Assembly (NCBI GenBank): GCA_961205875.1
Contig: OY540810.1
Coordinates: 20,646,001 to 20,710,000 of the forward strand
DNA: 64,000 bases
Source of the DNA: Sialis fuliginosa
Lineage: Eukaryota > Arthropoda > Insecta > Megaloptera > Sialidae
Direction: 5' to 3'
The notes under the pieces were generated by a model. That model was not told where the DNA came from and ran no database searches. It saw only the letters and a program-made list of their open reading frames with translations. Each line of letters opens with the position of its first letter. The first letter of the stretch is position 1. Below, piece after piece: positions 1 to 64,000 of the stretch. The position numbers and the translations under genes are program-made.

Positions 1-1040
1 TTTCGGAATTTTTTCTTCACTTGCGCTATACATAAGCCTAGACAGAAATGAAATCTAATGCCGTGTTTACACCAAAAATACAAAACAGCAAGACAGTGTT
101 TTTTCGACAAAATGACTTAAACGATTTATGATAAAAAAATTATTATAAATAAAAGTTATAGAGAATAATATTATCTTTTTATAATATGTTGTATATTTAA
201 TATAGGTATAATGTATATATTATATTCTATATTCCAATTATTTAACTTTAAATAAGTACAAAAGTACCTTTATGAAAATACAAAAACACACACAAAATGT
301 ATTATTTAAATAATAATGTAAGTACATGTATAAATCTTCTATTTGCTAGTTTTTTGCACGATTTTTTAGAATGTAGTAATATAAGAAATATTATCTAAAA
401 CTAATTAAAAAATACAAATTTTTAAATATATTTATACATACATAACAGATATACATACTGTAATTAAAATGTATACAGAAATAACTTAAATACTACTTAT
501 TTATTTTTAACTATACTGTATTTTATATTAATAGTCTAGACATATTTCTAAAAAGCAATCAAAATTTGATATACTTTCTGGTATATATAATTGAAAACCT
601 ACAATTTGTGTTCATTATGTAAGAAAGAATATTCCCCATAAACTTTTAAATTATCGGTGTAGAATTTTCATGAATAGACAATAGTATGCCGCTTACATTA
701 TTCTCATAAATGTGTAGTAAATAACGAAATACAATGGGACAAGTAAAATGTGAAGCTAAGTTTAAGTACACCGACATAATAATAATAATAATACATATAT
801 TCACATGCAAATATGCTTCCTTGCTTTTGAATACAGGCATGCTAAAAGTATTCCCCATTGCATTCGAGTACTCATTGATGTGAAACAATCAAACTGGCAG
901 CTGAAGAAATGACATCACAAAACGAGAATTAGACATTACCTACTCAGCATACCTACGTTAATCTTGTCGCTGGACCAGTGGAGGATATCATACAAGTTTG
1001 AGAGTATGTACATAAAATCAAAACGATACTAATTACTTGA
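1..1040. other. AT-rich intergenic DNA
   Basis: No gene is visible. The stretch holds a short (AAT)n run near 776-793, a partial MITE end at 55-118 (listed separately) and TACATA/TATGTA-rich filler. The 80-codon minus-strand frame at 646-888 has no splice context and low-complexity, hydrophobic composition, so I do not call it. Confidence 0.6.
55..118 (+). repeat. one end of a short palindromic MITE (ATGCCGTnTTTAnACC family)
   Basis: The words ATGCCGTGTTTACACC and ACAAAACAGCAA match the left arms of the two complete hairpins at 40921-41043 and 41094-41188. No matching right arm follows, so this is a half copy or one whose other arm has decayed. Confidence 0.5.
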
Positions 1041-1044
1041 CTAC

Positions 1045-1210
1045 GCAAAGCCAAATGAAGGGTTATGATTCTGGTAGTAAGTATGTTTGTTTGTATGTGA
1101 GCTCATATATTCCCTCGCACTACTTGGCCGATTTCAACAAATAAGAAATCATTGGATTCATCTTGATTGCCCGTGGGTCATAGACTACAATGTTTTTTTT
1201 TATTCAAAAC
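1045..1210. repeat. degenerate dispersed-repeat fragment
   Basis: The segment contains a (TTTG/TATG)n-like run, then GGCCGATTTCAACAAAT and GATTGCCCGTGGGTC. Such wording is typical of decayed insect transposon tails. The family is not identified, and no ends or target duplications are visible. Confidence 0.3.
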
Positions 1211-1314
1211 GGGAGCCGCGAAATGCCAGTTTGTTATAGATGAGAAAAAAATTTCATCAAAACCCATTATGTTGAGTATCAAATTAAAAAATTTCAAAAG
1301 ATAATTTAAAAAAT

Positions 1315-1639
1315 GTTAAACGATAACCGCCGAATTATTGTAAGCGACAATTTTTTCGAAATTTAGTTTTGTATCTCGAATGACCTCATCATATACATTG
1401 AAACATAAAACTAATCCTTGTAACCCTGAGATTTACTCATAAAAAAATAAAATTACATTTCATTTTTATACACAAATTTGATGTTGGCAGTAGTTTAAAT
1501 TGTTAAACACTTAATAACCGCTAAAAATTACTTTAATTCTTCAATTAAGTTACTGAAACCATTTCTAAAATATACTTTTCCTGTAAAATTTATTTTTTGT
1601 CGATTACAACAATTTGGCGGTTAGGGTTCGATATTTAAC
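1315..1639. repeat. imperfect inverted repeat, about 325 bp (MITE-like)
   Basis: The left end reads GTTAAACGATAACCGCC then AATTATTGTAAGCGACAA. The right end, reverse-complemented, reads GTTAAATATCGAACC...AACCGCC then AATTGTTGTAATCGAC. The arms match for about 40 bases with gaps around an AT-rich centre. No clear target duplication is seen. Confidence 0.45.
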
Positions 1640-3132
1640 AGATGTAAGTGTACAAAATTTACAATATCCCTCATATATATGATTGACTGTCTTAAATAAA
1701 TAAAATATAGAATAAATTATAGAATACAGTATTGTATCAATTTACTCGATCTCCTAGACCCGTTTCTCCTCTCCTACGGACGCCCTTGCTCCAATAATTG
1801 TCTATTTAATGGTTAAAAACGAATCATCAGTCTAAATTTGAAAATTATTTATAAATCAATCTTAACACGACTATTTATTGTTTTTTTTTATTAATATTAT
1901 TCGTTGAAAACAACAAAACAATAATAAAACATTTTTTATACCGTAAGTAAAACAAGTTTAATGTAATTTAACGCAAAATTTTAATTTGAAATTACTTTAC
2001 CTTACCCGATTTCTTAGATCAAGAACCGCCACTGCTCTGCACAATATTGAGTCAGGTCTTTGTACATATAGTGACATTCATTGATGACTTTAATATATAA
2101 ACAGTATAGAAGTATTTTCATCCAATGAAAGATCCCATTAGGCTAACTTATGGGTTTTCTATTTGCGTTCGTCCGTAGGTCAACTATGTTGATCTTTAGA
2201 CAAACTGGGTATTTAAAAAAATAAATTAATCAATTATTTTTGCGTGGTTTGTATAAGCCATTAGATTATTTTATCTCAGACCTCCCAAATATGGCAACGA
2301 AATAGAATGTATAATTGTTTATTATTCATTATATTTAATAAAGAGGTGTAATCAAATTATTTATTATTTATCTTTTACTAAAGAGATTTTGATTATAGTG
2401 GCAGGCAATTTTTTAAACTCAGATTAGCTTTAAATTTTTATCAATTTTAGGGTCTAGTCGGTTTTTGTTTGATTGTTTTTATCAAATGTTATTTGAATTA
2501 ATTTAAGATATAGGTACATCCAATTCTTGTTTACATGGTAGATACATTCCAACGAAAACCGTCTAAAAAAGTATATATCTTTACAATTTATTAATTTATT
2601 TTTTATGTGTATGTAAGACACTAAAAATTTGATTTTTTTTAATTCGTGTTAGAACAAAAAATTCATGTGAAAAAGTGTATTTATTCTTCTCTGTGGACCG
2701 TATTATTTCAAAATCGTTGGTTGTATATACATTTAGAAATCAAGTTGTATGCATAAGTTTTGCTTTGACGTTTCGTTTAGTCAAAGCGAAATAACATTTT
2801 CATCGATAACAATAAATGATAACATGACAGATTTTATAACTTCTTAATAGTAGGTATAGTTATGAAAAGAACACATTGAATCGTAAAAGTATTATTTAAT
2901 TTACTTTTGTATTTAATTAGCTAGGTAATAATCAAGGCATGTAAAATACAAGGGAGCTTCAGTAGCTCGGTGCGAGAGAGGGAAATTCTTAATTCTCTTG
3001 GGCCCTTAAGGTATTTCTCGGTGAGCAACAAGGTTATATTATAAATAAAACAAATATTGCGCAATTTGTGAATTTCTCTGAAAGTTAAAAAAAATCAGTA
3101 ATAAGCCCCAATATTGTAAATTACTAAAAAAA
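1640..3132. other. AT-rich intergenic DNA
   Basis: I see no gene. A slightly more complex block at 2950-3035 (AGTAGCTCGGTGCGAGAGAG, then GGGCCCTTAAGG) folds into a small stem but is not a tRNA. The rest is poly-A/T-rich. Confidence 0.5.
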
Positions 3133-3312
3133 GATTATAAGAAGCTGCATTTAAAGTCCTTAAATGATTTATCATTTGTGAGCAAAGATATCGCCAAAAT
3201 AAATTATCATTGCAAAGGGATTATGATCGCAATCCTAAAATTGTATTTTATTTTGACGATATCTTTACCCACAGGTGGTGAATTATTTCATAATTTTGAA
3301 GCTTCTTATATT
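3133..3312. repeat. 180-bp hairpin MITE-like element
   Basis: The left arm (ATAAGAAGCTGCATTT...AAAGATATCGCCAAAATAAA) pairs with the right arm (TTTATTTTGACGATATCTTT...GAAGCTTCTTAT). Arms are about 70 bp with mismatches and the loop is short. Confidence 0.5.
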
Positions 3313-3429
3313 GATTTATTTTCTGAGAGATACCTGAAAGTTTGACCATCCTTGTTTTTTGAGACAGACTTAAATTTAAGAAGGTTACCATTATCCTAGA
3401 GTCGAGATAAATTTTTGCTGTAAACAGAT

Positions 3430-3720
3430 AAACTCACAGTCGGCATATTTCTACATGCATCAGACTATTGATTGATTGTTCGTAGAGGAGAGGGTCAGAC
3501 ATCAAATCAAAATAATATGATTAAGTATCCTGGCAGGCCGGGTACGGTGCCCGCCACTGCCTGCATACTGATGCAGACGTGTCACAAATACGATGGATCG
3601 GCATTTTTACAACACGTGATTTTTTTATTTATGCGTTTCATCATTATTGGACAAAGTCAGTACCGGACTTACATATGTAGGTGTTAACCTTTGGTGGACG
3701 GAAACGGATGTATAAGGTAA
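3430..3720. other. higher-complexity, GC-richer block
   Basis: This block stands out from its AT-rich surroundings by non-repetitive, moderately GC-rich sequence, including GGCAGGCCGGGTACGGTGCC and GCCTGCATACTGATGCAGAC. A 71-codon plus-strand frame (3472-3687) crosses it but ends in AT-rich filler and has no recognisable domain. It could be a conserved non-coding element or an exon of unknown identity. Confidence 0.3.
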
Positions 3721-3986
3721 GGTCCTTGAATAATTGTGAAAAGTGGAAATGGGAAAAGCAGAAAATGTCAATATAATTTAATTATTAATTGCGATACAGT
3801 GGCTCAAAAAAATAATCTTTTTCCAAAATGTTTTTTTACTCTTTTATACATACATGAAATGTACCGTATAATAAAGTATAGTGATCATTAAAAAATCGAG
3901 ATTTTAACGGAATTACACGTTTTGAAGGTCCCTGAATCACGTACGACCATTATCTCAATGACATCTGTGTGTGGGTCTGTCTGTCT

Positions 3987-4244
3987 CTAGCTAACAAGCA
4001 CTTTAAAATGAGGTTTATAACATATCTGACAGTTCTCTTGAAGTTTCTTGAAGCGTTTGACAATTTTCGCGCTCGCGTGGTATGTAAACACCAACGGTAT
4101 TAAAACAGTGGCGATATTATGAAAATTATTTTGTACGGTCAGAGTCGCCAACTGTGTTACAATAAGTTGTAGTATCACTTCCATAGCTAATTCACAGATA
4201 CTACCACAGAATTAAAACCCCATTTGAAAGTGCTTGCTAGTTAG
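3987..4244. mobile_element. 258-bp MITE with CTAGCTAACAAGCACTTT inverted ends
   Basis: The left end CTAGCTAACAAGCACTTT and the right end AAAGTGCTTGCTAGTTAG are inverted repeats. Pairing continues inward past GAGGTTT / AAACCCC. The interior has a distinct CGCTCGCGTGG segment. A 65-codon minus-strand frame here is just the element read through. No convincing target duplication is visible. Confidence 0.6.
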
Positions 4245-4318
4245 TAAATTTGCTAGCTCCTTTATAATACCGAACATAAATATTTTAGAATGTAAAAATA
4301 CTATTAGAAGGTAATATT

Positions 4319-4350
4319 CACGTGACCTTGGAATGACCTTCTCAAGATCA
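4319..4350. promoter_or_regulatory. candidate nuclear-receptor element: E-box plus DR5
   Basis: CACGTG (4319-4324) overlaps the first of two TGACCT half-sites (4323-4328 and 4334-4339) in direct orientation with a 5-bp spacer. On the minus strand both read AAGGTCA, the extended half-site used by monomeric orphan receptors of the FTZ-F1/ERR type. A third weaker half-site, AAGATCA, follows at once. Function is inferred from motif content only; a chance match is possible. Confidence 0.3.
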
Positions 4351-4379
4351 ACTTTTTTTAAACGGAAACGTATATTTTA

Positions 4380-6165
4380 ATCTATGGAGGAAAAATAAGC
4401 AACTTTTATCCTGAAATAATTGTTTGTTCGACTTAATTTTTTCAATACTCTTACGTACCTATATAAAAATATCCATAATTATGTATATAGTAAATAAAAG
4501 CTAGTGTATGGATGAATGTTTATTGTATATGTATAATGTATATCTGTTATTATACATGCAAGGAATAATATTAAATCTTATTTAAAATTCATACAATTTA
4601 ATATGCACGTACATAATGATATTGATGTATGTATGTATATTTAATATTTGAAAATACATATTTATTTAATATAGCTCGTATAAACAATGGATATTGTATT
4701 TATTTATTGGTTGATGACCCTAAATATACACAATAAAAAAGAACACATTGTGTTAACAATTTAATAGGTACTTAAAATATATGTGTATGTATTTATAATG
4801 AGAAATGTATTAAAAAAAGGTAATATTTCGATAAAATAAATATAAAATTTTAATAATTCGATGTTAGCATTTGCGAGTTAGGTCGGAATTGTCTTATTAA
4901 AATACTTTATCGTTTTTATTATCATATTTGTATATAGAAGGCAATATCTTCTGTCATGTGGGTAGAAAATTTATGTGAGAGGTTTTTAAAAAAATTAGAA
5001 GAAATATCACTAAAGTTGATTATCTAACTATAACCACTCCCGTCAAGTTTGAAGAGTCAAAACTCACAATACCACTAATAAATACTAAAAACATGATATT
5101 AATTAGACAAATATTTAACATAAATTAGCATATTTATAAGCGTGGGTATTATATGAGGCGGTCTAAATATTCAATTAATATTTAAATTCGAAAGAAGTGG
5201 CGGGATAACTTTAACTGCTCTCAGATTAGTAACACGATGATATATGTTTATGCATTATAAAAACATTTCGGCTATTTCGGTAAATACTTTTTTGTGTATA
5301 TATGTATGTATATTTAAAATATTGTTTTTGTTATTTTTTAAATGATAGACGTTGAAATTGATATAGAAATAATTTATTAAATAGAAATTAATTATTAGTA
5401 GTTTCAACTCACTATTTGTTATAAAACTAATATAATTAATATAATTTATAAAATCTAATACTAATTTAGCTATTAGTTTGGAACAATTTTAAATGCGTTT
5501 TCACCTGAAATTCATCTCATAGGCATTTATGCAGATAAATGTAACAAAATAAAAAAAATTGACACCCCTTTCTTAGGGGTTGAATTTAAAAAAATCCTTT
5601 CCTATCGAACGCTTAGGTCGTAAAAGAAATACATATACTAGGTGTTTTTTAAAAGATTTTCCAGCGGATTATTTCCAAAATAACGAATTTTCAGAAAAAA
5701 TGTTTCAGTCAAAAGTTTCGTGGTTTCGAGAGCGCTAAATATTGACACTGATGGATTTTCAGGTTCAATTTTTCTTTTTCAAATCTAAACCAATATTTTT
5801 TGTTGCAGATTCGTAATTTACAGAGAAGAATAAACAACTTTTGTATGAAACATGTTTTGTCCATTTTTTATGATATGGAGCAAAACAAACTCTTCTTGAC
5901 ACGCCCCCTGTAGCCCCGGGTCAGCAAGCTAGAGTCCTGTAACCCCTTCTCCCCTCTGTGTGGGAACTATACTCATTGTTGAAGAAAAAATTTGATTGAA
6001 TACAAATAAATTCTTAGAATTTCTCAGCTACAGAAGCGTGTCTGCTTTTATGCATTTTCTTAATTATAAAATCTAAATGTTTTCATAAGACGTCGATTCG
6101 TACACATCTAATATTTACAATCCTATCCAGAAATGAAGCATTTCCAGCTTGAGGCTATCCTAACC
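4380..6165. other. AT-rich intergenic DNA with a degenerate repeat
   Basis: No gene is seen. From about 5545 to 5970 there is repeat-like text (CTTAGGGGTTGAATTT, GGTGTTTTTTAAAAG, CTTCTTGACACGCCCC) that partly recurs around 58395-58490, so this is probably a decayed transposon fragment. The remainder is low complexity. Confidence 0.45.
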
Positions 6166-6169
6166 TGTA

Positions 6170-6620
6170 AATTAAATGTAAAGAAAACAAAACCTCTTGT
6201 ACACTCGGTCTGATTGGGCATGAGTGTTGAGTTGCATACGTTCTAGACGCCATGTCTCGACTCAGTTTGTAACTAATTGTTTGGTTTGATAATTAGTGAG
6301 TCTTTGTGTCTTGATATCGTGCCCCGGGGTTTATAAACGTTACTGAATATGACAGCTTTCGCGAACTGAAATCTGCTGGCTCTTTGAGATATAGTGTACG
6401 TTCTATGGGCTGAGAACCCCGTCTGTCTTTCTCACTGCTTTGTGGCTTCAATTGTTTAAGAGTGCTCTCGAACTAAGATAATGTTCGTTGATGGTTATTT
6501 TCATACAGCTGTCAGTTTCAATAGTTCCAGCTACTACCGAGATTATGCATTGATAATTTAGGTTGGACAAGTACGGGCACATGCGGCACTGACATCACGG
6601 TTTCTTTACCTTCATTGCGT
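6170..6620. other. higher-complexity unique block
   Basis: About 450 bp with near-balanced base use, no internal repeats and no long frame (GCATACGTTCTAGACGCC, ATCGTGCCCCGGGG, GGGCACATGCGGCACTGACA). In a genome this AT-rich such blocks are often conserved non-coding or untranslated exons. I cannot assign a function. Confidence 0.3.
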
Positions 6621-8275
6621 GACAAGTATCCTCTTCATTTCAATACCATGCATATTTTTATTTGTAATATATTAGGTGAATACAATACTAGATCAAAATC
6701 TTAATATAATTTGTATTATATAATCAATATATGTGTATAATATATTGATAAAATGCTAATTAATTTTCGGATTGACAATGACTTTTCAGTAATTTAAATA
6801 GAAATATTGGAAGGAGCTTTGAAATATTGTTGTTAATCGAACATTTTTGTGTATTTTGATTTAAGGCACGTCTCGGTATCTTGATTTGTCTTGAAGTTAT
6901 TCAATAATAACTAAATTAAACTTCAAACGGCTGTCAATTTTTTTTCCACAAGTCCTATAATAATACATATTTAAACGAAATTTTCATCACATTCTTAATT
7001 TTTCCAAAATAAGGCAAAAATATTTTAAACAAAAAAAATCATATAATATATTCAACAATTGAATTCACATTTATAATCGAATAGATAGAATACTAAAAGT
7101 AAATCACGTGATAAAACCAAATTATTTCTATAGAACTTTTTGAAAATTTTATGTTTTATTTTAAATTTTAATTGAAAATTGTTGAAAAATTTGCGTGAAA
7201 CTTAGCGTATGTGGGTTGAGTTAACGCGGTGGGGTTTTCACATTGTTATAAAAATGTCCCTGACATCCAATCAAATTCCCTGACTTTTCACTCTCTCATG
7301 AAATTCTCTGAATTTTCCCGGTTTTCCAGAAAGTGGTTAAATGGATATAAATACGGTTAATTTAAATATGTAAAATCGCATGCAAAAGTGGTCTTCCAGT
7401 TTTCATTCATATTAGCTTATCACAAACTAAGTAGGCTCCTTCCATTATACATATTATTATAATATTTAAGTCATTTTTCCATGTACCAAACAAAGACATA
7501 TATTTTTGAATCTGTTGTAAGCGATTTTGGCCTTTACGGTGGCAGACGACTTCTGAAGGCGATAGTACATATGCACCTATACTCTATTTACAAAAAAGAA
7601 TCTTGTTTCTTTTGCCATAAAACTGTAAACTAGGTATTTCTAATTAGGTAGGTATACATTTGTTTAAATGATTTAATTTCTTGTAAAATAACATAAACGT
7701 GATTCATCAACTTATCTTAAGTATTTCAACCATCTCATAAACAAGTAAAATAATAACAATAAAACAAAACTAATTTACAACAGCCAATAATTGTCACATA
7801 GAAAGAAACACACACACATATTGTTCGCGTATAAATCGCGTGCAAGAATTCTACACGGTGTTTTTTTAAAGTGGCGTTTACAAGTACAGTTATAGCATTT
7901 CTAAGTTATATCTAACATAATTGCAATTACTTTGTGATTAATTACAACGTCATAATCCAAGCTGTGCGCGATTTATTCGAGAAACTGTCACCGGGATGCA
8001 AAAACCTATGCCTACTGTGGAGAGCTGGGATTCTTACTGTTATATTGGAATATAATTAAACGCATGATGGACTTCTGCAGATTTTAATTATTGTACACTA
8101 AGATAGTGTATCACGTGAAGCTTTTAATTAATCTTAGTTTATAACTTCATTATTTAGTTTTAATACTCTGGTTTATCTTAAGAGTAATATTGTTAACTGT
8201 TTATAGGATAAAGAATATAGCTGTTTTTGATTTGTTTAATGTTTGTTGTAAAAATTAATTAAATTATGTCGTTTA
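6621..8275. other. AT-rich intergenic DNA
   Basis: Mostly low complexity. At 7250-7335 there are TCCCTGACTTTTC / TTCTCTGAATTTTCCCGG words typical of a dispersed repeat tail. A 47-codon coding-looking stretch at 7916-8059 is listed separately. Confidence 0.45.
7916..8059 (+). CDS. short exon-like open frame, unrecognised
   Basis: The frame is open for 47 codons between two stops and has no start codon at its head, so if real it would be an internal or terminal exon. The second half has coding-like composition, including IQAVRDLFEKLSPGCKNL and LLWRAGILTVILEYN, and is richer in G and C than its flanks. I do not recognise a family, and clear splice sites are not obvious. It may be a transposon remnant or chance. 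Confidence 0.15.
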   Translation, partial: HNCNYFVINYNVIIQAVRDLFEKLSPGCKNLCLLWRAGILTVILEYN

Positions 8276-8277
8276 TA

Positions 8278-9269
8278 CAGGATGAATCATATCAGGTGGA
8301 ACAAACTTAAACAGTTGATCGAGAAAAAGATTTTAAACAAAAAAAATCATATGAAGATGTGTCCGGAAATTTATTGTGAGGGAGGATTTTGCCTAAAATT
8401 TAATACTCAGTTTAGTATTAATGCATGTTATCGATTTTCAGTATTAACCAATGATTATTTAGATCAGGGTGTGTATGGAGTCAGAGGCCTTTTGATTTTT
8501 TATATAGTATATTTGTGTACTTAAATCTTTTCCTGAATTTGGCACTTTTGTAAGATAATATGGTAAAAAATACACAGACACAGAAATATACTTTATTAAT
8601 TTGTCATAAGATCTTCCGTTTACGAGAAATACGATAGTGAAGATAGTGTTGCAGACTTTGACTTAATATGGATGCTTCATATTACACGAAATAAATTTAC
8701 ATTCTTGTTCTACGATTAAAAATAAGAAATAAAGTTTACTTAAATATTCCTCTTTATATAAACTAAAAATTGCCATTTGTTGATAAAAAAATCCTAAAAC
8801 AAAAATATAAATTTATTTCGTGTAGTTTGAACCATCCGTATTAAGTCAAATTATGAAATACTATCTTTACAATTGTATTTATCATAAACGGTTGATCTTA
8901 TGACAAACCAAAAAAGTATATTTCTGTGTATTTTGTGTTACATTATCTTAAAAAAGTGATTATTATTAGATAAAAATCTAAGGGTCCACTGGCCCAGTAC
9001 ACCCCTGATCTAAATAAATATTGTTTGATACTGGAAATCGAACACACGTATTAATACTAAACCAGATAATCAATTTTATAACTGTATCACAATGGGTTCT
9101 TCAGATATTAAATAACTAAATAACTAATTTAAATTTTAGGCAAAATCATTGGGGATCTGTAGCTCCCTCACGAAGAGTTTTCGGATATATGTTTATATAA
9201 ACTTTTTTGCTTGAGATATTTTTCTCGATCAAATGTTGAAAATTGTTTCACCTGATATGACTCAGCCTG
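8278..9269. mobile_element. 992-bp hairpin element, TA-flanked CAGG family, copy 1
   Basis: The ends CAGGATGAATCATATC and GATATGACTCAGCCTG are flanked by TA on both sides, the target choice of Tc1/mariner-type elements. The two halves are inverted copies: TGTGTCCGGAAATTTAT pairs with the right-arm copy near 9175-9195, TTAGATCAGGGTGTG with CACCCCTGATCTAAA, and ATATACTTTATTAATTTGTC with the copy near 8895-8930. There is no transposase. Copies 2 and 3 are at 36207 and 38481. An 80-codon frame at 8282-8524 is the left arm itself. Confidence 0.8.
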
Positions 9270-9271
9270 TA

Positions 9272-9739
9272 TAAAACTTTTTAATATAGGTACATAATAT
9301 GTTTATTCTATTAACTATGTGAATGTACGTATGCAGGGTAATTGTGGGAACTGAGTGATCATTGTTATCTTTCTCTTGGAAAACGGAAAAACTGTGGTTT
9401 CTTATGTCGAGTATTATAAAGAATTTTATCTAAAGCAAAAGCTAAACTAACACTATCAGCGAGGTGTCAAATCGTTGTATTAACTTGTTCGAGAATTTAA
9501 AGCAGTGGTAATAAATATATAATTGTATATGTTATGCATTTTAAGAGAAAAACTGATTTCTATTTAACGTGCAAGCGTCAAGGTCAATCATATAAATCAT
9601 ATCATTTATTAGAATTGTCAGTGAGCAGTCATTTCTATTTAATACTCCGCAGATAGTGTTAGCTTTTACTCCATAGTGGATTATTTATACTTAACATCGG
9701 AAATAAGTTACTAAAATTAAATATGTATAATTATATACC
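9272..9739. other. AT-rich intergenic DNA
   Basis: Nothing is recognised here beyond AT-rich filler. Confidence 0.5.
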
Positions 9740-9850
9740 TTAACCACAATGTCACTCGACACGTGTTTCGACTTCACAAGAAGTCCGTATCAGGAATTTA
9801 ATAGTTAGTAGTTCTTGTAAAGTCGAAAAACATTGTTGTATTGTGGTTAA
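9740..9850. mobile_element. 111-bp hairpin MITE
   Basis: The left arm TTAACCACAATGTCAC...TTTCGACTTCACAAGAA pairs with the right arm TTCTTGTAAAGTCGAAAAA...ATTGTGGTTAA, leaving a loop of about 30 bp. The termini TTAACCACAAT / ATTGTGGTTAA are perfect. Confidence 0.6.
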
Positions 9851-9900
9851 TGTGTATATTATTGTATATATTTAGTTTTATCGTTAACTTTATTATATTA

Positions 9901-10025
9901 TTGCAGATACAATATAAGAAAATCAGCATAAGAAATGGCGTTGTCAAAAAAAAAGTTCAACGTCGAATTCTGAGATATTTAGAAAAGAAACATATTTCTT
10001 ACAACTCAACAAATCTTAGTTATTG
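9901..10025 (+). pseudogene. possible decayed N-terminus of a ZBED/hAT-type transposase
   Basis: An acceptor-like TTTATTATATTATTGCAG precedes AGAAATGGCGTTG, which starts the peptide MALSKKKFNVEF and then a stop. A shift of frame continues with EIFRKETYFLQLNK. That order (Lys-rich start, F-N-V-E-F, then a Phe/Lys segment and Y-F-L-Q) loosely resembles the start of GTF2IRD2-like hAT transposases. A different frame reads through the same DNA for 61 codons (9841-10026). The resemblance is from memory and short, so this is a weak call. Confidence 0.15.
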
Positions 10026-10026
10026 A

Positions 10027-10869
10027 ACATATAATATTGCCCCTTCAGGTGAAAAGTTTTTTTTCAAACCCGGTATATGTATGTATAATATGAAAAATTA
10101 GAAATAAATCATTTAAAGTTATAAATAAAGAAATCACTATTAAACTAAAAACCCATTACAATATTAAAAATATGTTTACCTATATATGAATACCACAGTT
10201 ATTTAATATACTTTATGGGACTTGTGCAAGAAAAATCAAATAACAGTAGCACATATCATGTGTTTAGTTTGTAGGATACATAAAGTTGACTTCTATAACG
10301 ATCCACGAACTCCTACATGGAATTCATGTTGGTTAATGTCACAATAAAACCAATAAAATGTTTGTTTGTAGTTTTTGTACTACCAACAGACTATATTAAT
10401 TCACAAAACATAAATATTTACATATATTCTTTTAAAAATGTAATAAATAAGTTAGATATTCCAATAATTTAATAAATTTTAAATTCATATTCAGCTAGTT
10501 AATGCTATACAGCTTATCTGAAATATTGTAAAAATTTTGCATACAAATTACTTTATATTCTTTTGGTGTTATTTTATAATGACAATGTATACATTGTATT
10601 TACTTTTTATATTACATGAAGGTACCAGGTACCTATTTAAAAACGCTGCTGTAGCCATCATTGTCTTCAAACAGGTTAACTATAATGTTAAATTACTGCA
10701 GTGTGTATGAAATAAATATACTACTATAATTTGATTAGCATTAATGCAATCTCATGAAAGTCAGAGTCAATTCTTATCCTTACATAGTATTGATGTATAC
10801 TATTGTATACATACATAATATGTAGGGGAAAGTTATGCAAATTGAACTGGAATATTAAATATGTAACAT
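10027..10869. other. AT-rich intergenic DNA
   Basis: No gene or clear repeat is seen. A short block with GGTACCAGGTACC (10620-10634) and AACGCTGCTGTAGCC is the only less simple part. Confidence 0.5.
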
Positions 10870-11160
10870 AGTATATGTTTTTGTAATTTAAAGTTTTTTT
10901 TGTTTTCTTGCCATACCCAAAGGATAGGGGAAGTTATGTAATCATTTTTAAAAGCATACAAAATTTCAGTTTCCGATTTCATAATTTCCTCTTGATTTTT
11001 CTGTTTCAGATCAAAGCACTTTTCATCCCGTGTCTGTTTGTCTGTGTGTGAGTATCCCTGGAATCCTTTCACACGCATAAATCGTAGGGTACTGAACTGA
11101 TTTTAATGAAACTACTAATCAGTGTTGAATTTAGGGTATAATTCCGTTAATTTTTCGAGT
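10870..11160 (-). repeat. fragment of dispersed element R, reverse orientation
   Basis: Read on the minus strand this matches the 3' half of the R copies at 25719 and 47320: a segment like TTTCATTAAAATCAGTTCAG, a TGTG-containing stretch, then CAGACA-rich sequence, then CTGAAACAGAAA. The 81-codon minus-strand frame at 10833-11078 lies within it and is not taken as a gene. Confidence 0.55.
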
Positions 11161-11319
11161 AAGCGATTTTCAAATCTTGGATCGTGAGCGTGCGTGATTA
11201 AATTTTTGCGTATTTGTATGTATCTATAAAAGCGTTATGTTTAGATATGATTTGAATAAAAATTAATGAAAATTATTGTTTATATAATAATTTATGATTT
11301 TATTTCTAATTTTCTTATC

Positions 11320-11940
11320 TTTAAGTTCAAATTTCTATGAAAAATTAAAATTTGAATTATGAAATTGTCTTAAAAAAACTATACGTTTTGGATTTAATTA
11401 ATAGTATGTTTATTTTATAGGAAATGATGTGAAAAGTTTGAAATTTCCAAACCGTAGATCTGTATCTCAAACCGTTTCCGAGATAATGCCTCCTAAAGTA
11501 TAAATTTTTTAAAAATTTTGGAGAAAAATGGGCGTAACTTTTGAATTTTTGAAATTTTCATATTGATTTTGATACTTTGATTTCAAATCCATCAACTTAA
11601 ATTAGATCTCAAGAAAGGCTTGAGATTAGGGTGACCAGATTTTAGTATTTGTAAACACTGACATGTAAATAAAGACCCTTTTTTATTTTATTTTATTCTT
11701 TTTATTTTTATTTTCATAAAATTTATTAAAAATTTACTACTACTAGTATGTAAACCTTGAGACTCCGGGTCAAAACCTGAGACCTGGTCACTCTATTCGA
11801 GATACAGATCTGCTTTTTAAAAATTTAATTTTTCACATCATTTTTTATACAATAAACATACTTTTAACGAATTTAAAAAAAAACAATTTTTAGTAAAATT
11901 TCATGATTAAAATTAAAATTTTTCATATAAATATCAACTC
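11320..11940. mobile_element. palindromic element with about 140-bp arms
   Basis: The left arm, 11320-11480 (ATGTTTATTTTATAGGAAATGATGTGAAAA...AGATCTGTATCTC), pairs with the right arm, 11800-11940 (GAGATACAGATCTGC...CACATCATTTTTTATACAATAAACAT). The loop carries a second, smaller inverted-repeat element (11627-11795). Confidence 0.6.
11627..11795. mobile_element. 169-bp nested MITE with TAGGGTGACCAG ends
   Basis: The termini TAGGGTGACCAGA and CCTGGTCACTCTA are inverted repeats, and pairing continues through TTTGTAAAC...GTTTAC-like segments. It lies in the loop of the 11320-11940 palindrome and is probably a later insertion. Confidence 0.55.
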
Positions 11941-12300
11941 AATAATACATTTTAAAATTGAATTTATCAATAACAATATATATTAAATTGTGTCACGAGC
12001 GTGACTGATCAGACGAATGTAAAAAATGCAATACGTAACCGTGAGTGAGTAGTGAGCAGGCATTACAAATTGGATGTTATTTAAAATATTGATATACATA
12101 TACAGAATAATTTAAATAATAACGTAACAAATAAAAATACAATGTATACGATTATTTTTCAAAGAAAACATTATTGATTGGTGATTTAAATAAACAGTAG
12201 TTACAGGAATGTGCCAGGTGTGGTGTATTTATAAATATAAAAAAGACAAGAAGGTAACTCGGTGGTGTGGTATTACATATAAGTGTGATTGTGTACACAG
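11941..12300. other. intergenic DNA before the CpG-dense block
   Basis: AT-rich sequence with a CACGAGCGTGACTGATCAG patch near 11995-12013. No gene is recognised. Confidence 0.4.
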
Positions 12301-12305
12301 TGCGT

Positions 12306-12329
12306 ATGTGTGTGTGTGTGTGTGTGTTG
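12306..12329. repeat. (TG)n microsatellite
   Basis: An uninterrupted TG dinucleotide run of about eleven units, immediately upstream of the CpG-dense block. Confidence 0.9.
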
Positions 12330-12344
12330 GCAATGTTGGCATCA

Positions 12345-12445
12345 CTGACCGACGGGTTATAGTTCGTTTCGCCGCCTTCAGATGGCAGCGGCGCGCTCCC
12401 GCGTGTCTCGCAGTCGTTAGCGATCTCAGCGGGCGGCGGAATAAA
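12345..12445. promoter_or_regulatory. CpG-dense island, candidate promoter or first exon
   Basis: I count 16 CpG dinucleotides in roughly 95 bp (GTTTCGCCGCC, GCGGCGCGCTCCCGCG, GCGGGCGGCGG), in a window where CpG is otherwise sparse. Frames are open on both strands (79 and 120 codons), but they disagree and mainly reflect GC content. A 40-codon ORF with a good start context follows at 12458. A CTCF-like core lies inside. Regulatory or 5' exon function is inferred. Confidence 0.4.
12375..12388 (+). promoter_or_regulatory. CTCF-like core motif
   Basis: CCTTCAGATGGCAG matches 12 of the 14 positions of the general CTCF consensus (CCASYAGRKGGCRS), including the invariant AG..GGC core. It sits inside the CpG-dense block, where such sites are often found. 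A chance match cannot be excluded. Confidence 0.3.
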
Positions 12446-12457
12446 TAACAAATATGA

Positions 12458-12580
12458 ATGGCTCGCATTATATCTTCTGTTTCTTACGGCGGTTATCTCG
12501 TCTATGCATTTCATTCTGTTTATAATTGTACCTGTTTCGATTCGAAACCGTTTTCACGGTATGCGACCAACCGATTATAA
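12458..12580 (+). CDS. 40-residue ORF downstream of CpG island, unrecognised
   Basis: ATG in the context TATGAATGGC opens a frame beginning MARIISSVSYGGYLVYAF and closing at TAA. Codon choice is mixed and the peptide contains a Cys pair (NCTCF). It could be a first coding exon if a splice donor is used before the stop, a small upstream ORF, or chance. A perfect palindrome, GTTTCGATTCGAAAC (12533-12547), lies inside it. I do not recognise a family. Confidence 0.15.
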   Translation: MARIISSVSYGGYLVYAFHSVYNCTCFDSKPFSRYATNRL

Positions 12581-12702
12581 ATTCATGGCAAATTATTTTT
12601 TCGGTTTGGGTTTTTTATTAGACGCAGCACATGAGTAATATTTGTTCGAATGAAATAAATTTGTAGTGAATATTGAATACATCACATATAAGCTCGTTAT
12701 AT

Positions 12703-12745
12703 CAGTGGTTTTTAAAGTGTGGAGGTGACCCTCGGGGGTATAATG
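12703..12745 (+). repeat. solo hAT-type terminal sequence
   Basis: CAGTGGTTTTTAAAGTGTGG, followed by a G-rich tract, resembles the CAGTGGTTCTCAAACTGTGG class of hAT ends. No partner end was found downstream, so it is a truncated copy. Confidence 0.4.
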
Positions 12746-15162
12746 GTATCGTAAATAAGTGTTTTGAAATTAATTTAGATATGAACTTTACGAATATCTT
12801 TTGTTTTATTTTTTGGTAGTAACGAAGCTAATTAGTTTTACTTATCGTGTATTATACTTATAATACATCTTAAATTTGACTAGTGATACAAAACGAATTA
12901 TTTAACATCAATTAGATTTATAATTTTAAAATTCATTTTTTTTTAACTACATTGAAAACAATTTTATTTTATAAATATCAACTTTAATTTAATAAATATA
13001 AAATTGTAAGTAGAAGACGAAAAACCGTGAAAGGTTATTTTATATATAACGTAAACCAAGCGGAGCTTGGTCAATTTTTCTTCACTAACAAAAAAATTAT
13101 AGGTACACTTCTGACAGGTTTTATGTAATAACTTAATATATGCAAAACAATTTGTCATTCCATAACGAAAATAGAAACAAATAAAAAACCCTCAACATTT
13201 TTTTTTATTCGATTTGCATCTGAATACTCGAATTAAAAGTATAACAAACCATTAAAAATAACGTTTGTGATTAAATAAAAATTAAAAAATTAAATTAAAA
13301 TTAAACGAAATGATACCTAAATTGTTCTATTTTTCTTAAAAAAGTTCGTTACAATTATTAAATAATATCTGCCATCTATTCATTAAAACAAACAAGTATA
13401 AACATTTTTATAATCATCAAAATTATTTATATTATATTATTCTTCACTGTAAAATAAATAAAAATCTTCACAGTGTATTCTAAAGTGGTACGATTAAATT
13501 TTCTAATGAGAATATTCGATTCAGACATTACCTATTAAATCATAATCGATTTATTTCCTTGTTTGTAGGTGTAGTTATTATTATAAAGCGTCCGCGATAT
13601 TTGATATAATATTATTGTATCATACTTTATTGATTTACTTAAAAAATATAGCTCGTGTTATTGAAATAAGTTGTACAAAAATCGAATTAGAGAGGCATAT
13701 TTATTTTTATGGTCTTATATTTTATTACTATTGCTAATATGCAAAATATAAAGAGTTAAATTATTTTTTTTTAATGTTTACAGTGGTCTTTTGTGATATA
13801 ACAATTAAATATCTTGTATCAACGAAAATAAATATATAAAATTACATCAATTTTTTGACTGATTTGCAATAAAACTATTATTTCAATCACAAAATATTAA
13901 GACTAGTTTTCATGTTTAATATTTATCATACTATACAAAGTACGTAAATGAATTAATATATACGTACTTGTATAATAATATACTAAAATTATTATAAAAA
14001 AAGACTGGACACAGTTAGCTATCTATTGTTATTTATTAATAACTTTACGATTATTAGTTCCGGAGATTTAGGCTTTCAAAGTGTTATATATTTTTGTTGT
14101 ATTTGTGCTCCAGCGATAATAGAGGTTACCTTCTAGTACCGCTGGGGAAGACGTAATTTTACGTAAAAAATATATATATCATGTGTACCTATCATTTAAT
14201 TAAAACAGAACGTATGTTCTCATAAAATAAAATTTGTTTCCAAAAACATTTTGTTATACCATTTTTTTTTAAATACGACATATTAATGTAAAAATTACCT
14301 TCATTTTCCGCAACTGACAGAAAATTCACAAAACTAATAAAATATAAACTGTAGAAATGTATATGTTTTACATAATATAGGTATCATTACTTTTGGATTT
14401 CATAAGATACACTTGTATATTTAAATGAAAACACATAAATATTAGTCATTTCTTAAATTTACTAATTCATAATAAATATAAATAACATTTTAGATACTAT
14501 AATTCAAAATTATAATTTATTCAAAATATTTGACAGTTTTCATATTTAAGTAAATATATGTGCATATTTATATGATTATTATTATAGTGCCGATTTCATA
14601 TATAAATTAATTTTTAGATATCTATTAATTTTAAAAGTTAAATGTTTATTATTCTTGTATAAGGGCCAATTGCAGGTACATATTATATGTATATTAATTA
14701 ATAATATAATTAAGATCTACATAACGTTCTTGTTTGTTATAATTTTTAGGACGCCAAGCAGAAATAATGCGATGGAGATTTGAAAAATTTATATAAGGTG
14801 GTTTATTCAAGGATTCTTACATCATAAATATTCAAAACAAGAATCCATTTTGAGTTTATAATTCTTCCGACACCACCTGCTTTTGTTGCAAACTATGACT
14901 ATACTTTAATTAATATTTGCATATCATGGAATATATAACAACTAATTAACCCCTCATTTAAATACACTTCTTGCATATTGAAACCAGTGGCAGCCTCAGA
15001 TAAAAAAATTATCACCAGACAAAATTCTTATAAAATCGGAACACAATCTTTCAAATTTTCAAGAAAATATATGTAATATAGTGAGTAAAGTTAAATTAGA
15101 AATAATTTAGAACTGAATAAAACAAAAACTTTGATAATGAAAACCACTTAACCTGTCTTACG
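12746..15162. other. AT-rich intergenic DNA
   Basis: No gene. Small stems exist (CCAAGCGGAGCTTGG at 13055-13069; AGGATTCTT / AAGAATCC near 14810-14850) together with long A/T runs. A less simple block at 14090-14160 (GCTGGGGAAGACGTAATTTTACGT) is unassigned. Confidence 0.5.
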
Positions 15163-15360
15163 CCCGGTATTCACAAGTTTAACTAAATGCTCCTTTAATT
15201 ATTTGTCGTAATATCAACAAAACCAATAATGTTTATAATGCATATAATGTACATTTTTCATTGAGAGCCTAAATATTGATTCAAATCACATCTATAATAC
15301 ATTATCTACTTTAAAGTAGCATTTAGCTCAAAGAAGCTTTAATTTGGTTGATAATACCGG
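15163..15360. mobile_element. 198-bp MITE with CCGGTATT ends
   Basis: The left end CCCGGTATTCACAAG...ACTAAATGCTCCTTTAA pairs with the right end TTTAAAGTAGCATTTAGCTC...AATACCGG. The interior is AT-rich. No clear target duplication is visible. Confidence 0.55.
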
Positions 15361-16705
15361 ATATTAATTAAGTAATACTAAAAGTACTTAAACAACGATA
15401 ATTTGAAAAAAAAATATAGCCTAAATAGATATAATAGCAATTTCAACCAGATTTTGTAAAAAATTTTATGTTCAAAACTGGGAACCGGTATTTCCCCCAG
15501 TTTTTTTTTTTTGAAGTAAAATTCAAATTTAAACTTAAGTAAGTACTACTTTATACATTTTTATTTTTTAAGTTAATCAAATTAAAAATAATAACAATAA
15601 TAAAAATTAATGCAGTAAAATGATAATAATATATATTTTTTTATAAAAAATACTATAACACACACAATGGGGGTTGTTTTTGGCTATTTTCTTATTGATG
15701 TTTATTAAAATTATTAATTATTTCAAGTTCTTATTAGTTACATAATATACGTATTGATATACTTATTATAAATACCAGTATCTTAATACTGGAGAAAAAT
15801 GTCTGTGATCTCGGTATTGTATTCACTCAATTGTATTTTTCAACTTAAAATCGAATATTCTTGAAAATGTTTATTTTTTAAATAAAATCAAATATTGTAC
15901 AAAATTTATGCCGCGGAAATTTCTCGAGAAGATAAACTGCCCCTATATATCTATTTTTTTTCAGAAAACATTATTAACCATTCAATTATTTACTTATTCA
16001 CTTTCTCTTTATATCTCTTTGGCTGTAGCGCCACTGACTAAAACCCGATAACATTATAATAATTTAAAATTCATTTTTTACCCAGGCAAATCCTAATAAA
16101 CTCTAGAAACGCAGGCTATAATTGCTTGTAAATATATGGTAATAATAACACTTATTTCTTATTCCTTATGTTTCTTTTATATAAAGTCATAATTCAGAGC
16201 TATAGAATTTTAAATTATGTGTTTGTATATTATAATAATGTATCTTAATACGTCGTTCCAGAAGATTGGCTTTCCTATATGAATATTCTGATTGAAATTA
16301 TTTATTAGTGCAATTATATTATTATAAATAATAACTTTTTCGAAAGGCAGTTGCTTCTATTGACTATATATTTTGCTAAAAATAAACAAATATATGTATA
16401 TTTATGCTTATTACTTTGTTCCTGTTTAATAATATAGAACCGATCGCTGTAATAAATAATCTAACGTGTGTTATATAATATTATATGATATATGTATTTT
16501 TGTTTAACCTCAATTTGGTAAGGTAGGTGTTCTGAGCGATGTTATTTTTTATATGCTGTAGGTAATGCTTTTTATATTATACATATAAATATTTTTTATC
16601 CAACAGTAACCTCGGGAGGAAATTTCTATATTGATTGTTATTATTCAGTAATAATTTACAAATGCACATTTGAATTATCCATATTATGGTAAATACGTTA
16701 GAGAT
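15361..16705. other. AT-rich intergenic DNA
   Basis: Nothing recognised. Long poly-A/T tracts, with short less simple patches at 15480-15500 (GGGAACCGGTATTTCCCCC) and 15905-15945. Confidence 0.5.
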
Positions 16706-17070
16706 AGAGATGCACGCCGAGACAATATTATTGGTTTAAAAACGGACGAGACGAAACCGAGATGATACCACTTGAATTTCAACGAGACGAAATCAAGTCT
16801 TGCGAAGAGGTACGATTATAAAGGATTATCAGGAATTAGTAAAAAAATAATTTTTAATGTTTATCTTTAGATCAATATTAAAGGAAAACATACCAGAGTC
16901 TTTATATTATGCTTTAATTTTTATTTTATTAATATTATATAGGTAATAAGTGGAAAAACATATTTTAGCAAAAAATGCACATATCTCAGCATGCACGAGT
17001 ATAAGAGAAGATACCGATACGAGATGATTAAAATTTTTACGAGATCGAGACGAGACTGTTAGTTGTATTA
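16706..17070. mobile_element. GAGACGAGA-rich element, copy 1
   Basis: It starts TAGAGATGCACGC and carries repeated GAGACGAAA/GAGATGA/CGAGACGAGAC words. The ends TAGGGATGCAC/TAGGGCTGTACAC of the copies at 42565-42762 and 47119-48315 are the same type. The right end here is not clear. Confidence 0.45.
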
Positions 17071-18496
17071 ATGAATAGACATTGGCGGACTAAGGAAGGT
17101 TGCAGCCTGGGGCGGAATGTTAGTTATAGGCTCCCCCCCCCACGATACCCCGGTGGCACGTCATATATATTTTAATGAAAATTTGTTTAGCAAAATTAAT
17201 AAGCAAATAATGGCCATATAATAACCGTATACACTTATTTTTAGAATTGTAAAATACTCATAAGTACCTGTAACGGGCGTTAAAAATTTCGGAAGGCTAT
17301 TTAAAAATCTGCAATATCTCTTAATTCCATTTGTGTGTTTTTTTTTGTAGATTGTGACTTTATTAATATAAGCAGATATAAACATAAAAATGAAGCTAGA
17401 TTGTATGTTTATCTATTTTTAATGATTTTTGATAAGTGTAACGGGCGTTACACACACTGATAAAGATAATTTTTACTTCATTGTTGGGGGTTGTTAGTGA
17501 TTTTAAAATAATAGGTAATAATGAAAAAGGTGTTATTTCTTATTGTTTCTTACCATTTAGGCGTCAATTTATCAAAACGTGAACTTTTATGAAAACAAAA
17601 TTCAAATAAAAAAGTCAGTAAAAGTAGCGGTTAGTCTGGACTCACCCCATAAGTACTTTATTATTTATTTCATGTATATATAAAAAAGTAAAGTCTTTAC
17701 ATACAATATTTCAAAGCCTGATAAAGTTCTGCTTGCCGCACAGTCCCCCTCCTCTAGTCTGCTACTGTGTATATAAATTTCATTTTAGTACGACACCTAC
17801 TTTTTCATTTAATTCAAATTCTCAATGACAAAAACATCAAAAGCTAAATTAAGCAATAAATAATAATATAGCTTTCACAAAGCAAATATCTATAAGAAAA
17901 GTTCACATAATACGTATAAAAACAATTTATATTGTATTTATTTATAATTTTTCATAACTACAACACAAACTTTACAAATGATATGCTGTTGTTCACCTCA
18001 GGGTTATTATTAAATCACGATCTCACCTGTTTAAATACAGAATATGTTATATCTACAATGTCTGGTCATGTAAACGCATGGTTGGAGGCGAAAACTGTTA
18101 AACGTTATCCTTTCACTGAACACCTTGATTAAATTTTGAAAGCGGTGATTATGTTCATTAGTTTTTAATATTTCGTATTGTAATGACGGTTGAGTTTTAT
18201 GATTAATTTATCAATAGTTATTACAACACAATATTTAGATTAAATGGCCTTACATAAAACATATTATACCATGTATGTATAAAGAAAAGTTTATGTAGCT
18301 ATTTATCTACATACCTAACCTATGTTCGCTTCTAGCAAGAGAACCACTGGACCGATTTGGTTGGAGTTTAAAAAAAATAATAGCTAGTACATATTTTCTC
18401 GAAAACTTTTAGAACTATGGACCATTTAGATACGTCTCCGAGTCACTAACCTATTATATTATAGATATAATAAAATATTTAAAGTAAATTACCATA
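17071..18496. other. AT-rich intergenic DNA with minor repeats
   Basis: Contains C10 and C/G-run text near 17090-17160, two copies of the near-palindrome TGTAACGGGCGTTA (17269 and 17437) and a degenerate tail-like repeat at 18300-18440 (GAGAACCACTGGACCGATTT). The 66- and 74-codon frames are AT-rich and unsupported. Confidence 0.45.
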
Positions 18497-19090
18497 CACT
18501 GTTAGAAATTTCCATTGTAATTTTACACAACATGTTGTGGAAGCTAATATGCATAACATTTAGTCAAAATTCAAATCGAGTATTGTAATTTTACAAAACT
18601 TTTATCTTTGCATTTGTTTTAGAATATTACAAAGTAACATAGTAATATTACCAAACATTTTTTGCATTAGTTTACTAATTTTACATTACAAGTAGTGTGA
18701 TTTTACAATACAATTCATATTTAATAAGTTCTGTAATATAAGAAAAAAGTATTGTAATTTTACAAAACACATAAGGTTCCATTAGTTTAATAATTTTGTA
18801 AAACGGTTTTGTAATTTCACAATTAATTTCAGATCAGTTTAGTTTGTAAAATTACAATACTTTTTTTATATTAAAGAACTTATTAAATATGAATTGTATT
18901 GTAAAATCACAATACTTGTAATGTAAAATTAGTAAACTAATGCAACAAAATTTTTGGTAATATTACTATAATTACTTTGTAATATTCTAAAACAAATGTA
19001 AAAATAAAAGTTTTGTAAAATTACTAAATGTTATACATATTAGCTTCCACAACATGTTTTATAAAATTACAATGGAAATTTCAAACCAGT
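18497..19090. mobile_element. 594-bp palindromic element packed with TTGTAAAATTACAA motifs, copy 1
   Basis: The ends CACTGTTAGAAATTTCC and GGAAATTTCAAACCAGT are inverted and TA-flanked. Inner arms pair throughout: AACATGTTGTGGAAGCTAATA (left) with its complement near 19035, and ACAATACAATTCATATTTAA with its complement near 18885. Almost every 25-45 bases the sequence returns to a TTGTAATTTTAC-like word or its complement. No transposase is present. Confidence 0.7.
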
Positions 19091-19343
19091 ATGATTCAAT
19101 AACTGTAAAAAATATAGATAAATCAGTAAAATTCAAAATTTAAAGAACAAAAACGGTCGTTGATTTTGTATAGAATATTATACATATATTTTATATATTA
19201 TACATATATTGATACATATATTAACATTTGCAATGTTTTGAAGGATGCATGTGCAATATGACATGTAGGTCATATTATCAGAGTGCATGATACAAAAACA
19301 CGAAAGAGATGTAAACATTGTAAAAATCAAATAATTTTTAAGA

Positions 19344-19576
19344 CCAAAAAATGTAATATACACCTGCATCCTGAATATTTTGAAAATTTACACACTAAAT
19401 AAATAATAAATGTAATATAAATAAATTATTAATTATAATTAAATCATAAGTCTTGGTGTTTACATTAATTTTTACATTTTTAGTTTCATTTATTTATACT
19501 ATCAAAATAGTCAACGCAACATTAAAAATTGAGGAACTTGGGTCCCCCAAAAAATGTAATATACACCTGCATCCTG
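19344..19576. repeat. 30-bp direct repeat, 203 bp apart
   Basis: Two identical 30-base blocks at 19344-19373 and 19547-19576 share ATGTAATATACACCTGCATC and the bases around it. The upper copy is joined to the last exon of the CIDE-N-like pseudogene. The lower copy begins a separate 63-codon minus-strand frame (19178-19369). The 173 bases between are AT-rich. Template switching or a small duplication is a possible origin. Confidence 0.7.
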
Positions 19577-19603
19577 TCTAAATCCTTTATATGGAGTGTT
19601 GGC

Positions 19604-19705
19604 GTACTTAATTGGCTAGATTGGTTAATTGATGTACTTGGTTGAACAACAAACGTACTTAGTTGGCTAGGCTGGTTAGTTAATTAACTTGGTTGAACAG
19701 CTAAA
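19604..19705 (-). repeat. 51-bp tandem repeat (two units), 17-residue coding repeat
   Basis: Units 19604-19654 and 19655-19705 both start GTACTTA and contain TTGGCTAG..TGGTTA and ACTTGGTTGAACA. On the minus strand each encodes a VQPS...NQ.SQLST unit, 17 residues long, so the period preserves the frame. The upstream unit carries the stop codon. Confidence 0.65.
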
Positions 19706-19933
19706 ACACTTTCTGCAATCAATACAATTAACAATTCTATAAAAATAATGAAATACAATTTTTTTGTGATAATGTGAAAATAGTCGAGTATCAGTTAGTA
19801 GATTAAATTTTAGATTAAACAATAGTAATAACGAAATCAAAGATTATTTGTATAACAATTATATGTCACAACTTTTAAATATTGATTGCCAATGGTTATC
19901 CGAAATTTGTAGAATAATGATGAAAACTTTTAC

Positions 19934-20087
19934 CTGTTAATCCAGTACTAGTACTTTGTGTAGAAACATGACTGGTCCATGGAATTCCATCTGGGACCAT
20001 TGTTAACAACAAATGATTTTTACTGTTTTCAGCTAAATCTGTTAATATATCGTCATCATCAATTTCACAGTAATCCTCTGTAAATAT
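19934..20087 (-). pseudogene. exon 3 of the CIDE-N-like remnant
   Basis: This is the best supported exon: 154 bp, fully open in one frame, preceded by a T-rich tract ending TTAACAG and followed by CAG/GTAAAAG. It encodes the acidic DDDD turn, the Leu-rich strand LLLTMV and a PDGIPW segment, followed by a Ser/Thr-rich linker. Its base composition is visibly less AT-biased than the introns on both sides. Confidence 0.55.
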
Positions 20088-20617
20088 CTGTTAAAAAAAA
20101 TCTATTATTAAAAAAAGTAGACAACGCAATAATTATGAATAAAAAAAAATCTAAATACCTTGTCATTTTCTTCTGTCAATACCTACTAGTTTTAATTTTG
20201 CAGCACGAAGCAGCTCATCCATTGTAGTGGCTTTTACCAATTTCTTTTCTGACAATTAGTGCATCAATGAATCTTATTCATAAAAGCACATGGGTATTTA
20301 CATTGATTCTTTTTTTGTTTCAATATTTTTAATTATCGAAATACATATTTACTTTAAAGAATTTAGGAATCAATTAAACAATATGATTAAACAATGCGAT
20401 ATACATATGACTGATTGTGAGAAGAAAGATTTAACCTTATCATCAACTTACCTCTATTAACAACACTTCCTTTCTATACTTTTTATTTTTAATTAACACA
20501 AGTTTTTTTATTACTAGATGTTGCGTTAAGCCGGTCACAACACGGCCAAACTAAACTTAAACTGACGATGAGTCGAATGGATATTTACTGAAAATTAATA
20601 ACAAAGTAGGACTTGTG

Positions 20618-20851
20618 TAGTTCACGAACGACCTATTTCAAAAGAGCGGCTCCCACTCGTTTCTAAAAATGAGATTGTACGATTTTTATATTTAATAAGT
20701 TACGTTTACAATACATTACATTTATTTTACTAAAGGTATATTATATTGATTTCTTTTTTGGTATTGTATATAAATAATAGTATTGTATATAAAAGTATCG
20801 GGAACTATTGAACTAAAAGAGTCGGAGCCGCTCTTTTGAAGAGGTGAACTA
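20618..20851. mobile_element. 234-bp MITE, TA-flanked, with GTTCAC ends
   Basis: The left end TAGTTCACGAACGACC...TTCAAAAGAGCGGCTC pairs with the right end GAGCCGCTCTTTTGAA...GAGGTGAACTA. TA flanks both termini. The arms hold an unusual GAGCGGCTCC segment, and the centre is AT-rich. Confidence 0.65.
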
Positions 20852-21336
20852 TGCACAATAAGTCTACACTTTAGAGCGATGCAGGCGGTGAGGGGAATGT
20901 GCCGTTTTGTTATAAACTTACATTTTCTGTCTCTTTCTTACTCACACTCACTTGTGAATATGTTATTATTGCCATAGTCACGGCGCACTGTTAATTATTG
21001 GCACATTTTATATTTGAAAACGCGGTTCCTAATCCTTCTGAAAATTTACAGATATCTTTATGAATTAATGAAGAATATAATAATATGCTTAAATTTTCAT
21101 TAAATTCTCTCTGTCACTTCACTTTAAAAAAATTATGAAACCATAAGAATGCATGTTAATTTGTTCATTTAATATCTCATAAATTATTCTCCTAATGATC
21201 TTGAAATTTTACCAAGATTATTTAAGTACAAATGTTTTTTTGTTTATAAAGTTTCATCAAAATCTCTCTATTATTATTCTATGGTGTCAAGTATCAACCT
21301 CCTTAAATTTATTTAACATACCTAATATTAACATTA
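20852..21336. other. intergenic DNA
   Basis: No gene. A slightly complex patch at 20880-21000 (GCAGGCGGTGAGGGGAATG, CATAGTCACGGCGCACTG) is unassigned; the rest is AT-rich. Confidence 0.45.
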
Positions 21337-21606
21337 GGGGGCATCCATTAATTACGTGAGATCAAATTGGGGAGGGGAAGGGTCCAGCAAAATCTCACCA
21401 AATCTCCTTTAAATGAAGGGGGGGGGGGGGCATTGAAAATCTCACGTCAACTTTTTGATTGAAAGAATATACATTATTATTACAGATAATAATAAAAAAA
21501 ATCTCATTTGAGGGGGGGGGTCCTACCACATCTCACCAAATCTCATCAAGGGAGAGGGTGGTCCAAATTCAAAGAAAAACACCTCACGTAATTAATGGAC
21601 GCCCCC
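21337..21606. mobile_element. 270-bp MITE with GGGGGCATCCATTAATTACG ends, copy 1
   Basis: The left end GGGGGCATCCATTAATTACG and the right end CGTAATTAATGGACGCCCCC are inverted repeats; TCTCACCAAATCTC recurs inside both arms. Flanking TTA / TTT suggests a 3-bp target of the PIF/Harbinger kind with one change. It contains a G12-13 run (around 21419-21431). The 65-codon frame here is element DNA. Confidence 0.7.
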
Positions 21607-21734
21607 TTTGTAAATATGAAATATTAATAATAAAACTTTTTATAAAAAAGGTTTAGTTTTTGATTAACAAAATAATAAAAAATCTTTTTTTATAATTATA
21701 AAAATTATCAATATAGATAAAAATTAAACAATAA

Positions 21735-22158
21735 TAAGTTCAGTAAAATTACAATTTGCGTAGGATAAATAAAAAATTTTGGTAACATTACAATGCACTA
21801 TGTAATTTGACAATCAAAATTGTAAAGATAATAAAAAGCTTTTTAAATTTTTAATGAGTTTATTGTAATATAAATTACAATATTTGTTTGTGATTTTACA
21901 TAAAATTATAGCGAATCAAATCACAAACAATGTTTGTGATTTGATTGTAAATTTACGAATGGTACTGTAAAATCACAATGTGTTTAAGGTTTATACATAA
22001 ATATTGTAAAATTACAACTCATCTTAGTAGGTTTACTCACATGTCTTGGAAAATTACTCAAATTGTATTATAATTTCGTATTACCATACACTGATTTGTA
22101 ATTTTACTCATTTTTGTTTTGTAATATAATTGTAATTTTACAAAACTTTTTAACAGTG
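21735..22158. mobile_element. TTGTAAAATTACAA-motif palindromic element, copy 2
   Basis: The right end TTTTTAACAGTG mirrors the left end of the copy at 18497 (CACTGTTAGAAA) and is followed by TA. The interior again repeats TTGTAATTTTAC, TTGTGATTTTAC and their complements. The left end is eroded. Confidence 0.55.
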
Positions 22159-22182
22159 TAGGTTAATGCAAATATTATATAT

Positions 22183-22655
22183 ACGTCCGTCTTTATAAAT
22201 TGAAAGGTATACGGACGTAGATTGAAAACCCAAAAACAGAAATGATGAGATTTTTGAAAAAAGCACATTTTTCAGACGCCCTTCCTATACCTAGACTGAA
22301 AAGTATATTAAAAAAAAATTTTTCCACTTATTCTATTGGGAGTGTCTTTAGATAGGTCTCCTACAATGCAACAAAAAATGTTATATGACCTTTTGATTTT
22401 AACCGTTCTGTCACGATATATTTTCTTTTTAATATCGTTATCAGATAATAATTTCTAAACAATCAATTCGAAAAATCTAAAAAAAATCTAGAATAAAACT
22501 TTTAATTAGTACTTTCATTAAAAATTATAACGAATACTGTAGCAAAAATACTTTATGAATTTTGAAATAACTATATTTTATAAATCGTAGTGAGAACGGC
22601 TACGGAAGTACGGAACCCTTTAAAGTACGTGCTCAACACGCCCTTGGCCGTTTTA
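22183..22655. repeat. decayed repeat fragment with GGAACCCTTT end
   Basis: It begins with a small hairpin (TACGTCCGT...ACGGACGTA, 22182-22217) and ends in CTACGGAAGTACGGAACCC, then AACACGCCCTTGGCCG. The GGAACCCT terminus is like the AAGGGTnCCGAAG family, but the body does not align well. Confidence 0.35.
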
Positions 22656-25600
22656 TTTTAATATTTCGTCCATCATATTTAAATAAATAATAATTAGATG
22701 CACAAAATATGTATGGGTTTTCGATTTGATAAAAAAAATTTTGACGTATAAAATTGTTTTAAAAGTAGTATAGCTAAGCTACATACATACATGATTCTAT
22801 ATTAAATTTTAATTTTGTGAGTAATGTAAACTAAAAATGAACAAATATTAACCTTTTTAACAAATTCCACAGCTAACTTTATGTTTTAACGAAGATTAAA
22901 TATATTCCTAGAATTAGTTACATATAGTTAATCAGAAAAAATAGTAAATGGCCATTACACTAATTTAATTATCTTGAAACACTACATTATGAAATGTAAC
23001 TCTCCCATTTCATACACAATAATAGACAATACATTATATGTACTCGTATCAACTTCAACACATTAGTATGTTCATTTAGAATTTTTATACATCTGTGTGA
23101 GAAAAAAAAAATATTTAGTAATATTTTAAAAGCTTTCTCATACAAGTAGCTACATAATTTATATTTATGTAGGTAGGTATATATTTGAAAAATTAAAATT
23201 TCATAAGTGCTCCATTTTATTAGCTGGCATCTAAATGTGAAAAAAATGTACTTTAAAAAAATTAATCAACAATGATTTTTTTGAAAACATTGTTTTAATT
23301 TTCATTTTGTAAATTTTATAATTGATTGTGAGTTTGTACTGTATAATTAAAGTGACTATATATTATGATTTTTTTATACTAAATTATTGTTTTTAATACA
23401 AAATATATATAACTTATTGGCCATTTATTTCAGTAAATTATTGATTATAATATTGCATATACTATACTACCTAGTTTATACAATCTTATACATATGAATA
23501 CGAATGTGCAGTGTTAATTAAAGGCGATTCTGATCTTTTCGCGGGAAAATTACCGTACACATAATTTCAATTACAATACAAGAAATAAAGATTCATTCAA
23601 AATAAACCAAACATCGTTAACAACTTTATATTAAAGTACCTTTTAACTCAATAAATAAAATATAATAAAATTACAAACACATAAATTCAGAAAACGTTTA
23701 TCAGAATTCTTGTCGGATCACTGTTTCTACAATATTAAAGATTACCTAGAAAATTTCAAATAACAAGTATAATTTTATTTTTTATGTATAAATTTTTAAA
23801 AATAAGTTCCATTTACCTTTATTGACCTATTCTAAACTATACTGTAGTGAAAAGAATAAAATGTATATTTATTTATTATAAAACATTTAAAAATAAATAT
23901 TCATATTTTTTCCATATCAAGATAAATATGGTATCTAAATAGATTCATATATGTAGATAACCTGTTTTGTTAAATGGAATGATATTTTTTTTTTTACTAC
24001 ATAAAACAATGAACTATGTTTTTTGGATAACTTTTGTATAAAACATTTTATTTTTAGAGCAATATTTTAAGTGAAGTTTGAGATCTAATACTGACGCCTA
24101 TTTCATACGTGGAATAAAACTTGTTATATTGGTGTCAATATTTTTTTTTTCGAATTTTTTTTTAACTTTACTGATGTATGAGCATCTGTATTAATTTTTA
24201 TAAAATTATATCGAGCCATTAGATCATAAAATTATAAATTAAGGGAAAGGTATAAAATAGGTAAGATTTGTTGACATTTAACTAGCAAAGAAGTAAGTCA
24301 AGTGGACAGGTCACTTGAATGATGTGTATACGTTTCATCAAGTTTAACGTTTAGATATTAAACTAATAAGATAGCCTGTCACAACATTTATGCCAGCACG
24401 TGTCCATATAAGCACACAATTCACGAAAAAAATCGAACAAAACCTATTAAAAAAATTCTCAAAACATGCATATTCATTAATAGAGCATTCTGAACAAATA
24501 TGAGGGGTAACTGACACATATTTAAAACATTTCATTTTTTATTAGGGTGAAGTGGAGTAACAATATTGAATATTCTACTTTATGCTAATTATTACTGCAT
24601 AGCTTTATAGTATTCCTTTTTATTGGGGTGGATTAACCTTTTATTAACTATCGTAATAGGTAGATAAGGTACTGGCACCAGTCTTGGATATGACCCAAAT
24701 AATAGCTATTTTTTAAATTAAATGTACTGAATTAGAAATATTTGTTATTTGATTACTACCATTTCTGAATATTAATCTATATACATTTAACTGTCTACAG
24801 CATGATTTGATGACAATCGGCCAATAGGTGTCAAAATGGTGGACATTTAAACTAATTATTAGTAAAATTTATTTATTAATTATTATATTATCATAGCAAC
24901 TGCTTAACATTGTTTCAAATTTGACGATTTTTTCTTTTATATCTTTTGTGTCGTAGTACTTATCATTTTGTAATCATTAGCAAGTGTCTATCACTGCGTG
25001 ATCATTACTGATTTTACTTTATCCATTACTGGAGAAAAAACATAACACATTTTCAGGTAGTGTGTTATGAGTTTTATATCTTTCCTTGTCTAAGGTCACG
25101 TAATTATGATATTATTTATAATCTGAGGCTTCCTATACAGAAATAGAATTGTATTAATGCAATTACAAAGATCTACATAGTATGAATAGGTACATATATA
25201 AATAGAAACACAAAACATCGCATATTATGTAGTTATAACATATACAAAAGCATGTATTTAATACATCTAGAACATAAAGATGCAAAGTTTCGAAGGGTAA
25301 TGTATGACTTGCTCCTCCTAGTGCAAGCATGTCGGATACATTGAATGCATAATCAATATAAATTTGCGGTCATCCCGCCATATCAATATGTATTCCGTCA
25401 CAAAGATATAATCGTGATTTGAATATCAAATGACGCAATCAGTCGCCCGCAATGGACTTAAAAGTGCACCATCATTTTCACATATTGTGTTCGGTAATTA
25501 TATTTAAATTAATTGATGTTTTTTGCGAGCAAGTAACTAAGGATAATTATAATTCAATCAACGTATGTTGAAAGTAATGTGTGAATATAAAGGAATTTAT

Positions 25601-25718
25601 TAATATGGGTAGTGAATATTTGAATATCGTTTATGTATTATCATTTAAAATAGGGTACAATAAATAATATTTGTTCGTTTTAAATGAATCTATTTTCATG
25701 TAAATTCTTAGAGATTTT
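22656..25718. other. AT-rich intergenic DNA
   Basis: About 3 kb without a gene. Minor items: a stem ATAACACA...TGTGTTAT at 25041-25068 and a more complex patch at 25300-25500 (TGCGGTCATCCCGCCATATC, GACGCAATCAGTCGCCCGC) that could be regulatory. Minus-strand frame 24344-24535 is unsupported. Confidence 0.5.
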
Positions 25719-25884
25719 AACATCTGCCAAGTAAATGCATAGAGCTTCCTCGTGCTTAATTGAAATAATTTTAATAAAATCCGATAAAGTATTCAGATGA
25801 ACTGGCTGCCATTGATTAACCATTTAATTTCTATACAATATTATTAAAAAAATATTAATTCGAAATTATTCTATACTCTATTTG

Positions 25885-25973
25885 ATTTAAGAATGCAGTG
25901 GTTGCCGTGGTTTTTAACGGTAAAATGCACGATTCGTACCGTCAAAACCCCAGCAACCACTACATTCTTAAAT
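25885..25973. repeat. 89-bp hairpin with about 37-bp arms
   Basis: The left arm ATTTAAGAATGCAGTGGTTG... and the right arm ...CAACCACTACATTCTTAAAT pair with few mismatches around a 14-base loop. It is absent from the second R copy, so it was gained in copy 1. The size is that of a small-RNA precursor, but transcription is unknown. Confidence 0.6.
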
Positions 25974-26022
25974 GAAATATAAATGTATATTTTTAATTTT
26001 TTGTCAATTTCAATCTAACTCT

Positions 26023-27868
26023 TAGTACGTCTGGTACGTAAAAAAAAACCTGCACTTTTTGATTGGGGTATGACACTTTCTGTGCCCATAGATAAGGTTA
26101 AAAGAATAATTTTCAGATAGGGAGCCAATTTAAAATCCGTGTAGAACACCATTATATCAGCTATTAAAGATGGCCCCCACCGTTTTTATTAAATTGGCTG
26201 TATCTCAGCTCCTAGTCATCTGATTTCAATTTTCTTTTGTTTGTTTTAAAGTTCTTATTGAGAAGATTATTTTTTGTCATTATACATTTTTCTCTAAATC
26301 TTAAGGGTTCCCCACAATTTTTGAAAATCTGAAAATTTTACTTTTCTTACAAACTTAGTTTATATATAACTTTTTTATTGTGCCCAATATCATTTTTTTA
26401 CTTCATATAAAAAAGAAAGACATTTTATTCTGCTTTCCATTGATAACAAGATAATACTGTTTTAATTAACAACTTCTTTGGAAAAAGCATGTTAAACAAT
26501 AAAAATAGACTATTTTTGGAGCACTCCATGTCAAGTTTACCTTTTATCATATGAAATTTTATGTTGGGATCAATTTTCTCATATGGCATAGTTTAAAAAT
26601 TGAAAAATCTGTCATGGATGTCACTGAACTTTCTTATACAATAAAAAATGTACGTGTATCTACTATTTTAAAACAAATAATTTTGGCTTACTGATGACAG
26701 ATATAAAAAAATTAATAGAACATAAACTATAGATAATAACGTTTTCTACATTTTTTGTTATGAACATTTCATTCTGTCATGAACTTGTTCAAATAAAATG
26801 GAAAAAAATTAAAAATATAATTAAAAAAGATTATTTTTTTAATTGGTAAGAGATACAAAAAAATTAATGGAACATAAACTATAGAAAATAACATACTCTA
26901 CAACTTTTATTTCAATGATTTATTTCTGCTTTAAACCATTTCAAATATAATTGAAAAAAACGATTATTACCTCAAAAACTTTTTTTGGGAGAAATAACAT
27001 AACATAAATTATAAATAATAATATTCTAAACAAATTTTTCTTTAAACATTTTCATCCAACACGTACCGTTTCAGAAATAATTCGAATAACTATAAAAATT
27101 ACAGTAAACATCCGTTTCCGGTTTTAAAAAAATCATGTTTTCTTTCTTAAAACAAATTAATCCTAAATATAAAATTTTACCCCTCTATGTACTGTCATTT
27201 TTGAGTTACAACGTTTACAGACAAACAGATACACACACAGACAGACAGACAAACATGGTGATAAAAATAGTCAGAATTGATTCAGGGAAGGTATAAATGG
27301 ACATTTCCATCAAAATCTCGAATCCGAGAAACCAATACAGGTAAACTTGATATGGAATGATCCAAAAATAATCTATTTTTCTTAGTTTAACACGCTATTT
27401 CCAAAGAAGTTGTTAATTAAAACAGTATTATCTTGTTATCAATGGAACGCAGACAAAAATGTCTTTCTTTTTTATTTGAGGTAAAAAAATGATATTGGGC
27501 ACAATAAAAAAGTTATATAACAATTAAGTTTGTAAGAAAAGTGAAATCTTCAGATTTCGGAAAATTGTGGGGAACCCTTAAGATTTAGAGAAAAATGAAT
27601 AATGATAAAAACTATTTTTTTTAATAAGAACTTTAAAATAAACAAAAGAAAATTGAAATCAGATGATTAGGAGCTGAGATACAGCCAATTTAATAAAAAC
27701 CGTGAGGGCCATCTTTAATAGCCGATATAATGGTGTTCTACACGGATTTTAAAGTGGCTCCCTATCTGAAAATGTTTCATTTGACCTTATATATGACCAC
27801 CGAAAGTGGCATATCCCAATCAAAAAGTGCAGCGTTTTGGCTTTATTTGCCACGAACCAGACGTACTA
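26023..27868. mobile_element. 1.85-kb giant foldback element inside R
   Basis: The termini TAGTACGTCTGG and CCAGACGTACTA are perfect inverted repeats flanked by TCT on each side. The arms pair for about 500 bp, for example TTGTGCCCAATATCA at 26375 with TGATATTGGGCACAA at 27488, and GGGTTCCCCACAATTTT with its complement near 27570. The centre (26560-27330) holds three degenerate 130-150-bp repeats. There is no transposase. Removing it restores alignment with R copy 2. Confidence 0.8.
26705..27035. repeat. degenerate tandem repeat inside the foldback loop
   Basis: AACATAAACTATAG-AATAAC recurs near 26720, 26870 and 27000, each followed by a TTCTACA-like word and an ATTTCA-containing tail, giving a period of about 130-150 bp. 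Confidence 0.45.
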
Positions 27869-27888
27869 TCTTAATTTTTCTGCTATGC

Positions 27889-27944
27889 AAACGTCAAAAA
27901 GACATTTAAAACGTCAAAATGGCATTTAAAACGTTAAAATGCCA
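27889..27944. repeat. 20-bp tandem repeat, about 2.8 units
   Basis: The unit AAACGTCAAAAwGrCATTTA is repeated at 27889, 27909 and 27929. R copy 2 has only about one and a half units at the same place, so repeat number varies between copies. Confidence 0.7.
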
Positions 27945-28051
27945 AAGATGTTAAAGTTAATAGCGATATATAAAAAAAAAACAAAATACGTTTTTTAAAT
28001 GAAATTGAGATAAATTTTTGTAAGGGAATATTTTGCAACTAACTTTGTGTT

Positions 28052-29063
28052 GTGGTGACTAGGGTTTGCAATCCCGCAGACTTTTTTTTCCCGCGGGAAT
28101 TTTGCGGGAAATCTGCAAATCCCGCGGGATCCCGCGGGATCCCGCAGTTTTTCCAAAATTTTTCCAAAATTTTTATTATTCATGCTTAAAATTACTATTA
28201 TATAGTTAACATGACAATTAAATAATGAAAAATAGTTTCATAGCGGTAACATATGATACATAAACGTAACATGTACCGTATAGACCGACGTAAAATCCAT
28301 AAAATACACCTGTGAATAGGAGATTGAGTTAGGTACAAGTACAAGATGCTTCTAACTACTTTTGTCTTTTTGTTCGATTATCCATTTCAATTTTTTTAAG
28401 TCCTTTGTTGCGTATAAATTAACCCTTGTTTTATACGTAGGTCACCTTTTACGCCGCGCTGGTATATACTGTATGTCACGTAAAACTAAACCACTAAATA
28501 TCATTATTTACGGTTGCATTTTAGGGACAATCTGTTAAAAAAATATCGTGTAGATCGTATAGAAAAAGATAGTTTTGAGAAAACACGAATTTTGTGTATT
28601 AAATTTTTGTGGTTAACTTTCATTTAATCTGCCATTCTTCTTCTAAATTTTTGTATTTCTGTATTTTTTTTTTTTTTTTATAATCTGCGGGCTGTTCGAG
28701 CTTCTTTCGTCGCCTTAGTCGCGCGAATCCTGGCATGTTTTAATCGGTTGCGTGGTCACATTTTTCGAACGTTTTTTTTTATTAATTCTGGAGGTATGTA
28801 ACCACTTAACTAATCGTGAACAAGATATAATTTATTTCACTAGTTTCATCTCAACCTTAATTTTTTTTTCAAAATTGTTACCTTTTTTATCCATATTTAC
28901 GCTTTATAAGTATTCAAAACGCACGCGACCTACAAATTTAATGTTCAAAAAATTCCGCGCGGATCCCGCATTTTCAGTGCGGGATCCGCAGATCTCCAAA
29001 ACGTGCGGGATCCCGCGGGAATGCGGGATCCCGCATTGCGGGATTGCAAACCCTAGTGGTGAC
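28052..29063. mobile_element. hAT-type non-autonomous element with 8-bp target duplication
   Basis: The element occupies 28060-29055 (996 bp) with termini TAGGGTTTGCAATCCCGC and GCGGGATTGCAAACCCTA. GTGGTGAC is duplicated exactly at 28052-28059 and 29056-29063. An 8-bp duplication is the mark of the hAT superfamily. The subterminal DNA is a GC-rich array of GGGATCCCGC units, in contrast to the AT-rich middle. The empty site is preserved in R copy 2 near 47635-47655. The 118-codon plus frame (28752-29108) shows no transposase motif. Confidence 0.85.
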
Positions 29064-29430
29064 CTATATTATAGGAAATTGAATGTTATACAAAAAAGAT
29101 TCCCGTAAATGTGCCGTTCTTGAGAGATCTAGAAAAATAAATATATTGGGATGTTACTCCTTCCCCTTACTTACGATTTTGATGATTTTAAAACGGGACC
29201 GTCCACAAGCCAGACCCAACCATCCAACCAAGATTCATCAATATTGGTTCAATGGTTCATGAATAATGCGTGTGACAAAGATTCACACGATAGACAGACA
29301 CGGAACGAAAAGAGTTTGTCTTGACCTGAAACGGAAAGATCAAGCTAAAATTTTGAAATCGGAGACATTTTTTTTTCCTCATTTTAAAACGATCACAAAG
29401 TTTCTCGTATCTTCGATATGACGAGGAAAC

Positions 29431-30298
29431 AAAATATACCTATTTGTATCCGAAATAAATTACTTGAAAATAGTCAAAGATACTATTACAATTTGAGAAT
29501 GAAAATAATAGTAGTTAAAACTTATTTTATAAAAGTAATATAATTTTAAAAGTAAGTAATAAGTATATTATTTTTTTACTTTTATCGAAGTGTAAAATTG
29601 ATCCTATTAAATATTTTATTTATCAAGGATGCGAACCGCGGTAAAAATGTCGCTTCATGTTCATATCCTCAACCTTACAGTAAGTTATTTTGATATTTTT
29701 TAAGAACATATTTAAAAATGGTTCAACGTATCTACTACTAGTGAATTTATTTGAAGGTAAACATTTATACAGTGATATATACTTGAATGTTCCATTTCAC
29801 TAACAACAGTTACTTTTTTGACGAGGGAAGGAAAAGTCATTAGTTCCGCTATAACAAAATGCCGCCCATACACTTTTTTGCTGCATTATTTTCTGGCAAT
29901 TTCAGTTTCGCAATCATTAGTCCCCTAACTAGTAATAGCAGCTGTGAAATTCCTAACATATAATTTGTTTTTCGTAAACGTTATGAAGGTTTTTTAGTAA
30001 ATTTATTTTATTTCACGCATTATCGTTCTTTAGGAACATATGAAAAGATTATAATAAACTTTTGATATGAATATATATACGGTAAAACCTCGTTTAAAGT
30101 AAATATTCCCCTTGGTCTTTTTTCTTACCACCAGACGCTAGTTTCAGGTTATGTTTAATATTAAGGTTTAAACTTTTTTACAGAGATGTAGGACTGTAAG
30201 CAAGTAAAAGAACGTACATGAAGTAAAAAAAAATTGTTTTGTAAAATTTCTTAATGTCATATTTTAGAAGCAGGTATTTTCAGCTTCAACATGTTTTC
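29431..30298. other. AT-rich intergenic DNA
   Basis: No gene. A less simple patch at 29815-29960 (GACGAGGGAAGGAAAAGTC, AATGCCGCCCATACAC) is unassigned. Confidence 0.45.
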
Positions 30299-30885
30299 AA
30301 GGGTTCCGAAGAAACCCTATTAATCTCACTTTGTCGTCCGCCCGTTCGTCCTTTTCAGTCAAAGCAAAATATCTCGTAAACTATATAAACTATAAACTTG
30401 AAATTTTTACTGACTGAATATGATGCCCTCTAATAAGAAATGTACACATTTTTTGAAAAAATAATTTTTTGAGGGTGGGTACTAAGGAGCTAATGGTAGG
30501 CAAAAAAATATTTTTTACTAAGGCATGTGGCACGTCAAAATGAAAACCTATTTCTTATTTTTTTTACAAATAAAAAATGGCGCCTTCAGGGAGCTCTAGG
30601 CAGTATTTTATTTTGCCCACCCCTAACCCTTCTTACTCGGTAACTAAAATCTTAAAAAGTTGGTAACGAGGCTTTGGTGGGGCACCAACGACAAATACTA
30701 AAGTTAACAATATCATTTTAAATAATAGGGAAGGGCGTCATAGAACTTTTAATTTTAATTATGTGGAGTTTGTGGAGTGTCCAAATGTAGATTTGAATTA
30801 GTAGAATATGACTCTATTTTTTATTCTAACTCAAAAATGCCCCTGTGGCTCCACGTAGTACGTACTTCGGTACCCTTATGGCATA
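30299..30885 (-). mobile_element. AAGGGTnCCGAAG-ended element, copy 1
   Basis: The ends AAGGGTTCCGAAGAAACCC and TACTTCGGTACCCTTATGG are inverted at their tips. The internal order (TTTGTCGTCCGCCCGTTCGT, AAACTAT, GCCTCAGG-type repeats, TCCACGTAGTACGTACTTCG) is the reverse of the copies at 43651 and 61353. No ORF. Confidence 0.65.
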
Positions 30886-31869
30886 CACACGTATATGTCT
30901 TGACCAAATTTTTTATATTTATATTTTTGCTTACTCTAATAGCTCCGTGAAAACGAAAGTATTATAATAATATTTAAACATATATACCTATTTATAGTTT
31001 ACTTTGACAAGAAATGAGTTTTTATCTATTATATGGAGTAGAGAGAAAATAAACTCTTAGAGGTTTAAAGATTACTGTACATAGAAAACGTATATTTTCT
31101 AGTAAAAATGAATATTCAAATAGAAATAAAACCCGGAACTTGGTACTATTTGTAGATAAACATTTAAATTTAAATTATCAAAGTATTAAGGATATGAATT
31201 AACGTCCATTATATTTACTGACACGTGTTGAATTAATATCAGCATTAAAAATTTAAATTAAAATATCAATTTTAATCACAAGATAAACTAGGTCACGGAC
31301 CATATTTTATACATACATACATAATACAGAAAACGTATCTCCGCATATTAACTAAAACATGCAAATTTCAAGGATAACAGTGACGACATTGGTGTGTGAG
31401 TACACAGAACCATCAAATCTAATATCCATAGGATCTCATCTAATTTCCTTCTCATGTCTTAATCTATGCGGATAAATCTGGTAGAAGGGTATAGTGGAAG
31501 TCTATGTCCAGTTTAAAACTAATCAGATTTCTCTGAGGTGGGCTTTGCCAGCAGTTCTGGACAGTTTCTAACTCAAACACATCTAATGAGAGCAAACACG
31601 ACTTAACTGATCAGGGCAGGACTACCAAAATTATGCGAAAGATGCGGTCTTATAAAAATTGATAAGTTATATAATCTGCAACTCTATAGCACGACTCAAA
31701 ACAATGAAAAGGTAATGTTGGTCAGTATCGGGGGGGGTTAGGTAGGGAGACCACCAGGGGCGCCTGACTAGAAAGGGGCGGCAAATGGCTATATGAAGAT
31801 AGTTTCAAATTCTAGTGAAAATTATTCATTTTTAAGAAAAAAATGTAATTTTAAAATATAAGTTAATCT
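30886..31869. other. intergenic DNA
   Basis: AT-rich to about 31370. Then a more complex, non-repetitive block lies at 31380-31640 (GTGACGACATTGGTGTGTGA, TGAGGTGGGCTTTGCCAGC) of unknown role. A G-rich patch, GGGGGGGTTAGGTAGGGAG, is at 31733-31751. Confidence 0.4.
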
Positions 31870-31985
31870 AATAGTAGCGTCGAATTATATTTTTTCGTGA
31901 AATCTCTTAGTAGTGAAATTTTTTTGACTAAATCGCTTGATTTCACGAAACAGCCGTTTTTCAGATAAATCGACGCTACTATAAT
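31870..31985. mobile_element. 116-bp hairpin MITE with TAGTAGCGTCGA ends
   Basis: The termini ATAGTAGCGTCGA and TCGACGCTACTAT pair perfectly, and the inner words TTTCGTGAAATC / GATTTCACGAAA also pair. Confidence 0.65.
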
Positions 31986-33305
31986 AGTATTACTTATGAA
32001 AAGGTAGTAAGTTTTATTGCCATTGAGTAAATACGGAATAAAATTTAGAAATATATCGGGTGGGGGGGGGGGATTTCTCTAAGGCCGACCCTGACGTTAT
32101 GAAAGGTTTCAAATCACACCATCTTTCTTCACATATCACAATAAATATTATTTCATTAAAATAAAGCTCAAAAATTTCAAATAAGACTAAAAGAAAATAT
32201 TTTATGGAAAATTACAGACGAAAATCTGAAAAAAAAATGTTTTTTCATTATGCCGTATAGTATTTGAGATACAATATTCAGTTTATTCCAAGTTGATTAT
32301 TCGTTATTAAGGTTAAAAACAAAACACTATTGACTAATTTAAAATTTATCAATCTATTTCGAGGCGGCATTTCAAAATGTACCAACCATGTATGTGTACT
32401 AAGACTGTAGAAGCACTTCTAATGCAACCAATATGTTAAATTTCCTATGGCTTTGCAACTTGGAATACACTCTATGTCGCTAATTTAGTTTAAGCTTCCA
32501 TGCTGTCGATAATAATTCCAAAGCGGAAAGTTAAACTTTAGGTCCCATCTTAAAAAAATAACAGGAAGAATCTTTCACATTATCGCATCTGTCCAGTACG
32601 ACCCTGTTGACGGGTAAGAGAAAGACGGATAGTGTTTATTTATGACGCACGAATGTTAGGTCGGTTAATCTTCATTTTGCGCGTAACCCGCGATTCGGTG
32701 ATAAAGGCGCACTTGATAGTAAGGACGAGGAGGTATGAGAGGTGTTAATTAATATGCAGGAAGTCAAACTGAAGACGGAACTGTTGACAAGGATCTCAAA
32801 GCTGAATGACTGGATGAAGATCTGAGCTAAAGATTAAACGAGAAAAATTGTTTAGAATTGTTTGCTTAACCATACGAAGATAAATATCTTGGTTAAAACT
32901 GATAACTTTGGTGCATTTAATTAGTACCTACTAATTATTAATTGTATAGCCCAATCCCGAAAATCTAAAAAATTGTGATTTGATGGGCGTCTTCCTTTTA
33001 TGACATAGCAACCACTATAAGAGATTTTCTGAAATTCAACCCCTAATTTAAAAAAAAAACATTATCATAAAATGTTACTATAAAATTTTTAATAAGAGAA
33101 ATTAAAAAAAAAGTTTGTTTTCTAGAAATTTGGTATCTCTAGGGGGGAAAATATTATATATTATACTTCTATAATTTTAGTGTTTTAAAAATTTACTTCA
33201 TATAACTTTAAATTTAATTTTATTATTCTAATAAAATCACATCAAAGCTTTGGGCATGCAGCGAGCCCTATTCTAGATTATTAGGGGTTGCTTGTTTGAT
33301 ACTAC
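31986..33305. other. intergenic DNA with a complex block
   Basis: A G10-11 run lies near 32061. The block 32560-32850 is non-repetitive and GC-richer (CTGTTGACGGGTAAGAG, GTGTTTATTTATGACGC, GCGCGTAACCCGCGATTCGG). It contains forkhead- and caudal-like words and may be a regulatory element. No gene is seen. Confidence 0.35.
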
Positions 33306-33319
33306 TTACACCGGTGTAA
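33306..33319. repeat. perfect 14-bp palindrome
   Basis: TTACACCGGTGTAA, 11 bp outside the left end of the giant foldback at 33331. Confidence 0.8.
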
Positions 33320-33330
33320 AAATATCTAAT

Positions 33331-35395
33331 TTAGTGGAGTCATATAACCGAATTTTTTTTTTTAATAAAACAATCTCTCCCTACAGCGATTTTATGATTT
33401 TAAAATTTTCTAGGGATCAAGAGAAGTTCATAACTGAGTTTGTAGATTAATCCGTTTTCCGCGCGGTACTTTTTTCACGACTTTTCCGGAAATTCATCGA
33501 TTTTTCCTGTTTGCGGTTTGATTTTTCGCGAATATCTCCACTTCTACTTGATCAATATCGACCAAAAAAAATTGGGTTACTCTTAAAGAACTCCTCTATC
33601 GATCTGTGGGAGGCGGAATACTATAACTTAATTTATAACCTCAAAAAAAATTACAAACTGCGCATATAACAGATTTTTAATTTTTTCTCAATTACTTTGC
33701 AACAAGAATGAATATTTTGATGAAAATAAGGAAAACTGTACCTCTTATGATCCTTAATAAACCTACCAAGTTTGATTCCTAAATATTTAAAATTTCCGCC
33801 AAAATTTATATTTTCAAAAAAAAATTGATTGACGCGCCATCTTTGGGCAAACCATCGTAGAGCAATTTTTTTTATCTCAAATTGTAGGGTATTTTATTCC
33901 CTTTTAAATGATGTATATATAACCCATACATTCTAAAACAAAAAAGTTATTAAGATTTTTCTGAACTGATTTTTGATTTTTCGGATTGTTGCCGTAAATA
34001 TATTTTTCCCGCTTAACTTTCATTATTGTTCAAAACAAATTACAAAATTTAAAATCTACTTAAAAGATGAGTGTTTGAAACAAATTTAACATATTTTTAC
34101 TATATTAATTAGTAGGTCGCTCCAAAAATTCAGAAATTTTAAAATTTCACCCGCACAAATTAATCGGTTTTTGTTGTTAAAAATATATTTTATTTGAAAT
34201 TTTTTTTTTAGTAACGAGAAAAAAAATTTAATTAAATTCAAAGTTATTTATTAGAACAACATAAAATTACAGACGAATACTCAAAATATATATTTTAACC
34301 AAGCCTCATTAGCTTAACAGTTATTTTTGAATCATCAGATAAATCAAAAGTTTCAATTATTCATGTGTAATGAAGAATGAAGTCGTTTTTATATGGACCA
34401 TCCTTTTTCTGTAGTACTACCAAAAGAAATAAATATCCATAAGCTAGCTCTCGTATAAGTGAATCTGTTAGAAGACTTAAATTTTAATTTTTTTAACCTA
34501 TTTCATTACTAAAAATAAAAATTTCATGTGTGGAAATGTACATTTTAACAACAAAAACTGATTCATTTGTGCGGGTGAAATTTTAAAATTTCTGAATTTT
34601 TGGGGCGACCTACTAATTAATGTAATAAAAATATGTTAAATTTGTTTCAAACACTCATCTTTTAACTAGATTTTAAATTTTATAATTTGTTTTGAACAAT
34701 AATGAGAGTTAAGCGGGAAAAATGTATTTACGGCAACAATCCGAAAAAGCAAAAATCAGTTCAGAAAAATCTTAATAACTTTTTTGTTTTAGAATGTATG
34801 GGTTATATATACATCATTTAAAAGGGAATAAAATACCCTACAATTTGAGATAAAAAAAATTGCTCTACGATGGTTTGCCCAAAGATGGCGCGTCAATCAA
34901 TTTTTTTTTGAAAATATAAATTTTGGCGGCAATTTTAAATATTTAGGAATCAAACTTGGTAGGTTTATTAAGGATCATAAGAGGTACAGTTTTCCTTATT
35001 TTCATCAAAATATTCATACTTGTTGCAAAGTAATTGAGAAAAAATAAAAAATCTGTTATATGCGCAGTTTGTAATTTTTTTTGAGGTTATAAATTAAGTT
35101 ATAATATTCCGCCTCCCACAGATCGATAGAGGAGTTCTTTACGAGTAACCCAATTTTTTTTGGTCGATATTGATCAAGTAGAAGTGGAGATATTCGCGAA
35201 AAATCAAACCGCAAACAGGAAAAATCGATGAATTTCCGGAAAAGTCGTGAAAAAAGTACCGCGCGGAAAACGGATTAATCCACAAACTCAGTTATGAACT
35301 TCTCTTGATCCCTAGAACATTTTAAAATCATAAAATCGCTGTAGGGAGAGATTGTTTTATTAAAAAAAAAAAATTCGGTTATATGACTCCACTAA
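33331..35395. mobile_element. 2.07-kb giant foldback with about 0.9-kb arms
   Basis: The left arm, 33331-34220, and the right arm, 34490-35395, are near-identical inverted copies. Ends are TTAGTGGAGTCATATAACCG and CGGTTATATGACTCCACTAA. Internal landmarks pair, for example TTTTCCGCGCGGTACTTTTT with its complement near 35258, and GTCGCTCCAAAAATTC with GAATTTTTGGGGCGAC. The loop is about 270 bp. The outermost CTAAT also pairs, so the insertion duplication is unclear. No coding capacity is seen. High arm identity points to recent origin or ongoing gene conversion between arms. Confidence 0.85.
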
Positions 35396-35524
35396 TTAGT
35401 TTTTCTTTACAATTATGAATTGATAGATTAAAATAAAGTTTACTATGTATTTTAAATTACTTTTAAAACCAAGTAGGTAGCTTAACTTTTTTTAATCTTG
35501 TAAATATTTTTGATTTTTTATCAA

Positions 35525-36204
35525 ATACTAGCGCATTGGCCCGGTGTTACCCGGGGATATTAATTTAATTAAACATAAAGTAATCATGCCCACCCAACAT
35601 GCTAACAACACACGGTTCACCACGAATTGTTTTTTCCGGCTTCATGAAATTTACCCATAATATCCACGAATTATACACCTAAAATTAACCTATCTATTAG
35701 TGAAAACCGGAATAAAATCCATTCAGTAGTGTAAAATTATATTTTCTCCTAGGAAACAGCAGGTTTTATCTTATAATTTGTATGAAAATCAAAAATAAAT
35801 AAATAGGTTACCTTTCTTGGAAGTTCTTGATTGTAATTTATAAAAATCCGTTTATTTATATTGTAAAATGCATATTTTTTCATTCAAACTCATGGTGGAA
35901 AGATATATATTTGTAGGTATCATGATTCAAACTGACATTCACATATAGTAATTGTTTTCAGCGTCTTATATTCCATAGCTACTGTGTATTTATATAAATG
36001 ACAGTTCTATGCTCTGACATCATAGAAACAAAAGACGCTGTGCAAAAGATTCTGTTTAATCATTTGATGTTAAATCTTAGATTTTCATAAAATATTATTA
36101 TCCACGATACTGCTCGTAAAAATTATCTGACTATTGGTGAAAACCGCATTGAAATCGGTTCAGTAACTCCCGAGTCTACACACAAACGAACATTCATTTT
36201 TATA
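35525..36204. repeat. dispersed retroelement-like fragment
   Basis: It starts ACTAGCGCATTGGCCCGG, GTTACCCGGGGATA and ends CGGTTCAGTAACTCCCGAG, wording found at the ends of many insect interspersed repeats. An internal duplication is visible: TTAGTGAAAACCGGAAT...ATTCAGTAG near 35698 and TTGGTGAAAACCGCATTG...GTTCAGTAA near 36135. The CAGG element copy 2 starts 2 bp beyond. Confidence 0.45.
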
Positions 36205-36206
36205 TA

Positions 36207-37395
36207 CAGGTTGATTCAGTGCTGTCATGCCAAACTTGAACAGTAAATTAAGAGAAATATTTTAAGCAAAAAACATTATATGAACATGTGTCCGGAAATT
36301 TTTCGTAAGGGGGCTACAGCCCTCCAAAGATTTTAGTCAAAATTCGTTTTTATTTAATATCTGGAGACCCCATTGTGCTAAAGTTATGAAATTTGATACA
36401 GGGTTTAGTATTAATAAGTATTATCGATTTCCAGTATTGAGCAATTATAATTTAGATCAGGGCTGTATGGGGCCAGTGGGCCCATCGATTTTTATCCATT
36501 ATTTGTTTGTTCTTTAATTTTTTTTTTAAATTAGACACTTGAATAAGATTGTATGGTACAAAATACACAAAAATATACTTTGCTCATTTATCATAGGATA
36601 AACCGTTTACGAGGAATTAGGGTGGAAAAGAAAGGATGCAGAATTTTACTTAATACGGACGCTTCAAATTACAAAAAATATTTTTATATTCTTGTTCTAT
36701 GATAAAAAATAAGACAAAAAAATAATAAAAATGTACCTCCAAAAATTCATCCTTACCAACAAATAGCCATTTTAAGTATCGCTTTCTAGTTGTTAGTAAA
36801 TTACTTGTAACATTAATAGAACTAGCTATAGGTCTAAGAGGACACGTATTAGGTGATATATGTACATGAACTTTTTTCTTACCTTTAATCAAAGAACAGG
36901 AATATAAATTTATTTTGTTTAATTTGAAGCATCCGTATTAAGTAAAATTCTGCATGCTTTCTTTTGCATCGATATTGCTCGTAAACGGTTTATCCTATGA
37001 TAAATGAGCAAAGTATATTTTTGTGTATTTTGTCTCATACAGTCTTATTCAAATTTTTAACTCAGGTAAAAATTGAAGAACAAAAAATACTGGATAAAAA
37101 TCGACGGGTCTCCTGGGCCCATACAACCCTGGTCAAAATTACTATTGGTTGTTACTGGATATATATATTATTATATATTATATATTATTAATACTAAACC
37201 CTGTATCAAATTTCATAACTATGGCACAATAGGTTCTCAAGATATTAAATAAAAACTAATTTTGAGTAAAATCTTTAGAGGGCTGTAGCCCCCTCATGAC
37301 AAATTTCCGGACACATGTTTATATAATGTTTTTTGCTTAAAATATTTTTCTCCATGTACTGTTTAAGTTTGGCACGACAGTGCTGAATCACCCTG
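36207..37395. mobile_element. 1189-bp TA-flanked CAGG hairpin element, copy 2 (longest)
   Basis: The ends CAGGTTGATTCAGTGCTGTC and GACAGTGCTGAATCACCCTG lie between TA dinucleotides. The arms pair to the centre: TGTCCGGAAATTTTTCG, GGGGGCTACAGCCCTCC and GGACGCTTCAAATTAC all recur inverted. Frames of 80 and 64 codons here are arm DNA. No transposase is present. Confidence 0.8.
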
Positions 37396-37464
37396 TATAT
37401 AGATTATATTATTCAAACCATATAAAAATTGTCTGAATGCCACAATAATATGAATAAGATGAAA

Positions 37465-37645
37465 AATACTAGCTGTGACCCCCAAGTTCGTCCGCGTGGA
37501 ATTTGTATTTTTTTTTTTAATCTAAACAATTTTTCGGGATGCAAACTAGCCCACGTCCTTCCTCAGGATGCAAGCTATCTCCCTTAAGCCGTGAAAACGT
37601 AACAAACAGAAAGACAGAGTTACTTTCAACTTAGGTATATTAGAA
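37465..37645 (+). repeat. TAGCTGTGnCCCnn-type interspersed repeat fragment
   Basis: It starts TACTAGCTGTGACCCC, GTTCGTCCGCGTGGA, includes CCTCAGGATGCAAGCTATCT and ends with AAACGTAACAAACAGAAAGA, CAGAGTTACTTTC. This is the order seen in a very common insect repeat. A second start, CTAGCTGTGCCCGCGACTTC, is at 56169. Confidence 0.5.
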
Positions 37646-37859
37646 CACATATTTTATGTTCATTGACTTTTTTCAATGAATTTAACATTCAAAATATACA
37701 ATCTTACACATTAAAATAAACATATATCAAATTTAAAATCATAGTGGGCAGACAAATTTGTTTAAACAAGGAACATATCAGTCATATAAAAAGCCAATAA
37801 CTTCCATCCATCCACCTACATACGAATCGTTTACATTTCTAAAGCGAACCAATATACCG

Positions 37860-38200
37860 ACGATGTTCGCAATATAGATAGATATTTCAGTTGCATATCC
37901 TCACATCCGGAGCGACACCTGGGAGGAAATGACGTGGGGGGGACGAACACCACCCGCTCTCATCGGCTGAATAAGGAGGTGCACCCATTGATGAATTACT
38001 GGTTACAGGCTCATTGTTATGGAGCATGACTAATGTCTGCGAGCCCTCCCAAAACTCGAGGCGCGACGTGAATTATGTATCACGTGTGTCGTGTCACAGT
38101 GGCGCCCATTTATATGTTAGTGCGAGATTAATAATGCTGATTGTGCAATGCGCATCTAATAATGTTGAATCGATATTATTAGAAAATACTATTTAAACGT
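37860..38200. other. GC-richer complex block
   Basis: A non-repetitive block of about 340 bp with scattered CpG (ACTCGAGGCGCGACGTG, TCACGTGTGTCGTG, CAGTGGCGCCC), several E-box-like words and TGATTGTGCAAT, close to a C/EBP palindrome. A 60-codon plus frame (38014-38196) is present but unrecognised. A conserved enhancer or untranslated exon is possible. Confidence 0.3.
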
Positions 38201-38480
38201 TGCTTCCACTAATATGAAGTGCTATGGAACACCTACTCTATGAGTACGCCATTAGGTCTTGACTTGAAATTGTACCTTTTCGTCCATTCTTCCAGTCTTC
38301 CCCCCGCCCTTTTGATTAGAAGAAGTCATTTTTTTTATTATTTATTAATTTATATGCTTAGTCCATTTGAAAAAAAAATATTAACTTAAAAAAATGCAGC
38401 TTCATTGGTGATGAAAGAATTTATAAACAGTCATATTAAATAATAGTAATTTGAATGTTATGTCCAATATAAAATATATA

Positions 38481-39030
38481 CAGGATGATTTACAACGAGT
38501 GTAAAAACTAACAGTAGATCGAGGATGTTATTTTAAGCAAACATCTTTTTTTCAACATGTGTCCGGAAATTCTTTTTGAGGGAACTACAAACTACAACCC
38601 TCCAAAATTATTAGTTTTCATTTAATATCCGCAAATAACCCATTGTGATAAAGTTATGGAATTTGATAGTTGATTTAGTGTTAATAAGTATTATACATTT
38701 TTAATATCAACAAATAATTATTTAGCTCAGGGGTGTACGAAGTAAATAAAAAACAAAAAAGTACAAAATAAAAATTGAACAGTCCTGGTAACCCCTTACA
38801 CCCTTGGGCTAAATAGTTATTGATTGATGCTGAATATCGATAATACTTATTAGTACTAAACCGATTACCAATAATTGTATTATATTACAATGACTTCTCC
38901 AGATATTAAATAAAAACTATAGCTCCCTCAAGAAGAATTTCCGGACACATGTTCATATAAAGTATTTTATTTAAAATAGCATCTTCGATCCACTGTCAAT
39001 GCTTTTTTATATTCGTTGTAAATCATCCTG
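38481..39030. mobile_element. 550-bp TA-flanked CAGG hairpin element, copy 3 (internally deleted)
   Basis: The ends CAGGATGATTTACAACGA and TCGTTGTAAATCATCCTG lie between TA. It shares ATGTGTCCGGAAATTCTTTT and AGCTCAGGGGTGTACG with copies 1 and 2 but lacks their central 400-600 bp, so it is a deletion derivative. Confidence 0.8.
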
Positions 39031-39032
39031 TA

Positions 39033-40920
39033 TATGGCAAATATTTCATCACTGTCAAAATGACAACCAATGATCTACAGGTAATAAAAAATTAACCGAA
39101 GGTATTTATTTGTATTTATTTTTATAATAATGTTGTTTACATTTGATTTATTACACATTCGCAGTTTTGAGTATGTCGAAATAAATAACTACAAGTAAAC
39201 ATGCACTTAAAAATTAATTGCCTCGAGTGGATAACTGTAGATGCATTTAAGCAATGTGATGATCATCGCTAATTCGTATCAAGCTAAACGCAAACCAGTT
39301 AGTTTCAAGAAAAAATTAAGCTATAATATCTCTAATAATGTGTTATTGCCTACAACGTTATCTGTCACTTTTACTTAAAAGTACTACATTTCTATATTAT
39401 TAAAATTGAAAAATGAACTTGAAATTTGATTTCTTAAAGTAGTTTTTGATTATTTTAAAGGTTTCTATAAATAGTTTTTATAAGATTTAATGCTAACTTA
39501 TATGTTAAATACATAAACGAGTTCATTGGAATTTGTATACTAGAATGAATTAGCTCAAAAAAGAAAATAAATATTTGTTTTTAATATCCGGATATTTTTT
39601 AAAAACTATAGCATATATTTTCTTATAAAAATATATTTTTACAAAAATTGTCCCAAATGTTTGAATAAAATAATAAAAATATATCAATAAATATTATTTC
39701 TTAAAACCAAACGTAAAAAAATGATTATCGTCGCTAGGAAATTTACAAAACTTTTGTGTTATTATTTGCATCAAATGCCTATTCATAGAATGGTCGGAAA
39801 CCATTTTAAGAATTATAGTTCTTCATCTTATTTGATTTTCTGATAGTTTTTTAATTCATTAGTGAGGACTAATAAAGAAAAGTAATAGTAAATGGAACAA
39901 AATAAAAAATTTCGATGGGTCCTGACGGGACAGCCTCCTGTAACCTATACTTTTATTTGGTCTATTCATAGATATTAGTATTCATTCGAGAATTGCGTTA
40001 AAATAAATGTTAATTTAATGATAACTGTACAAAACAGGCACGTTTCAAAATTTCAAATCTCTCTCCTGAGAAATTGCATTTTAGCAGTTATCTTGTTGTG
40101 ACCTATGATCTTCAATATAGCAATAATTGTTTGATGTATGATTTTGATTGGTATCTACGCATTAAACCTAAATCTTAGATCGTGTTTATCTAATTTCGGC
40201 TTGCATAACTAGACCTCTTCCCTGTACATGTGACGCCTTTGACACAGGCAGCTAATTTCAAGAGTTCAAATAAGCCACAACACTACTAATGATGATCGTT
40301 ACAATGACTTGTATTTTTTATAACAGTATTGTACGTCGTATGAAAACGTCCCACACTCTATTGTGAGTGTGACATGTTTTTAATTCTGGCTATTTTAACT
40401 ATATTTCATTATGTTTTTTGTGCAGATTGTATCTTTTCGTATATTACACCTACATTCCTAATGAGACATATGATTTACTACTCTTTTCTTCTTTTTTGTG
40501 CTTCAACGATCGTTTAAAAAGTTTTAATGTTAATATATTGTTTTATTACTGAAATATTTGGACGTTTATTATATCATTATTTTATACGGTTATTTATTTT
40601 GTATTTAAAAAAAATACATATTCGTGCATTGCGCGATATACGTACATAGATATTAGGGTTGTAAATATAGTTATCTATCTTGATTGTTAAGTTAAATAAT
40701 GTATATTGATAAATTTGGGAGAGGTGGTTCTTACAATCTTACCCCTAACTCATATCCTCCCTCTTCGTATACAAGTATACAACTAGACAAAATAATAATA
40801 ATTAGTTTTTCTTTAGTTAGATCAACTAGAAAGTAGGAACTTAACATACTATAGTATTGTTTGAATAACGAAACCTTCGTTAAAATTTAATCAATTAAAA
40901 ATATAGAAAAAATCTCACTC
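39033..40920. other. AT-rich intergenic DNA
   Basis: No gene. Patches of more complex DNA occur at 39230-39310 and 40190-40290, and a small stem CACACTC...GAGTGTG lies near 40352-40372. Confidence 0.5.
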
Positions 40921-41043
40921 ATGCCGTATTTAAACCAAAGAGACAAAACAGCAACTCGGTGTTTAAAAAAATGTATAGGGTTTATTGCTATTTTGTCAAA
41001 AAACTCCGTGTTGTTTTTTGTCTCTTTGGTCTAAACGCGGCAT
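40921..41043. mobile_element. 123-bp hairpin MITE (ATGCCGTnTTTAnACC family), copy A
   Basis: The ends ATGCCGTATTTAAACCAAAG and CTTTGGTCTAAACGCGGCAT pair, as do GACAAAACAGCAA and its complement. It is one of two neighbouring copies; a half copy lies at 55-118. Confidence 0.7.
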
Positions 41044-41093
41044 AAGGTTTAGATTATGTGTTGAATGTAACTTTAATGCCGTCTATTGAAATA

Positions 41094-41188
41094 ATACCGT
41101 ATTTAGACCAGAATGACAAAATAGCAACATAGTATTTTTTAACAAAATTTATATGTTTTGTTTTGTCTATTTGGTCTAAATACGACAT
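41094..41188. mobile_element. 95-bp hairpin MITE, copy B of the same family
   Basis: TACCGTATTTAGACCA...GACAAAATAGCAAC pairs with the TTTTGTCTATTTGGTCTAAA segment. It lies only 50 bp from copy A and in the same orientation. Confidence 0.65.
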
Positions 41189-41697
41189 AAGACGTAATAT
41201 TAGTAAATTCCAAATTTTTAAGCGATGTATCGGTACGTTTTAAAAAAAATACTCACTAAAAAATATAAAACAAAAAATAATTTAATCATTCCAAAATTCA
41301 GTTATAATAATAATCAACATCTCCAAAATTTCAAAACATGACTTTATCATATAATATAATAATAAATATAAAAAATACTCGAAGATATGTATTCATATTT
41401 GGTATCTTCCCATGGCCATGGTATGTTTTCCTGACAGGTCATTTAAGCAGGTCTGTCGTCTTTCACGAGATTGAATATTTAATACATAGGTGTACTCATA
41501 TTTATATTCCGTGGAGATGCACGATCAGACAGCTTGTTTGTATACATGTTAAACAATTGCTGAGACTGTTATTTGTACACCACATACTAACTTGTTCACA
41601 TATGTGAGTGTTTCAGTGGCGTACAGATTATAAAAAATATATAATTATTAATATTAATATTTTAAAATACTCTAACATTACGTAAAGATTAAATCTA
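41189..41697. other. intergenic DNA
   Basis: An 89-codon plus frame (41338-41607) covers a more complex patch with CCCATGGCCATGG. The peptide shows no domain and no splice context, so it is not called. No repeat is recognised. Confidence 0.4.
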
Positions 41698-41870
41698 GGA
41701 ACGTCCATTAATTACGCCATGATTAGGGGGTAGGGGGTGCGTAAAACCTTACGAATCCTTACGTGGAAGGTAAGTGGGGGAGGGGTTAAAAACGTTACAT
41801 AAGTTTTTTGTTTCTGATTCATTGTTCTAAAATACGTTAATTGAAACCAGTTTCGACTTCTTAATTTTTT
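41698..41870 (+). repeat. terminal fragment of the CGTCCATTAATTACG element family
   Basis: GGAACGTCCATTAATTACGC, then CCTTACGTGGAAGG and TTGAAACCAGTTTCGAC, match the right end of the copy at 45374-46365 in reverse. The opposite end is missing. Confidence 0.6.
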
Positions 41871-42564
41871 TTTCGTATATTGAGCTATTATAAATATATT
41901 TAAAAAAAAACCTTAAGTATATCGATGGTTTTAGGTCATAACAGTTATTTCGATTTAGCCATTATGTGTTCTTTCGTTCGATTTATTCATTCATAATATA
42001 CATGTGTCCCGTTAGTCTTAACCCATAGTTTTTTTATTACATTTAACCTACTTTAAAAAAACAATAGAACTTTTTTAATAAGCAATTTTTCTACAAATTA
42101 AAAAATGCAAAATATATACGCCTCTGGAAAATGCATATACACGTATATACAATATACATATACATATATGTACATAAGCGTACATATATGTCTATAAGGT
42201 GGTCAATTACAACCTACGCTGTATTGGCTTCTGCCATAATAATAGAGATGACTGGTAGTAATTGAAGGAAATTGGACATAATTGTGAAGTTAAATTGAGG
42301 TTCTTGATCATATTAGGATATTTAACCCTTCAATCATATAACTTTAAATCTGGACAACACAATGTATTTTTGCTATGGAGATATTATAGTTTGATATGAT
42401 CGATATGAAATTAGCTAATTTCATTTAAAACGAAAAAAAATTATATGTATTTTTAAGTTTTATTTATTTTGAGGATTGTTAGTTATGTATAAAAGTTGTA
42501 CCCGCAATTTTTTGATATAAAATCCAGCCATAAAATATAGACCGATGCGATGACTTTATTTATC
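41871..42564. other. AT-rich intergenic DNA
   Basis: Low complexity including TACATATA-type runs at 42120-42195. Nothing is recognised. Confidence 0.5.
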
Positions 42565-42762
42565 AATCGAGAATCTCGCTGAAAGTCGGGGTTTTAAAAG
42601 ACAATCGTTAATTAATTAATAAAAATTTACTTTTTGATATTAATTTTTTATAAAAATTTTACACGGTCTTGGTCACCTTTACGAGACGAGACTGGCTTAA
42701 TTTTTTTTGAGACGAGATAGTTTTAGTTTTTATGAGAAGAAATAGAAACGTGTGCATCCCTA
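42565..42762 (-). mobile_element. GAGACGAGA-rich element, copy 2 (partial)
   Basis: It ends GTGTGCATCCCTA and contains TACGAGACGAGACTGGCTTA and TTTGAGACGAGATAG, matching the end of the 47119-48315 copy (CGGCTTAGTATTTTTTGAGA). Confidence 0.5.
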
Positions 42763-42796
42763 AAGATAACAATAACAGACTGAATAGTAAATTGTT

Positions 42797-43012
42797 TGTT
42801 TAAGCATAGATATTAAAACTGAAAAATATAATATAATATCTCTATTTGGTTTACCCCAAATTCAAAATAATTTTTTTGAAAGCAGATTAAACTATGTTCG
42901 TTATTTTGCCCACTTCGTCATCTTCCCCCTCTTCTCCCTACAATACAACATCGTGAACATGTACACCCTCATTACAACAAAATACGTCCGGTTGGCCTCT
43001 CCTCGTATCTCA
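42797..43012 (+). CDS. open frame with G/C-ending codons, unrecognised
   Basis: The frame is open for about 71 codons; the only ATG is late (42957). From about 42900 most codons end in C or G (TTC GTC ATC TTC, AAC ATC GTG AAC, TAC ACC CTC), unlike the surrounding AT-rich DNA. The peptide (for example FAHFVIFPLFSLQYNIVNMY) is hydrophobic and matches no family I know. It may be a decayed exon or simply a pyrimidine-rich tract. Confidence 0.12.
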
Positions 43013-43650
43013 TGACATGTCTCCACAATGTATAAAATTATTTATATCTGTGAAGTGTGATAGTGCTAATGATGATGGAAGTGCTATTGCGTGTAATTAT
43101 GTTAATTAGGAGAAATATTATTTGTTTTCTCGATAAGTCGTTTAAATGTAGTAGCCAGTGGTAAATGTGTTTGTATATATATCATTTTTGATAACAATAT
43201 TTCAATGCGTGATGACGAAAAACTTAATGATAGGTCATTAAAATTCGTTTAAGTGATGAAAGTAATGCATTTATCACATGAAAGCTAAGGGATTTGTATT
43301 GCATTCCTTATAGTTTTAATAATAGATTCATTAATTATAAATACATATAATTGTCAGTAGTAGGGTTAAAGTCAGAATAAATTATTTTCAGTGTTCCGTA
43401 TACTGTCTGTCGCAGTTTTCTTACTATTGAACCATTGGATCTATAAAGCTGGCATAATTATAGAAAATAGTTTTAAAATTAAAATTAAAATTAAAGTTTT
43501 TATGCGCTTTTAAAAAGTTACGAAACTTTTTATTTATCTTAGCGATTGAAGTATCAAATTAATGCTGACAATTCACGGAATTTGAATATGTAAATAATTT
43601 ATTATTATTAAAATTTTTGTTAAATAAAAAATTCAGTCAAGACACACACT
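43013..43650. other. AT-rich intergenic DNA
   Basis: Nothing is recognised. Confidence 0.5.
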
Positions 43651-44372
43651 TATGCCATAAGGGTTTCGAAGTACGTACCTACTACGTGGACTGTTTGGTG
43701 CATTTTTGAATTAGAAAAAAAAAATCATATTCTGCTAATTGAGATCTACATTTTGACACCCAACATGTCTAGATATAAAAATAAAAAAATTTAGGACGCC
43801 CCTCCCTATTTCTCTAAAATTTGAAATAATATTGTTGGGTTTAGTCGTTGGTAGTCACACCAAAGCCTCGTTACTAATTTTTTCAGATTTTTGAGCCAGT
43901 AGTTACCGAGTTAGAGGGGGGGGGGCAAAATAAAATACTGCTTGGAGCCTCCTGCAGGTGCCATTTTTGAGTTAGAAAAAAATTCAAATAGGGTCAAATT
44001 TTACTGATTGAGATATACATTTTGACACCCCACACGCTTGGTATACAATTGTTTTTTTAGATTTGGTTTAAAGCTTCCTGCAGCCGCCATTTTTGACTTA
44101 AAAAAATATGAAAGCGAGTCAAATTCCACTGGTTTGGTTATACATTTTGTCGTGCCACATGCCTTGGTATAAAAAAAAAATTTTTTGCCTAGCTTAAACT
44201 CCTTAGCACCCCACCTGAAAAATTATTCTTTCAAAAAATGTGTAGATTTTTTACTAGAGGGTCTCATTTTACATGTTTAGTAAAAATTTCAAGTTTCTAG
44301 CTTATTTAGTTTACGAGGAATTTTACTTTGATTGAAATGGACGGACATAGTGAAATTTATAGGGTTTCTTTC
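43651..44372 (+). mobile_element. AAGGGTnCCGAAG-ended element, copy 2
   Basis: It starts TATGCCATAAGGGTTTCGAA, then the TACGTGGA block. It contains two or three internal repeats of CTCCTGCAGGTGCCATTTTT / CTTCCTGCAGCCGCCATTTT and ends near TAGGGTTTCTT, where the GGAACCCT terminus is lost. It is longer than copies 1 and 3 because of the internal repeats. Confidence 0.65.
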
Positions 44373-45040
44373 TTTTTTTAAACTATAAATATTTTGTCCC
44401 CTTCCCATATATCCAAAAGTAATAATGAGAAAAATAAAAAAAAACATTGGAATATGTAATGATAACGAGATCGAAAGAAAATTATCAGCTACTAATTTTT
44501 CAAAAATTAAAATTTATTAATTTTTTTCAATTCATAATGGTGCCACATTTTCGATACTAAACTGCTACTAACTGAATTTTCGATATAAATTAGTTCATAA
44601 CTTTTCTTAAAAGATTAAAAGTAAAATTTCTATAATTATATTAATATCCATAAAAAATAAATATTAAAGTTCATTGTTAAAAAAATATTCTGCGATAGTA
44701 AATGTATACTGGTGAGGCTACTTTCATGTATTTGAGATGGGTGAAAATAAAATAAATATTTGACAAGCGAAAGGTATGTATATTTGGAACATGCTTTATA
44801 TAATGTATATGTATGTACCTATTTAAAACATACTGTTGAATGTTTCTTTTTTGCATTTGTGATGAGCTTGGCACATTGTTTTCAGTTTGTAATCAAATTG
44901 AGCCAGAAGGTACAAATACTTATGTATTAAAAATATACATTGATCAAATTGAAATTCGAGAATGATTTTTATCAATTCAAGTTTTGATATTTTTATCAAA
45001 GGATTTTTCATTGTTGCCTTTATTTTATGAATATCTGCAC
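44373..45040. other. AT-rich intergenic DNA
   Basis: Two overlapping minus-strand frames (65 and 62 codons) are AT-biased and unsupported. Nothing else is recognised. Confidence 0.5.
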
Positions 45041-45296
45041 ATTCGTAGTAAGAGTTACGTCAGCGCGAGCGTAGCCATTTGTAGACAAACTGGCGGTGAC
45101 ACGATTTAACAAAAAAATATTGTATGGATTATTTTTAGCAAAAAAAAAATAAATTGAACATAATATAATAATATGAATATAGAAGTATGTTTTATGATAT
45201 TGATTGACAAAATCAGAAAATATGGCTGTAAGTGAGACCTGACAGTAACCAACAATCAGAAAGCGATTCGGGCTGTCAGTACTCTTACTATGAGTA
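45041..45296. mobile_element. 256-bp MITE with TAGTAAGAGTnACnTCAG ends
   Basis: The left end CGTAGTAAGAGTTACGTCAG and the right end CTGTCAGTACTCTTACTATG are inverted repeats. The middle is AT-rich, with GCGCGAGCG just inside the left end. Confidence 0.55.
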
Positions 45297-45373
45297 TCTC
45301 TAGTGTATTTTTGTTTATTTCTAAGATGGTAGAACGTATTTATTATTATTTAGTATATTATTTGTTTTTATTA

Positions 45374-46365
45374 GGGAGTTTCCATTAAGTAAGTATGATT
45401 TTCGAAATTTTAGACATCCCTTTCCCCCTTCCTTACGTAAGTTTTTTTTTTCAATATAGGTATGTATAATATATAATGATATTAAAGAATATATGTTACC
45501 GGAATTATATAGAATTCGTTGGTATTCTATAAAATGCCTAAAATTACCAGGTAATGTATGAATTGAATTTAACTATATACATTTCCTAGGTATTGTAAAG
45601 ACTACCTAAATAATAGCCGGCAATATATAAAATATAAACATAAATAGGGTAAACCGACTAATTTTGGTTTAGGCACAGATGTTGCCTTATTTTATGTTAT
45701 AAAATATTTCATATGCAAATATAATAAATATATAATAAAAAAATCATTCTAAATAGATATCTGTAGCTTTGTAGATTACTGACAATACTGAATTGTTTAT
45801 CTTATTTAGTACACGTCTGAACTAATATGTTATTAAATGACTAAATACTATCTAGGATTTTTGTATTATTTTATTTATTTTATTATAATAAATATCAAAT
45901 GTTCCAATATTGTTTATGTAACATTGTTATTTTAACAATAAAGGCCCTAAATCTTACTCAATATGATTTGGGCTTTTTAAAATTAATTAAATAACATCTA
46001 TCTGCTTTAATGATATAATTTTGTCTTTTATTTAATAAATTTCCTAATATTATCTTGGCATTCTATAGCATGAACTATATAATTTTCTATCAAACAAATA
46101 TTTCATTCTTTGCCTAAAATCGTTAAGCATTTTATAGAATTCCTAGGAAATATATAGAATGCCTGTTTTAAAAACTTTTCCGGTAACATATACATTTATT
46201 AAAAAAAAATTAACTGAGCCAAAACTGGTTTTAATTAACATATTTTAAATTAATTTATTATAAAAAAGCTCTTCTGACCCTCCTCCCCTCCACGTAAGGA
46301 TTCGTAACGTCTTACGGACTCTCCCTTCTCCCGCCAAAGTCTAACGTAATTAATGGACGCTTCCC
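45374..46365. mobile_element. 992-bp CGTCCATTAATTACG-family element, copy 2
   Basis: The ends GGGAGTTTCCATTAAGTA and ACGTAATTAATGGACGCTTC are inverted. Inside both arms is the CCTTACGTAAG / CACGTAAGGATTCGTAAC segment. Flanks TTA / TGA fit a degraded 3-bp target. Most of its length is a second inverted-repeat element (45490-46191). Confidence 0.65.
45490..46191. mobile_element. 702-bp nested element with ATATGTTACCGGAA ends
   Basis: The perfect inverted ends ATATGTTACCGGAA and TTCCGGTAACATAT are backed by TATAGAATTC, ATTCTATAAAATGCCTAAAA and their complements. It sits inside the arms of the 45374-46365 element, so it is the younger insertion or an acquired core. Confidence 0.65.
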
Positions 46366-47118
46366 TGACAGTTTTTAGGATTAGTTATTCTAGTCCAGCA
46401 TAAATAGATTCCCAGCCCGCCTCTGCACAAAGTTTTGAGCTAAACTGTTAACAGAATATATATTTGCGTATATACATACATATGTATGTAATGTATACAT
46501 ACCTAGATTAATATATTATATTTAAAGTTATTATTAATTAACTCAATCAATACTTCAATATCACGCATTAATCGCACAGAAATTAAAGGTATTATAATGT
46601 TATTACAGAATATGGATTATCTATATTACAATATGCATGTATATATATGAGAAAAAATACATATCGACGTATATTTGCATTTCCCTTTACAATTTTCATA
46701 AATTGTACAAATTTGCGCAATTGACACACGCAGGGACTATTGGGGTGGTAATAATACAAACAATTTCATATTAATGAGAGGCTAGCGATAGCTATTTTCG
46801 AATACAGGTGACCTAAACATACACTCTCTCATGTACAGCATTTATATATTGATATATTACCAGTGGCGTGAACATCACAATATGTTTAAGGCAAGAAATA
46901 ATTTGAAATATTTTCTAGTAACGTGAATACATTTATTGAAAAATGCTGAATTTTCTAGACAAAATTGTTTTTATATTTTAATACTCTTCGGTTCATAATA
47001 TTATAACTGACATTTTGGTCTTCTTCTTTATATCTTTTTCTCTAGTTACGACATAGTTTTTCTATGAGATGTTTAAAAATAATAAAAAATAAAATTTAAA
47101 CGCAATAAAAAATGATTC
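46366..47118. other. intergenic DNA
   Basis: AT-rich. TACATATGTATGTA-type runs lie near 46475-46500, and nothing else is recognised. Confidence 0.45.
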
Positions 47119-48315
47119 TCGTTTCGAGACCAAGACCAAAATTCCTACTTTAAATTCGGACGAGTAAAAACCAAAACGAGACTGACTTTAATTTGGATGA
47201 GACTAAAACGATTTGAGATCGTCTGAAATTTTGTCGACTCGAGATCGAGATGATATAAACTTTATTTAAATGTTTTGTCGAGAGTCTCGATTTTAAAAAA
47301 TAATCAATGAGTTAGAAAAAACATCTGCCAAGTAAATGCACAGTGCTTCCTCGTGCTAAATTCCGATAAAGTATTTAGATGATATTTTATATTAATTAAT
47401 AATTAATTTTATTAAAAAATATATATTCCACATTTTTCTTTTAATACGCGCATGATTATTTATTCATATATTTTTAATTTTTTGATAATTTCAAACTTAA
47501 TCTAAATTTTCCTGTTATGCAAACGTCAAAATGACACTTAATATGTCAAAGTAAATAGTTATTTTAAAAAAATGATGATTTTTATAAGCAAATTGAGATA
47601 AATCGTTGTAAGGGAATATTTTAAAACAAACATTGTGGTAACCTGTATTATAGGAAATTGAATGCTCCACAAAAAAGATTCTATAAAATTTTTATGTATC
47701 ATGTGTCTTACTTGAGATATCTTCAAAAAATCAAAATTTTTGGGTATCACCCCTCCATCTTACACACGGTTTTGATGGTTTTGAAATGGGACCGTCCTCA
47801 AGTCAGACCCGACCAATCAACCTACTTTCATTAATATCTGTTCAGTGGTTCATGAGTTATTAGTGTGTCAAGAATTCTGAGGACAGACACACACACACAC
47901 ACACAAACACGCAGACAGACAGACATTAAACAAAAAGTGTTTGTCTTGACCTGAAACAGAAAGATGAAGTTAAAATTTTGAATACTGAGAACATTTTATT
48001 CTCATTTTAAAACAATTACAAACCTTCTCGTATCTTTGATATTACGAGGAAGCAAAAATTAAAATAAAATACATATATAATATTCGTTATACACATATTT
48101 CAAAATGCATTTATTTATTACAGAAGATTTATTAAAAAAAAAAAATTATAAAAAAACTCTCACGAGACCGAGATTTTTCTTGGTTCAGTCTCGATCTCGT
48201 CTCAGTTTCGGTTTCGATCACGTGTACGAGAAAAGATCGGCTTAGTATTTTTTGAGACGAGACCGAGATGAGATATACCTGACTCGTGTCTCATCTCGTC
48301 TTGTGTACAGCCCTA
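47119..48315. mobile_element. GAGACGAGA-rich element, copy 3, split by R copy 2
   Basis: The left part 47119-47300 (TTTCGAGACCAAGACC, TCGAGATCGAGATGA) and the right part 48150-48315 (CTCACGAGACCGAGA, TCTCATCTCGTCTTGTGTAC, then AGCCCTA) are the same kind of sequence. They are separated by an R element and an AT-rich piece. The right terminus is GTGTACAGCCCTA. Confidence 0.5.
47320..48054 (+). mobile_element. dispersed element R, copy 2, uninterrupted
   Basis: It starts AACATCTGCCAAGTAAATGC; TGCTTCCTCGT (47344-47354) and ACGAGGAAGCA (48044-48054) are exact inverted repeats. It serves as the empty-site reference for both insertions in copy 1. It contains an (AC)n run near 47887-47905, CAGACAGACAGACA, and TTGACCTGAAACAGAAAG. 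A 63-codon minus frame is not coding-like. Confidence 0.75.
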
Positions 48316-48332
48316 TTTAAGACATGAAAATG

Positions 48333-48874
48333 AATATAACGCAAGGTATATAAAGACAAGGTAGTCTCAACAATTCCTTGACCAATCAGCGTTGGCGCGG
48401 GAATTGACGTCACCTGGGGGATATATTCAAATGTCATAAATTTTTAATAGAATATTAATTACAAAAAATTCCTTTATTTATTCTTGTTTTCGTATTTTTT
48501 GATATTTTAACAACACATACAATCAAATAAATACAAATTCGACATAGCAAAATCATAAAGTGCTGTCATAATCATATAACGTATTGCCAACTTAAGAATA
48601 GTAAAAATGATGCTTCCCGAATTGACCAAATTGTCTTTGACAGCTTTTTTATGATTTTACAATGTCGAATTTGTACTTATTTGATTGTATGTGTTGTAAA
48701 AATATCAAAAAATACGAAAACAAAAATAAATAAAAGAATTTTTTGTAATTAATATTCTATTAAAAATTTATGACATTTGAATATATCCCCCAGGTGACGT
48801 CAATTCCCGCGCCAACGCTGATTGGTCAAGGAATTGTTGAGACTACCTTGTCTTTATATACCTTGAATATAACG
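48333..48874. mobile_element. 524-bp palindromic element with perfect 9-bp target duplication
   Basis: AATATAACG is duplicated at 48333-48341 and 48866-48874. Between them the arms 48342-48568 and 48638-48865 are almost perfect inverted repeats around a 69-bp loop. Termini: CAAGGTATATAAAGACAAGG and its complement. A 9-bp duplication with very long inverted ends fits the Mutator (MULE) superfamily. Each arm carries a promoter-like cluster (TATATAAAG, CCAATCAG, TTGGCGCGGGAA, TGACGTCA). No transposase is present. Frames of 93 and 99 codons overlapping the right arm are shadows. Confidence 0.85.
48382..48412. promoter_or_regulatory. CCAAT / E2F-like / CRE cluster in MITE arm
   Basis: CCAATCAG (48382-48389), TTGGCGCGGGAA (48392-48403, an E2F-type site) and TGACGTCA (48405-48412, full CRE palindrome) lie within 31 bp. 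The mirrored set is in the right arm near 48795-48826. Binding is inferred from motifs only. Confidence 0.4.
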
Positions 48875-49419
48875 GATAAAAACCTTTCCACGTTACATAT
48901 AACGCCATTGCAGACACACACATATCCCAAACACACACACGTTGTAGATTCGGGTTGGGTTTGTCGAGAGGGACAGCCAGCGTTGTTAAAACACATGCAT
49001 ATTGGTGTCATGAGATATGTTTGTACATGCTGCAAATACGCGACCGTTTGATTTTCGATAACGAATTCTACTACTGCTAATACCCATGAAATTTTATAGG
49101 CCATTATGGCTCGGTTAACCAGCACCTAGAGTTATTATTGAACATGTACCCCTTGTGTTACTATAGTAATTGAAGTGGGTTCAAATTATGTTTAATCGTT
49201 GTGTGTATTTTTAAATGCTGATTAAACTCATTTTATTATATTTTTGTCGTGTTGTGGAATTGGCGGTTGTTTAAAATACTCAATGTAATTGCGGTACTTA
49301 AATAAATTTGTGCCTATGTTCACTATGTTGTGTTCGTTTTTATGAAGATTAATATTATTTTATAAATATCTAATACCATTTGTACTGTTGATCTGGAACA
49401 ATTGTTTACATTGAAAAAT
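48875..49419. other. intergenic DNA
   Basis: A more complex patch at 48880-49030 contains CACACACA runs and GGTTGGGTTTGTCGAGAGGGA. The two overlapping frames on opposite strands (48770-49051 and 48826-49125) give no recognisable protein. Confidence 0.4.
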
Positions 49420-49474
49420 CGAGATACACGAGTATTTTTATTTCAATAGAGTATTTTAACAAAGCTTTTTAAGC

Positions 49475-49590
49475 CAGCGTTTCTCAACCTTTTAGTATTT
49501 ACGTCCCAGTTTTCAATCACAATTCTCATCGCCCCATTTAGTTTTATCACGTCCTCCTAGGGGACGCGCCACACAGGTTGAGATTCGCTG
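49475..49590. mobile_element. hAT MITE, short copy (116 bp)
   Basis: The ends CAGCGTTTCTCAACC and GGTTGAGATTCGCTG are the common hAT type, flanked by TTTTAAGC / ATTTAAGC (7 of 8 identical). Compared with the copy at 49739 it lacks about 290 bp of interior. Confidence 0.8.
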
Positions 49591-49738
49591 ATTTAAGCAG
49601 TTATGGAGAGAAAATTAAAATAAAAATGGTTAATACCTTTCCTCTTATTAGTGAGTTAAAACGAAGTCATCCCTTAAATTTCACGAGATACACGAGTATT
49701 TTAATTTCAATAGAGTATTTTACCAAAGCTTTTTAAGC

Positions 49739-50148
49739 CAGCGTTTCTCAACCTTTTAGTATTTACGTCCCAGTTTTCAATCACAATTCTCATCGCCCCC
49801 ACACCCCTCATACAATAATTCTATTCAACCTTCTTTCGAAAAACTTTGCTCTACAAGACAGGTCCAAGGGAGTCACTACTTAATAATAATTAATCTTGTT
49901 TTTCATTTAATAATGATAAGTTAATTATGTACTAATACATTCTACAATCCTATTTATAAGTGTATTGTATATCAGTGTAAATGTAAACGTGTATTTTATT
50001 TTTTATTATGTCAGAATGTGTTTTATTGCCTTTCTTTCAGTAAATTAAATAATTTTTTTTTAAATATTTTTTCTCAATATGCTCGCGCGCCCCATTTAGT
50101 TTTATCACGTCCCCCTAGGGGACGCGCCACACAGGTTGAGATTCGCTG
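49739..50148. mobile_element. hAT MITE, long copy (410 bp)
   Basis: Same ends and same 8-bp flanks as the short copy. The extra interior (49797-50090) is AT-rich with no ORF. The subterminal text CCATTTAGTTTTATCACGTC and CCCCTAGGGGACGCGCCAC is shared. Confidence 0.85.
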
Positions 50149-50459
50149 ATTTAAGCAGTTATGGAGAGAAAATTAAAATAAAAATGGTTAATACCTTCCC
50201 TCTTATTAGTGAGTTAAAACGAAGTCATTGATGAGTCAGTGACTCAGGAATTATTTGTCTGTAGATATAGATTTGAATTGAATTAACCAATTTTTAAAAT
50301 AATTGTTTTTTATTTTTTTATTCAGATTTGACATTAAAACAACTGAATCGATTTTGATGGAACTTTCACTGTTTGGAAACTTTAGACACTATAATTATTA
50401 TAAGACATTTTTTAATAAAAATTTATAAAAATGATAAAAAATCGACTATATGTATTTGT

Positions 50460-50575
50460 GCTGTTAGACCCCTTACAAACTGGCAATTCAGCAGTGCTGC
50501 TAAATCTCATGGCGTGCTATTGTATACAGCGCGATTATCGCGTACTATGTGATTCAGCAGCGCGGCTAAATTATA
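50460..50575. repeat. pair of ATTCAGCAGyGCkGCTAAAT motifs 66 bp apart
   Basis: ATTCAGCAGTGCTGCTAAAT (50486-50505) and ATTCAGCAGCGCGGCTAAAT (50552-50571) differ at two bases, and each core is nearly self-complementary. Between them is the perfect 13-bp palindrome CGCGATTATCGCG (50530-50542). Possibly the remains of a small element. Confidence 0.5.
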
Positions 50576-50639
50576 ATACTATAATAATTAGATACAATTA
50601 AATCAATATATTTACTCATTAAAAATTAAATCTTATTTT

Positions 50640-51130
50640 CGTTCCAGCCTAACTAAAACAGTCATAGATTATAATCAAGAGCATTCATTCATCGATAAAT
50701 AAAAGAAATCAATTAGTCTGAATGCAAGAGCACCAATTACTTCCCATTTCATTATTTTCACGTAGGTTCCAATTGGGTATACACCGAATTATACATACTT
50801 CACAGATCAACGTACAAAACTCACAAAAGAATACAATTTCAAGGAAACAGTGTAGTATGTTATTAACTGCAGCTCTGATTGGTTGTTTGACTGCACATAT
50901 CATTTTACATTCCGGATAAGGGTTGTAAAACAATGCATGGCTGATTTTTACACACACATGCACGCATGGGTTAGTATTTACGACCATGTTTTATCTCAGC
51001 GTTCGTTAAACAAGTCCACTTTTATAGAAGCTTCATTGACAGGGTATAAAAGATTCATGATGGCGCATATGAGCAAAAGGTTATTGTATTTATGTTTAAA
51101 TTATTGTTGTTGATGACCATTTGTTCATTA
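50640..51130. other. long non-repetitive block, regulatory candidate
   Basis: About 490 bp of mixed-composition sequence without repeats; frames of 65, 76 and 92 codons on both strands overlap and contradict each other. It contains CTGATTGGTTG (inverted CCAAT), a canonical TATA word GGGTATAAAAG (51042-51052) and ATGATGGCGCATATG just downstream. A core promoter is conceivable but unproven. Confidence 0.3.
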
Positions 51131-51442
51131 TCTCAACAAAACATTGTTCAATTTTTACATAACTCGATTTTCATAATAACAAACTATGAAAATTATTATA
51201 AAAAAGTTTGAATAATTTTATTATTTCGCTTCTGTCACCAAAAAATATTATTCAGAAATTATATCTTTCTGGAGTTTTGACGGCGCTTTTAAGATAATTA
51301 ATCAGTTGGTATATAATAATGATATCACCAAGTCTTTAAAACTACTGAGCTGTCGGAAATGACATAGGTCGCCGGATATACAAATTAAAGAAGCTAGTCT
51401 TTAAGTTTTTTTCTTTCAGTTCAAAAAAGGGGGTGAATTTTT

Positions 51443-51532
51443 ATGCGAAAAGATAAGTGGAAGATATTACAACAGGTATATCCGGAGGCGTTCGCAGAAC
51501 TACCGGGTGTGGGTAGCAGTTACATAGAGTAA
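51443..51532 (+). CDS. 29-residue ORF after an acceptor-like tract, unrecognised
   Basis: GTTTTTTTCTTTCAG (51405-51419) is a strong 3' splice-site-like tract. Twenty-four bases on, an ATG opens MRKDKWKILQQVYPEAFAEL and closes after PGVGSSYIE. The alternative frame starting directly at the acceptor is also open for about 35 codons. The ATG is preceded by AAAGGGGGTGAATTTTT, which by chance resembles a bacterial ribosome site. An inverted repeat (CGCCGGATATAC / GTATATCCGGAGGCG) brackets it. No family is recognised. Confidence 0.15.
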   Translation: MRKDKWKILQQVYPEAFAELPGVGSSYIE

Positions 51533-51895
51533 TTAAAAATTAGGTCAATATTTAATTTGTTTATTAAGTTGTTTCCGACCCTATTTTTCACTTCACAATA
51601 AAATATCTACCTAAATTATTGAAAGTGTTATTTTTTTTAATGATCTGAAATTCGATATAGGATTATAAAATTTCATTCTAAACAAACTTTCTTAGTGGAT
51701 TTTTTTCCAATTAAAAAATATAGGTAGTTTGTTCTTGGTTATTTTTACAACTTTGCTTATAAAACACCCTGTAGAAGACCAAATCAACTAATTTTTGGTA
51801 TACGTTAGTTTTATATCAAGCAGAACTCGAACACCAAATGTCATTCCGAAATTCGATTTTTTTTGTTCATTACATAATATCTTATTACATCTATC

Positions 51896-52249
51896 ATGGG
51901 ACACACTGTATATACCTTTAACGTTAAAGCAATGTTCGTACTTCATTTTTATATTAATCCTATATATTTTCTCGAAATATTTCAAACTGAAATTGATTTC
52001 CAAGTCAGTGGACTGGTAAATCGGTCTACAGACAAGCTGCCGGCCACGCAGATTGCCAGAGTAGCTCGGAGCTTGCGGCCGAGCGCTACTATTTTTCTAC
52101 AAGAGAATATAATCTGTGGTCGCTCTACCGAGAACGAATCTGAAATTAAAACCGCACTGAAAATGGAATTCATTTTGATGTTAATTCTACAACGGTCTCG
52201 ATTAAACTTTAAGCAAGTTTCTGCATTTTTTTTTACTTTTTCAGACTAA
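51896..52249 (+). CDS. 117-codon frame across a GC-rich block, uncertain
   Basis: The first 40 codons are AT-rich filler. The block 51990-52180 is sharply GC-richer (GACAAGCTGCCGGCCACGC, GCTTGCGGCCGAGCGC) and reads LPATQIARVARSLRPSATIF then LQENIICGRST. The order PAT, A at +6, then a GRS-like motif some 25 residues later faintly recalls a phosphotransfer HPr protein, but the catalytic GLHAR context is absent. The minus strand is also open (63 codons). It may be a conserved non-coding element with an accidental frame. Confidence 0.15.
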   Translation: MGHTVYTFNVKAMFVLHFYINPIYFLEIFQTEIDFQVSGLVNRSTDKLPATQIARVARSLRPSATIFLQENIICGRSTENESEIKTALKMEFILMLILQRSRLNFKQVSAFFFTFSD

Positions 52250-53216
52250 AACGCTACACGGGAAAAATAATTAAACAAAAGGTATCGCATACACGAACTT
52301 TCAACTACAAATTGCTGTTCAAATTGGTGTCTACTTTTTATTCCTACAATTTCATTAAGTGAAGATTTAAAATTGGTACATGCCTAAACGTAGAAAAGAT
52401 TTTTGAATATATGTAGGTGTAAAATAGTATATCGTATTGTTTTGAATTTTGCGTGTACTTATATAAGCGTCGACTTTTCATTTTACTAATGGGGGCGTGA
52501 TATTCATAACCAGTATTGAATTAAAAATTTTAAATATTATACATGTCATTGTAAGTAATACAATTTTGACACACTGATTACAAATCCGTTAACTAAACTC
52601 TTTTCACGTAATTTTCTATATAATAAACATACATACAGATTATATATGTACATAATAAAATTTCATGTATCGAATTTTAATTTTTGTCATATACATAAAT
52701 ATTAGCTGAAATACATTTTTAAGATTCGATCACTGTTCATATATGAGTTTGGCACTACTGCAGTAGATGATTTTAACTTCTAATATTTTTCATGTTTGAA
52801 ATAACTTGCACTTTTTTTTATTACATTTGTAATATAATAGTTCGATTAAAAAGTTAAACATTTACACATTTGTGTATAGAATATTTTTATATATTTCGCG
52901 ATTTATAATTATTATTACCTACATATAGTATAAATATAATCAATTTTGTAGGAAAATGTTTGTTAATCCGCCCCTGTACTAAAAATTTTTAATATAAAAA
53001 GAAATAAACCACAGAATATAAACGCAATACTAAATATGTAAATTACATACATACTATTATAAAACCCAACTGTTTTTATTTTGTTTCTAAACACAAAAAA
53101 CTGAAATAAAATATAATTTTTATACGAAAACTTAAATAACACGAAAAATTCGAGCATGCACATAAAGTTCCACTGCATACTTGAACAGGATGCGACTGAA
53201 GCTAATTAACGAAATG
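52250..53216. other. AT-rich intergenic DNA
   Basis: Nothing is recognised. The 71-codon minus frame (52963-53178) is AT-biased. Confidence 0.5.
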
Positions 53217-53530
53217 ACTTTTTTCCCACAAGCCTTATAAATATGACCGCACAATGAGGTAGGAGGGAATTATACATACATATATACGTATATATAAGAA
53301 AGCTCATCTAGCCTTAACAACTTTATTACAACAATATCCCGCGACAGCGAGATGCCCCTTCCTGCGGCGCACACAGGGCTTCCCGGGGGCACTACAAGGG
53401 TCCTTATCCTGAAGTTTCTTATCTCGGGAACAATGCCAGTTAATTAACAAACTTGCTACCAAGCTACTGTCTTCCGTTGTATCCCTACCTGGGCTACATG
53501 CGCGCTCCTCTTTCTATATGAATGTGTGTG
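53217..53530. promoter_or_regulatory. complex block, enhancer candidate
   Basis: A GC-richer, non-repetitive block containing ATGACCGCACAATG (a RUNX-type core), GCGACAGCGAGATGCCCC, two GATA words on the minus strand (CTTATCCTGAAG, TTCTTATCTCGGG) and GCCAGTTAATTAAC (homeodomain-like). It ends in a (TG)n run at 53522-53534. There is no consistent frame. The inference rests on motif density and composition only. Confidence 0.3.
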
Positions 53531-56164
53531 TGTATATTGTACATACAGGGGCAGCTTTAGCATGAGACTCTTGAGTATCAGATTAATTGAAAAAAAATGT
53601 CAAGTGCGAGTCGAGTCTCATGTACCGTACAGTTTTTCAATTAATTCGATAATGTTTTTAATAATTAATTCTTTAGTTCAGATGGTTTAAATAGTTATTT
53701 ATATAAATTATTTAATACACTGTACTATCCAAAAATGGCTACATCAACAAAAGGATTAAAAAACAAATTACTTATAAATCAATATAACAGGAATTACCAC
53801 TATGAACAAGTTTTATTTATTTTTAAAATCTTTATATTGTTGATAACTACAGCTATCGTTGGATGAAACTTGTATTTAACAAACAATTATTCTTTTTTAT
53901 AAATACATAAGTTAATTCATGTTAATTATTTGAACCTTTTTAAATTACGAGTCGCGGAAAAATTCGGATTAAAATGGTTGTTGGCTAATATCTAGTAGGT
54001 TATGAAAAATTTGTGGGATGTAAATAAACCATATAACTGTTCCCTATTAAAGATAACTTTTATCTCACTTAATCGAATCTCTATCTCTAATAGTTTCCGA
54101 GATAAATTTATAAAAACTAATTTTAAAATTTTCTGCATTCCCAAATTTTTTTTATGTACACCACTGCCAATATTTTCCTTAGTGTGTGTGCAAGGACGGT
54201 GACATGGCAAGATATGAGGGTTACTTTTAGCAAAATCTTATTACGGTACTCTGCAATCACTGCTGCTGGTCTGATAATTAACCCCTTTCATACAAGAATT
54301 TATGGGCTCCATAATATGTGTTTTATGATTGTAAACACTAGTAGCCCTTACGTGGACTAATCTGTTGACATCATTCTTGTACTACATTGCTAATTTATGC
54401 TCCAAAATGGCATTAATCTATACTGCACATTAATGTAACATAATTTCAAATTATAAATTTAATTTGTTTAATGGATTAATTTGACATTACTTTTCTCAAT
54501 AATAAAGTTTTTTTACTGGGATTATTTTAGTGTGTGGTTGTAGCTTGTTTCTGCAGTTCCAAAAATGAAAACTGCAGTTGTAAAAGCTAATTTGTGTAGT
54601 TGAAAAATTTCATGAAAAAAAATATATAAAAGTATAAGTGTAGAGCAATAAAAAATAAAGGTATTTGCAGTTGAAAATTTTTCTTAAAATAACCCCTTTT
54701 TTAACTAGTAATGGGCCAGGCGGAAAAATTAAGAGTAGAAGAAATACAGACTGAACCATTATTTATAATAAATTGGTTCTTTAAAGTGTCGCTTTCTATT
54801 GAAATAATCCGTCCCTTTTAATAAATTCAGATGGTATTTATTCGATAAAGTATGATTCTGACGTGAAATATAAATTGAATCTTTTTGTAAAGAATTTAAT
54901 TAGTTGTAATTTTGTAACTACATGATTTTGTTGTAAAATTGAAGAATGTCGAAAAATCGACAAGAACTGATTTTTGTCTTTTCATCTACTCTATTGAGGG
55001 GGGGGGATACAGACCTCGTAAACGTACTTATGTTACTTGAATGGTTTTTCTATCTTACTCTTTTTTTAATTACCCGATCGCATCGTTCGAATAATTATGA
55101 ACGATACTGTAAAATAATATGCATGCATATCCTATAACAAAATTAAAACGATATTTTAGAATAAATTTGCAGCAAAAAGTAAACATGAAACGAAGAAAAA
55201 AACTTGATCGTAGCTATTTAATTTTTAGCCATAAATAATATACGAGTATATCTTCTGGCAAGCACGCCAGCGTCAAATATTCTTAACAAGTTATGTTTCC
55301 TGTACATTGAATAAAGTGAGTAATTTTATAAAAAGTCGGATTTTAATTTATCTAAAAGATATGTACCTACTGATCACGAATCTACCTATTATGGTTTAAA
55401 ATAAACACGATGTTTAATTACACTTCATAATCGTCGGTGATATGATATCTAAATTAAAAAAGTATCCATTGGTGACGTGGAACTTAAACTTAAGTTAACC
55501 TGTCTTAAAAGTACTTTAAAAAAGATTTGGTTTCGGCCGAAACTGAAATGTGAATTTAAATTTTGTTTCAATTTCGGGTATGATTCAAAAATCGAGTTCG
55601 GTCTGTCACTAATTGCTACGTTTACCTGCACTGTTTAATTAAATATGAGCAAAATGACACAATAACATTTTTATTTAGTTTCATTCTAAGATAAGTTATA
55701 AAATATCTAATATAAATTCTACTAATAATAAAAAAAACAGCTACTATAAGAAACATTCGCAACCCCATACATAATAGATAAAAGTTTTCCCTAAAGAAAA
55801 CTCGTAGCAACTGTCCTGCCAAACCTCAAGTAACTCAGTTATAGAAGGATGAAGAAGCAAGACTAACTGCGATAAGGTGAGATGAGGTATGGCGATGCCT
55901 TAGAAGCTGATATTGTTCTTTATGTTTGTTATAATATTGTTGAGGCTTTAGGGAACTTTTAGACAGTGACTGCTACTTTGAACCCTCTGCAAACTGAGCT
56001 TTTGTCGAAAACTTTTGTAATACAATGTTTTATTGATTTATTTCATTAACACAATTAAACAAATATGAAAATGTAATTATAATTTATTTCTTCCTTCCGT
56101 AAATAGGTAGATATTTGAAAATAAAGGAGAGAAAACCTAAGCTTGTTTTGACTGAATTTATTCT
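53531..56164. other. AT-rich intergenic DNA with small stems
   Basis: No gene is supported; several 60-72-codon frames on both strands lie in 53992-55822 without domains. Items seen: a stem TAGCTTGTTTCTGCAG...CTGCAGTTGTAAAAGCTA (54541-54589), a G8-9 run near 55000 and the perfect palindrome GTTTCGGCCGAAAC (55530-55543). Confidence 0.45.
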
Positions 56165-56760
56165 AAACTAGCTGTGCCCGCGACTTCGCTCGCGTGTACT
56201 ACGGAATTATTGTTTAGGATTTTTGAATAAAGTACAAACACGATTATTTATTATTATTGTAATAATAACTTATCAACATCTAAATTACCTAACAAAAACG
56301 AATCAGAACAAAAAGTACAAATAATTTTTATTCTGTTTAAGTTTAAAAGTACATACAAATTTTTAATTTCAAACGTGGCATATTTTTGGTTTCTGGGAAT
56401 AGGTATGTAAGTAGGTGCATTTTTTCTTATATATGTATTACACTTAATTTTATTAACTAAACTAAAAGGACATAATATAATAGTTAAGCAAATAGTTCGG
56501 TAATACTTTTATAAATAAATTTATTTACATTTCAATGGTAATTTAGAAAAGTATAGTTTATTTTATCAAATCATTGCTTTTCAAGTGTCCTCTTTCCCGA
56601 ATGAAACTACATGAAAGCGTCATTTCTTTCATCGATGTCCCATATCTAAATGAAATCTGAAATGACTGTACTTACCAAACAAAAGACAAGTATCAACGAC
56701 CTACCAGAATATCTGTTTAACTCAGCTCCCTCGACAAGCTTAATCTTTTGCGAAATCTAC
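56165..56760 (+). repeat. TAGCTGTGCCCGCGACTTCG repeat start and degenerate body
   Basis: CTAGCTGTGCCCGCGACTTC, then GCTCGCGTG (56169-56197), is the widespread insect repeat start also seen at 37465. The body that follows is too decayed to delimit. A minus-strand donor-like TTTGGTAAGTACAG word lies near 56670-56683. Confidence 0.4.
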
Positions 56761-57024
56761 TACAATTTAAAACTAAAGAAATTTCTTCTAATAGTATGTA
56801 TTGCTACCTGAGTAGTTTTATTTATTTATTGGAAAAATAAACTTTAAATATTAATTTTTATAATTTAATACCAAACATTTTGGTAAATTATTTTTGAAAA
56901 TGTTAGTAATATTAAAAATATATAGGTTTGGCCGAATTTTCAGGCAAGTGCTATCAATGGCGACCACGGTTATGGCAATACCGGCTAGCTAAATGCAGCC
57001 GTAAAAATTCTTAATTTGTCTCAC

Positions 57025-57111
57025 CAATGTCTTCCTAGCACACGTGAAGTGTTTTTTTCTTCCTTCAGCAGTTCTTTTACAGTGTCAAATACGCGATTTC
57101 CAGTGTATTCG
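57025..57111 (-). pseudogene. exon-like segment, unrecognised protein
   Basis: On the minus strand an acceptor-like TCTTTTTTATGAAGCAG is followed by 87 bases open in one frame and then a donor, CATTG/GTGAGAC. The peptide (EYTGNRVFDTVKELLKEEKN then TSRVLGRH) is hydrophilic and helix-like, quite unlike random translation of this DNA. A second frame over the upstream half is also open (QRKLVGRFDTKIFKKLYIVA), which weakens the case. Joining to the next acceptor-like site near 56765 meets a stop after 14 codons. It could be a terminal part of a gene or a transposon coding remnant. Confidence 0.25.
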
Positions 57112-57579
57112 CTGCTTCATAAAAAAGAGCCACGATATATAATTTTTTAAATATTTTTGTATCGAATCTTCCAACCAATTTCCTCTGGATATCTTTAGAA
57201 GACGATAACTGCTATTTATGATAATAAAAGAGAGTTATCAGTAATTCTTTTAGTTTCATAGATATTATACTGAACGAGAATGGCCTTTCTTTCCCTACAA
57301 ATATTATGATGTTAAGATACTTTAGGACCATGCAAATATGTTAATGCAAATCTATGAATAAAGTTCAATACGAATACCATTGACTTGTACATAGCTGTCG
57401 AAACAAAAAACAATATCTTATATTAAGTTTCGTCTATATATTTATAATATTAATTAAATTAAACTTTAATAGATAATATAAATTTATTTTTCTTCCTGAA
57501 AATTTTCTTCTAAAAGTATATAATTTTCACATCTAATATTTCCAGCATATTTTCATATATTTGTCTTTCTCGGGCCGCT
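57112..57579. other. AT-rich DNA
   Basis: Nothing is recognised apart from the second open frame at the left edge described with 57025-57111. Confidence 0.4.
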
Positions 57580-57995
57580 ACTGCCGTTGCAGTAGTCGTT
57601 GAAATCATTGTCACATCCAACAGATCCGTCAATCTCAAACTCCTATCCTTTCGCACACACACATCCCGCCATTATCCGCCATCTTGCTGTATTGTGACTG
57701 GGACTCAAACCCTTCATCGCCACACCCGCTCCGGCAATGCAGTCGGCATCCTTTGATAAGTGAAACCATCTTTTGTACGAACTCAAACAGGGCGGCATAC
57801 TGAACATGAGTGCCTCACATACATGCATACAATTTGTACTTGAAAAACACTAGCACTATTACTGCGACAGACACTCACCGGTTCGTTCTACGAACGCGCA
57901 AGTGCGTGTCGCTACCGTCGCGCTATGTAACGTACGCACACTACTTGATCGTGAGTGTACACGTCTGAGTTCAAATGTCATCGGCGGTGACGGCG
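57580..57995. promoter_or_regulatory. CpG-dense island, candidate promoter, possibly bidirectional
   Basis: Between about 57865 and 57995 I count 19 CpG in roughly 130 bp (CTACGAACGCGCAAGTGCGT, CGCTACCGTCGCGCTATG). The left half contains CCGCCATTATCCGCCATCTT, a double YY1/Pho-type GCCAT word, and a stem CTACTGC..GCAGTAG. On the minus strand a strong donor, AACCG/GTGAGTGT, ends at 57879, as expected for an untranslated first exon. On the plus strand an ORF starts at 57975. This is the most promoter-like sequence in the window; the gene it would serve is not resolved. Confidence 0.45.
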
Positions 57996-58088
57996 AAACA
58001 TTACCCAGCAATGAGTGAAAATTCTACAAATACGTATACACCGCACTTTTTTCATGTGCTAAAAAAACCACTGGAAAATTTAAGTTAA
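57975..58088 (+). CDS. 37-residue ORF at the edge of the CpG island
   Basis: GTTCAAATGTCATCGG provides a good animal start context. The frame reads MSSAVTAKHYPAMSENSTNT, then YTPHFFHVLKKPLENLS and TAA. Composition is coding-like and the position just after a CpG-dense block is right for a first coding exon, though no donor before the stop is outstanding. No family is recognised; it may be a small ORF in a transcript leader. Confidence 0.25.
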   Translation: MSSAVTAKHYPAMSENSTNTYTPHFFHVLKKPLENLS

Positions 58089-60060
58089 CTCAGTTATTGA
58101 TTATATAGGACAGCGATTTTCAGCCTGGTATTCACGTTTTGTTGTCGTTTTCAGATAAATTCACATATTTATTAATCAGTAGGTATCACCCATTTTGGAG
58201 GTTTGTTGAATCCTGTGATACATCTCAATTATCATAAATGAAACGAACACTGCTGCCAGAAGAATATACAAATTTTAAGCAATTGTTTTCAAATGACCTT
58301 ATTTGCTCTTTCAGTTAAAAAAATATCAGGTGCAATTGATTGGCCCTTTTTTTGCTTTTCACTTTTCAAAATTTTTGCCACTATTGCCTTCTTGGGCAAC
58401 GACAAAAAAAACTTCTTGACTCGCTACACCGGTCCTCCTTCTCCTCAGACCCTAGCCCTGTTAGCCCCCTCCCATTATAGGAGACATGCATCAATATATT
58501 AAGCATCTTATCAACACAATAAAGAACATATTTTTGATCTGAAATTACTAAATGAACCATAAAACACTTGATATCGTTTGTATCAATTTATATCTATGAG
58601 AGATCTTCCTCTCTGTATTCTGAAACAAAAAAGTTCCATCATCATTGTGTTGATGTTACTTAAGGGACCATTCCAGTGTAATTTTTTTAAATCTTTTATT
58701 TTTTGCATTATCAAAAAATATGAACTTTCTTAAACATGCTGTCAAATTTTGATCACGACATTTGAATTATGACGGTCACTACAGTCTTTCTTAGAAAAAA
58801 AGATATATGTACGGTAGAGTGCATCTCACATGCTAACATTAATCGCGTTTTCTTTAAACGTCGTTTTTCAAATCGGTGGAAGATTTAATATGAATTTTTC
58901 AAGCTATTCGCCTCAAATTTTGCCACGTTATTCTTCACGCCATTTCTTAACGTCGTATGCAAGCATTTTTTTGAACGAAAAACTGTCGAAAAAAAGGCTC
59001 AGTTTGACACTTAATTTTGAAATGGCCACCATTTTGTTAATTTTCATCGGAAAAAACCCTCCATACTGATTAATAATCCTTTTGTTTTTTTCCAACGATT
59101 TTTGGAGGAGTAGGACTTTCCAAAAGTAATATTCTCACAGCAGAGATATTTTATTAAATCGTTATCACGAAAGACTTAAAAGCATGGCTTAGGTATTTTA
59201 ACTTTGGATTAATTTCAATAACTATGATGACTGAAGATTTTCAATATACTATATACGTTTTGACAACACAGACTGGATTATATGTATTTCAGAACGCGTT
59301 GCATGCAAAATATAATATCAGTAGTTTCGCCATCACTGTCATAAGCAAATGTAGGTGCACACAATTGCTGCGTATTTGTCCAATGTCAATCCCGTTCTGT
59401 GAGTATGTAGTCGAGAGTGTATGTGTGTGTGTTAAAATACAAAACGACCACTTTACACACCCTCACATTAACGCTCCTAACTCACTTCATTGAAAATGTA
59501 ATTAAATCTATTGCGAGGCATTGTGTAAGCAAAACTTTTTTCATTACGTTATTAAAAAATTATAAAAGACTCATTTTAGTATGGATTATCGAGTGTATGC
59601 GTTTTAATTTTACTGATAATGGAGAAACTGCTTTGTACAGAATAAATCTTATAATGCTTTTATAATGAACTCATTTATTTATAACACATTTTTATATTAA
59701 TAGTTTTAATCAGTGTTGTTTTATGAACGGATCTTTGGAAACAGGAGCTGCTATAGGCTCAATTTAGTGTTAAACTGAGAGGTTATAGCCTACTGAGACA
59801 AAAATTTATTCTGGCTTCCTATTTTGTCTTAATATTAACAAAAATAAGTTTTTTTATTGTTATTTATCAACTTCTTTTTTTCATAAAGAGGAGAGACTGG
59901 AGATACCTACTATTTGTAAAAAAATTCAACAACCAGTGCAATATTAATAATACTTCCTTAAAAATTTTGGCTAAAATGCCGCATTTTTTTCCATTGAAAA
60001 TAAGTATAAATAAAGTTTTGGAAAAATCTTTTTATTTATGTAAATATATAGATAAAAACA
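58089..60060. other. intergenic DNA with degenerate repeats
   Basis: 58395-58490 (CTTCTTGACTCGCTACACC, CTAGCCCTGTTAGCCCCCTC) loosely repeats text at 5890-5960. 58665-59110 (GGGACCATTCCAGTGTAA onward) looks like a decayed transposon. 59415-59500 holds TGTGTGTG and CACACCCTCAC words. Frames of 69-89 codons are not domain-bearing. Confidence 0.4.
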
Positions 60061-60102
60061 AACTAATTTTATATCTGAGGTTTATTTGTATATTATTTCA
60101 GT

Positions 60103-60237
60103 ATGTTGAGCCAGTTCCTTCCAAAATTGGGCCGTGCCGATGGTAGGAATATAATAAAACTGTTTATTGATAAAAAGGTAAAAAAAAGTCTTATTTGGGG
60201 CGGGGAGAGTCTGAAAGATATTGTATTATTAATATAA
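60103..60237 (+). CDS. 44-residue ORF after an acceptor-like site, unrecognised
   Basis: TTTGTATATTATTTCAG, an acceptor-like tract, ends one base before the ATG. The frame reads MLSQFLPKLGRADGRNIIKL then FIDKK, where a donor-like AAG/GTAAAA occurs, and stays open to TAA as VKKSLIWGGESLKDIVLLI. The peptide is coding-like, but no family is recognised and no partner exon was found. Confidence 0.2.
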   Translation: MLSQFLPKLGRADGRNIIKLFIDKKVKKSLIWGGESLKDIVLLI

Positions 60238-61352
60238 ATGAAGTAGAATTTGTAATTGAACACATCATATATCGATGTAAATAATCAGTAGAAATGGAGG
60301 GCATGATTAATTACATATTTTAAAAATTAAAATCAATTTCCAAAAGCTATAAAACAGCATGGATTACGCCGTATTTTATAAATACAGAGTGCGTGGAATT
60401 TAAATAACGAATATAAATAAACACAAAATATTTAATCATTCAATCGTTCAAAGTATTTTAAATTCGTTATGTAAAAAATAAAATAAAAAATATAAAATCA
60501 GAACGATTAGAGTACTCAATACATTAATAAAGAACCATAGTATGTAAACACTTTTAGAATAAATTTAAATATGTTGATCTAGGAACGAGTCCAAATTTGG
60601 TGAAGCTATTTTTTAACGTCAGAATATTATTTATTTGCGTGTAAGCATGTTATTAGTTATGTAAATAAAATTTATTTAATTTGTAAATTCAGACAAGAGA
60701 AGAGCAGCAGTTGTTCTGGAGTATAAAAATATTGAAATTTAACATGCAATTTAATTAATGTTGACTTCCTATTTTCTATAAACGCTGACGTTAGCGGAGA
60801 CGATAGTTATTAAAATTTTATACGGATAAGTTAATTCAATCACGTTGCTACCGATTTAATAAAGAATGATAAATTCATTCTTTCACAATAACTGACTTGA
60901 AAATTAAATGTCAAGTAAAAAGTATATACTGTAAATACGATATCAGACTTGTTGATGAAGGAAAATGTAATTTAATTAATTATTTTAAAGGGGTGTATCA
61001 ATACTAACATTGAAATATCAATACATAACGATAACACAATGTTTTGGTATTATTTATCTCTTCAGTTTGCTGAACTAAATATTTCTGATTATTTATTTAA
61101 GAACCAGAATATATATTTCTTCAATTAAATTCAACTAAAATGTAGAACCTTTATGATATCTAGAACCGGATTCAGAGTGGGAAGAGTCAAATGAGATCGT
61201 CCCTCTATAAAATGAATATTAAATTTCATTTATTTCATATCGACGGTGAAAGCAAAATCAAATAAGTTGTAACGTAAAAATGTGTGCTGTATGTCACAAA
61301 GGCTCAGTGTACCCTGGCTCAGTGGAGACGGGGTAGGTTAATGATTAAAATA
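60238..61352. other. AT-rich intergenic DNA
   Basis: Nothing beyond a small repeat-like patch (AGAACCGGATTCAGAGTGGG, 61161-61180), whose GGA.CGGATTAAGAGTG relative is at 63661. Confidence 0.45.
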
Positions 61353-61869
61353 TATGTCATAAGGTTTCCGAAGTTCGTACTATGTGGAATGTTTGGAACC
61401 ATGCATTTTTGAGTAAGAAAAAAATATAAAAAAGTGTCAAGTTCTACTAATTGAGATCTACCTTTTGACACTCCACTTGCCTAGATATCAAAATAAAAAA
61501 TTATATGACGCCCCCCTATTATTCGAAAATTTAAAATTATATTGTTGACTTTAGTATTTGTCGTTGGCAGTCTCATCAAAGCCTCGTTACCAAATTTTTT
61601 TCAGATTTTTTGAGCCAGTAGTTACATAGTTAATGGGGGGTGGGATAAAACTGCTTTTAGCCATTTTTGAATTAGCTTTAAGTCCTTAGTGCCCTCCCCC
61701 CCCCCTGAAATTTTGTTTTTCAATATATTTGTACATATTTTACTAGAGGGCACCATTTTACATGTTCGCTAAAAATTTCTTCCTTATATAGTTTACGAGC
61801 TATTTAGCTTTGATTGAAAAGGACGGACGGACGACAAAGTGAGGTTAATGGTGTTTCTTCGGAACCCTA
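61353..61869 (+). mobile_element. AAGGGTnCCGAAG-ended element, copy 3
   Basis: It starts TATGTCATAAGGTTTCCGAA and ends TTTCTTCGGAACCCT. It shares ACTAATTGAGATCTAC, CTCATCAAAGCCTCGTTACC and GGACGGACGGACGACAAAG with copies 1 and 2. The tips are inverted repeats. No ORF. Confidence 0.7.
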
Positions 61870-64000
61870 AAAAAGGAATGAAAAGATGTTAATTGTACCA
61901 TCACAGATGTTAGTTTTGGGAACAAGAGGGATATCAGAAATTCATTTTCCACTGAGAATGTTAATCCCGGGATCCACGATTCTGTGAGCGGTTAAAACAA
62001 GTCCAAAAAAAGAAAAACAAAACTAATTGATTAAGACTATATTGCTTTACTGGCACACTGTAAGGAGGAAAGAAAGCGATTGTTAATTATTATTTATTAA
62101 ATTTGAAAAGGAAGGTTAGATAAGTAATTTACAAAAATAATATATATTATTAAAATTTAAAAAAAGATCAGATGACAGAAAAAAATGTTACAATGTGACT
62201 TTTTATACATAGAACGAAGAAACTTTATTTTGTTCACTTTTTGGCAAAAAATAATGTCCTTTGTGATATGTGATGTCGCTTGTAGTAAAAGATTTTGTTT
62301 AAATTTATTTTAGTCAAAATGACTACTGTTATAATAAAAAAAATTATATTTTATAAAACCAAATTCCATGAATTTCATAATGAATAATTTTTTAATGATA
62401 TTAAAACTACATACAAATTAAATTGTCAGAATATAAAATAGAAGTTATGATCATTGTTCTGTCATAAAAACACGAACGGTTTCAGTGGATTGTTTTGTTT
62501 ATTTTTAAAACCAATTTTGAACAACGATTCCTAAAGAAGATTAAATTGTAAATAATTAAAATGGAAATCAATTTGTACTTGCATTTCTGAAAGCTACAAA
62601 ATAATACAAAAGGATATGATGATGTTATTTATTGTTGCTTTTGCTTTTATTTAATAATATATTTTTGATATTTCAAATATGTTTTATTATTATTGATTTT
62701 ATTTGCTTCGAAAAGGTTTGGATTAAAATTGAGTTTACGTTCTATTGAATAATTTAATTTTGATGTTAATTAATAACGTATGAATGACTTTTGAAATGTT
62801 TGACCCTCTACCGTCCTCCTTGTAAGGGTTCGTAAGATTTTGGTTACCCTTTTCCTTTTTTTTTAATTAAAGATATAACAATATTTTTACTGTACCTACA
62901 TATATTAGACGTAATTTTAAAGTCGATCGCAATAAAAGGCAATAATTTTAGTAAGCAAAACTGCATGGCAATATTAAATTAAATTAGTAAAAAATCCTAG
63001 CACTTAAATGCGTGAAAAAGTGTGATTTTTTATTGATTTAAAATTTTTAACTGATTTAAATTTATAAAAAGAGAAAATATTCGTAAAAAAGTAAAATAAC
63101 ATTTTGGATTCCTCTCTTCTAAACTACGTAACAATTCGTTTGATGATGAGGATAAAAAAATACATAATTAATAAATAAAATAAAATAATCAGTAGTTTTT
63201 CATTACGAAAAAAATCTTTTGTAAAATGTGTTTTTTACCCAAATATTCTTAATAAATAAAGTATGTAATTCTAAAATTTAAGCCTATATTAAAATTCGTA
63301 ACTCATATCTACATATATTAAAATAAGGTATTTTACTATAACTAAGAACTATCATTTCTTAATAACATTTATTTTATATCATTCATGGCTATCAAATAAT
63401 TCTAACAACTGGCTTTAGATTAGCATGCATATGGAGCAACTAGATTAGTTACGTATTTCTCGATAACATAACTTACAGGAGCTTAAGTTGTTTTTGTTTC
63501 TATCACCGATACACAAAAAAATATTTAATCTTGTCAAAAACATTCAAATTCGTTACGAATGTTAGATGCGACCCTGAGTTTTTTTGTTGTGGGTATTTTA
63601 TATAGCATTTTAATGAATACCAATGTGTTAAAATATTTAAATCGATATTAATATACATCAGGAACGGATTAAGAGTGACGGATATAGTAATGATATAGGA
63701 GGTATTAATGTATTTTATTTTTAATAAAATATTGACTCGATCAGCGATAAAAGTTTTTAAATGACTCATAAAATTACTAGCATTATTTTTAATGGAACTA
63801 TATGTATATTTTAATTAAGAAAATACCTACATGTTTTTAGGTTTTCACAGTGTTTTTGATTTTGATTAAGATCTTGGATTATACCCAGAAGCCAAGATCC
63901 TTACCTAAAAAATACATATTTTACACTATTAAGAAAACTGACGAGAAGACGATTTGAATATCAAATATATGTTTAAAAAATTGACACATATAGGAATATT
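61870..64000. other. AT-rich intergenic DNA to window end
   Basis: No gene. 62798-62860 (GACCCTCTACCGTCCTCC, GTAAGGGTTCGTAAG) looks like an eroded end of the CGTCCATTAATTACG family. A stem GATCTTGG...CCAAGATC lies near 63870-63898. The 88-codon minus frame 63503-63769 is AT-biased. Confidence 0.45.

Follow-up and report, generated by a model that had tools for sequence, protein, structure and literature searches.

A probable CACTA/EnSpm-related transposon with a decayed CIDE-N accessory gene in Sialis fuliginosa

The CIDE-N domain occurs in animal proteins that regulate fat storage and a nuclease involved in cell death, and in the known proteins it joins head to tail via acidic and basic faces. 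Arrays of short motifs close to the termini are a feature of CACTA transposons, and in maize En/Spm the ends of the element are gathered by the protein TNPA. We know of no CIDE-N domain in TNPA.

Among animal CACTA/EnSpm elements, SmTRC1 and Spongebob have CCC ends and make 2-bp target duplications, and the portions of their accounts consulted here name no CIDE-N gene (PMC1636069, PMC4298943). The signature of the EnSpm/CACTA group, in the consulted part of another report, is the order D, D, CxxC, HxxxH and E, with CAC..GTG ends and a 3-bp duplication as consistent features (PMC12730594). Transposons with extra genes or domains have been described, namely fungal transposons with TET/JBP genes (PMC12730594, in part) and MUGB, a (former) transposon with a PB1 domain (PMC8616336, in part). 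They resemble the element reported here in carrying such a part, but the domain is not CIDE-N in either case. No description of CIDE-N on a transposon was recognised among the listed matches in open-licence literature, as far as the text of these sources was available.

The DNA analysed here (the window) is a stretch of 64,000 bases of the Sialis fuliginosa genome, positions 20646001-20710000 of contig C2. A search of the genome (392 Mb, 20 contigs) with the peptide encoded in the window gives at least 19 matches at at least 10 loci. The 10-kb stretches around nine loci outside the window were each aligned to the window. Eight of the nine (L025 to L032) carry the same element with both termini, and the ninth (L033, on contig C11) aligns with the DNA of the window in a single 143-base piece, with 69% identity, over the second coding exon of the gene described below. 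In the window, this transposon-like, non-autonomous copy is located on the minus strand at 18497-22158 (3,662 bp), with ends common to the eight other copies. It begins with CACTGTTA and finishes with TAACAGTG in the minus sense, and the termini are the same in all nine copies compared. At least nine copies, including that in the window, are known in the genome. The nine are 3,091-3,780 bp long and share pairwise identities of 95.1-99.9%, with gaps left out. Two pairs (L029/L032 and L027/L028) are 99.9% identical, which points to recent movement.

The element in the window is flanked by a 2-bp target-site duplication, TA, at 22159-22160 on the 5' side and 18495-18496 on the 3' side. In every copy the two flanking dinucleotides are identical, TA in eight and TG in one (L032). 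All nine copies thereby combine CAC..GTG ends with a 2-bp duplication, within the 2-3 bp expected of CACTA/EnSpm elements. The duplication is nevertheless 1 bp shorter than the 3 bp given for EnSpm in PMC12730594, which counts against the assignment to this group. The ends differ from the CCC ends of the animal elements SmTRC1 and Spongebob. A C or G stands directly before the duplication in all nine copies, in a genome that is A+T-rich, which suggests a target preference.

Tc1/mariner elements have an invariable TA target duplication. The TA flanks of eight copies would suit a unit of this type, or another TA-targeting unit, that has a CACTA-type transposase as its neighbor on C11 by chance. 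TA duplications are also made by groups other than Tc1/mariner, among them ESTA, which is EnSpm-like (PMC12730594, in part). One copy has TG on both sides, however, and the CAC..GTG ends fit EnSpm (PMC12730594, in part), as do the terminal motif arrays. Duplications of 2 bp are found in animal CACTA elements as well (PMC1636069, PMC4298943, both in part). We regard a TA-targeting unit with a chance neighbor as improbable.

The two subterminal regions, at 18497-19096 (3') and 21559-22158 (5'), contain the same GTAAAATTACA/TGTAATTTTAC motifs, and the 3' region also has large imperfect inverted repeats. The motif GTAAAATTACA or its complement is present eight times in the element, always within 600 bp of an end and never in the middle, and it is absent from the remaining 60,334 bases of the window. 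In 200 shuffles the mean count is 0.03 and the highest is 1. This arrangement corresponds to the subterminal repeat arrays of CACTA/EnSpm elements.

Two further pairs of inverted repeats are located inside the element. Those at 21336-21607 (AGGGGGCATCCATTAATTACGTGAG, 272 bp end to end) look like a nested miniature transposon, and a sequence resembling this region is also seen by eye in L030. A 26-nt inverted repeat (TTCAAAAGAGCGGCTCC...) at 20637-20840, 204 bp end to end, is perhaps another. No RNA family reaches its gathering score in the window.

The gene remnant is also on the minus strand. An earlier note on this DNA had proposed a four-exon CIDE-N-like gene here and gave only its outer range, so that the bounds of its four segments are our reconstruction. 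The peptide strings that it quoted are present on this strand, and segments 2 to 4 are coding remnants. The model is wrong in detail for segment 1 (near 20473-20452), which is not coding, as L030 and L031 have their own ATG just before segment 2 (MVIFKVCRHDK... in L030). The GTAAGT at 20451 is at most a donor site in the UTR.

The remnant of coding exon I, at 20159-20258, is recognized by comparison with L030, L031 and L033. The whole exon is kept in L030 (MVIFKVCRHDKLSEKKLVKATTMDELLRAAKLKLVLTEENYK) and in L031, which differs from L030 by one residue across the matched stretch. In the window, the first codons (MVIFKVCRHD in L030) are missing, a TAA is found at 20258-20256, the first base of which is A in all eight other copies, and an extra GTAG is located inside 20177-20192. 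The same insertion is present in L025, L029 and L032 and is not found in L026-L028, L030 or L031. It creates a GTAGGT site, the probable place where segment 2 had been cut (KLKL|GTAGGT). Segment 2 is therefore part of a real exon, but the exon began further upstream and its true end is at 20159 (AAG|GTATTT).

An intron with GT..AG boundaries in phase 0, as in L033, follows at 20088-20158. Exon II (IFTEDYCEIDDDDILTDLAENSKNHLLLTMVPDGIPW...), at 19934-20087, is open in the window and agrees with segment 3, and the matching exon in L033 has the same phases. In L030 and L031 this exon has one stop and a 1-bp deletion. A second GT..AG intron, in phase 1, is located at 19713-19933. Exon III (19571-19712), which bears out segment 4, is truncated and rich in Ser, Thr and Gln, and it contains a tandem repeat of 51 nt (17 codons) as well as a TAA at 19686-19684. 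This stop is shared with L025, L029 and L032, while L026-L028, L030 and L031 have AAA. Near 19571, the group of copies that includes the window has a deletion filled by a 30-base copy of 19344-19373 (at 19547-19576, minus strand). L026-L028, L030 and L031 have other sequence here, and their frame runs 48 codons further. The stop in the last exon that had been noticed is thus real, but it is one of several lesions, with the TAA and the GTAG in exon I and the deletion at about 19571.

An unbroken frame over the complete domain is absent from all nine copies. In L026-L028 (contigs C12, C1 and C6), exon I is shorter by 33 bases, in frame, and the three exons are otherwise open, so a shortened protein from these copies is conceivable. 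Compared with the window, exon II has differences at 2 of 154 bases in L026, 3 of 153 in L030 and 5 of 154 in L029, and exon III at 5, 6 and 4 of 136, respectively. The corresponding values for the 5' part are 48 of 1540, 45 of 1620 and 48 of 1648. The exons appear to be under no clear constraint among the sister copies, by counts that are small and with exon I/intron bounds that are 3 bases off. Between the sister exons and those of L033, dN is 0.36 and dS is 1.3, which indicates that the gene was formerly selected as a protein. Together with the matches at other loci in the genome, these values show that the segments are not chance splice-like sites.

The identity of the domain is best seen in the relatives of the window copy. 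Against Pfam CIDE-N (PF02017, cut-off 23.5 bits), the L033 exons score 33.7 bits (E 3.9e-8) and exon I of L030 joined to exon II of L026 scores 27.0 bits (E 4.8e-6). The window's own letters, read across the frame break, reach 17.7 and 19.4 bits. The CIDE-N assignment made earlier is therefore correct for the family but falls below the cut-off for the window itself. The KHA profile (cut-off 29.6 bits) scores above CIDE-N on the window's own letters (20.2 and 21.6 bits), still below its cut-off, and is the second match, again below cut-off, in L033 and the joined sister exons (18.7 and 21.4 bits). Three weaker Pfam families are matched in L033 besides these two. The four-segment splice, joined as reconstructed for the earlier note, has no Pfam match and was dropped.

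A search of the PDB with the L033 peptide (E up to 10) lists eight matches. Five are CIDE-N proteins, with CIDE-A at E 0.0069 and CIDE-B, CIDE-3 (twice) and Drep4 at E 0.11-1.4, and the other three are RNA polymerase subunit entries (E 0.22-0.27). The window's own peptide has one match, at chance level (E 0.48). Pattern searches for relatives among viral contigs gave 4 and 156 matches, none of which was confirmed.

By profile, then, the domain is CIDE-N, as in DFF40/DFF45, CIDE-A/B/C and Drep1-4, and like these proteins it has an acidic stretch. This agrees with the first interpretation of the locus, which saw here the decay of a gene from the DFF nuclease system or from a host CIDE-N family. 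Unlike in those proteins, a Ser/Thr/Gln-rich stretch follows the domain, the gene is mobile, and no other Pfam domain is above cut-off in the pieces scanned. In particular, Pfam finds no nuclease or inhibitor domain in the joined peptides and last exons scanned. Separate CIDE-N genes, which we take to be DFF/Drep-like (L001, L002/L004 and L003/L005), are located outside the element at C4, C1 and C8. The remnant itself sits in a sharply bounded, repeated element, the 2-bp flanks of which match in nine of nine copies, and this contradicts a host gene as the unit that is copied in the Sialis fuliginosa genome. We give this interpretation almost no weight. The alternative offered with it, an uncharacterised family using the domain, came close, but the transposon that carries the gene was missed. 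Two of the CIDE-N genes outside the element are split in the middle of the domain, apparently by an intron.

The relative of the gene at L033 directly adjoins a transposase frame. An open frame at 1566-4226 (887 residues) is followed on the same strand by the two CIDE-N exons, at 4594-5161, which are 55% identical to the sister exons. The frame contains D370, D458, C479xxC, H700xxxH704 and E724, for which catalytic roles are putative. The order of these motifs makes it a candidate CACTA/EnSpm-type transposase. Its two Asp residues are 88 residues apart and are accompanied by CxxC, compared to about 80 and CxxC in SmTRC1 (PMC1636069, in part). Two Pfam matches to this transposase are both below cut-off, and neither is specific to CACTA. 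In the copies of the family inspected (window, L030 and L026) there is no transposase frame, the longest frame being at most 123 codons. The terminal sequence CACTGTTA is found once in L033, at 4791, within the intron of the CIDE-N gene, and its complement is absent from the 10-kb stretch.

The genome has 24 matches to the L033 transposase, including four with identical scores. At four other transposase loci (L035-L038), a coding-like stretch is located upstream, not downstream, of the transposase, and that of L038 is similar to those of L035 (E 2e-10), L036 (E 7e-7) and, weakly, L037 (E 0.02). The L033 CIDE-N peptide has no match (E up to 1) in the fetched parts of these four loci, and the link between CIDE-N and the transposase therefore comes from one locus. 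The Pfam scan of the upstream stretches covered three stretches of L038. In L035, DUF4218 is matched below cut-off (15.3 versus 27 bits). A resemblance between the sister last exon and the L038 upstream stretch was dropped, as 565 of 2000 shuffles score as well.

The main rival is a Pack-type capture, in which a transposon took up the exons of a host CIDE-N gene and spread them without the gene ever serving the element. Pack-CACTA elements are described as capturing host exons, and a Mutator-related precursor as capturing PB1 (PMC8616336, in part), and the family has no transposase in the three copies named above. The CIDE-N domain of the sister copies resembles that of host L001, with a score of 54 (shuffle mean 28) that is reached in 1 of 2000 shuffles. 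The L033 domain is less like it (score 41, reached in 62 of 2000 shuffles). Against capture, the two exons also occur in L033, immediately 3' of a transposase frame, an arrangement that would require two capture events, or a single old one that remained linked to a transposase. Moreover, the L033 peptide has at least 12 matches in its own genome, all of them at C11 or in eight of the nine element copies, and none of the best is host-like. On balance we consider capture unlikely.

Our preferred reading is that 18497-22158 of the window is a broken, non-autonomous transposon related to CACTA/EnSpm (CMC) that carries a decayed CIDE-N accessory gene, and we think it likely. The remnant of a CIDE-N gene is present in a repeated family whose ends are CACTA-like, and a relative of this gene adjoins a CACTA-type transposase frame. 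CIDE-N probably belongs to a gene that is accessory to a CACTA-like transposon of animals, with the transposase link coming from one locus. From this we infer that the gene is the element's own. Confidence in the accessory-gene reading is lowered by the weaker likeness of the L033 domain to the host domain, by the position of CACTGTTA inside the gene in L033, and by the open, shortened frame in L026-L028.

The accessory protein would begin with the CIDE-N domain, followed by the Ser/Thr/Gln-rich stretch. The domain may let the protein oligomerise, and the oligomer could bring together, at the element ends, either the transposase or the subterminal GTAAAATTACA arrays, comparable to TNPA. Copies lacking a transposase would depend on an autonomous relative for movement in trans, and the gene would have decayed in the window copy. 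The similarity to maize En/Spm considered here is one of layout, with short motifs arrayed near the termini and, next to the transposase gene, an accessory one. More tentatively, and with somewhat less than even confidence, a lineage of animal CACTA-like transposons may have a second gene of its own, for a CIDE-N oligomerisation protein that assembles the element ends.

An accessory part of this kind, a CIDE-N domain encoded by a transposon, would be new for CACTA-like elements. In the consulted part of a study of cnidarians, CIDE-N is in excess in Hydra (10 and 7, compared to 1-3 in five other cnidarians) and is grouped with DNA-binding motifs (PMC7642931). If our reading is true, such excesses could, as a conjecture, consist partly of transposon genes, and annotations of animal genomes might then report expansions of CIDE-N genes that are false. 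Host genes with the domain might in some cases descend from transposon ones, or the reverse, which offers a checkable route for such domains between transposons and hosts.

Other repeats are located around the L033 genes. A Gypsy-type retrotransposon, recognized by eye, extends over 5261-9968 (frames 5960-6958 and 6919-9594) and cuts the CIDE-N gene. Its second long terminal repeat is not found within the 10 kb, and a mariner-like stretch follows it near 9651. Tandem repeats with a unit of about 100 nt, located at 625-1157 before the transposase frame, are possibly the subterminal repeats of that element.
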